This document shows, one piece after another, positions 1-35,527 of a stretch of DNA of 35,527 nucleotides. Position 1 is the first letter of the stretch. Each line of letters starts with the position of its first letter. This DNA is from Deltaproteobacteria bacterium (GTDB lineage: Bacteria; Desulfobacterota; Syntrophia; Syntrophales; UBA2210). Under the pieces are notes generated by a model. It saw nothing but the letters and a program-made list of their open reading frames with translations, was not told the DNA's origin and made no database searches. The translations under genes and the position numbers were made by a program. Location of the stretch: assembly GCA_016933215.1 (NCBI GenBank), contig JAFGBH010000045.1, positions 1 to 35,527 on the forward strand. Direction: 5' to 3'.

Positions 1-404
1 CCCGCCAGAAAGGCCTCGAAAAATTCGTTGCCGTTATAGAGAAGTTCGGCAAATTTATCCTTCGGTTGGAGTCCCAGTGATTTGAGACCGTTTGACAGCC
101 TGAACACCCGCTCCTTCAGTTCGCTGTAGGTAATCCTCCTCTCACCGGAAATGACGGCTTCTCTGTCACCAAAAATCTCCCACATTGAAATCAAAAGATA
201 GGGCGTCGACTTATCAAGCCTGAATTTCAGAAGACTTGTAATATAGTTCCTCAATCCGACCCTCCCGATGGTCCTGGCCACAATGCGTATCGCATTTCTT
301 ACTCCCCATTGCCTGATAACACTCTTTCGAAGACCCCGCGTTTCTTCCCTCAATGCCAGCTTCGGAAGGACTTTCAATACACTCATGAGATTCTTGTCTT
401 TCAT
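1..404 (-). CDS. AMP-dependent acyl-CoA synthetase, N-terminal part (cut by window edge)
   Basis: The reading frame opens with ATG at 404 (minus) and stays open to the window edge, giving about 134 residues. The start is supported by AAAGGTGA just upstream, 28 bases after the stop of the preceding synthetase. The protein begins MKDKNLMSVLK, has a basic, possibly membrane-associated N-terminal stretch, and then the typical start of an adenylate-forming enzyme: WEIFGDREAVISGERRITY, followed by ELKERVFRLSNGL and a region around NGNEFFEAFLA. This matches the N-terminal substrate domain of acyl-CoA or very-long-chain acyl-CoA synthetases, which activate a carboxylic acid with ATP and CoA. The P-loop and catalytic lysine lie outside the window. 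It is the last visible gene of the acyl-CoA operon. Chain length is unknown. Confidence 0.75.
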   Translation of the reverse strand, partial: MKDKNLMSVLKVLPKLALREETRGLRKSVIRQWGVRNAIRIVARTIGRVGLRNYITSLLKFRLDKSTPYLLISMWEIFGDREAVISGERRITYSELKERVFRLSNGLKSLGLQPKDKFAELLYNGNEFFEAFLA

Positions 405-432
405 TGTCACCTTTCACCATTACCGTGATATC

Positions 433-2133
433 TCAATCAGATTTCACCATTTCTCTGAGGTCTTTTTTGAGCACCTTTCCCACAGCACTCATGGGGAGTT
501 CGTCCATGAATCGAATCACCTTGGGCACCTTATAGGGAGCCACCTTTTCCCTCATATAGGAATGTATTTTCTCCCTCATTTCTTCGGTTTTCTCCACAAC
601 GTCCTTGAGGACGATGCAGCTCGCAACAATCTCAGAACCCGGTCGCTTCGGGTCAGGAAGACCGATCGTGGCGGCGACATCCACGTCGGGATGCTCCATC
701 AGAACGTCGTCAACCTGTCTCGTGAAGACCTTAAATCCGGAGACACTCAGCATGTCCTTCAGCCTGTCCACAATATAGAAGTATCCATCCGCATCCATCC
801 TGGCAATGTCACCGGTATGAAACCATCCGTCCCTGAATGCGTGGGCCGTTTCCTCGGGATTATTGTGATATCCGCCGCCAAGCACCTGAGGACCTCGCAC
901 CAGAATCTCACCGGATTCACCGAGAGGAACCACTTCGCCTGTCTCCGGGTCCACGAGCTTCACATCCGTATCGATCATCGGTATTCCCACGGAACCCACT
1001 TTCTTCAGCCCCTCGCGGGGATTTGCGGTAATAAGCGGCGTCGTCTCCGTCATGCCATAGACCTCCATCACCTTTCCTTTTCCCACAATCTTTTCAAACT
1101 CCCTGATACTCTCCAGGGGAAAGGGCGAGGCACCGCTCACAAAAAATTCCGCACCGGAAAAGTCGAGGGCACGGAATTCCGCATATTTCATGAGTTCCAT
1201 ATAGATCGTCGGGACATTGATCATCGCCGTTGGCCTGTATTTCTTCATCGAAGCGATCATAAATTTGAGATCTCTCGGATTTGGCAGCAGAATCGTAGAG
1301 GCCCCCATCGAGATGCCCCAGAGGGAGAGAAAGTTGCCGGCCTGATGAAAAAGCGGGAAGGCGGAGGCAATCGTATGCCGTCCGATCTCGGCGGAGCCTA
1401 CCCAGTTTCTCATCTGTTCCATATGACCGACAACGTTTCCGTGTGTAAGAACTGCTCCCTTCGGAGGCCCCGTTGTTCCCCCCGTATACATCATGAAACA
1501 GGGGTCCTCCGACCCTACCTTCACATTGACGAGATCTTTCGGCATATCCCGTATGATGTCCATAAAAGGGACGACCTTTATCCCCTCAATCTTTCGGACC
1601 TTTCCCGTGGGGATCTTTCTGAAGAGTTTTCCGAGTGATTTTTTGAAAAGGGGAAGAAAATCGGCAATGGAAACGACGACAATCGTATGAACACCCGTTT
1701 TATGAACAACTTTTTCAACGGTTTCGAACTGGAAATCGAAGGTAATCAGCACCTTTGCTTCGGAATCGTTAAGCTGGTACTCGAGTTCATCGGCGGTGAG
1801 AAGAATACTCACTCCCGAATAGACACAGCCCGCCTTTTGAATTCCGATGGCAGATATGAAGGCGGCAGGAACATTGAGAAGCTGGGCACCAACCGTATCT
1901 CCTGCACCACAGCCATTCTCAGCAAGAAAATGGGCAAACTGATTCGAGAAGATATCAAATTCCCGGAATGTAATATCGCGCCCCATATAATAGAGGGCTA
2001 CCCTCTCAGGCAGTGTCTCAAAGGCCTCGCGAACCGCCTCCGCATAGGACATTTCGGGATAGTCATCTATCGTCGCGGGAACGCCATCATCGTAGAATTT
2101 CAACCAGGGCTTCGACGAATAACTATCTTCCAC
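433..2133 (-). CDS. Long-chain-fatty-acid--CoA ligase (FadD-like)
   Basis: Cytosolic adenylate-forming enzyme of 566 residues, predicted to convert a carboxylic acid, ATP and CoA to acyl-CoA, AMP and PPi. The AMP-binding P-loop YTGGTTGPPKG is at residues 216-226, the YGMTETTP motif at 359-366, FHTGD at 438-442, DRLKD at 456-460, and the C-terminal catalytic lysine is K553 in VGKVLKK. Length and motif order are normal for FadD/AMP-dependent ligases. The start codon is GTG at 2133, preceded by AAAGGAGAG at ribosome-binding distance; an ATG four bases upstream is out of frame. It lies 92 bases downstream of the crotonase gene and 28 upstream of another synthetase. Substrate length cannot be read from the motifs; the neighbours suggest a long, branched or cyclic acid. 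Confidence 0.88.
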   Translation of the reverse strand: MEDSYSSKPWLKFYDDGVPATIDDYPEMSYAEAVREAFETLPERVALYYMGRDITFREFDIFSNQFAHFLAENGCGAGDTVGAQLLNVPAAFISAIGIQKAGCVYSGVSILLTADELEYQLNDSEAKVLITFDFQFETVEKVVHKTGVHTIVVVSIADFLPLFKKSLGKLFRKIPTGKVRKIEGIKVVPFMDIIRDMPKDLVNVKVGSEDPCFMMYTGGTTGPPKGAVLTHGNVVGHMEQMRNWVGSAEIGRHTIASAFPLFHQAGNFLSLWGISMGASTILLPNPRDLKFMIASMKKYRPTAMINVPTIYMELMKYAEFRALDFSGAEFFVSGASPFPLESIREFEKIVGKGKVMEVYGMTETTPLITANPREGLKKVGSVGIPMIDTDVKLVDPETGEVVPLGESGEILVRGPQVLGGGYHNNPEETAHAFRDGWFHTGDIARMDADGYFYIVDRLKDMLSVSGFKVFTRQVDDVLMEHPDVDVAATIGLPDPKRPGSEIVASCIVLKDVVEKTEEMREKIHSYMREKVAPYKVPKVIRFMDELPMSAVGKVLKKDLREMVKSD

Positions 2134-2225
2134 ACATCTCTCCTTTTACCTCGACAACAGAGCAGAGGATGAATCATCTCCTCTCTTTTAAGTAATGGCT
2201 GGCACGACCCACTGAAAAGCTATTT

Positions 2226-3032
2226 CTACCGTCCCTTAAACTCCGGTTTCCGTTTTTCGAGAAAGGCCGTCACTGCCTCCAGCATATCCTCATTCGGCAC
2301 GACAGCGGCATTCCTCTGAGCCACATACTTGAGGCCCTGATAAATGCCATGATCGCGGCTGTAATTCGCCACCTCTTTTACCCCCTGCACGGCAAGAGGA
2401 GGCAGACCGGCGATTTCTTCCGCCAGTTTTGCCGCTTCCCTCACCAGTTCTTCCCGATCTTCACAGAGCCTCGTTATGTACCCCATTGCAAGGGCCTCCT
2501 CGGCCGTGAAATCCCTCCCTGTAAGCGCCAGTTCCCTGAACCAGCCCTGCCCGATGATGGAGGGAAGACGCTGGAGCGTGCCGATGTCGGCGATGATGCC
2601 GACTCTCGTTTCCCTGATGGAAAAAAGTGAATCTTTCGCTGCAATCCTGATATCACAGGCACTAGTCAGATCAATACCACCACCCACACAGTGTCCGTGT
2701 ATGGCGGCAATAACGGGTTTTCGGCATTTCTCAATGGCATTGATGCTTTCCTGAAACTCCTCTATCTTACGGCGAACCCACTCGCGATGAGCGGCCGAAC
2801 CGTCACCCAGAAATGCCTCGGCCGCTACCAGGTCAAGACCGGCGGTAAAACTCTTGCCCTCGGCCTTTATGACCACGACACGCACCTCCGGATCACGATC
2901 GAACTCACCAAAGAGTTTCGTCATCTCCTCAAAGAACTCAAAGGTCATGGTGTTCCGTTTTTCCGGTCTGTTCAGGATGAGCCACGTGACAAATCCCTCT
3001 TTCTCAACCTTGAATAAATCCTGGTCAGCCAT
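2226..3032 (-). CDS. Crotonase-fold protein, probable delta(3,5)-delta(2,4)-dienoyl-CoA isomerase
   Basis: Crotonase-superfamily protein of 268 residues. The N-terminal half carries the oxyanion-hole segment near SFTAGLDL (61-68) and the second near HCVGGGIDL (114-122). The active-site pattern fits mammalian peroxisomal/mitochondrial ECH1 (dienoyl-CoA isomerase) better than an ordinary hydratase: D121 in GGGID, E141 in SIRETRVG and D149 in IADIGTLQRLP. The spacings of 20 and 8 residues equal those of ECH1 Asp176, Glu196 and Asp204, and the adjoining GTLQRLP segment is shared. The family moves conjugated double bases of a 3,5-dienoyl-CoA to the 2,4 form, as required for odd-numbered double bonds. 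Start ATG 3032 follows GGGGAAATT. It sits 22 bases after the large acyl-CoA dehydrogenase gene. A hydratase role remains possible. Confidence 0.8.
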   Translation of the reverse strand: MADQDLFKVEKEGFVTWLILNRPEKRNTMTFEFFEEMTKLFGEFDRDPEVRVVVIKAEGKSFTAGLDLVAAEAFLGDGSAAHREWVRRKIEEFQESINAIEKCRKPVIAAIHGHCVGGGIDLTSACDIRIAAKDSLFSIRETRVGIIADIGTLQRLPSIIGQGWFRELALTGRDFTAEEALAMGYITRLCEDREELVREAAKLAEEIAGLPPLAVQGVKEVANYSRDHGIYQGLKYVAQRNAAVVPNEDMLEAVTAFLEKRKPEFKGR

Positions 3033-3054
3033 ACAATTTCCCCTTTTTTAACCC

Positions 3055-4920
3055 CTATATCGCGAAGCTCTCATCCGCAATTTCCACGATGGAGAGGTCC
3101 TCACTTTTTATGGCCTTCACCGCGGCGTCAACCTCGGGAAGGACGTTCTTGATGAAATACCGGGCAGAAGCAAGTTTGCCGGAATAAAAGGCAGCATCCC
3201 TGTTGTCCTTTACAAAGGCAGACAGGGCCTCTTTGTCCGTGGCATCGATTCCCTTCTCACCGAAGAGGACATCGAGCTTCTCCTTCGCAATACCGGCCTG
3301 CCAGAGCAACAACCACCCGGACACCACCTTCCCCATCATCATCAGGAAGGGATAGGCATTCCCCACGGGAATGAGATACTTTCCTTCCTTTCCGCACTTT
3401 CCGAAGAAGAGGGCTGTCTCTCCCAGTTTGTTGACGGCATCCTGCACATCAGCGGCGAGATCACTCAATCCTTCTCTATCTTTATACTTTGCAATGGTGT
3501 TCCCCATCTCTACGAGGAGGTTCATAAAGTAGGCGCCCTTTTTCATGCCCAGCTTTCTTCCCACCAGATCGAGGGCCTGAATACCGTTTGCACCTTCGTA
3601 AAGAGAGGCGATCTTCTCGTCCCTCATAAACTGTTCCACGGGATATTCGGCACAGTAGCCATATCCCCCGTAGACCTGAATCGCCTGCTCCGTTACCCTG
3701 AAGCCTATGTCAGAACAGTAGGCCTTGCAGATCGGTGTCAGTATCTCCAGAAAACCTTCCCACTTTTCCTTCTCGGCATCGTCGGTTGCAATTGCCTCCC
3801 TGTCCACCGCATAGGAACAGAAGTAGATCAGCGCCCTCATGCTGTCCACGCTGGATTTCATCCAGAGGAGCATTCGTCTCACATCGGGGTGCTTGATGAT
3901 GGGAACCTTCGGTGCCTCGGGATTCTTGAAGTTTTCGATGGACGAGCCCTGAAGCCGCTCCTTGGCGTACTGGAGCGCGTGAAGGTAGGCGATTGAGCCG
4001 CTTCCCACACCCTGCATTCCCGTCCCGATTCGGGCCTCATTCATCATCTGGAACATGACCTTCATCCCCTGACGTTCCTCACCGAGAAGTTCGGCGTAGC
4101 ACTGGCCGTTGTCACCGAAATTCATTGTTCCCGTGGGGGCACCGTGAAATCCCATCTTTTCCTCGATCTTTGCGACTTCATAGTCATTTCTCTTTCCCAG
4201 GGTACCATCGTCATTCACGATGTATTTCGGTACGATGAATATGGAGATCCCCTTAGTCCCGGCAGGATCACCCTCGATACGGGCGAGAACGGGATGAATG
4301 ATGTTTTCCGTCAGGTCCTGGTCCAGCCCCGTGATAAATGACTTCGTTCCCTGAATCAGGAAGGTGCCGTCGGGCTGCCTGATGGCCTTCGTGCTAAGGT
4401 TTCCCACATCGGTTCCGGCATTTGGCTCGGTGAGACACATGGTCCCGCCCCATTCACCGGTTATCATTTTCGGCAGATACTTCTCTTTCAGTTCCTCGGA
4501 ACCGTAGACTTCAATGAGATGCGACGCCCCCTCACCGAGAAAACCCTGGACGAGAAATCCAAGATTATGGATAAACCACTCCTTCGATGCCGTTGCCATG
4601 ATATAGGGAAGTCCCTGTCCACCGACTTCCGGTGATTTACTCATTGCACCCCATCCACCCTCACAATAGAGTTTGTAGAGGCGGTGAAATGCCTTCGGTA
4701 CGCTAATCTTCCCGTTTTCGAGTCTGCAGCCTTCGTGATCAGACTCAACGAGAACAGGAAATATTTCCTCGACGGCAAATTTCTGGGCCTCCGTAAGAAT
4801 CATGTCGAAGACGTCTTTTGAAAAATCCTCATAAAGCGGATTTTCACAGAGCTTTTCTATCTCCAGCATTTCGTAGAGTATAAATTCTTGATCCCTTTCA
4901 TCGATAATCAGATTTGCCAT
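3055..4920 (-). CDS. Large acyl-CoA dehydrogenase with C-terminal extension (DmdC/AcdB type)
   Basis: FAD-dependent acyl-CoA dehydrogenase of 621 residues, about 220 longer than the common 380-residue enzymes. The extra sequence is a C-terminal domain from about residue 460, as in the 3-methylmercaptopropionyl-CoA dehydrogenase (DmdC) class. Visible signatures are MCLTEPNAGTDVG (161-173, FAD/substrate loop), GTKSFITG (191-198), QVYGGYGYCAEYPVEQ (415-430) and the catalytic glutamate E442 in YEGANGIQ. It should introduce an alpha,beta double bond into an acyl-CoA and pass electrons to an electron-transfer flavoprotein, not encoded here. The start ATG 4920 follows GGAGGGAGCA. The crotonase gene follows after 22 bases. 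The preceding 84 bases are AT rich with no clear promoter. Substrate is not predictable from sequence alone. Confidence 0.9.
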   Translation of the reverse strand: MANLIIDERDQEFILYEMLEIEKLCENPLYEDFSKDVFDMILTEAQKFAVEEIFPVLVESDHEGCRLENGKISVPKAFHRLYKLYCEGGWGAMSKSPEVGGQGLPYIMATASKEWFIHNLGFLVQGFLGEGASHLIEVYGSEELKEKYLPKMITGEWGGTMCLTEPNAGTDVGNLSTKAIRQPDGTFLIQGTKSFITGLDQDLTENIIHPVLARIEGDPAGTKGISIFIVPKYIVNDDGTLGKRNDYEVAKIEEKMGFHGAPTGTMNFGDNGQCYAELLGEERQGMKVMFQMMNEARIGTGMQGVGSGSIAYLHALQYAKERLQGSSIENFKNPEAPKVPIIKHPDVRRMLLWMKSSVDSMRALIYFCSYAVDREAIATDDAEKEKWEGFLEILTPICKAYCSDIGFRVTEQAIQVYGGYGYCAEYPVEQFMRDEKIASLYEGANGIQALDLVGRKLGMKKGAYFMNLLVEMGNTIAKYKDREGLSDLAADVQDAVNKLGETALFFGKCGKEGKYLIPVGNAYPFLMMMGKVVSGWLLLWQAGIAKEKLDVLFGEKGIDATDKEALSAFVKDNRDAAFYSGKLASARYFIKNVLPEVDAAVKAIKSEDLSIVEIADESFAI

Positions 4921-5004
4921 TGCTCCCTCCTCAATCAGATTATTTTCCTATGCGTTACCCCTTTAAAGTATTATAAAACTAAATCAATCAATATTATCGA
5001 TATC

Positions 5005-6675
5005 TTATGACATTACCGGGTCAAGTTTCTTTTTGATATCCTCCCGCAGTTCTTTCTTAAGCACTTTACCCACGGGGTTTCGCGGAATCGCATCGACAAT
5101 TTCCAACCGCTCCGGCAATTTGTACACGGCAACACCCTTCTCTTTCATGAAAGACGTTACGTCTTCCAGCGTCACCTTCTCACCTTCTCCGGGAACTACA
5201 TAGACACACACCTTTTCCCCCAGGTTCTCATCGGGCATTGAAATGGCAGCCACATCGGTTATTCCGGGATGTCCAAGGAGCATGTTCTCCACCTCCTGGG
5301 CACTGATATTGAAACCGCCCCTGATGATGATATCCTTCGTCCTGTCGAAGAATCCCACACAGTCCCCCTCCTTTATCTGAAAGAGGTCACCGGTATTGAA
5401 GTATCCCTCGCTGTCGAAGGCCTTTTCCGTAATGTCAGGACGTTTGAAATAGCAGGGAATGACGTTGGGTCCTCGATACCACAGCTCACCGACACTGCCG
5501 ATGTCAGTCAGTTCTTCCCCCGTGGCCGGGTCTATTATCTTGGATTGAACAAACTGTGAGGACAAGGCACTCCATTTTACACCCGGCTTCCCGTACTGGG
5601 GAAAATTATCCACCCGCCTTTCCATATCGGGAATATCAAAACGTCCCGAGACAAATCCGGTCCCCTCGTTCTGACCCCAGATGTTCCCGAACTCTATTCC
5701 CCAGCGTCGTTTCAGCTCCTGTACCGACCAGAGTGACGGAGGGGCCGATCCGAGGGTGATTGCCCGTATCTTGCTGAGATCAAATGCGTCGACCTTGGGA
5801 TGTTTCAGAAGGGCATTGATAACGGCTGGGACAAGGAGGGTATAATTTATCTCTTCCATGATAAGCTGCATCACAAAAGTGGCCCCGTCAAAGGGATGAT
5901 GCAGGACAAGTTTTCCGCCGACAATAAGCCATGGAAAGTATACCGTCCCGATCGATGCCATATTGACCAGCGGACCAGCAGTGATGAAATTGTCGTTCGG
6001 TTCTATGCCCGCTGTATCGATCTGGGCCAGTGACTGATTGTACCAGTTATTATGACTGAGGGGACAACCCTTGGGCTGGGCCTCCGTACCCGAGGACCAG
6101 CAGAGGGTCAGCACATCGTTGGCATCGATGACGATATCATCCAATTTCCCCGTAACCTCCCCTTTGCTCATATCTCTCAGCTCTTCCAGTGTAATGATAT
6201 GCTTTATGGAAGGATTTTTGGACTGGGCCTTCTCGAACATCTCTTTATGTTTGAAACCGTGAAATTCTTCCACGGTGATAACGGCCTTTGCCTCCGTCAT
6301 TTTCGCAATATACTCGATCTCCGACGAGCGCCACTGCATCGGCATGGGCGATATGAGCCCCCCTGCCCTGGTAATGGCAAGGTAGAGCATGGCAAGTTCC
6401 CAGCAGTTGGGAAGCTGAACCATAATGATGTCGTCTTTTTGAATACCTTTTTTGATGAGTGCTTCCGCGGTTGCATCCACCGCCCTGTCAAGCTGACTGT
6501 AGGTAAGTCTTTCAGGCTCCAGGCCCACCAGATCTTTTTTATTGAGAGGATCCACCAGACATTCTTTGTCGGGATCCTTTTTAACATTCTCCTTGAAATA
6601 GTCGATAAATGTTTCCTTTTTCCATGCCCCCTTTTCCGTCCATTCTTTGATCATCTCACGCGATGCTAAAATCAT
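5005..6675 (-). CDS. AMP-dependent acyl-CoA synthetase
   Basis: Adenylate-forming ligase of 556 residues. The P-loop SSGTEAQPKG (194-203) departs from the usual SSGTTGxPKG at two positions, E198 and A199, which marks a subgroup distinct from the synthetase at 433-2133. Other motifs are WGQNEGTGF in the A5 region, FNTGDLF, FDRTKDII and the C-terminal lysine K537 in NPVGKVLKK. It probably activates a carboxylic acid to its CoA thioester in the cytosol. The start ATG 6675 is preceded by a G-rich stretch (AAAAGGGGGGCTGT). It lies 57 bases downstream of the racemase-like gene in the same direction. Three synthetases in one cluster suggest several acid substrates or several entry points. Similar motifs occur in cyclohexanecarboxylate- and medium-chain-type ligases, so the substrate is left open. 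Confidence 0.87.
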   Translation of the reverse strand: MILASREMIKEWTEKGAWKKETFIDYFKENVKKDPDKECLVDPLNKKDLVGLEPERLTYSQLDRAVDATAEALIKKGIQKDDIIMVQLPNCWELAMLYLAITRAGGLISPMPMQWRSSEIEYIAKMTEAKAVITVEEFHGFKHKEMFEKAQSKNPSIKHIITLEELRDMSKGEVTGKLDDIVIDANDVLTLCWSSGTEAQPKGCPLSHNNWYNQSLAQIDTAGIEPNDNFITAGPLVNMASIGTVYFPWLIVGGKLVLHHPFDGATFVMQLIMEEINYTLLVPAVINALLKHPKVDAFDLSKIRAITLGSAPPSLWSVQELKRRWGIEFGNIWGQNEGTGFVSGRFDIPDMERRVDNFPQYGKPGVKWSALSSQFVQSKIIDPATGEELTDIGSVGELWYRGPNVIPCYFKRPDITEKAFDSEGYFNTGDLFQIKEGDCVGFFDRTKDIIIRGGFNISAQEVENMLLGHPGITDVAAISMPDENLGEKVCVYVVPGEGEKVTLEDVTSFMKEKGVAVYKLPERLEIVDAIPRNPVGKVLKKELREDIKKKLDPVMS

Positions 6676-6732
6676 ATACAGCCCCCCTTTTTTTTACATT
6701 ATCGGCTATTGGTCGTAATATTTAATTGATTT

Positions 6733-7914
6733 CTAATTAAACAGCCCCTCCTTTTCGAACTCATCAGTTTCTGCGTCGGCATACCCCAGTTCATCCAGAA
6801 TCTCTCTCGTATGAGTTCCCGCCGGGACACCGGGCTTTTTATATTCCTGCGGTGTTCCGGAAAACTTGATAGGATTGGCAAGCTGTTTCATCTTCCCCCC
6901 CCAGGGAAGATCAATCTCCACTACCAGGTTACGTTTCTTTGTGTGAGGATCGTTCAGTGCCTCTGAAAGTGAGAGCACTGGCTCCACGCAGGCATCGTAA
7001 TTCTCGAATATCGAGAGCCATTCATCCATTGTCTTGGACCGCATAATATTTCTGACATCTTCCTTCACCTCATCGATATTCTGAGGCGCTACACCTCCTG
7101 CCATGAGGTCAGGCCGGCCGATCGCCTGGCAGAAAGCGGCAAAGAACTGGGGCTCGAGTCCGCCAAAGCTCAGATATTTCCCGTCGCCGGTCTCATAGAA
7201 ATCATAGAGGGAGCCGCCATTCAGGAAAAAGCCTTCACGTTCAGGCTCCAGATTATCAACAAGGTAGGCACCACCAACCATGGCATTGAAGGCGATGGCA
7301 CCGTCAGTCATGGAGATATCGATGTGCTGACCCTCTCCGGTCGCATCGCGGCTTACGACTGCAGCAAGAATACCGATGATCGCGTTGTACGATCCTGACG
7401 CAATATCGGCAATCTGCATCCCCATGAGCGATGGGCCCGATGCTTTCCTTCCCGAATAGGACATGATCCCCGAGCGCGCAAGATAATTAATATCATGACC
7501 TGCCTTCCCCTTCAGGGGACTGTCCTGCCCGTACCCCGTTATCGAACAGTAAATAATGGCGGGATTGAGGTCCTTAAGACTCTCATAATCGAGGCCGAAT
7601 TTTGCCATCACGCCGGGGCGGAACTGTTCAACCACGATATCGTAATCTGAGATAAGCTGATGGATGATACTGACAGCCCTGGATTCCTTGAGATTCAACG
7701 TCATGCTTCGTTTGCCGCGTTGCATGAAAGGTACGGTGAAGGAAATATCGGTATCATTAAGAAAGGGGGGTGCAAAGGATGCCATATCAGGCCGGGATCC
7801 TGAAATAACACGGAGCACATCTGCTCCCATATCAGCGAGATTCATTGTCGCAAAGGGTCCCGGAAGTAGTGTGGTAAAATCAAGAATTTTCAGCCCTGCA
7901 AGCGGTCCTGACAT
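6733..7914 (-). CDS. Alpha-methylacyl-CoA racemase-like protein (CaiB/BaiF family III)
   Basis: Family III CoA-transferase-fold protein, 393 residues from the chosen start. The frame can be extended to 7965, but ATG 7914 is preceded by AAGGAGGGACGTCATC and begins with the family N-terminus MSGPLAGLKILDF. The residues expected for racemase chemistry in M. tuberculosis MCR (His126, Asp156, Glu241) are matched by H140 in AGHDINY, D170 in QIADIASG and E254 in GLEPQFF, with almost identical spacing. This favours 2-methylacyl-CoA racemase/epimerase over a CoA-transferase, where only the aspartate is needed. Such enzymes convert the (2R) to the (2S) epimer so that acyl-CoA dehydrogenases can act on methyl-branched chains. 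It is directly downstream of the LCAD/IVD-like dehydrogenase gene (55 bases). Confidence 0.85.
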   Translation of the reverse strand: MSGPLAGLKILDFTTLLPGPFATMNLADMGADVLRVISGSRPDMASFAPPFLNDTDISFTVPFMQRGKRSMTLNLKESRAVSIIHQLISDYDIVVEQFRPGVMAKFGLDYESLKDLNPAIIYCSITGYGQDSPLKGKAGHDINYLARSGIMSYSGRKASGPSLMGMQIADIASGSYNAIIGILAAVVSRDATGEGQHIDISMTDGAIAFNAMVGGAYLVDNLEPEREGFFLNGGSLYDFYETGDGKYLSFGGLEPQFFAAFCQAIGRPDLMAGGVAPQNIDEVKEDVRNIMRSKTMDEWLSIFENYDACVEPVLSLSEALNDPHTKKRNLVVEIDLPWGGKMKQLANPIKFSGTPQEYKKPGVPAGTHTREILDELGYADAETDEFEKEGLFN

Positions 7915-7969
7915 GATGACGTCCCTCCTTTTATACATAGACGACCATTTCGGCCGTCTGAGCACCCCC

Positions 7970-9112
7970 CTATAAACCCATAAACCTGGCGGCGATCTGC
8001 TTCATGATTTCATTGGTCCCCGCAAAGATACGTGTAACCCTGATATCTCTCCAGGCTCGTGCTATCGGATATTCCTCACAATATCCATACCCCCCGTGAA
8101 GCTGAACGCACTCATCGGCAACACGGCACGCCATATCGGTGGTCCAGTATTTTGCCATGGAGACATCTATTACGACATTTTTACCCTCCATGTGCTCCAC
8201 GATCAGCTTGTCCATGAACGTTCTTCCCAGCTTGACATCCGTGGCCATCTCGACAATCTTGAACTGGCTGTTCTGGAATTTGGAAATGGGTTTTCCGAAG
8301 GCGGTTCGCTCTTTGCAGTAATCAATGGTAATCTCAAGCATATACTCTGCTGCGGCAACGGCGCCGATGGCACACATCAACCGTTCCTGCTGCAATTTCT
8401 CCATAAGGTGCAGAAATCCCGTACCTTTTGCACCGAGACGATTTTTCTTGGGAACGCGACAATCGGTGAAGTAGAGTTCGGCCGTATCCTGGCTGTGCCA
8501 GCCTATCTTTTTAATCTGCTTTCCCTTTTCAAAACCGGGGGTTCCATCCTCGACCACATAGAGATCCACGGCGGCATAGGGACTTTTCACTTCCGGATCT
8601 TTCGCAGCCACGACAACAACTCCGCAGTTTATCCCATTGCTGATGAATGTTTTCTGCCCGTTAATAATAACATCGTCTCCGTCCTCTACCGCCGTGGTCT
8701 TGATCGCAGCAAGGTCACTCCCCGTGTTCGGCTCGGTCATGGCTACGGCCGCAATGATATCGCCAGAAACGCAACCGGGGAGATACTTATGCTTTAACTC
8801 CTCGGAACCGAAGGCCGATATGTATGGTACGACAATATCACTATGCAGCGCCGTGCAGAGTCCCGAATGGTTCGTCCGCGTCATCTCTTCAGCCATGATG
8901 ACTGAATAGAGAAAATCCGCTCCCAAACCGCCGTATTCCTCGGGTATGTCCATACAAAGGAAACCCTGCTCTCCTAATTTCTTCCAGGCACTCTTTGGCG
9001 TAATACCTGCTTCTTCCCATTCTTCCACATATGGAATGACTTCTTTTTCAAGGTACTTTCTCAACGTATCCCTGAAAATTCTGTGTTCTTCCGTATAGTT
9101 TATAATTTCCAT
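7970..9112 (-). CDS. Acyl-CoA dehydrogenase, LCAD/IVD-like active site
   Basis: Standard-length (380 residues) FAD acyl-CoA dehydrogenase. MTEPNTGSDLAAI (125-137), NGQKTFISNG (151-160), ERTAFGKPISKFQ (268-280) and QLHGGYGYCEEYPI (337-350) are the family signatures. The position of the catalytic glutamate in MCAD/SCAD (YEGT) is alanine here, A364 in FAGTNEIMK. A glutamate is instead present in helix G, E243 in QQERL, as in long-chain acyl-CoA and isovaleryl-CoA dehydrogenases, where that glutamate is the base. The enzyme should therefore be active, in the subgroup that accepts long or branched acyl-CoAs. Start ATG 9112 follows AGGAGAAAAAAGG. It lies 66 bases downstream of the TetR gene and is probably cotranscribed with it. 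Confidence 0.92.
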   Translation of the reverse strand: MEIINYTEEHRIFRDTLRKYLEKEVIPYVEEWEEAGITPKSAWKKLGEQGFLCMDIPEEYGGLGADFLYSVIMAEEMTRTNHSGLCTALHSDIVVPYISAFGSEELKHKYLPGCVSGDIIAAVAMTEPNTGSDLAAIKTTAVEDGDDVIINGQKTFISNGINCGVVVVAAKDPEVKSPYAAVDLYVVEDGTPGFEKGKQIKKIGWHSQDTAELYFTDCRVPKKNRLGAKGTGFLHLMEKLQQERLMCAIGAVAAAEYMLEITIDYCKERTAFGKPISKFQNSQFKIVEMATDVKLGRTFMDKLIVEHMEGKNVVIDVSMAKYWTTDMACRVADECVQLHGGYGYCEEYPIARAWRDIRVTRIFAGTNEIMKQIAARFMGL

Positions 9113-9178
9113 CCTTTTTTCTCCTTACACTATTTATTGGAATGCCCTCTCCCCCAAAAGGACAGTCTTTTCATGGCG

Positions 9179-9823
9179 TCAGTTACTCTCTTTTCCCGCT
9201 TCCTCATCCTGAGTGAAAGCGGCGGTGAATATATACATTACGGTTTTCTTCACCAGCTCCATATAATCCTTTTTTTTCAGCTTCAGCATAGGGCGAAAAG
9301 ACTCCTCTCCTGAAATAAAGCTGTGCATTGAATTCATTACCGTTAAAATGGAAGCCATTGAAAAGGGGCGGTTCTTCTTGTCCTCTTTCAGGCCCATGGA
9401 ACGGACGATTTCTATCGTAAACTCCGGAACCCTGAAATCCATAAGCACATCATGCCGCGTCTTCGCAAAATATCGGAACATGACCATATTGGATATTTCC
9501 GGATGCTCAAAGAGATAATCCATCATCATATCGATACCGATTGCGACACGGTCTTTGAGAGGACGCCCATGTATTATCTCTTCCACTTCCATCAACTTCT
9601 CGCGCAGGTCATTGTTGATATCGATAATGACCGCTTCGTAGAGATCTTTTTTCTCCCCCCAGTGATAATGAAGCGTCGAGATGTCGATTCCCACCTCTTT
9701 TGCGAGCATTCTCATCGTGGTACCGTGAAATCCATATTCACCAAATACTCTTCGTGCAACAGCCAGGATTTTCCCCTTCATTGATTCCGGGTCTTTCCGT
9801 GCCTTTTCTAACGTACTTTCCAT
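9179..9823 (-). CDS. TetR/AcrR family transcriptional regulator
   Basis: Regulator of 214 residues. Residues about 17-62 form the TetR helix-turn-helix: ILAVARRVFGEYGFHGTTM, then LAKEVGIDISTLHYHWGEK with the usual tyrosine-histidine-tryptophan after the recognition helix and KKDLYEAVI. The remaining 150 residues are the variable ligand-binding domain. It is encoded first in the unit that continues with the acyl-CoA dehydrogenase, racemase and synthetase genes. An inverted repeat TTCCATC-AATC-GATGGA sits 20-40 bases upstream of its start, and a matching one overlaps the promoter of the thiolase operon at 14997-15018. By analogy with FadR/PsrA-type TetR proteins, an acyl-CoA or related intermediate could be the inducer; this is inference. 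No alternative start is better supported than ATG 9823. Confidence 0.9.
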   Translation of the reverse strand: MESTLEKARKDPESMKGKILAVARRVFGEYGFHGTTMRMLAKEVGIDISTLHYHWGEKKDLYEAVIIDINNDLREKLMEVEEIIHGRPLKDRVAIGIDMMMDYLFEHPEISNMVMFRYFAKTRHDVLMDFRVPEFTIEIVRSMGLKEDKKNRPFSMASILTVMNSMHSFISGEESFRPMLKLKKKDYMELVKKTVMYIFTAAFTQDEEAGKESN

Positions 9824-9841
9824 TGCTTTATTCCAACTTGT

Positions 9842-9863
9842 GATTCCATCAATCGATGGATTT
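9842..9863 (-). promoter_or_regulatory. Putative TetR operator, copy 1
   Basis: Inverted repeat TTCCATC-AATC-GATGGA, with arms at 9844-9850 and 9855-9860, 19-40 bases upstream of the TetR start codon. The same half-sites with the same 4-base gap recur at 14999-15016. A TAATAATAAA stretch immediately upstream on the minus strand could be the -10 region. Autoregulation by the adjacent TetR gene is the simplest reading. Confidence 0.6.
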
Positions 9864-10048
9864 ATTATTAAAACTGCATGGTTAAGACTTCGTTATCTAA
9901 AATACCAGCCCTTACAGGTACTACAACTCTCTACTTTTCGGATTACAATCACTGACCGGGGGCGCCCCCGTAATCCCTGCCTTGTAGGCGGGGTCAAGAG
10001 GCGCAATTAAAAAAGGAATATATTATTCGCCTTCGGCTTCCTTACCGG

Positions 10049-10077
10049 GAAGCTCCGCCCTGTGGGCGGTGAGCTTC
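10049..10077. repeat. REP-like palindrome
   Basis: Perfect arms GAAGCTC (10049-10055) and GAGCTTC (10071-10077), continued inward by CGCCC (10056-10060) and GGGCG (10064-10068) with a two-base bulge. The first bases resemble the start of the GAAGCTCCCCGC repeats found at 17835, 26591 and 35441, but the rest differs. It is probably an intergenic palindrome of the same general kind. Confidence 0.5.
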
Positions 10078-10087
10078 ACATACAGAA

Positions 10088-10114
10088 GCCCGGCCGGGGG
10101 AAACCCGGCCGGGC
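10088..10114 (-). terminator. Terminator hairpin after the thiolase/dehydrogenase operon
   Basis: Eleven-base-pair GC stem GCCCGGCCGGG/CCCGGCCGGGC with a 5-base loop (10099-10103), 12 bases beyond the stop of the SDR gene. On the minus strand it is followed by TTCTGTATGT, a poor U-tract; on the plus strand by CTTTCATTATTC. It most likely ends the minus-strand transcript, possibly with help from other factors. Confidence 0.6.
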
Positions 10115-10125
10115 CTTTCATTATT

Positions 10126-11034
10126 CTACTGGAGAACCGGTCCTAACACACCAAACATCTCAGGTAGCTGATTGAAATATTGAGGATTCTCAATACTTGT
10201 AATTTTTGCCCAGTTTTCCATTACCTCTTCCGGAGTCGGGATCTTTTTACCGTCCGAAAGTATCGCACCGGGACCCGTGACGATCGCCGAGCGGCTGAAG
10301 TATCCGAGCGCCGCATTAATGATCATGCCCGAATCCTCGCACTGCTCCGAACACATATAGAGCACGACGGGGGTTACGAAATCAGGTTTCATCTTCTCGA
10401 AGAATTCCGGCGGCAGCACGTCTTCCGTAAGACGAGAGGCTGCAACGGGTGCGAGAACATTCGTCTTGACGTTGTATTTTCCGCCTTCGAGTTTGAGCAC
10501 ATTGGTGAGACCGATAAGCCCCATCTTTGCCGCGGCATAGTTTGACTGCCCGAAGTTACCAAAGAGACCGGCTCCCGATGTGGTCATAACAATTCTTCCG
10601 TAACCGTTTTCCCTCATATTGGCAAAGGCAGGTCTTGTCACACAGTAGGCACCTCTCAAATGCACGGCCATAACCCCATCCCAGTTTTCCTCTTCCATCT
10701 TGGTAAAGGACTTATCCCTGAGAATGCCCGCGTTATTAATGAGTATGTCCACCTTGCCGAAGGCATCAATTGCCGTCTTTACGATGTTCTCGCCACCGGC
10801 AATTGTGGCCACATTATCATAGTTGGGAACGGCTTCGCCGCCTGCGGCCTTGATCTCCTCGACAACCTTATTTGCCGCGGAATCATCGGAACCTGTTCCA
10901 TCTCTCGTACCGCCCAGATCGTTCACAACAACCTTGGCACCACGTTTCGCCAGCTCGAGTGCATGACATCTTCCCAGACCGGCACCGGAACCAGTTACAA
11001 TTGCTACTCTTCCTGTAAAATCGATTGTTGACAT
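10126..11034 (-). CDS. MFE-2-like (3R)-hydroxyacyl-CoA dehydrogenase, SDR family
   Basis: NAD(P)-dependent short-chain dehydrogenase of 302 residues. Cofactor loop TGSGAGLG (14-21), NNAG (100-103) and the catalytic S153, Y166, K170 (SNYAAAK) are all present. The segment VVVNDLGGTRDGTG (36-49) and the long C-terminus after LPPEFFEKM match the dehydrogenase domain of peroxisomal multifunctional enzyme type 2 (HSD17B4/Fox2), which oxidises (3R)-hydroxyacyl-CoA to 3-ketoacyl-CoA. Upstream ATGs to 11058 exist, but ATG 11034 follows GGAGGGTAGATTT and gives the proper N-terminus. Two MaoC-type hydratase genes precede it, so the parts of MFE-2 appear as separate genes. A 132-base spacer with a long inverted repeat separates it from the MaoC gene. 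Confidence 0.88.
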   Translation of the reverse strand: MSTIDFTGRVAIVTGSGAGLGRCHALELAKRGAKVVVNDLGGTRDGTGSDDSAANKVVEEIKAAGGEAVPNYDNVATIAGGENIVKTAIDAFGKVDILINNAGILRDKSFTKMEEENWDGVMAVHLRGAYCVTRPAFANMRENGYGRIVMTTSGAGLFGNFGQSNYAAAKMGLIGLTNVLKLEGGKYNVKTNVLAPVAASRLTEDVLPPEFFEKMKPDFVTPVVLYMCSEQCEDSGMIINAALGYFSRSAIVTGPGAILSDGKKIPTPEEVMENWAKITSIENPQYFNQLPEMFGVLGPVLQ

Positions 11035-11060
11035 AAATCTACCCTCCATTCGTGTCATAA

Positions 11061-11157
11061 GGGATAAAAGCTGTCAGGAAAGGGGACGAGGCTCAACTCC
11101 CGAAAAACTTCCAACAAAGATTCAGATCAAAATCCCTCAATCCTGACAGTCTATCCC
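11061..11157. repeat. Long interrupted inverted repeat in the operon
   Basis: GGGATA (11061-11066) and CTGTCAGGA (11071-11079) are matched in reverse complement by TCCTGACAG (11141-11149) and TATCCC (11152-11157). The arms enclose about 61 bases without a recognised motif. In the minus-strand transcript this would place a stem between the MaoC gene and the SDR gene. There is no U-tract, so it may affect mRNA stability or processing rather than terminate. Confidence 0.6.
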
Positions 11158-11166
11158 GTGTTTATT

Positions 11167-11601
11167 CTACGCCTTGCTCGGCAGAGCCGCTTCAAATTTA
11201 CCGGTGACCTTGACGTCCCCGTTTTCATCTTTTGCCGCAACTTCGCAGACAATGATGTTATTGCCGTCCTCAACACGTTTATCGGTCACCGAACCCGTTA
11301 CCGTAATCGTATTGCCCGGTTTTGTCATACCGGCAAACCGTACCCCAAACTTTTTCAGATCCTTCCGGGGAATCCATCCTGTAATGGCCTGTCCCACAAT
11401 ACCCATGATCAGCATGCCATGAGCGATGACACCATCCTTCATACCGACGGCCTTGGCAAAGTCATCATCGGTATGGAGAGGATTGAAATCACCTGACGCC
11501 CCGGCATACATCACATGCTGAAGTTTCTGAAGAGGCCCCTTTACCAGTTCGGGCATCGCATCGCCCACATTGACGTCTTCATAGTATATTTCTTGCGCCA
11601 T
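11167..11601 (-). CDS. MaoC-type (R)-specific enoyl-CoA hydratase subunit
   Basis: Hot-dog fold protein of 144 residues with the hydratase-2 motif: D38, N40 and H43 in SGDFNPLHTD, followed by GVIAHGM. The D-x4-H pair is the catalytic dyad of (R)-specific enoyl-CoA hydratases such as PhaJ and the hydratase-2 part of MFE-2. The predicted reaction is hydration of trans-2-enoyl-CoA to (3R)-hydroxyacyl-CoA, the substrate for the downstream SDR enzyme. The frame extends upstream to 11658, but ATG 11601 has AGGAGG seven bases before it and starts with MAQEIYY. The preceding gene encodes a hot-dog protein without this motif; the two probably form a heterodimer, as in mycobacterial HadAB-like and steroid-degradation ChsH-type enzymes. 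Confidence 0.87.
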   Translation of the reverse strand: MAQEIYYEDVNVGDAMPELVKGPLQKLQHVMYAGASGDFNPLHTDDDFAKAVGMKDGVIAHGMLIMGIVGQAITGWIPRKDLKKFGVRFAGMTKPGNTITVTGSVTDKRVEDGNNIIVCEVAAKDENGDVKVTGKFEAALPSKA

Positions 11602-11611
11602 AGTAATCCTC

Positions 11612-12061
11612 CTATTTCCTCTCAACGAGCAGTGAGCGGGCTTTTGCCACCTTTTCACCCCTCTGATTGGTGTACAACACCTCCATGGTAACCATGTCCA
11701 TCTTGGAGCCGGATTTGCTCGTCTTCTCCTCCATCTTGGTTACTTTTGGAGTGCCCGTGATAACATCTCCCGGATAGATCGACTGATAGTACTCATATTC
11801 CTCTTCTCCGTGGAGTACCATCATGAAGTTAATCTTGAGATCGTTGATCACGGCCGGCATTTTGTCGGCCCACATCATGGGCACGGTCAGAAATGTGAGG
11901 GAAGCAGGGGTATCCTTATAGCCCTCTGCAACAGCTGCATCCTTATCCAGATAAATAGGATTCGGATCTCCTATCGCCTTCGCGAGTTCCCTTATTTTCC
12001 CCCGTTCCACTTCCCAGGTAATCGGCGAATATTCCGTACCGACCTTTGATAAATCAGCCAT
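11612..12061 (-). CDS. MaoC dehydratase N-terminal-domain protein (hydratase partner subunit)
   Basis: Protein of 149 residues of the MaoC_dehydrat_N/FAS1-like hot-dog family. It starts MADLSKVGTEY and has AIGDPNPIYLD (30-40), PASLTFLTVP and a C-terminal TMEVLYTNQRGEKVAKA segment typical of the group. The catalytic D-x4-H of hydratase-2 is replaced by GDPNPIYLD, which lacks the histidine, so it is expected to be the structural, acyl-binding half of a heteromeric (R)-enoyl-CoA hydratase with the next gene, which starts 10 bases after its stop. Start ATG 12061 is preceded by AAGGAGGTGACGT. The thiolase gene ends 34 bases upstream. A stand-alone thioesterase role is less likely given the pairing. 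Confidence 0.83.
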   Translation of the reverse strand: MADLSKVGTEYSPITWEVERGKIRELAKAIGDPNPIYLDKDAAVAEGYKDTPASLTFLTVPMMWADKMPAVINDLKINFMMVLHGEEEYEYYQSIYPGDVITGTPKVTKMEEKTSKSGSKMDMVTMEVLYTNQRGEKVAKARSLLVERK

Positions 12062-12095
12062 ACGTCACCTCCTTATTTAAGGACTGCACTTTGCG

Positions 12096-13301
12096 CTATG
12101 CGTCATGTTTTCCGATAATGGCCACACTGCACACGTTCATGAAGGGAAATCCCCCCAGATTGTGTGTCAGACCAAACTTCGGATCCTTGAGCTGTCTGTC
12201 TCCTGCCCTGCCGTGCAGCTGAAGATACATCTCATAGAGCATGCGAAGTCCCGATGCACCGATCGGATGGCCGAAGCATTTCAGTCCTCCGTCCACCTGA
12301 CAGGGGACACCACCGTCAAGATCATAGAATCCGTCCATAATATCCTTGGGTGCCTGACCCCTCTCGGATATATGCAGGTCCTCCATCGTAACGAGTTCCG
12401 TAATGGAGAAACAGTCATGGACCTCCATCATGCTTATCTCTTCTCTCGGATTTGTTATCCCCGCTTCTTCGTATGCCGCAGTGCTCGCCTTTGATGTCGT
12501 CACGAAATGAGCGCCATCCCACTTATAGGCAAACTCCGTCCCGTTAGAGAGCGAAAGCTGCAGTGCCTTGACCGAAACGAGATCCTTCTTGCCGAGAGAC
12601 TTGGCAATTTCCGGCGTCGTCACTATGGCACAGGCAGAACCGTCACTCACTCCGCAGCAGTCAAATAATCCCAGCGGATAGGCAATCTGGGGAGCATTCA
12701 GGACCTGTTCCTCGGTCACGGCCCTTCTCAGATGCGCCTTCGGGTTCAGAACACCATTCGCGTGGCTCTTCATCGATACATGCGCCATTGCCCTCTTGAC
12801 GTCATTGATATCGAGGCCGTATTTTGCCGCATATCCGGTCGCCAGCATGGCAAATCCCCCCGGTGCCGTCATGTTAGCCATCCAGAGTTGATTCAGCATA
12901 CCCATGGCGGAGCTGAACTCAGGAAGACCTCCGTAACCGATGTCCTTCAATTTTTCCACACCGATTGCCAGCGCTATATCACAGGCACCGGAGGCTACCG
13001 CATACACCGCGCCTCTGAATGCTTCAGTACCGCTTGCACAGTAGTTCTCCACACGAGTCACCGATATGTTCGGAAGACGCAGTGCCATCGATGCCGGGAG
13101 TGCACTTTTCCCTATATTGACCTCATCGAAGCACGAACCGAGCCATGCGGCCTGTATTTCGTTTTTCTCAATTCCTGCATCGGCAAGACATTCCTGGAAT
13201 GCTTCAACCATCAGATCTTCCGCACCGTCATTCCATCTTTCGCCGAATCTGGTGCATCCCATTCCGATTATTGCGACTTTATCTCTTATTCCTGTTGCCA
13301 T
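12096..13301 (-). CDS. SCP2-type thiolase (lipid-transfer-protein-like acetyl-CoA acyltransferase)
   Basis: Thiolase-fold protein of 401 residues in the SCP-x/archaeal acetoacetyl-CoA thiolase group. The nucleophile is C88 in ENYCASGTEAF; H295 in EVHDCFSITE and H345 in KCFGHPIGASG are the conserved histidines. The CxG cysteine of classical degradative thiolases is not found in the C-terminal HNLGGF segment, as is usual for SCP2-type members. Expected role: thiolytic cleavage (or the reverse condensation) of a 3-ketoacyl-CoA, possibly bulky or 2-methyl branched. Its ATG shares one base with the TAA of the upstream HMGS-like/DUF35 gene (TAATG), so the two are translationally coupled and probably form a complex, as do archaeal thiolase-HMGS-DUF35 and BbsA-BbsB. 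Confidence 0.88.
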   Translation of the reverse strand: MATGIRDKVAIIGMGCTRFGERWNDGAEDLMVEAFQECLADAGIEKNEIQAAWLGSCFDEVNIGKSALPASMALRLPNISVTRVENYCASGTEAFRGAVYAVASGACDIALAIGVEKLKDIGYGGLPEFSSAMGMLNQLWMANMTAPGGFAMLATGYAAKYGLDINDVKRAMAHVSMKSHANGVLNPKAHLRRAVTEEQVLNAPQIAYPLGLFDCCGVSDGSACAIVTTPEIAKSLGKKDLVSVKALQLSLSNGTEFAYKWDGAHFVTTSKASTAAYEEAGITNPREEISMMEVHDCFSITELVTMEDLHISERGQAPKDIMDGFYDLDGGVPCQVDGGLKCFGHPIGASGLRMLYEMYLQLHGRAGDRQLKDPKFGLTHNLGGFPFMNVCSVAIIGKHDA

Positions 13302-14767
13302 TACGCATCACCTCCTTCTACCTGTGGTACGGCTTTCCAGAAATACCCCGTAAATCCGCGCATTTCATCGAAATACCTCTTTCTGAACGACATCTTCGTC
13401 TTCATACCCACTTTTACCTGATTCAGTTCGCAGTCGGTGAAATCGAGCATGGTTCTTCCGCCGCCGTCGTACCCTATCAAACCATACACCGCGGGCGGAT
13501 CAACAGACGCCGAAAGCATATCCCCCGTAAACATCAGGATGGTAGCCTCTTTGTCCGCAAACTCATATTCATCGAATTCATTGATGGCGCAACAATCCGG
13601 ATTGACACAGATCGGCATGGCCGGATACTGCGGGGTTCCGCACTTTTTGCACTTTACGCCTACCAAACTGAGCAGCATCTTTCTTTTTCTCCACAGAACA
13701 GTCAAGGAGGTGTTCGGATTCGCCTCACCCCTGATTCCGAGGTCAGCTGCGATGAGGTTTCTGAACTTGGAAAACTTCTGATAACTCGCCAGTTCCACTC
13801 TTTTTGCAAGAGATCCCTTTATTCCGATTGGACCATTGAAATCCTTAATCTTGTCGGTCACCTCAAAGGCCATGACATCACATCCCTGACCGAAGCTCGC
13901 CAGGAGAAGTTTATCGCCAGGTTTCGCCTCCTCCAGTGCCGCCACAAACATCACAAAGGGATGAGCGGTACCGGTATCGCCGCATACGGCATGCATATTG
14001 TTCTGCGCTTTTTCCTTATCGATACCGAGTTTCTTGGCAATGCCCTTATGGGTGCCGCCGAAATAACAGGGATATATTACTTTATCGAACTCCTCTATCT
14101 TCATCCCTGTCTTCGTCAGAAATCCTGCTATCGCCTCGGGTATTATCTTGCCGTAGCCGATATCCCGCTGCCATCTCTCTTCCCAGCCATAATCGAATTC
14201 CTTGCCGGAACCTTTGTAATGGTCGATAAAGTCACAGCTCACGGAATAACTGCCCTTGAATTCCGCTATGACATCATCTTTTCCAAACAACAAAGCCGCC
14301 GCCCCGTCACCGAAAAACATCTCAAACATGGTGGCCATCTTTGTTCTTCTCTGTTCGGATGCAACCACGAGGACACTGTCTTTCTTACCTGCTTCGATAG
14401 ACTCCAGTGCCGAGATTGCTGCTGTTGTACCGGCTTTCATGCACGCGCTAAAGTCCGCGTTTGAAACACCCGCTTCCTTCATATTAAGCGCTGTCGCAAC
14501 GATTCCTGCATTGAGCCTGTCGGCAAAGGGAAGCGTCGTGGAGGCAAGATAAAGACTGTCCAAAGCCTTTCTGTCTTTGCCGGTCATACAGTCATAGGCC
14601 GCAGCTACCGCCATACTGACGGCGTCTTCGTCCCAGTTGGCCACCGATTTTTCCCCGCCGGCAACTGCCATAATGACGGGAAAATACCAGGCCATGTTCT
14701 GGACAACGGTCATCCTGCTGAGCCTGTAGCGAGGGATATACCCCCCGTAGGATGTAATACCTACCAT
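13301..14767 (-). CDS. Archaeal HMG-CoA-synthase-like protein fused to DUF35 zinc-ribbon/OB domain
   Basis: Two-part protein of 488 residues. Residues 1 to about 340 follow archaeal HMG-CoA synthase (GITSYGGYIPRYR at the N-terminus, FSACMKAGT with nucleophile C109, FGDGAAALLFG, AKPGDKLLLASFGQG). Residues about 355-488 are DUF35: a rubredoxin-like zinc ribbon C373-x2-C376-x10-C387-x4-C392 and an OB fold. By comparison with archaeal HMGS, the active-site glutamate appears to be T77/T78 (LASTTLPFA) and the histidine P233 (IYPCYFGG), so normal HMG-CoA formation is doubtful. No mevalonate genes are nearby. First gene of its operon; its stop overlaps the thiolase start. Start ATG 14767 follows AAAGGAGGATTTAGT. 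It may shape or cap the thiolase active site, or catalyse a related acyl transfer. Confidence 0.8.
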   Translation of the reverse strand: MVGITSYGGYIPRYRLSRMTVVQNMAWYFPVIMAVAGGEKSVANWDEDAVSMAVAAAYDCMTGKDRKALDSLYLASTTLPFADRLNAGIVATALNMKEAGVSNADFSACMKAGTTAAISALESIEAGKKDSVLVVASEQRRTKMATMFEMFFGDGAAALLFGKDDVIAEFKGSYSVSCDFIDHYKGSGKEFDYGWEERWQRDIGYGKIIPEAIAGFLTKTGMKIEEFDKVIYPCYFGGTHKGIAKKLGIDKEKAQNNMHAVCGDTGTAHPFVMFVAALEEAKPGDKLLLASFGQGCDVMAFEVTDKIKDFNGPIGIKGSLAKRVELASYQKFSKFRNLIAADLGIRGEANPNTSLTVLWRKRKMLLSLVGVKCKKCGTPQYPAMPICVNPDCCAINEFDEYEFADKEATILMFTGDMLSASVDPPAVYGLIGYDGGGRTMLDFTDCELNQVKVGMKTKMSFRKRYFDEMRGFTGYFWKAVPQVEGGDA

Positions 14768-14996
14768 ACTAAATCCTCCTTTCTTTTATGTTGCTTTTTT
14801 TTAAGCAAAAAACACCTTCATATCCTTACGCAATCCAACCCCACCTCAATCTCAAAAGCGAGATCGAATTGCTCATTATATGCAAAATACTTTACGTACA
14901 AGATGGCCACCTCATCGATGGCTATTTAGATGCTATAACGAAAGATATGAAATGGAATCCCCCCCTGGAAATTACCATCTCTTGTTTCCATGCTAT

Positions 14997-15018
14997 GATT
15001 CCATCAAACGATGGAAAC
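14997..15018 (-). promoter_or_regulatory. Putative TetR operator, copy 2
   Basis: Perfect inverted repeat TTCCATC (14999-15005), AAAC, GATGGAA (15010-15016). It shares half-sites and gap length with the repeat upstream of the TetR gene (9844-9860). It overlaps the last base of the predicted -10 box and the expected transcription start of the HMGS-like/thiolase operon, the classic position for repression. Confidence 0.68.
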
Positions 15019-15044
15019 ATAATTACAAAAAAAATTAAAGTCAA
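15016..15044 (-). promoter_or_regulatory. Sigma-70-type promoter of the HMGS-like/thiolase operon
   Basis: On the minus strand: -35 TTGACT (15044-15039), 17-base AT-rich spacer, -10 TATGTT (15021-15016). The spacing is optimal and the transcription start would fall near 15009, inside the operator. The start codon at 14767 is about 240 bases downstream. Confidence 0.6.
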
Positions 15045-15211
15045 GAAAAAAATATGCCATGGATAAACTTTTTTTAAACCGCTATAAAAAGGGGCACGCG
15101 CCGCCTTTTTTTTGCTTAGAAATTACCGTGCAATTTCCTTGAATTCCCTTGCGAATCTCGAAATGAGCATGTACATTTTCTGTCAGAAAACATTGGACGT
15201 ATAGATCGTAC

Positions 15212-16150
15212 ATGAATAAACCATCATATCTGAAACTCTACGATGAAGGAAAGCTCGACGAGAGAATCGAGCAGGCGCTTGAGCTCATGGAGGAATGCCG
15301 CCTCTGTCCCCGCAAGTGTGGTGTGAACCGGCTTGCTGACGAACGGGGGTATTGCAAAACGGGAAGAAAGGCGCTGATAGCAAGCTACAATGCCCACTTT
15401 GGTGAGGAGGCGCCCCTGGTGGGCAGTTCCGGTTCGGGCACCATCTTTTTCAGTTCCTGCAATCTCCTCTGCTCTTTCTGCCAGAACTATGAAATCAGCC
15501 ACTTTGCCGAGGGGGTTGAGGTTGAGCCGGAACAGCTTGCGGCGATCATGCTTCGTCTGCAAAAAAGCGGCTGTCACAATATCAACGTTGTTACACCAAC
15601 TCATATTGTTCCCCAGATACTGGAGGGACTTAAAATAGCCGTGGAAAACGGCCTCGATTTACCCTTGGTCTATAACACCGGCGGGTATGACAGTGTCGAA
15701 ACCCTGAAGATACTGGACGGCATCGTTGATATTTATATGCCCGATTTCAAATTCTGGGACAAGACGTGGTCAGAGAGGTTCTGCGAGGCACCCGATTACC
15801 GTGAAAGGACACAAGAGGCCGTGAGAGAAATGCACCGCCAGGTGGGAGATCTCGAGACGGACGAAAAAGGAATCGCCGCAAAAGGGCTCCTTGTCCGCCA
15901 CCTTGTTATGCCCAATGACGTGGCAAACACGGAAGAGGTCATGAAATTTCTCGCGAACCAGATATCACGGAACACTTACGTGAATATAATGGACCAGTAC
16001 AGGCCCTGCTACAGGGGCAAGGATGACGAGACGATCAATCGCCCTATCACCCAATCGGAATTTCAAACTGCCCTCGATTGTGCAAAGAAAGCAGGACTCA
16101 AAAGACTGGACAACAGGGTGCGCTTCCCCCGGCATTTCCTGTCACGGTAA
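15212..16150 (+). CDS. Radical SAM protein, PflX-like (pyruvate-formate-lyase-activase homologue)
   Basis: Protein of 312 residues of the COG1313 (PflX) group. An N-terminal cysteine cluster (C29, C32, C36, C48: CRLCPRKCG...GYCK) precedes the radical SAM motif C83-x3-C87-x2-C90 in CNLLCSFCQN, which binds the SAM-cleaving [4Fe-4S] cluster. NTGGYDSVE and DIYMPDFKFW are typical downstream segments. The family is related to glycyl-radical-enzyme activases, but its substrate is not established. No glycyl radical enzyme is encoded nearby. The start ATG 15212 lacks a strong ribosome-binding site. It is a single-gene plus-strand unit between two minus-strand operons, divergent from the thiolase operon and convergent with the thiamin operon. 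Confidence 0.85.
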   Translation: MNKPSYLKLYDEGKLDERIEQALELMEECRLCPRKCGVNRLADERGYCKTGRKALIASYNAHFGEEAPLVGSSGSGTIFFSSCNLLCSFCQNYEISHFAEGVEVEPEQLAAIMLRLQKSGCHNINVVTPTHIVPQILEGLKIAVENGLDLPLVYNTGGYDSVETLKILDGIVDIYMPDFKFWDKTWSERFCEAPDYRERTQEAVREMHRQVGDLETDEKGIAAKGLLVRHLVMPNDVANTEEVMKFLANQISRNTYVNIMDQYRPCYRGKDDETINRPITQSEFQTALDCAKKAGLKRLDNRVRFPRHFLSR

Positions 16151-16320
16151 GGATACCCAGCGGCAGGCTCCAGAAATTCATGCATCGAAATCACACCGAA
16201 TGAACTCTGCCGAATCACCGGCGCCGAGTGGGTCGATGTCTGCAAGTAAAGTTTGGTAGTTTTAGTAGTTATAGATCATGAATACCGCCGCAGGTCTTCA
16301 TGAAATCATCAATGGGCCGC

Positions 16321-17178
16321 TTACCCCCTATCCCCACGTATAAACTGCTCTATACGATTCGATGCATACCGGACATCTTCACCAAAGATCTCTTCCTTTT
16401 TATTGAGTTTGTTATTGACCCGATACTTCACCTTTTCTTCCGCAAAACCAAAGGGAACGGCATCAACTACCGTTGAAAATACATTGTTCAGGTGCCCGAT
16501 TGTTTCACTCTTTCTATCCTCCACCTTTTGAAGGGTTCCATAATTATCCTCCTCCTGCTCGTTGAACCCGAAATCATCGATAATTAATACACGGCGGAGT
16601 TTTCGCAGCTTCAGATCAGACTTGAGGGTTTTCCAGAATTGTATGTCAGACTTGTGGCATCCCAAATCAGCAGAATTTGCGACGACATACAAATTCTCCC
16701 CGACATCCGAAGGAATATTGTTAAGGGGCGATGCTTTTATTCCTAATCCATCACAATGCCTTATAATAGAGCCTGTGGCTTCGGCATAATGATCGGTAGC
16801 AATAACAGTCAATATTTCCCGGTGATTCTGTATTGTTTCGAGAATCCGCCCCCAGCGCGGATCAATACTGGAATGTTCCAGATAGCTGTCGACAAAAGAG
16901 GAGACGGCCTCTGCAAGCCGGGATTCCGAAATGTTACCCGATGTAAGTTCGCGAAGTCTCTCTTTCATTATTTCTTTATAGCCTGCATCGGTTGTACTCC
17001 CCTTCATCCAGGTGGGTATCACAATCGATTCCCAGAATACGTCCGGACCGCTTACTCCCATATCAGTCAGACCGCACTCCTGCAGCGCTTCCATTAAATT
17101 GTCGGAACGCCCGAACAGGACGGCGCCAAGGCTGAGAGTTCCCGAGTAATCAAAAATGATGAGTTTCTCGTACGGCAT
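16321..17178 (-). CDS. HAD-superfamily-like hydrolase, last gene of the thiamin operon
   Basis: Protein of 285 residues with the layout of a HAD phosphatase: motif I IIFDYSGTL (nucleophile D10), motif II VIATDHYAEA with threonine, motif III K in GCHKSDIQFW, and motif IV VLIIDDFGFNE. The second aspartate of the DxD motif, the usual acid/base, is S12 here, which is unusual for a phosphatase. A cap-like insertion lies between motifs I and II (residues about 25-115). It starts 17 bases after the stop of thiE in the same direction. From context it could dephosphorylate thiamin monophosphate to thiamin, feeding ThiN, since no thiL is present in the operon. That function is inference; it could also be an uncharacterised binding protein with the HAD fold. 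Confidence 0.72.
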   Translation of the reverse strand: MPYEKLIIFDYSGTLSLGAVLFGRSDNLMEALQECGLTDMGVSGPDVFWESIVIPTWMKGSTTDAGYKEIMKERLRELTSGNISESRLAEAVSSFVDSYLEHSSIDPRWGRILETIQNHREILTVIATDHYAEATGSIIRHCDGLGIKASPLNNIPSDVGENLYVVANSADLGCHKSDIQFWKTLKSDLKLRKLRRVLIIDDFGFNEQEEDNYGTLQKVEDRKSETIGHLNNVFSTVVDAVPFGFAEEKVKYRVNNKLNKKEEIFGEDVRYASNRIEQFIRGDRG

Positions 17179-17195
17179 AGTGACGTAATCCTTAG

Positions 17196-17819
17196 CTACC
17201 CCTTTGCGGATCGGATTATATCAACCAGTTCGACGGAAGCAATGAAGGGATCGGGAGCGGAACAGATGGCTGAACCCACGGCAATGGAATCTGCGCCCGC
17301 CATAACTGCATCCTTCGCGTTGGAGGCGTTGAGACCGCCAATTGCGACCAGAGGATGCCGCGAATATGCCCTGATTTTAGACAGTCCTTCCAGGCCCCAG
17401 CTGCCCTTTGTGTCTGTTTTTGTCGGAGTTTCAAAAATGGGACTGACGCCGAGATAATCTGCATCAAGCTTTTCCGCTGCCTCCACATCTTCCCATGTTT
17501 CAACCGAAAGTCCGACAATAGACCGGGGTCCCATTAATTTCCTTGCCATGGAGTATGGCATATCACTCTGACCGACATGAACTCCATCGGCTTCGACCGC
17601 AAGAGCTACATCGATCCGGTCATTAATAATCAGCGGTATTTTATATGGGGTTAGTATCTCTTTTATTCTCCGCGCTTCTTCGATGAAATCACGGGTGGCA
17701 ATATTCTTTTCGCGCAGTTGGACACAGGCAGCACCGGCCTTTGCCGCCTGAAGAACCACCTCTTCCAGGGAAAGCCTTCCGCACAAATCGCGGTCTGTCA
17801 CAAGGTATAATCCATGCAT
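17196..17819 (-). CDS. thiE: Thiamin-phosphate synthase
   Basis: TIM-barrel enzyme of 207 residues that joins HMP-pyrophosphate and hydroxyethylthiazole phosphate to give thiamin monophosphate. Signature segments are YLVTDRDLC at the N-terminus, QLREKN, INDRIDVALAVEADGVHVGQ (pyrophosphate and Mg binding), DYLGVSPIFETPTKTDT and AIGGLNASN followed by GADSIAVGSAI. Length is normal. Start ATG 17819; no strong ribosome-binding site is visible and the 125 bases before it are occupied by a palindromic repeat element that separates it from thiM. It is probably still in the TPP-riboswitch-controlled transcript. Confidence 0.95.
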   Translation of the reverse strand: MHGLYLVTDRDLCGRLSLEEVVLQAAKAGAACVQLREKNIATRDFIEEARRIKEILTPYKIPLIINDRIDVALAVEADGVHVGQSDMPYSMARKLMGPRSIVGLSVETWEDVEAAEKLDADYLGVSPIFETPTKTDTKGSWGLEGLSKIRAYSRHPLVAIGGLNASNAKDAVMAGADSIAVGSAICSAPDPFIASVELVDIIRSAKG

Positions 17820-17834
17820 TTATTCGTCCTTTAC

Positions 17835-17950
17835 ATTGAAGCTCCCCGCAACTTGTTGCGGGGAATCTCCGATTGTTAAGGAAAATGTTTGTTTTTTATT
17901 CGCTCGCTAACCCCGCCGCAAGCAGCGGGGAATGCGCTCGCTGTTCAATT
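17835..17950. repeat. Palindromic intergenic repeat element, copy 1 (short form)
   Basis: About 115 bases bounded by ATTGAA and TTCAAT. The first half is a hairpin CCCCGCAA-cttg-TTGCGGGG (from 17844) followed by TCTCCGATTGTTAAG; the second half begins TTTTTTATTCGCTCGCTAACCCC and carries CCCCGC/GCGGGG arms and a second CGCTCGCT. Copy 2 at 26591 shares both halves but has about 33 extra bases in the first loop. The right end reaches into the thiM stop codon (17945-17947). Confidence 0.75.
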
Positions 17951-18736
17951 CAAACGGTCCATATTTTCCCTTGATAACTGATACAGCGTATCAAGAAAAT
18001 TCATCTGCATACTTCCCGTACCGTGGGAAATCTCCGCTGCTATCTCTCCCGTAATACCCATGACCGCCATCGCATGGGACGCGGCAACCTGATAGTGATC
18101 ATTGACCGCGGCAAAGGCGCCGCATAAGGCTGTAGCCGTACAGCCGAGACCGGTAACTCTGGCCATTAGGGAATGACCATTTTTTACCTTTATACTATCA
18201 TCACCACCAATAATATAGTCTATCTCCCCGCTTATACAAATAACGCTTCCGGTCGTGCTAAACAACTGCTGTGCGTTATCAACTGCCGCTTCGGACAAAT
18301 CTACGCTCTCCACACCTTTTGTCTTTGCATCTCCACGACTTATCGCCATAATTTCTGAGGCATTGCCTCGAATAATCGTCGGCGGAACGGCTTTAATGAG
18401 GTCACGGACGGTTCGAGTGCGATATCCCGTCGCTCCTGCACCGACAGGATCAAGAATGATCGGAATGTTCCGCTCTTTCGCCTTTTGGGCCGCTCGAAAC
18501 ATTGATTCTATCCAGGGATCACTCAATGTCCCGATATTTATTACCAGTGCATCGGCAATATTCACTATGTCATCCATTTCCTGCCAGGCATGCGCCATGA
18601 TCGGGGATGCCCCAAGGGCCAATAAGGCATTCGCCGTTGTGTTCATCACAACATAATTCGTAATGCTGTGAACAAGCGGCGATGTTTCTCTGATCCTTGT
18701 AACGTCTTTCCAGATACTGTATGGCGTAATTGTCAT
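17945..18736 (-). CDS. thiM: Hydroxyethylthiazole kinase
   Basis: Ribokinase-like enzyme of 263 residues that phosphorylates 4-methyl-5-(2-hydroxyethyl)thiazole, a salvage step. Family segments: PLVHSITNYVVMNTTANALLALGASPIMAH at residues 20-49 in overlapping pieces, ILDPVGAGATGYRT, and the ATP/anion-hole motif VTGLGCTATALCGAF. Length matches the family. Its ATG overlaps the thiY stop by four bases (ATGA), which indicates coupling. The TGA stop and the last asparagine codon come from the edge of the palindromic repeat, so the original C-terminus may have been altered slightly; the active site is far away and should be unaffected. Confidence 0.95.
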   Translation of the reverse strand: MTITPYSIWKDVTRIRETSPLVHSITNYVVMNTTANALLALGASPIMAHAWQEMDDIVNIADALVINIGTLSDPWIESMFRAAQKAKERNIPIILDPVGAGATGYRTRTVRDLIKAVPPTIIRGNASEIMAISRGDAKTKGVESVDLSEAAVDNAQQLFSTTGSVICISGEIDYIIGGDDSIKVKNGHSLMARVTGLGCTATALCGAFAAVNDHYQVAASHAMAVMGITGEIAAEISHGTGSMQMNFLDTLYQLSRENMDRLN

Positions 18737-19686
18737 TTCTTCACCTCGAAGAGAATTGTTTTTACATCCACGGGCTTTTCAATAAGGCCATAGGTATGGG
18801 AAAAATCGGCAAACTTCTGCCATCGCTTCGAATCATGACGCTGATTCCCTGCATAGAGGGGAAGCGTTATTTTGAAGGCCTTCGTCTCCATTTCCCGGGG
18901 TGCCTCGGGAACGGCAGTGAAGTACTTTTCGAGCGCACTCTCGGGGTTTTCCCTCGTCATCTTTATGGCGCGGTCCAGAGCGGTGACAAAACCCCTGATC
19001 GCCTCCGGTTTTTCCTTGAGCACCTTTGCCCCGGTGATAAAAACGAGTTCATCGTAATCGGGAATCCCCCACTCAATGAGCTCGAAATACCCGGCCTTAT
19101 AGCCCTTTTCCTCCAGCTCCACGGTCTCATAATTTTTGTAGGGTCCCATGATGGCGTCCACCCTATTCGCCACCAGTGACTGCACAATGGAAAACCCGAC
19201 ATTTATAGGCTCGTATTTCTTAATCCCGTTTTTCTTCGCGAATGCCTCCAGCAGTATATCCATCATACCCGGCACCGTATAGCCCACGGTCTTCCCCTCG
19301 AGATCAGCCGGCTTTTCGATCCCCCTCCCTTCAAGAAAGAGGAGCACACTTAAGGGATGTTCCACCAGCCTTCCCACAACGGTGATTTCAAGTCCTTCAG
19401 AGGCCCCCATGATGACCTGCGGTGCATAGGAGATCGCCAGATCCACGTTATTCGATGCGGCAAGCTTCAGCGCATCGGTGGTCGCCGACGGGCTTAGGAT
19501 TTCAACCTCCAGTCCCTCGCCGGCAAAAAGCCCCTCCTCGACCGCCACATAGAGGGGAAGATGATCGACATTCGGAAACCAGTCGAGCATGACGGTCAGC
19601 TTATCGACAGCCTGAAGGGGAGCGGCGCTGAGAACAAAAATTGAAACACAAATTGCAACAATCCATTTTTTAAAATATGTTTTCAT
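18733..19686 (-). CDS. thiY: ThiY-like pyrimidine-precursor ABC transporter substrate-binding protein
   Basis: Protein of 317 residues of the NMT1/THI5-like periplasmic binding family. A Sec signal peptide is clear: basic MKTYFKKW, hydrophobic IVAICVSIFVL and cleavage probably after A26 (PLQA). The mature part opens with LTVMLDWFPNVDHLPLYVA, the ThiY signature for binding N-formyl-4-amino-5-aminomethyl-2-methylpyrimidine or HMP, then ATTDALKLAASNNVDLAISY and GKTVGYTVPGMMD. It lies between the permease gene (17 bases upstream) and thiM (overlap), in a TPP-riboswitch operon, which supports a thiamin pyrimidine precursor rather than taurine or nitrate. Which pyrimidine is bound cannot be told from the sequence. 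Confidence 0.9.
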   Translation of the reverse strand: MKTYFKKWIVAICVSIFVLSAAPLQAVDKLTVMLDWFPNVDHLPLYVAVEEGLFAGEGLEVEILSPSATTDALKLAASNNVDLAISYAPQVIMGASEGLEITVVGRLVEHPLSVLLFLEGRGIEKPADLEGKTVGYTVPGMMDILLEAFAKKNGIKKYEPINVGFSIVQSLVANRVDAIMGPYKNYETVELEEKGYKAGYFELIEWGIPDYDELVFITGAKVLKEKPEAIRGFVTALDRAIKMTRENPESALEKYFTAVPEAPREMETKAFKITLPLYAGNQRHDSKRWQKFADFSHTYGLIEKPVDVKTILFEVKK

Positions 19687-19703
19687 TGTAACAAAACTCC
19701 TTC

Positions 19704-20444
19704 TTATCTATTCCAGTCAATGAATTTCCTTTCCATAAAACCGACAAACACCCACATCGTAAGGCCCATGACCGAGAGCCACAGGATGGCGGCAAATACC
19801 ATGTCCACGTTCAGTCTGGCATTCGCCTGAATCATAAGGTACCCGAGTCCTCGCTGGGCGCCGACCCACTCGCCGATAACGGCACCAATCGTTGCCACGG
19901 TGACCCCCACTTTCAGACCCGAAAAGAAAAAGGGAAGCGCCCAGGGCCAGTAAAGAAGGCGCATCGTGTCCCAGAATCCGGCACCCATCAGGCGAAAGAG
20001 CATCACATATTCGGTACCGCAGTTTTTGTATCCTTCGAGGAGACTGACGGTTATGGGGAAAAAAATAATGACAGCCGCCATCAGGACCTTGCTTGCAATG
20101 CCATACCCGAGCCAGATGACCAGAAGCGGAGCCAATGCAAATACCGGTATTGCCTGCGACACCACCAGAAAGGGTGAAAAAGCCTGTTCGATTGAGGGAT
20201 GAGAAAACATGACCGTCGCGAGCGGGAGGGCAATAATAAGGGCCAGGAATATCCCGAGAACAATCTCGAGGGCCGTCACCGCGGCATGGGGAAGCAGTAT
20301 GTCAAACTGAAAGATGGCCACCCCAAGTATCTGCGTTGGTGCCGGCAGTATAAAATCCGGTACGGCGAGGCCCCTGCACGCGAGCTCCCAGATCGATAGA
20401 ATCGCCAGTATAATTGTGAGAGATATAATATTGGATCGCGTCAT
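19704..20444 (-). CDS. thiX: ThiX-like ABC transporter permease
   Basis: Inner-membrane permease of 246 residues, BPD-type (SsuC/TauC/ThiX family), with about six hydrophobic segments (for example IISLTIILAILSIWELAC, ALEIVLGIFLALIIALPLA and VFALAPLLVIWLGYG). The cytoplasmic coupling (EAA) loop is at GAGFWDTMRLLYWPWALPF. The frame could start at 20477, inside the ATPase gene, but ATG 20444 follows GGGGGAGTTATAAC and one base separates it from the ATPase stop. With ThiY and ThiZ it forms the importer for a thiamin pyrimidine precursor. Confidence 0.9.
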   Translation of the reverse strand: MTRSNIISLTIILAILSIWELACRGLAVPDFILPAPTQILGVAIFQFDILLPHAAVTALEIVLGIFLALIIALPLATVMFSHPSIEQAFSPFLVVSQAIPVFALAPLLVIWLGYGIASKVLMAAVIIFFPITVSLLEGYKNCGTEYVMLFRLMGAGFWDTMRLLYWPWALPFFFSGLKVGVTVATIGAVIGEWVGAQRGLGYLMIQANARLNVDMVFAAILWLSVMGLTMWVFVGFMERKFIDWNR

Positions 20445-20445
20445 G

Positions 20446-21216
20446 TTATAACTCCCCCTGGAGCTCATCAAGGACATGCTCTTTTATTTCGAGAAGGCCC
20501 TGTTCACTTCCCTTTCTCGGCTTCGATGAATCGAGTGCAATACGCTCACGAACATCCATCGGAAAGGGTGTGAGAACCAGGACTTCATCGGCCAGCAAAA
20601 GGGCCTCTTCCACGTCGTGGGTGATCATCAGGATCGTCTTTTCAAACTCGCTCTGAAGGAGGAGAAGATGAGACTGCAGGCTCTTTCTCGTTATGGCATC
20701 AAGCGCCGAAAGGGGTTCATCGAGGAGAACCAGTTCGTGTTCAAACATGAGGGTACGAACGAGAGCACACCGTTGTCGCATTCCCCCCGACACCTTCCGG
20801 GGAGGATAATGCTCGAATCCCTGAAGGCCAAGACGATGAAAGAGATACAGTGCCTTTTCCCGGGATCCCTCGTTTCTTCTCGAAATTCGTGTCGGAAGGA
20901 GGGCATTATCCAGAAGCGAGAGCCATGGTAAAAGGAGATCCTTCTGCTGCATATAGGCGGCCTTCTTCCCAAGATGACATACCGTTTCCCCAAGCCAGGA
21001 AATTTCACCATTATCTTTGGCGACAACCCCGGTGAGAACATCAAATAATGTGCTCTTGCCGCAGCCTGAAGGCCCTACGAGGGCGGTAAATCCGCCCCTC
21101 GGCACGGTAAGGCTGAAACCATCGAAGACCGTAAGATCGCCGAATCTCTTTCTCAAGTCTGATACTTCAAGCACCAAATACTCCTCGGGTTCACGAAAAG
21201 TGAGCCCGTCCCGCAT
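20446..21216 (-). CDS. thiZ: ThiZ-like ABC transporter ATP-binding protein
   Basis: ATPase of 256 residues. Walker A GPSGCGKST (48-56), Q-loop YMQQKDLLLPW, signature VSGGMRQR, Walker B ELVLLDEPLSALD and the switch histidine MITHDVEEA are all in place. It belongs to the nitrate/taurine/thiamin-precursor importer class and pairs with the permease and binding protein encoded directly downstream. Start ATG 21216 is preceded by TTGAGGA; its stop is one base before the permease start. The thiD stop lies 11 bases upstream. The N-terminal ten residues before EYLVLEVSD are outside the conserved domain. Confidence 0.92.
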   Translation of the reverse strand: MRDGLTFREPEEYLVLEVSDLRKRFGDLTVFDGFSLTVPRGGFTALVGPSGCGKSTLFDVLTGVVAKDNGEISWLGETVCHLGKKAAYMQQKDLLLPWLSLLDNALLPTRISRRNEGSREKALYLFHRLGLQGFEHYPPRKVSGGMRQRCALVRTLMFEHELVLLDEPLSALDAITRKSLQSHLLLLQSEFEKTILMITHDVEEALLLADEVLVLTPFPMDVRERIALDSSKPRKGSEQGLLEIKEHVLDELQGEL

Positions 21217-21227
21217 TCCTCAATGTA

Positions 21228-22031
21228 TTATTTCTCACTCTTACGCAAAAGGTAGGCGAAATGATTCGTCGGGCCATGTCCTCCCCCTATGCGAAATGAA
21301 AACCTGATGGCCGTGGTGATATAGTCCTTCGCCCGTTTCACCGCATCATAGACGGTCATCTCCTGGGCAAGTCCTGTCGCAATCGCCGCCGAGATGGTGC
21401 ATCCCGTCCCGTGGGTATCTTTCGTCTCAATCCTCTCGGAGACGAATTCGTAAAAATCCTTCCCATCAAAGAGTATATCGAGGGCGTCACCACCCATATG
21501 CCCGCCCTTTACAAAGACGTTTTTAGCGCCCTTGTCGTGAATGATCACAGCCGCTTTCTTCATATCACCGACGCTCTCTATCGTGATTCCCGCAAGTTCT
21601 TCGGCCTCTGGTGTGTTCGGCGTGATCACAAAGGCGCAGGGGAGTAGCTCTTTAATGAGGGTCTCTTTCGCCTCGTTCCTGATAAGCTGTGCGCCCCCTT
21701 TCGCCACCATCACGGGATCGACGACAAGTTTTTCAACACCGTAGTTCTGAATCTTTTTTACTACCGCTTTGATTACCTCGGAGTTTGCCAGCATCCCCGT
21801 CTTGGCCGCATCGATTCCGATATCCTCCGCCACGGAATCGAACTGCTTTTCCACGAAGTCGATGGGGATCTCGTGTATACCCTGGACTCCCAGGGTGTTC
21901 TGAGCCGTGAGCGCCGTTATTACGCTCATTCCGAATCCGCCCAGGACGGTAATTGTCTTCAAATCAGCCTGTATCCCCGCCCCGCCGCCGGAATCGGATC
22001 CGGCTATGGTTAAAACTCTCTTCACCTCCAT
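21228..22031 (-). CDS. thiD: Hydroxymethylpyrimidine/phosphomethylpyrimidine kinase
   Basis: Ribokinase-family enzyme of 267 residues that phosphorylates HMP twice to HMP-pyrophosphate. It starts RVLTIAGSDSGGGAGIQADLK in pieces typical of ThiD, with TALTAQNTLGVQ, DPVMVAKGGAQL, TPNTPEAEEL and the anion-hole segment DTHGTGCTISAAI. Length is normal and there is no ThiE fusion. ATG 22031 follows the thiN stop by three bases, so the genes are tightly coupled. It supplies the pyrimidine half for ThiE from imported HMP or related compounds. Confidence 0.95.
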   Translation of the reverse strand: MEVKRVLTIAGSDSGGGAGIQADLKTITVLGGFGMSVITALTAQNTLGVQGIHEIPIDFVEKQFDSVAEDIGIDAAKTGMLANSEVIKAVVKKIQNYGVEKLVVDPVMVAKGGAQLIRNEAKETLIKELLPCAFVITPNTPEAEELAGITIESVGDMKKAAVIIHDKGAKNVFVKGGHMGGDALDILFDGKDFYEFVSERIETKDTHGTGCTISAAIATGLAQEMTVYDAVKRAKDYITTAIRFSFRIGGGHGPTNHFAYLLRKSEK

Positions 22032-22034
22032 TTC

Positions 22035-22691
22035 TTAACTTACCTCCCTGTAGAACCTCACAACGAGAAGATATCCCGTCTCAACTGATATTGTTCCCCG
22101 CTTTTCGGCCAATCTGTTACTGATTCCATAGGGAGTCCCGATCTCCATCTCCCCGTCGGTGAGGGGATAGTCAAAACCCTCGAGGTTTATACCCGAAACT
22201 GACGAAGAGAGGGGGAAGAGGGAAACCGTGTCCCCCACATTTCCATGAATCGTTGCGGTATCGGCCACGACAAAAAGCTCACTCGTCTCATCAACAATTT
22301 TCGTTTTCACATCCTTTTCCGCCGCCATGACGAGAAGAAATATATTCGCCAGTGCGTGATCTATTCTTCCTCCCAGGGCACCCAGTATAATTATCTCATC
22401 GGGTTTCATCTTGAAGGCATATTCCAGCGCAAGCCAGGTATCGGTCTCATCTTTTCTCTTGGGAAATCTGACCACTTCGCTGCCCCTTTCCTTAAAATAC
22501 CTGAGAATATCCTTTTCCGCCGAGTCCATATCCCCTATGATAACAGCGGGAATAATGTCATGGGCAAGAAGCTGCCTGGAAGCACCGTCGGCACAGATGA
22601 TTACGGGATCATGTGCCTCGTTGAGCCTCTCCTTGAGAAATTTATGGTCTTCGATGATACCGCCGGAAACAATAAAAACTTTCTTTTTCAT
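22035..22691 (-). CDS. thiN: Thiamin pyrophosphokinase
   Basis: Enzyme of 218 residues that transfers pyrophosphate from ATP to thiamin to give TPP. Visible: ICADGASRQLL, IPAVIIGDMDSAEKD, FPKRKDETDTWLALEYA and LGALGGRIDHALANI, which carry the ATP/Mg aspartates and the RxDH motif; the C-terminal half has the beta-rich thiamin-binding segment (GDTVSLFPLS). The open frame runs to 22895, but that extension crosses the terminator and leader repeats; ATG 22691 preceded by GGGGAAATCAG is the start. First gene of the operon. A kinase acting on free thiamin implies either salvage or a TMP phosphatase step. Confidence 0.93.
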   Translation of the reverse strand: MKKKVFIVSGGIIEDHKFLKERLNEAHDPVIICADGASRQLLAHDIIPAVIIGDMDSAEKDILRYFKERGSEVVRFPKRKDETDTWLALEYAFKMKPDEIIILGALGGRIDHALANIFLLVMAAEKDVKTKIVDETSELFVVADTATIHGNVGDTVSLFPLSSSVSGINLEGFDYPLTDGEMEIGTPYGISNRLAEKRGTISVETGYLLVVRFYREVS

Positions 22692-22857
22692 CTGATTTCC
22701 CCATTTCCCCGATCCAGATAAAACGGAAATCGTTCTTCGCAAAACGTAAATCGTTATTCGTAAAAAGGATTTCGATATCCGGTTTTCAGTTTCCGTTATT
22801 CGCTTTCCGGTTTCCGATTTACGTTCTTCGAATTTCGAATTCCGAATTCCGAGACTG
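22692..22857 (-). repeat. Degenerate AACGG/ATCGG leader repeat upstream of thiN
   Basis: The 165 bases between the riboswitch terminator and thiN consist of imperfect short units such as GGAAACCGG, GAATAACGG and GAAGAACG (minus strand). A 10-base inverted repeat ACGTAAATCG (22744-22753)/CGATTTACGT (22815-22824) could form a hairpin. It looks like low-complexity intergenic DNA rather than coding sequence. The function is unknown. Confidence 0.5.
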
Positions 22858-22859
22858 AC

Positions 22860-22890
22860 AAAAAAAGGCCTACCCGCTTCCGGATAGGCC
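22860..22890 (-). terminator. Intrinsic terminator of the TPP riboswitch
   Basis: On the minus strand: GGCCTATCC-ggaagc-GGGTAGGCC followed by seven Ts (22866-22860), a 9-bp stem with one G-T pair. It starts about 20 bases after the TPP aptamer, which indicates transcriptional control of the thi operon: TPP binding favours termination. Confidence 0.85.
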
Positions 22891-22907
22891 CTCAAAGAAT
22901 ATCTCTT

Positions 22908-22982
22908 ATAATCCCTACGCTGGCATTACCCAGATCAGGTTCAAAGGGTATTATCTCAGCCCTGAAGGCACCCCGGAATCTC
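22908..22982 (-). ncRNA. TPP riboswitch (THI element)
   Basis: The minus strand carries the conserved THI-box pieces in order: GGGGTGCC at the 5' side, GGGCTGAGATAATACCC (CTGAGA core at 22959-22954), TTTGAACCTGATCTGG and GTAATGCCAGCGTAGGGA. P1 can be closed by GATTCC (22980-22975) with GGGATT (22915-22910). It precedes the terminator and thiN-thiD-thiZXY-thiM-thiE. Confidence 0.95.
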
Positions 22983-22996
22983 TATTTCAATTGTGG

Positions 22997-23024
22997 TCTA
23001 TAATGCTACTTCAACTTCGCCCAA
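22997..23024 (-). promoter_or_regulatory. Possible promoter of the thi operon
   Basis: On the minus strand TTGGGC (23024-23019), a 16-base spacer and TATAGA (23002-22997) lie just upstream of the riboswitch, between it and the tatD stop at 23039. The -35 box is weak. The riboswitch position requires a start near 22985-22992, which fits. Confidence 0.45.
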
Positions 23025-23038
23025 CAATCAAGCATAAT

Positions 23039-23803
23039 CTATGGGATTCCAAAAACATCCATGGCATTTTTGGAAGTAATTCTGCAAACCTCCTCAAAGG
23101 GAACCCCTTTTATATCGGCAACCTTTCGTGCCGTGAGAACCACGTTTGCCGGTTCGTTTCGCTTTCCCCTCTTGGGATCAGGCGTGAGAAAGGGACAATC
23201 GGTCTCGACCAGCAGTTTATTAAGCGGTACCTTTCTCACCACATCTCTCAGTACGGAGGAGTTTTTGTATGTCACCGTACCGGGGACGGAAATATAGTAT
23301 CCCCAGTCGAGGCACTGTTTTGCCATTGCATAGTCGCCGGAAAAACAGTGAATGATCCCCCTCTGATTCCCGTTCCAGGGCTCGAGGATCTCCATGATCT
23401 CCTTATGGGCCTCTCTGTCATGGATGATAACGGGAAGGTCAAGTTCGTGGGCGAGCTCGAGCTGCTCTTTGAATCGGCGTATCTGAATGTCCCGGGGCGA
23501 GAGATTTCTGAAAAAATCGAGTCCGATCTCGCCGTAGGCCACCACCTTTTCGTGCTTCGCCAGTTCTCTTAAGACATCATAGGTCTCATCATCAATCGCC
23601 TTGGCAAAGTGGGGATGTATACCCACCGAGGCAAAAACCATCTCATAGCTCTCAGCCACCGAGACCGCCCGCCTGCAGTCATCCAGCTCAATTCCGACGG
23701 TCACGATATAGTCGATCCCGTTTTTCCTGGCACGATCGATAACATCATCCCTGTCTTTGTTGAAATCTTTCAGTTCGATATGTGCATGCGAATCTACAAG
23801 CAT
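23039..23803 (-). CDS. tatD: TatD-family metal-dependent hydrolase
   Basis: TIM-barrel metallohydrolase of 254 residues. Metal ligands are visible in the standard order: H6 and H8 in DSHAHIE, E92 in GEIGLDF, H128 in IIHDREA, H152 in IHCFSG and D202 in VETDCPFL. TatD proteins are magnesium-dependent DNases/3'-5' exonucleases of the cytosol. The length is normal. It starts 25 bases after the stop of the DppC-like permease gene and may share its transcript; it ends just before the thi promoter. Paralogues (YcfH, YjjV) have the same motifs, so the symbol is by family only. Confidence 0.93.
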   Translation of the reverse strand: MLVDSHAHIELKDFNKDRDDVIDRARKNGIDYIVTVGIELDDCRRAVSVAESYEMVFASVGIHPHFAKAIDDETYDVLRELAKHEKVVAYGEIGLDFFRNLSPRDIQIRRFKEQLELAHELDLPVIIHDREAHKEIMEILEPWNGNQRGIIHCFSGDYAMAKQCLDWGYYISVPGTVTYKNSSVLRDVVRKVPLNKLLVETDCPFLTPDPKRGKRNEPANVVLTARKVADIKGVPFEEVCRITSKNAMDVFGIP

Positions 23804-23828
23804 TTACTACTCCCTTTACACACCCCTT

Positions 23829-24662
23829 CTACTCTCTTAGTCGCGGATCGAGGGAGTCGCGTATTCCCTCACCGAGCAGATTATAGCCGAGAACGGTGAT
23901 CAGTATGGCGAGGCCGGGATAGAGGGAAAGCCACCAGGCGATATCGATATTATCCTTACCCGCCGTAAGAATATTACCCCAGCTCGGTGTCGGAGGCTGG
24001 ACTCCGATGCCGAGGAAACTGAGGGCCGATTCCGTCAGAATCGCCCCTGCCACACCGAGTGTTGCCGCCACAAGAACAGAGGCCATTGCATTGGGGAGTA
24101 TGTGACGGAAGATAATCCTGAAATCGCTGGCACCGATACCTCTTGCTGCCTGAACAAAATCACGCTCCTTGAGCGATATAAAATCAGCGCGTACAAGACG
24201 CGTGATCCCCATCCAGCCCGTCAATCCAATGACAATCATTATATTCCAGATCGAGGGCTCCAGAATCGCGATAACCGCGAGAATCAGAAAGAATGATGGA
24301 AAACAGAGCATGATATCGACAAACCTCATGATAACGGCATCAACCCACCTCCCATAATAACCCGCGATTGCACCGAGAATGGCGCCGACAAAAATCGCGA
24401 TGCCCGTTGCCACAAAGCCGACCTTGAGCGATATCCCGGCCCCCCAGATCATCCTGCTCATAACATCACGCCCCAGCTGATCGGTGCCGAAAAGATGGTC
24501 CTCTGAAGGCGACGACAAAACATTCGTAAGATCGATCTCATTCGGATCATAGGGTGAAATGAAGGGAGAAAGAAAGGACACAACAAAGAGAAGAATGACC
24601 ACAACGGCACCGGCAACAGCCATCTTGTTCTTTAAAAATCTGTACCAGAAATCGCTCTTCAT
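23829..24662 (-). CDS. Dipeptide/oligopeptide-type ABC transporter permease (DppC/OppC family)
   Basis: Inner-membrane permease of 277 residues. The N-terminal OppC_N segment RFLKNKMAVAGAVVVILL leads into the first membrane helix; FGTDQLGRDVMSRMIWG is the family signature, and the coupling loop is ARGIGASDFRIIFRHILPN, followed by LTESALSFLGIGVQPPTPSWG. Five to six hydrophobic segments are apparent. It is encoded 86 bases downstream of the DppB-like gene and probably forms a heterodimeric pore with it. No binding protein or ATPase gene of the system is in the window, so the substrate (peptides, nickel, sugars or other) is unknown. Confidence 0.92.
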   Translation of the reverse strand: MKSDFWYRFLKNKMAVAGAVVVILLFVVSFLSPFISPYDPNEIDLTNVLSSPSEDHLFGTDQLGRDVMSRMIWGAGISLKVGFVATGIAIFVGAILGAIAGYYGRWVDAVIMRFVDIMLCFPSFFLILAVIAILEPSIWNIMIVIGLTGWMGITRLVRADFISLKERDFVQAARGIGASDFRIIFRHILPNAMASVLVAATLGVAGAILTESALSFLGIGVQPPTPSWGNILTAGKDNIDIAWWLSLYPGLAILITVLGYNLLGEGIRDSLDPRLRE

Positions 24663-24748
24663 GTTGAAACTCTCTGCAACAGGTCAATATGCCCCAAAAC
24701 TTATGTCTTCTGTTTTTAATCCCTATCCCTCGAATCCTTATATTCCCA

Positions 24749-25723
24749 TCACGAAACCCGTATCCTCGGATCGGCCACGGCATAGGAAACATCGGCAATC
24801 AAATTTCCGAGGAGCGTCAGGACCGCCCCGATAAAGAGTATTCCCATCACGACGGGATAATCCCTCGACATGACGGCCATATAGAAAAGCTGCCCCATAC
24901 CGGGGATGGCAAAGATGGTCTCGAAAATCACACTTCCCCCGATGAGCCCCGGAATGGAAAGACCGAGAATCGTTATAACAGGAAGGAGGGCATTTCTCAG
25001 TGCGTGCTTATAGATGACAACCCGTTCACTCAGTCCCTTTGCCCTGGCGGTCGTAATATAGTCCTGCCTGATTACCTCGAGCATATTCGACCGCATATAA
25101 CGGGAAAGCCCGGCAAGTCCTCCGAAGGCCGAAAGGACAACCGGCAGCAGCAGGTGTTTCATCAGATCGACAAAGGCCCCCCATGCCGTAAAATATTCAT
25201 AATTCAGGGACCGTATGCCCGAGATGGGAAGCCACCCGAGGTTCACCCCGAAGAGAATCATAAGGAGAAGCGCCAGCCAGAAGGTCGGAACGGCAAAGCC
25301 GATAAAAACAATGACCGCTGTCACCTTATCAAAAAGTGAATCCCGGTGAACGGCTGAGAGAACCCCAATCGGGATCGCGACGAGGATAATGAAAATCATC
25401 GAAAGGACGTTTATGGTAATCGTAATGGGGATTCTTTCGGCTATCTTGTCCGTGACGGGCCGGTGGTCGGTGGAAAAGGACTTCCCCAGATCGAGAACTG
25501 CGAGCTTTTTGACCCAGAGAAAATACTGTTCATGGAGTGGTTTATCAAGATCATACATGGCCCGGAGGCGTTCTTTCGCCTCCAGAGACACCTGAGGGTT
25601 CATTTCTGTCTGCAGATCAGTTGGGGAACCAGGTGCGAGATGAATAACGGCGAAACAGATAATTGTAATCCCTATGAGAAGGGGGATCATCATCAATAAT
25701 CTTTTGAGGACATATTTAATCAC
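24749..25723 (-). CDS. Dipeptide/oligopeptide-type ABC transporter permease (DppB/OppB family)
   Basis: Inner-membrane permease of 324 residues. N-terminus [18 protein letters not shown] with APGSP motif (LAPGSPTDL), a periplasmic loop, then helices and the coupling loop [20 protein letters not shown] in the usual place, with [17 protein letters not shown] and ADPRIRVS at the C-terminus. These are hallmark DppB segments. It lies 39 bases downstream of the TIM-barrel isomerase-like gene and upstream of the DppC-like gene, all in one direction. The order dppB-dppC is normal; the remaining transporter components are missing here. Confidence 0.92.
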
Positions 25724-25762
25724 GTCCCGATCCTTCCAAGACCTGTTTCGACTGAAATAATA

Positions 25763-26569
25763 TCAGACGAGACCTTCTAAGAGATTCATTTTTTCAATAT
25801 TTTCCAACGTACGCCAGAGGGTTTCCTCGGTATGCGGCTCAAGCGTTATTATGAGAGATTTGCTATTTTTTTTCAAACGCTCAAAGAACTCGAAAAAGGG
25901 AAACGTCCCCTCACCCACGGCAACGTGTTCGTCTTTGAAACCCCTGTTGTCATGGAGATGAACCTGCCCTATAGAAGACCCCAGTTCATCCATCCATGAA
26001 TCGAGGGGTGCCTCGGAAAAGGCGTTAAAGTGCCCCGTATCGAAACAGAACGAGATTCGGGGAGAATCCTCAAAGGTATCAAGAAGCCGCTTCAGATAAA
26101 GGGGGTCTGCTTCATAGACATTTTCTATGGCGATCATGGTATCCGTCTCCCCGGCGATGGTGAGAAAATGCCTCCACGTCTCCCGGCTGTTTTCAAGCCA
26201 CTCGTCCTCTTTCGATACATAGTATCGTTCATCGAACGAGGCGTGGCAGACAACCGATTTCGGACCAAAGAGGGGCACGAGATCGAAGACCTGTTTCAGA
26301 CGTTCTATCGTTACCTCCCGCACCTTTCTGTCCAGTGCGCCGGGCCTGAGATCAAAAAAGGGGGCATGAAAGGTAACAGACAATCCTTGATCTTTGATAC
26401 GCTTTGCCGTATCAGTAAAATCAGATCTTTTGTAGCGATCAAGGACAAAACAATCGAAGCCGATCTCCGGATTGATATTCTCTTTAACTATTAGGGGAAG
26501 ATAGGTATCGACGAGCATCTGATAGGGCATATTGACGTGAACTGCATTCAGGATATCTTGTACCGACAA
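25763..26569 (-). CDS. Sugar phosphate isomerase/epimerase-like TIM-barrel protein
   Basis: Protein of 268 residues of the AP-endonuclease-2/xylose-isomerase-like TIM-barrel fold. Metal-site features are visible: VTFHAPFFDLRPG, VVCHASFDERY, IAIENVYEADP (catalytic-type glutamate), CFDTGHFNAFSE and VHLHDNRGFKDEHVAVGEGTFPF, ending with LIITLEPH. These are the histidines, glutamates and aspartate that bind a divalent metal in IolE/IolI/endonuclease IV relatives. The actual substrate is unknown. ATG 26569 follows GAGGTGAAATTTG. It appears to be the first gene of a unit continuing into the dppB/dppC-like permeases; a palindromic repeat begins 22 bases upstream of its start. Confidence 0.82.
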   Translation of the reverse strand: MSVQDILNAVHVNMPYQMLVDTYLPLIVKENINPEIGFDCFVLDRYKRSDFTDTAKRIKDQGLSVTFHAPFFDLRPGALDRKVREVTIERLKQVFDLVPLFGPKSVVCHASFDERYYVSKEDEWLENSRETWRHFLTIAGETDTMIAIENVYEADPLYLKRLLDTFEDSPRISFCFDTGHFNAFSEAPLDSWMDELGSSIGQVHLHDNRGFKDEHVAVGEGTFPFFEFFERLKKNSKSLIITLEPHTEETLWRTLENIEKMNLLEGLV

Positions 26570-26590
26570 ATTTCACCTCGATAAATTGTA

Positions 26591-26742
26591 ATTGAAGCTC
26601 CCCGCAATCCCGTAGAAGCGGGATCTCCGCTTTTGCTCCGACAGTTGCGGGGAATCTCCGACTGTTAAGATAAATGTTATTTTTTATTCGCTCGCTAACC
26701 CCCCTGCAAGCAACGGGGAATGCGCTCGCTGTTCAGTTCAAT
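26591..26742. repeat. Palindromic intergenic repeat element, copy 2 (long form)
   Basis: Begins ATTGAAGCTCCCCGCAA and ends GTTCAGTTCAAT. It shares both halves with copy 1, but the first hairpin loop holds an extra palindrome (TCCCG-tagaag-CGGGA) plus CTCCGCTTTTGCTCCGACAG. The second half has CGCTCGCTAACCCC and CGGGGAATGCGCTCGCT. Total about 152 bases, between the divergent isomerase-like gene and the aro promoter. Confidence 0.75.
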
Positions 26743-26836
26743 CTCAATTTCTTTCGGCACACCTCTATCACAATGGCTTTATTTTAACAACACTATGACT
26801 GAATTTATACCGTTATGAAATCGTGAACGATTCTTC

Positions 26837-26864
26837 TTGACAAGGTATCTATGGATGGTATAGA
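26837..26864 (+). promoter_or_regulatory. Sigma-70-type promoter of the aro operon
   Basis: TTGACA (26837-26842, perfect -35), 16-base spacer, TATAGA (26859-26864, one mismatch to the -10 consensus). Transcription would start near 26871, about 27 bases before the leader-peptide start codon and 233 before aroF. Confidence 0.7.
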
Positions 26865-26897
26865 AAAATTGCATTGTACGAAAGGTGTTTCTTCGTG

Positions 26898-26981
26898 ATG
26901 GGCAAAAGCATGAATACAGACTTTTACTTTAGCTACTATTATTTCGGCGGATCGGTGTGCTCATTGCTTATGAGTAGCTAA
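26898..26981 (+). CDS. Aromatic-rich leader peptide of the aro operon (27 aa)
   Basis: Short open frame ATG 26898 to TAA 26979-26981, preceded by AAAGGTG at about ten bases. It encodes MGKSMNTD then FYFSYYYF then GGSVCSLLMSS. Seven of eight consecutive codons from 26922 to 26945 are Phe or Tyr (TTT TAC TTT AGC TAC TAT TAT TTC), a density not expected by chance. It is followed by two terminator hairpins and then aroF, pheA and tyrA. By analogy with pheA, pheS and trp leaders, ribosome stalling at these codons when charged tRNA-Phe or tRNA-Tyr is scarce would control read-through. A second in-frame ATG at 26910 would give 23 residues but has a poorer ribosome-binding site. No enzyme function is expected. 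Confidence 0.82.
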   Translation: MGKSMNTDFYFSYYYFGGSVCSLLMSS

Positions 26982-27018
26982 GATACAAACATAGAAAAAC
27001 TAAAGCCATGGGTAGATC
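26954..27018 (+). promoter_or_regulatory. Candidate antiterminator pairing of the aro attenuator
   Basis: Bases 26954-26969 (GGTGTGCTCATTGCTT) can pair with 27003-27018 (AAGCCATGGGTAGATC), 14 of 16 positions including three G-T pairs. The latter segment is the 5' arm of terminator hairpin 1. A ribosome stalled on the Phe/Tyr codons would leave 26958-26969 free; one that reaches the stop codon at 26981 would cover much of it. Inferred by hand pairing only. Confidence 0.55.
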
Positions 27019-27043
27019 GAAAGATTTACACCGTGGCTTTTTT
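27002..27043 (+). terminator. Attenuator terminator hairpin 1
   Basis: Stem AAAGCCATGG-GTAGATC (27002-27018) with GATTTAC-a-CCGTGGCTTT (27023-27040), GAAA tetraloop, one bulged A (27030), two G-T pairs, followed by a run of six Ts (27038-27043). Strong intrinsic terminator shape, 20 bases after the leader stop codon. Confidence 0.8.
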
Positions 27044-27049
27044 GTAGAT

Positions 27050-27089
27050 AGCCATGGTGGATAGACATTTACCATGGCTTTTTTATTTT
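27050..27089 (+). terminator. Attenuator terminator hairpin 2
   Basis: Perfect 9-bp stem AGCCATGGT (27050-27058)/ACCATGGCT (27071-27079), 12-base loop, then TTTTTATTTT. Its 5' arm can instead pair with the 3' arm of hairpin 1 (27029-27038 with 27050-27059), so the two terminators are linked. It ends just before the aroF ribosome-binding site AAGGAGGAG. Confidence 0.8.
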
Positions 27090-27103
27090 AAGGAGGAGCC
27101 CCT

Positions 27104-28129
27104 ATGATTATCGTCATGAAAAAAATTGCAACGGAAGAGCAGATCGAAAAAGTTATCGGATGGATAGAATCCGTCGGGTATTACGCACATGTATCGCGGG
27201 GAACGGAGCGGTCCATTATCGGCGCCGTTGGCGATCAGCGGGGGAAGGAACATCTGAAATTTGTTGAATCACTTCCCGGTGTAGAAAAAACCATACCGAT
27301 CCTCAAGCCCTATAAACTGGCCAGCAGGGAGGCAAAAGAGGGAAACACGGTTATCCGGGTAGGAAATCTCGAAATTGGAGGAGGAGATTTTATCGTCATG
27401 GCCGGCCCCTGCTCCATCGAAAGTGATGAACAAATGATGGAAAGCGCCTTTATCATAAAAAAAGGCGGCGGCGATATATTACGGGGAGGCGCATTTAAGC
27501 CGAGAACGTCACCCTACAGTTTCCAGGGCATGGAGGAGGAAGGGCTGAAGCTTCTGAAAAGAGCCCGCGAAAGAACGGCATTACCCGTCATTACCGAAGT
27601 CGTTAATACCACCGATGTCGACCTTATTGCAGAATATACCGACATTCTCCAGATTGGTGCGAGGAACATCCAAAATTTCGCACTCCTGAAAAAAGTCGGC
27701 AAAGCAAAGAAGCCGGTACTGATAAAACGAGGAATGATGACGACCATTGAAGAGCTTCTCATGTCGGCCGAATATGTTCTTTCTTCCGGTAATGACGAGG
27801 TCATACTCTGCGAGCGGGGTATACGTACCTTTGAAACGGCCACACGCAATACCCTCGATATCAGTGCCGTCCCGGTCCTGAAGGAACTGACCCATCTGCC
27901 GGTAATCATCGACCCGAGTCATGCCGCCGGCAAATGGAAGTATGTCTTGCCATTGACAAAATGTGCACTGGCAGTGGGCGCCGACGGCGTCATGGTTGAA
28001 GTACATCCGGAGCCGGAAAAGGCCTTTTCGGACGGAAAACAGTCTCTCAAACCGGAAAAGTTCTACCAGCTTATGGATGAAATAAGGTTCATGGAAAAAA
28101 ACCTGAGAAAAGAAACGGCGGTGCAATGA
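27104..28129 (+). CDS. aroF: 3-deoxy-7-phosphoheptulonate (DAHP) synthase, type I-beta with regulatory domain
   Basis: First enzyme of the shikimate pathway, 341 residues: E4P plus PEP to DAHP. Residues 1 to about 75 form a ferredoxin-like/ACT-type regulatory domain ([19 protein letters not shown]...), as in Thermotoga maritima DAHP synthase, where it mediates Phe/Tyr inhibition. The barrel follows with [55 protein letters not shown] and IDPSHAAGK, which include PEP/E4P and metal ligands. Start ATG 27104 has AAGGAGGAG at good distance. It is the first gene after the Phe/Tyr leader and terminators and overlaps aroB by four bases. Allosteric and attenuation control probably act together. Confidence 0.95.
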
Positions 28130-29223
28130 TGAAGAAAATCACGCTAACCCTGGAAAGACATTCAACTTGTTCCTGCGTCATTCATATTGGTTACAACGTC
28201 CTCGATCGTATAGGCCTTCTCATTACCAATACAGCGCCTGCGCATCACTATGTCATAATCTGCGATTCAAACGTGCTCCCCCTTTGTGGCGAAAAGCTCG
28301 CCGACATCCTGAGAAAAATGAAACAGAGGACCGACGTGATAACATTTCCCGCGGGAGAATCGTCCAAGAATATCGACACGGCCATCGCCCTTATCTCAAG
28401 GCTGATCGACCTCGGCGTGGACAGAAGTTCGGTACTTATAGCACTTGGCGGGGGCGTCACCGGAGACATGGTCTCTTTTATTGCCTCCATATATATGAGG
28501 TCCGTTCCTTACGTCCATGTTCCCACCACACTTATGGCCCAGGTTGACAGCAGTATCGGCGGCAAGACGGGTATCGACCTCTCGTTCGGCAAGAATCTTC
28601 TGGGCACATTCTACCAGCCCCGGGGAACGTTTATCGATCTTCAACTGCTTGAAACGCTGCCCAAAAGCGAACTCATCAACGGCATGGCAGAGGTGGTAAA
28701 ATACGGTATCATCGATGATATCGAACTCTTCGGTATCCTTGAGAAAAACATCGAGGGTATCCAAAAGAGGAACAAAAAACTTATGGAAACCATCGTTGGT
28801 AAATCATGCGGGATCAAGAAGGAAATCGTCGAGATAGACGAAACAGATATCGGTATCAGACGCATTCTCAATTTCGGCCACACCATAGGGCATGCAATCG
28901 AGGCGGCATCATCCTACACCATTTCCCATGGGAATGCTGTAAGTGCGGGCATGATAGGATCGGCACGAATCTCGGAAAAGTCGGGATACCTGTCATCTGC
29001 AGAGCGCAAAAGGATAGAAAAACTGATAGGGGCCCTGGGACTTTCCGGTTCCATACCGGATTCGCTCGACATCGAAGATATCCTGTCACGGTTGAAAAAC
29101 GATAAGAAGAAAGAGGGGGATTCGATAAACTTCGTCCTCCTCAAAAAACTGGGAGTTCCCTTCATTAACGGGTCCGTTAATGAGGATTTGATGAAAGAAA
29201 CGATCGAGGGATTGCAACCATGA
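28126..29223 (+). CDS. aroB: 3-dehydroquinate synthase
   Basis: NAD- and metal-dependent enzyme of 365 residues converting DAHP to 3-dehydroquinate. Visible: GGGVTGD (108-114, NAD binding), [20 protein letters not shown], and metal ligands E189 ([10 protein letters not shown]), H252 (NFGHTIGH) and H268 (TISHGNA). Length is normal. ATG 28126 overlaps the aroF stop (ATGATGA-type junction); a second ATG three bases on could equally be used. It is followed by pheA with a four-base overlap. Confidence 0.95.
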
Positions 29224-30302
29224 CACACCCATTATTAGACGATTTACGAAAAGAGATAGAGAAAAAGGATCGCGCCCTCGTGAAGGTATTAAACGAAAGG
29301 GCACGATTATCAATCGAGATAGGAAAGCTGAAGGAGAAAGAGGGCCTTCCCGTCTACGATCCCGCACGGGAGAGCGTGATCTACCGCCGTCTTTCTGAAA
29401 TCAATGAGGGACCCCTTCCAAATAACGCGCTGAACGATATTTTCAGGGAAATACTATCCCAGTCCCGATCTCTCCAGGCCCCCGTATCAGTTGCATTTCT
29501 CGGACCGGAGGCATCGTTTACCCATCTGGCGGCGCAATCACATTTCGGTACGAGCACCCAATTTGTTTCCCAGCATACCATATTTGACGTCTTCGATCAG
29601 GTCGAACGGGAAAGGGTCGCCTGGGGAGTGGTTCCGGTTGAGAACTCTCTCGAGGGTACGGTCAACCTGACCCTAGACCGTCTTTCATTGACACCCCTTA
29701 ATATCAGGGCTGAGATATTTCTACCCATTTATCATTGTCTGATGTCAACAGGGACCGATGTGGATGCCCTGAAGCGGATCTATTCCCACCCCCAGGCCCT
29801 CGCCCAGTGTCAGGGCTGGCTCAGGAAAAATCTGCCCAACTGTTCGATTCATGCCACGGAAAGCACGGCACGTGCCGCTCAAATGGCCCTGGAAGATAAA
29901 AAGAGCGCCTCCATAGGAAGCAAAAAGGCCGCGTCGCTCTATGGCCTCACGATCATCTCCGAATTCATCGGAGATCACCCGTCAAATGTGACACGCTTTC
30001 TTGTTATTGGGAGAGGTACAGGCAAACCAACGGGAAGGGACAAGACCTCAATCCTCTTCGGGACCCGCCATGAACCGGGTGCCCTTTATCGCTCCCTGGA
30101 ACCCTTCGCCAGGCAGAAAATCAATCTGATGAAGATAGAATCATATCCCATAAAAGAAAGCGTGTGGGAATACCTCTTCTTCGTCGATATTAACGGAAGC
30201 ATAGAGGACAAAAAGACAAAAGAATGTCTTAAAGAGCTTCGGAAAAAAGCGACTTTTTTCAAGATGCTCGGCTCGTACCCCATGGGAGAATCGCCACTAT
30301 GA
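29220..30302 (+). CDS. pheA: Bifunctional chorismate mutase/prephenate dehydratase (P-protein)
   Basis: Protein of 360 residues. Residues 1 to about 88 are an AroQ-type chorismate mutase (LDDLRKEIEKKDRALVKVLNERARLSIEIGKLK in pieces, with the active-site arginines and lysine). Residues about 95-270 are prephenate dehydratase: VAFLGPEASFTHLAA, VVPVENSLEGTV and the catalytic TRF in NVTRFLVIG. A C-terminal ACT domain follows (EPGALYRSLEPF, then KIESYP in place of the usual ESRP Phe-binding motif). It makes phenylpyruvate from chorismate via prephenate; the prephenate also supplies TyrA, the last gene of the operon. The R-to-Y change in ESRP might alter feedback by Phe. Overlaps aroB and aroD by four bases each. 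Confidence 0.95.
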   Translation: MTHPLLDDLRKEIEKKDRALVKVLNERARLSIEIGKLKEKEGLPVYDPARESVIYRRLSEINEGPLPNNALNDIFREILSQSRSLQAPVSVAFLGPEASFTHLAAQSHFGTSTQFVSQHTIFDVFDQVERERVAWGVVPVENSLEGTVNLTLDRLSLTPLNIRAEIFLPIYHCLMSTGTDVDALKRIYSHPQALAQCQGWLRKNLPNCSIHATESTARAAQMALEDKKSASIGSKKAASLYGLTIISEFIGDHPSNVTRFLVIGRGTGKPTGRDKTSILFGTRHEPGALYRSLEPFARQKINLMKIESYPIKESVWEYLFFVDINGSIEDKKTKECLKELRKKATFFKMLGSYPMGESPL

Positions 30303-30979
30303 TCTGTATACCCATTGTGGCAAAAACAAACAATGAGGCCCTGAAGAAGATGAGAGAAAGCATTCCTCTTTCGGACATCGTCGAACTGCGGATAGATTAC
30401 ATCGAAGATATAAATCTGAAAAAGCTCCTCTCCCCGAAACGATGCACAACGATTGTGACGAACAGAAGAGGTGATGAAGGAGGGCTTTTCAAGGGTACGG
30501 AAAGGGCACGCCTTTCATTCTTGATTGAAGCCGTAGAGATGGGGACCGATTATATCGACATCGAATTGAGTACCGATGATTCCCTGATAGAGGAATTGCG
30601 GAGGGAAATAGAAACACGGGGAAATCAGACGAAGCTCATAATCTCATATCATAATTTTGAATGTACACCCCCTGTGAAGGTTCTTCAGGAGATATTTCGC
30701 AATGGTGTAAAACGGGGTGCCAACATCGTCAAAATCGTCACCTATGCAAGAAAGATGGAAGATAATCTCACCATACTGAACCTTGCAAGCCATGTAAGGA
30801 ATAAGGAGGAGAAAATCATTACATTCTGTATGGGTGAAAAGGGAAAGGTGAGCCGGGGTATGGCACCTTCTTTCGGGTCTCACATGAGTTTTGCCACCCT
30901 CGAAAAGGGACTCGAATCGGCTCTGGGACAGCTCACCATCGAAGAGATGAGGACAATTGGAAGGATATTACAAAAATGA
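30299..30979 (+). CDS. aroD: 3-dehydroquinate dehydratase, type I
   Basis: Class I enzyme of 226 residues. The Schiff-base lysine is K145 in NIVKIVTYA and the catalytic histidine H118 in IISYHNFE; EEKIITFCMGEKGKVSRG near the C-terminus carries the substrate-binding arginine. It dehydrates 3-dehydroquinate to 3-dehydroshikimate in the cytosol. Start ATG 30299 overlaps the pheA stop and its own stop overlaps aroE (ATGA). The size is typical and no fusion to AroE is present, though the genes abut. Confidence 0.95.
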   Translation: MICIPIVAKTNNEALKKMRESIPLSDIVELRIDYIEDINLKKLLSPKRCTTIVTNRRGDEGGLFKGTERARLSFLIEAVEMGTDYIDIELSTDDSLIEELRREIETRGNQTKLIISYHNFECTPPVKVLQEIFRNGVKRGANIVKIVTYARKMEDNLTILNLASHVRNKEEKIITFCMGEKGKVSRGMAPSFGSHMSFATLEKGLESALGQLTIEEMRTIGRILQK

Positions 30980-31794
30980 AAGGCCTCCATAAAACATACG
31001 CCCTCTTCGGCAATCCCGTGAGACACAGTCTTTCACCGGTCATGCATAAGGCGGTCTTCCGGAAATGCAATATGGATGCCTCCTATATCGCTATTTCCGT
31101 GAAAGAGCCCATTGACATCATAAGGAAAATAAAAGAACTCAATCTTCAGGGATGCAGTATCACAATCCCCCATAAGACGACCGTTATGGAATATCTTGAC
31201 GGGGTTACGACCTCGGCGAAAGAGATCGGTGCCGTTAACACCATTATGTGCTCCCAAAAAGGCCTTATCGGGGATAATACCGACTGGATCGGAATCGTCC
31301 ACGCGTTGAGGGAATCGACGGAGATAGGGGGCAAATCTTTTGTAATACTTGGCGCAGGCGGCACTGCCCGGGCCGCTCTTTTCGGGATACTGAAAGAAGG
31401 CGGAATTCCCGTTGTTCTTAACAGAACTGCCAAGCGGGGAGAAGCCCTGGCACGGGAATTCGGGTGTGAATTTCATCCTCTCGAAGATATCTCAAAGATT
31501 TCCGCTTACTGTCTCATCAATACCACACCGGTGGGAATGGCCGGTTACGGCACCGAATCGCCGGTAAAAAGAAAGGGGCTCGAAAATTTCTCCGTCGTCA
31601 TGGATGTCATATACACCCCCTTGAAGACGAAACTTCTCAAAGATGCCGAAGAGGCGGGATGCGTCACGGTTTCCGGCCTTTCCATGTTCGTTCGTCAGGG
31701 AGCGGAACAGATCAGGCGGTGGACCGGAATAGACCCGCCCATAGAGTTCATGAAAAACATTGTAATGAAAACGCTGAACGATGCGAGAAATTAA
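30976..31794 (+). CDS. aroE: Shikimate dehydrogenase
   Basis: NADP-dependent enzyme of 272 residues reducing 3-dehydroshikimate to shikimate. Shikimate-binding SLSP is at 18-21 (PVRHSLSPVMHK), the catalytic pair K67 (TIPHKTT) and D103 (GDNTDWIG) is present, and the Rossmann loop is GAGGTARA (126-133) with LNRTAKRGEAL. ATG 30976 overlaps the aroD stop; the gene overlaps aroA by 14 bases. Confidence 0.95.
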   Translation: MKGLHKTYALFGNPVRHSLSPVMHKAVFRKCNMDASYIAISVKEPIDIIRKIKELNLQGCSITIPHKTTVMEYLDGVTTSAKEIGAVNTIMCSQKGLIGDNTDWIGIVHALRESTEIGGKSFVILGAGGTARAALFGILKEGGIPVVLNRTAKRGEALAREFGCEFHPLEDISKISAYCLINTTPVGMAGYGTESPVKRKGLENFSVVMDVIYTPLKTKLLKDAEEAGCVTVSGLSMFVRQGAEQIRRWTGIDPPIEFMKNIVMKTLNDARN

Positions 31795-33040
31795 ACGATT
31801 AAAAAACCTTAAGGGAACGGTCATGGTGCCGGGTTCAAAAAGCCTTACCCAGAGGGCCCTGGTCATCGCCGCCCTGGCCCATGGAAGGTCTCATCTTACA
31901 AACCCCTTGCTTTCGGAAGATACGAATTACCTGATCGATGCCCTTCGCTCCCTCGGAACTGACATTCGGGTCTCAAAGGACACCATCGCTATTGAGGGTT
32001 CCGGCCCGAAGATAGGCAATCCCGAAAGAACTCTTTTCCTGGGTAACAATGGAACTGCCCTGAGATTCCTTGCCACGATGGTAGCCCTCGGTACGGGAAC
32101 ATTCATTATCGATGGAAATAAACGCCTGAGAGAACGGCCCGTAGCACCGCTTATGGAGGCACTGAAAAGCCTCGGCATCGAGTGTCACGGCCAAGACAGG
32201 GGATATCCCCCCGTTATCGTCGAGGGAAGAGGCGAAATACCGGGCGGAACGGCGACATTTCTCAATACCGACAGTAGTCAGTACATATCCTCCCTTCTCA
32301 TCTCATCGCCCTACGCGAGGAGAGATGTGACGATAAAGCTCAAAGGCATCACCGTCTCCATGCCATATATTGCGATGACGGTTGATACCATGAACAGTTT
32401 CGGCGGTGACGTCATAAAAGAGGATGAAAGGACTTACAGGGTACCGACTCCCCAGTATTACCGGGGCAGAGATTATGCAATTGAGGGAGACATGTCGAGT
32501 GCATCCTATTTTTTTCTTGCCGCCGTTCTCTGCCGAGGAAGGGTCAGGGTTCACAATATAAACCCGAATTCCATTCAGGGAGACAGAAGAATCCTGGCCG
32601 TCATGGAGAAACTCGGGTGTAAAATCGAAAAAGGGGATACCTGGGTTGAGGTAAAGGGCGGCAATCTGTGCAAGGAAGAACACCTCTTTGATATGGGGGA
32701 CATGCCCGATATGGTGCCAACCCTTGCGGTTCTTGCGGCCTCCCGGTCGGGGAGAACGATCATTACAAATGTGCCCCATCTTCGCGTCAAAGAGAGTGAC
32801 AGGATAAAGGCCCTTGTAACCGAACTGCAGAGAGTCGGCATAGAGGCGAAGGAGCGGAAGGACGGGCTTGTGATAAACGGCGGAATCCCCCACGGTGCGG
32901 AAATAGAGACCTATGGCGATCATCGTATTGCAATGAGTTTTGCAGTCCTGGGCTTGGCCACCGATGGAATATTCATAAAAAACGAGGGGTGTGTCAGCAA
33001 ATCATTCCCCGGTTTCTGGAACGAACTGGACAGGCTTTGA
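31781..33040 (+). CDS. aroA: 3-phosphoshikimate 1-carboxyvinyltransferase (EPSP synthase)
   Basis: Enzyme of 419 residues joining shikimate 3-phosphate and PEP. It begins with a short lead (MREIKRLKNLKG) and the substrate motif GSKSLTQRALV; LGNNGTALRFLATM and RERPVAPL form the PEP site, and DMPDMVPTLAVLA, RVKESDRI and GDHRIAMSFAVLG complete the active site. The stretch LGNNGTALRF differs from the LGNAGTAMRPL of E. coli and so resembles the class II-type variants, but class cannot be decided by eye. ATG 31781 lies within the end of aroE and has no strong ribosome-binding site, suggesting coupling. aroK starts two bases after the stop. Confidence 0.95.
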   Translation: MREIKRLKNLKGTVMVPGSKSLTQRALVIAALAHGRSHLTNPLLSEDTNYLIDALRSLGTDIRVSKDTIAIEGSGPKIGNPERTLFLGNNGTALRFLATMVALGTGTFIIDGNKRLRERPVAPLMEALKSLGIECHGQDRGYPPVIVEGRGEIPGGTATFLNTDSSQYISSLLISSPYARRDVTIKLKGITVSMPYIAMTVDTMNSFGGDVIKEDERTYRVPTPQYYRGRDYAIEGDMSSASYFFLAAVLCRGRVRVHNINPNSIQGDRRILAVMEKLGCKIEKGDTWVEVKGGNLCKEEHLFDMGDMPDMVPTLAVLAASRSGRTIITNVPHLRVKESDRIKALVTELQRVGIEAKERKDGLVINGGIPHGAEIETYGDHRIAMSFAVLGLATDGIFIKNEGCVSKSFPGFWNELDRL

Positions 33041-33042
33041 TT

Positions 33043-33591
33043 ATGAAAAACGTGATCCTGATCGGATACCGATGCACGGGAAAATCAACGGCGGGGAAAA
33101 AGCTCGCCGAAAGACTGGCGCGTCCCTTCTTTGATACTGACAACCTGATTGCGCGGCAGAGTGGAACAACGATTTTGGAAATCGTAAAGGAAGGGGGCTG
33201 GGAACTCTTCAAAAGGAAAGAAAAGGACGTGATACAAAGCCTTTCCCATGAGAAAAATGCAGTGATCGCGGCTGGTGGAGGAACCTTCGATGACAAAGAA
33301 AACAGAGATATGATGAAGAAAAACGGCCTCTTTATCTGTCTCACGGGAGATGTGAATACTCTCGTTAAAAGGATGTCTCACGATAAAAAGAGTCCTCATC
33401 TCCGCCCTCCCCTCACTAGTGATGACATATACCGGGAAACGACGAGGATTCTCAATAAGAGAACGCCCATCTATAGGCAGATCGCTCATTACACCGTTGA
33501 TACATCGGAAAGAACGAACGACGAGGTCGTCGATGAAATTTACAGTATCGTCATTAAGAATAAGGAGCTGTCATGGCAGGAAATTCAATAG
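33043..33591 (+). CDS. aroK: Shikimate kinase
   Basis: P-loop kinase of 182 residues that phosphorylates shikimate. Walker A GYRCTGKST is at 8-16; FFDTDNLIARQSG holds the shikimate/Mg aspartates; GGGTFDDKEN and the lid segment (KKSPHLRPPLT) follow. The open frame extends upstream inside aroA, but ATG 33043, two bases after the aroA stop, yields the correct N-terminus MKNVILIGYR. The 3' end overlaps aroC by 19 bases. AroL is functionally equivalent; the symbol is by pathway position. Confidence 0.93.
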   Translation: MKNVILIGYRCTGKSTAGKKLAERLARPFFDTDNLIARQSGTTILEIVKEGGWELFKRKEKDVIQSLSHEKNAVIAAGGGTFDDKENRDMMKKNGLFICLTGDVNTLVKRMSHDKKSPHLRPPLTSDDIYRETTRILNKRTPIYRQIAHYTVDTSERTNDEVVDEIYSIVIKNKELSWQEIQ

Positions 33592-34625
33592 GAGTTGTAT
33601 TCAAGGTCACCACATGGGGGGAATCCCATGGAAAGGCCACGGGCGTCGTGATCGACGGATGTCCACCGGGAATAGATCTGAACGAATCGGATATTCAGAG
33701 GGATATGGACCGGAGGAGGCCGGGTATCGGCGAGTCATCCTCTCCGAGGGAAGAACGTGACAGGGTTGAGATAGTATCGGGTACCTTTGAAGGAAAAACC
33801 ACGGGAACTCCCCTCTCTCTGATTATTGAAAACGAGGATGTGAAAAGCAGGGATTACGACGCTATCAAAGACGTCTTCAGGCCGGGCCACGGAGATTTTA
33901 CGTACCACAAAAAATATGGGATTCGGGATTATCGCGGCGGTGGTCGCGCATCGGGGAGGGAAACGGCAGCCCGGGTTGCCGCCGGTGCTGTTGCAAAAAA
34001 AATAATCCACGCTGAGGGGATATCCGTTGTTGCCTATACCAGGGAAGTGGGCGGTATCTCAGTAAAGAAGATTGTCCTTTCCCATATCTCTGAGAACAGG
34101 CTGTGCTGTCCCGACATGGATACATCCGCTGAAATGGAAGAAAGGCTAAATGAAGCGAAGAGAAAGGGTGATTCCCTCGGGGGCATAGTGGAGATTCTCG
34201 TCAGTGGATGTCCTCCCGGGCTGGGTGAGCCGGTATTCGATAAAATTGATGCCGATCTGGCCAAGGCACTCATGAGTATCGGAACGGTAAAAGGCGTGGA
34301 GATCGGGGCCGGTTTTCAGGCGGCAGGAATGTCAGGCTCGGAGTGTAATGATCCCATTACAACCGAAGGCTTTCTTATGAACAATGCAGGCGGAGTATTG
34401 GCGGGGATTACCAATGGCGACGACATCGTCATCAGAATTGCCTGTAAACCTATTGCCTCCATTGAAAAAAAGCAGCAGACAATTGACATCCAGAAAAGGC
34501 CTCAGGTGGTTTCGGTTATGGGGAGACATGATGTTTCCGTCATACCGAGGATTATTCCCGTCTGCGAGGCTATGGTGAGTATCGTACTGGCAGACCATAT
34601 CATGAGACAAAGAGCGATCAGATGA
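33573..34625 (+). CDS. aroC: Chorismate synthase
   Basis: FMN-dependent enzyme of 350 residues making chorismate from EPSP. Family signatures: FKVTTWGESHGKATGVV, CPPGIDL, RRPGIGESSSPREERD, RPGHGDFTYHKKYG, RDYRGGGRASGRETAARVA and GVEIGAGF, with KRPQVVSVMGRHDVSVIPR toward the C-terminus. ATG 33573 is preceded by AAGGAGCTGTC and sits within the end of aroK. tyrA follows with a four-base overlap. Confidence 0.96.
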   Translation: MAGNSIGVVFKVTTWGESHGKATGVVIDGCPPGIDLNESDIQRDMDRRRPGIGESSSPREERDRVEIVSGTFEGKTTGTPLSLIIENEDVKSRDYDAIKDVFRPGHGDFTYHKKYGIRDYRGGGRASGRETAARVAAGAVAKKIIHAEGISVVAYTREVGGISVKKIVLSHISENRLCCPDMDTSAEMEERLNEAKRKGDSLGGIVEILVSGCPPGLGEPVFDKIDADLAKALMSIGTVKGVEIGAGFQAAGMSGSECNDPITTEGFLMNNAGGVLAGITNGDDIVIRIACKPIASIEKKQQTIDIQKRPQVVSVMGRHDVSVIPRIIPVCEAMVSIVLADHIMRQRAIR

Positions 34626-35386
34626 TGGAGCGCATAGAGATCGGAATTATCGGCGGTACGGGCGGCATGGGCAGATGGTTTGCCACTTTTCTTAAAAAAG
34701 AGGGATATGCCGTTCACGTATCGGGAAGGAAAATCGGGATGGATATGGAGAAGATGGCAAAAACATGTCCTGTCGTTATCGTGAGCGTTCCCATCGGAAT
34801 TACCTGCGAGATCATCGAAAGGATCGGACCTCTTATGGAAAGAGAGTCACTTCTTATGGACCTTACCTCTCTCAAGGAAAAGCCGGTGAAGGCGATGCTG
34901 GAATCCACGAATGCAGAGGTTATCGGACTTCACCCCCTCTTCGGTCCCCGGGTTCGCTCCATGTCGGGTCAAAATATCGCTCTCTGCCCGGTGAGGACGG
35001 AAAAATGGCACCGGTGGGTAAGTGAATTGCTGAAGAAGGGGGGTGCCCGTATCATCGAAACAACCCCGGAGCGGCACGACGAGATGATGTCCCTTGTCCA
35101 GGGCCTGACCCACCTGACCACGATCATTATGGGGCTTATTCTCCGGGATATGGGTGTCGATAAGACCGAGCTTGACATGTTCTCCACGCCCGTTTTCAGG
35201 ACAAAACTCGCGTTCATTGAAAAGATATTTACCGACAATCCCACCCTCTACGGAGAGATCATTGCGGAAAATCCCAATATCGACAGGATCCTCGAGAGCT
35301 ATCAAGAAAATCTGATGGAATTAAAGGGCATTCTTGCCGGGAAAAAGACAAAAGCCCTGATTGACTTGATCGGAAAAAAAATGTAA
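34622..35386 (+). CDS. tyrA: Prephenate dehydrogenase
   Basis: Enzyme of 254 residues. The NAD-binding Rossmann motif is GIIGGTGGMGRWFA at residues 8-21; VVIVSVPIGIT and MDLTSLKEKPV follow, then GLHPLFGPRV with the histidine expected near prephenate. The C-terminal part is helical and there is no fused chorismate mutase or ACT domain, which is short for the family. Expected reaction: oxidative decarboxylation of prephenate to 4-hydroxyphenylpyruvate. The chorismate mutase activity would come from PheA, encoded earlier in the operon. Last gene of the nine-gene unit; no clear terminator was seen before the repeat at 35441. Arogenate as substrate cannot be excluded. Confidence 0.9.
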   Translation: MMERIEIGIIGGTGGMGRWFATFLKKEGYAVHVSGRKIGMDMEKMAKTCPVVIVSVPIGITCEIIERIGPLMERESLLMDLTSLKEKPVKAMLESTNAEVIGLHPLFGPRVRSMSGQNIALCPVRTEKWHRWVSELLKKGGARIIETTPERHDEMMSLVQGLTHLTTIIMGLILRDMGVDKTELDMFSTPVFRTKLAFIEKIFTDNPTLYGEIIAENPNIDRILESYQENLMELKGILAGKKTKALIDLIGKKM

Positions 35387-35440
35387 ATAAAAGCACCGGC
35401 GGCAGGAGAGTAAAACCTGATTGATATCCCATTACAATCT

Positions 35441-35527
35441 ATTGAAGCTCCCCGCAATCCCGTATAAGCGGGATCTCCGCTTTTGCTCCGACACGTTGCG
35501 GGGAATCTCCGACTGTTTAGTAAGTTA
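35441..35527. repeat. Palindromic intergenic repeat element, copy 3 (cut by window edge)
   Basis: Starts ATTGAAGCTCCCCGCAA and matches copy 2 closely, including the extra inner palindrome (TCCCG-tataag-CGGGA) and CTCCGCTTTTGCTCCGACA. The window ends shortly after TTGCGGGGAATCTCCGACTG, so the second half is not seen. It lies 54 bases after tyrA, where the strong hairpin might also help end the transcript. Confidence 0.7.

Follow-up and report, generated by a model that had tools for sequence, protein, structure and literature searches.

The minus-strand fusion gene of a degradative operon in the 35,527-nt stretch analysed here (the window) encodes an HMG-CoA synthase (HMGS)-like domain joined to DUF35, and, judged from its sequence and setting, the product is probably the non-catalytic subunit of a two-protein catabolic thiolase complex, contributing a pseudo-HMGS together with DUF35. 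In the proposed scheme, a pseudo-HMGS domain devoid of the Cys, Glu, His and Asn of the active enzyme is covalently tied to DUF35, which would bridge two thiolase-fold subunits as it does in PhlABC and in the thiolase/HMGS complex of archaea. The chemistry would fall to the SCP2-type thiolase, whose Cys88 would accept the acyl group during CoA-dependent (retro-Claisen) cleavage of a 3-oxoacyl-CoA. To supply this substrate, the CoA ligase or the CoA transferase would first activate the acid and the acyl-CoA dehydrogenases would oxidise it, after which the operon's own MaoC hydratase and SDR dehydrogenase would yield the 3-oxoacyl-CoA. We infer that fusion and thiolase form a complex and catalyse the reaction in the sense of degradation; the dead domain would be a scaffold and provide half of a shared CoA/substrate cavity in which Arg198 is kept, perhaps acting as a CoA-holding half-site.

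Table 1. Features of the fusion protein, its operon and candidate regulatory sites (window coordinates; Mt, Methanothermococcus HMGS).
Feature	Position	Strand	Basis
Fusion gene (HMGS-like/DUF35, 488 aa), heading the operon	13301..14767	-	ORF and AGGAGG
HMGS-like domain (thiolase/KAS III fold), residues 1-340	13748..14767	-	PRK04262, TIGR00748, PDB 5m3k/6esq
Thr77 at general-base Glu position (Mt Glu82, PhlA Cys83)	14537..14539	-	
Met110 at nucleophile Cys position (Mt Cys114, PhlA Gly115)	14438..14440	-	
Arg198 (= Mt Arg203), candidate shared CoA contact	14174..14176	-	
Pro233 at catalytic His position (Mt His238, PhlA Gln242)	14069..14071	-	
Asp264 at catalytic Asn position (Mt Asn270, PhlA Asp274)	13976..13978	-	
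DUF35 (zinc ribbon and OB fold), residues 358-483	13319..13696	-	6esq_E match
Zinc ribbon cysteines C373, C376, C387, C392	13592..13651	-	
Partner SCP2-type thiolase gene, PRK06157 family	12096..13301	-	PRK06157 score; Cys88, H295-D-C297-F and H345-P intact
MaoC-type (FAS1_DH region) hydratase subunit	11612..12061	-	Pfam PF13452
MaoC-type hydratase subunit	11167..11658	-	Pfam PF01575
SDR 3-hydroxyacyl-CoA dehydrogenase	10126..11058	-	Pfam PF00106
TetR-family regulator of the cluster	9179..9823	-	Pfam PF00440
Acyl-CoA dehydrogenase	7970..9112	-	
CoA-transferase family III	6733..7965	-	
AMP-forming acyl-CoA ligase	5005..6675	-	
Second acyl-CoA dehydrogenase, long (621 aa)	3055..4920	-	
Crotonase-type enoyl-CoA hydratase/isomerase	2226..3032	-	
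Palindrome TCCATC-N4-GATGGA, candidate TetR operator, upstream of operon	15000..15015	.	
Second palindrome copy, before tetR gene	9845..9860	.	

The fusion ORF has a strong ribosome-binding site (AGGAGG at 14780-14775), and its proposed coupling to the thiolase gene was seen as a TAATG junction between the two minus-strand genes. Orthologs of the fusion gene occur on 26 contigs at 70-91% identity, operon gene order is conserved among relatives, and dN/dS in the HMGS-like part, measured against locus L002, is ~0.06, similar to that of neighbouring genes.

Likeness of the N-terminal part to archaeal HMGS, which the first-pass annotation had noted, was recovered and extends to PhlA: 6esq_I matched with E=9e-24 and 5m3k_A (PhlA) with E=4e-33, and profile searches gave 2e-31 and 2e-40 respectively. 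The two AlphaFold models of the fusion, built from shallow alignments, had low pLDDT (62 and 65), and the fold matches obtained with such low-confidence models (VIA Z 30.8 to 6et9_I/6esq_I, rmsd 3.2, 288 aligned; VIA Z 29 to PhlA) are therefore taken as supporting evidence only. The C-terminus, likewise as first described, resembles DUF35 as present in the archaeal complex (chain 6esq_E, E=4e-11; 5e-16 in the profile search), with Pfam scores of 20.1 and 23.1 bits for PF12172 and PF01796 (zf-ChsH2, OB_ChsH2_C) against cut-offs of 23.2 and 27.1. Among 104 fusion proteins C373 is present in all, and C376, C387 and C392 in 103 each; the complete quartet is found in 103/104, and a single member, at locus L110, is without three of the four.

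To map the active site, we anchored the alignment on the published Glu82 and Cys114 of Mt HMGS and Cys83 and Gly115 of PhlA, and the mapping reproduced the published numbering of the Mt and PhlA sites (PMC6392133); residue counts refer to an alignment of the 104 fusion proteins. This agreed with the earlier placement of Thr77 at the general-base Glu and Pro233 at the catalytic His: position 77 is Thr in 98/104 members and Glu in none, and His occupies position 233 in just two, both haloarchaeal. The claim that C109 is the retained catalytic cysteine did not hold, the nucleophile column being that of Met110, where none of the 104 members has Cys, whereas C109 pairs with Mt Ala113 in a column that is Ser in 60/104 and Cys in 30/104 relatives. 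As C109 lies one residue ahead of the nucleophile column, the catalytic Cys is lost too; and because C109 is neither the nucleophile position nor conserved, the suggestion that the domain carries acyl groups on it is unsupported. In the anchored alignment the window protein thus has substitutions at each of the four catalytic positions (Cys, Glu, His and Asn), so that the case for a dead synthase is stronger than previously stated.

We also considered a genuine HMGS whose catalytic residues have moved to other positions and whose product would supply the two HMG-CoA reductases that the genome encodes. Beyond those two genes, the likeness to PRK04262 (191 bits) speaks for it, but this score and that for TIGR00748 are both below cut-off (132 bits for the latter, against an equivalog cut-off of 353), the operon is degradative, four catalytic positions are replaced, and Cys and Glu are absent from all 104 relatives. 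The anchored alignment led us to reject this candidate, which appears next to impossible. No HMGS above the family cut-off was found in the genome. The two reductase genes lie in tandem elsewhere, and the earlier remark that mevalonate genes are missing is thus correct for the operon but not for the genome.

Other positions of the dead domain are strongly conserved. Arg198, kept in 99/104 members and replaced by Ser in PhlA and Tyr in MucA, corresponds to Mt Arg203, a putative CoA contact under the HAMAP rule. D46-E47-D48 and G263/G266/G295 are nearly invariant across the 104 members, an acidic residue occupies position 83 in 100/104 and D154 is present in 99/104, Mt and PhlA differing at the last two; His240 and His269 are invariant among near relatives. 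The conservation of Thr77, D/E83 and D154, unlike in Mt and PhlA, and that of the two histidines could instead reflect novel catalysis at the former HMGS site (e.g. oxoacyl-CoA hydrolysis or tautomerisation) using Thr77, Asp/Glu83, Arg/Lys111 and Asp154. Another activity was also what the authors of the edc paper guessed at for EGO55_13555, an 'HMG-CoA synthase' that adjoins a thiolase in the estradiol (edc) cluster of Novosphingobium tardaugens and that they leave unexplained. We consider a new activity unlikely, since positions 110, 233 and 264 of the old pocket vary across the family, D/E83 and D154 could have a structural or interface role, and PhlA provides the precedent of a dead partner (PMC6392133).

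That precedent comes from PhlABC, the monoacetylphloroglucinol acetyltransferase of Pseudomonas protegens (5m3k, 5mg5), in which catalysis depends on residues of the thiolase PhlC alone and PhlA, without Cys and Glu, is yet required (PMC6392133). By sequence, the solved structures nearest to the fusion are those of PhlA proteins, and the window holds a gene set of this type (dead HMGS-like domain, DUF35 and active thiolase-fold enzyme) in which parts A and B form one protein. PhlABC differs in comprising three separate proteins and in being a CoA-independent enzyme of antibiotic biosynthesis, whereas in the window the HMGS-like and DUF35 parts are one chain, which retains the putative CoA-contact Arg and whose gene lies in a beta-oxidation operon. 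The archaeal thiolase/HMGS/DUF35 complex (6esq) has the same three folds, and the equivalents of its Arg203 and Tyr210 are kept in the fusion; it differs in having an HMGS with catalytic residues, DUF35 as a separate chain and a role in the mevalonate pathway.

A bond-building C- or N-acyltransferase like PhlABC or MucABC would accord with the closest solved structures being PhlA (E ~1e-40) and 6esq, with the closeness of MucABC, and with three-gene Phl-like sets that adjoin NRPS genes (L122). Most fusion loci, however, are surrounded by beta-oxidation genes, the candidate CoA-contact Arg lost in PhlA and MucA is kept, and in our tree the fusions form a single clade apart from Mt HMGS, PhlA and MucA, so that an acyltransferase role seems scarcely credible. 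It would seem that the thiolase/HMGS/DUF35 assembly has been put to new use on at least two occasions, for antibiotic synthesis and for degradation, with synthase activity lost each time, although the tree, with its one active HMGS reference, cannot prove the two events independent. When plasmids were searched for further archaeal HMGS, none of the matches listed was clearly an active enzyme of archaeal type.

The partner thiolase has its catalytic residues intact. It scores 688 bits with PRK06157 (cut-off 403), 6esq_A is one of its two best matches (E=3e-55), and the HDCF and GHP motifs are present in 90/90 partner thiolases and the nucleophile Cys (Cys88) in all 89 that span the site. The YDCY motif or Tyr pair that replaces HDCF in the Sal/Ltp2 retro-aldolases (PMC12329534) is absent from these partners. 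Fusion and thiolase genes are adjacent on the same strand in 91/94 loci; at L101 no recognised thiolase lies nearby and at L109 the only one is 5.9 kb away. The pairing recurs on sphingomonad, Rhodococcus, Mycobacterium, Streptomyces and haloarchaeal plasmids, and pairwise identities of the two proteins are correlated (r = 0.89, 79 pairs). With Cys and Glu lost throughout the family, the thiolase intact and the two genes side by side, the first-pass proposal of a repurposed thiolase/HMGS/DUF35-type complex with an HMGS-like scaffold gains support.

DUF35 subunits also serve thiolase-fold enzymes in other arrangements. The benzoylsuccinyl-CoA thiolase BbsAB (7pxp) resembles the window pair in being an enzyme of anaerobic degradation that combines a thiolase of SCP2 type and a DUF35 subunit, but is not known to have an HMGS-like domain, and the window thiolase scores only 158.7 bits with the BbsB model NF053628 (cut-off 750). 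In Shy-Sal and ChsH1-ChsH2-Ltp2 of steroid side-chain degradation, DUF35 is fused to the preceding pathway enzyme (PMC12329534); as in the window, it is thus fused to another domain and bound to a thiolase-fold enzyme, but that domain is a hydratase rather than HMGS-like and the partner is a retro-aldolase. As the DUF35 domains of BbsA and ChsH2/Shy function without an HMGS-like partner (PMC12329534), the HMGS-like domain might be a passive relic, with DUF35 alone activating the thiolase as in BbsAB or Ltp2-ChsH2. We judge this very unlikely, given that the domain keeps its full length in different phyla, haloarchaea included, is under purifying selection and retains its nearly invariant Arg198, D46-E47-D48 and glycines.

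We favour instead the non-catalytic subunit described at the outset, and the residue map both marks the fusion family as a pseudoenzyme subunit and assigns its partner. Members were found in 88 of 297 genomes (30%) in a sample of the Desulfobacterota, the window's phylum, and, with plasmids included, the same gene pair is present in many bacteria that degrade pollutants or steroids. Copies on catabolic plasmids from several phyla go by the names HMG-CoA synthase, OB-fold protein or 3-oxoacyl-ACP synthase, labels that mislead pathway reconstruction; the edc paper could not place its member, and the passages found on EGO55_13555 mention neither the catalytic residues nor a DUF35 fusion. The region of Novosphingobium sp. 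ES2-1 plasmid p3 that matches edc encodes the same fusion, without Cys and Glu, at only 28.5% identity to the window protein. A branched or bulky ketoacyl-CoA, the substrate first envisaged, is only hinted at, by the ortholog in the estradiol cluster, by the lipid-binding SCP2 domain that related fusions carry and by the combination of MaoC, SDR and SCP2-type thiolase.

The HMGS-like/DUF35 protein is joined to an SDR in at least ten related loci, several of which carry an SCP2 domain; these 811-939-aa ORFs are real SDR fusions, their SDR part being 58-67% identical to the window SDR. A long N-terminal extension at L109 was rejected as a further fusion, being a chance open frame that makes no domain sense, and no thiolase fused to the HMGS-like protein was found among relatives. 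We tentatively raise the possibility, which we hold to be somewhat doubtful, that the whole HMGS fold now serves a beta-oxidation complex as a channel module that holds CoA; in it the dead domain would form half of the shared CoA site, DUF35 would clamp the thiolase, and the preceding dehydrogenase would pass on 3-oxoacyl-CoA without release. If so, bacteria and haloarchaea would have a general, unrecognised type of beta-oxidation metabolon that handles awkward acyl chains. The dehydrogenase that figures in this arrangement is directly fused in several lineages, in some with the SCP2 lipid-binding domain.

As to regulation, generic promoter and terminator scans of the window were at chance level. 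The palindrome, for which window shuffles gave an expectation of 0, has only two near-matches in the whole genome (control, 0). In ten relatives it likewise lies ahead of the orthologous operon, and the gene order around tetR is shared by loci L007, L008, L010 and L027.

The fusion gene begins directly downstream of an AGGAGG ribosome-binding site and shares a TAATG stop/start overlap with the gene for the SCP2-type thiolase. Past the thiolase follow two MaoC-type hydratase genes, an SDR gene, a hairpin and a TetR gene; beyond these, in order, lie genes for an acyl-CoA dehydrogenase, a CoA transferase and a CoA ligase, then for another acyl-CoA dehydrogenase and for a crotonase. The cluster is a full gene set to activate and beta-oxidise some carboxylic acid. 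Elsewhere in the window lies a 285-aa ORF with no Pfam or NCBIfam match.

Coordinates of features in the window and in other loci
Feature	Position	Strand	Remark
HMGS-like/DUF35 fusion gene	14767 down to 13301	-	488 aa
SCP2-type thiolase gene	13301-12096	-	
TCCATC-N4-GATGGA, copy 1	15000-15015		upstream of fusion/thiolase operon
TCCATC-N4-GATGGA, copy 2	9845-9860		upstream of TetR gene
285-aa ORF	16321-17178	-	
SDR-fused loci L050, L052, L054, L056, L057, L058, L059, L063, L064, L045			open frames 811-939 aa
Fusion gene, Sphingomonas paeninsulae plasmid (L110)	10001-11446		
Phl/Muc-like trio, Priestia megaterium plasmid (L122)	5992-8770		
Tandem HMG-CoA reductase genes, own genome (L144, contig C42)	5105-6694, 8113-9651		

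In sequence searches, the N-terminal part of the fusion protein resembled PhlA (5m3k, E=4e-33) and archaeal HMGS (6esq_I, E=9e-24), and the C-terminal part the DUF35 chain of the archaeal thiolase/HMGS complex (6esq_E, E=4e-11); a profile built from 26 orthologs gave 2e-40, 2e-31 and 5e-16, respectively, and additionally matched PhlB. Both DUF35 Pfam models scored slightly below their cut-offs, and HMGS equivalog models matched, but also under cut-off. AlphaFold confidence was low for two models built from shallow alignments (pLDDT 62 and 65), and the top structural matches of both were again HMGS, PhlA and MucABC chains (Z 27-31 for the second).

We aligned 104 fusion proteins (main set 30-91% identical, those from plasmids as low as about 25%) with Methanothermococcus HMGS (Mt), two PhlA and MucA, and the register could be fixed because the published Mt/PhlA equivalents Glu82/Cys83 and Cys114/Gly115 (PMC6392133) were recovered. 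As the first-pass annotation had proposed, Thr77 and Pro233 of the window protein occupy the positions of Mt Glu82 and His238; Asp264 falls at Mt Asn270. Its claim that the catalytic Cys is kept as C109 was one residue off, the nucleophile position (Mt Cys114) being Met110. Neither Cys at the nucleophile position nor Glu at the general-base position occurs in any fusion protein (0/104 each), His is found at the catalytic-His position in 2/104, and the nucleophile column is variable (Leu 41, Gln 14, Met 13, Thr 12).

Partner thiolases, which were chosen by similarity to the window thiolase and so do not form a blind set, have H295-D-C297-F and H345-P in 90/90 cases and the nucleophile Cys88 in all 89 that span that position. 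On this alignment evidence, the HMGS-like subunit is devoid of catalytic residues throughout the family, and the thiolase subunit is intact. In 91 of 94 non-redundant loci the thiolase gene adjoins the fusion gene and shares its strand, the exceptions being one cut at the locus end (L045), one with no thiolase nearby (L101) and one with the thiolase 5.9 kb off (L109). Plasmids of Sphingomonadaceae, Variovorax, Azoarcus, Rhodococcus, Mycobacterium and Streptomyces carry the pair too, and haloarchaeal plasmids have it with the gene order reversed. Pairwise identities of the two proteins co-vary (r=0.89, 79 pairs), as expected if both genes are inherited as a unit, a correlation that shared descent alone could also produce. 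In the S. paeninsulae plasmid, the fusion protein lacks three of the four DUF35 zinc cysteines and the thiolase is still adjacent. On two contigs of the own genome (C40, C81), additional SCP2-type thiolases have separate DUF35 genes in their vicinity, with no HMGS-like match beside them.

Relative to the nearest relative, dN/dS was about 0.06 for the HMGS-like part, 0.08 for DUF35 and 0.04 for the thiolase, and a DED motif, E149, G153, R198 and a number of glycines hardly vary among the 104 proteins; the fusion protein thus reads as no decaying relic. Arg198 aligns with Mt Arg203; PhlA has Ser at this position and MucA has Tyr. In the HAMAP rule for archaeal HMGS, the Arg is given as a ligand of a CoA that synthase and thiolase share, making Arg198 a candidate CoA contact, as a lead and not a test. 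PpATase is described as being without CoA-binding residues (PMC6392133).

Ten loci that belong to other families of this phylum have an HMGS-like/DUF35 frame that reads directly into an SDR 58-67% identical to the window's own; several of these have an SCP2-like C-terminus, confirmed by Pfam in one (L054). Since dehydrogenase and thiolase act in consecutive steps, the fusion protein most likely keeps the third and fourth reactions of the spiral together. Domain anatomy, catalytic-residue loss, intact thiolase, near-obligate pairing and natural dehydrogenase fusion are established at the level of sequence. In the mechanism we propose, DUF35 would clamp the partner thiolase in the manner of 6esq, 5m3k and 7pxp, the pseudo-synthase domain would close the cavity and may hold CoA, and Cys88 of the thiolase would perform the cleavage. 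MaoC/SDR/SCP2-thiolase sets are known from peroxisomal branched-chain oxidation. Together with the SCP2 domain of related proteins and the Novosphingobium tardaugens estradiol cluster, the presence of such a set makes a branched or bulky substrate plausible.

The two palindromes TCCATC-N4-GATGGA are the only near-matches in the 2.69-Mb genome (reversed control, 0). The motif recurs upstream of the orthologous operon in ten relatives and, in three SDR-fusion loci, close to where the open frame of the TetR gene begins. It is likely a TetR operator, putatively joining the cluster into one regulon.

In PhlABC, catalysis is by PhlC residues alone, yet PhlA and PhlB are required (PMC6392133). We propose that the window pair shares this working principle but differs in direction and setting; by analogy it would resemble PhlABC in working, with no acyltransferase identity implied, and we would class it as a variant of the thiolase/HMGS/DUF35 assembly rather than an HMG-CoA synthase. 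Novosphingobium sp. ES2-1 carries the same pair amid estrogen-degradation-type genes, its fusion protein likewise without Cys and Glu. The family is common, occurring in 88 of the phylum's 297 sampled genomes, yet without published explanation; the open-access literature, most subscription journals lying outside the search, yielded no description of the DUF35 fusion or of the loss of all catalytic residues. The P. megaterium trio (HMGS-like, thiolase, zinc ribbon) lies beside NRPS genes, and Cys and Glu are again missing from its HMGS-like subunit.

No HMGS above family cut-off was found in the own genome. A PF09924 (LPG synthase C-terminal) gene stands ahead of each of its two tandem HMG-CoA reductase genes. 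Contigs C44, C54, C70, C95 and C38 hold five genes for glycyl-radical (PFL-like) enzymes, one of them interrupted by a stop; hydrocarbon-activating enzymes could be among them.
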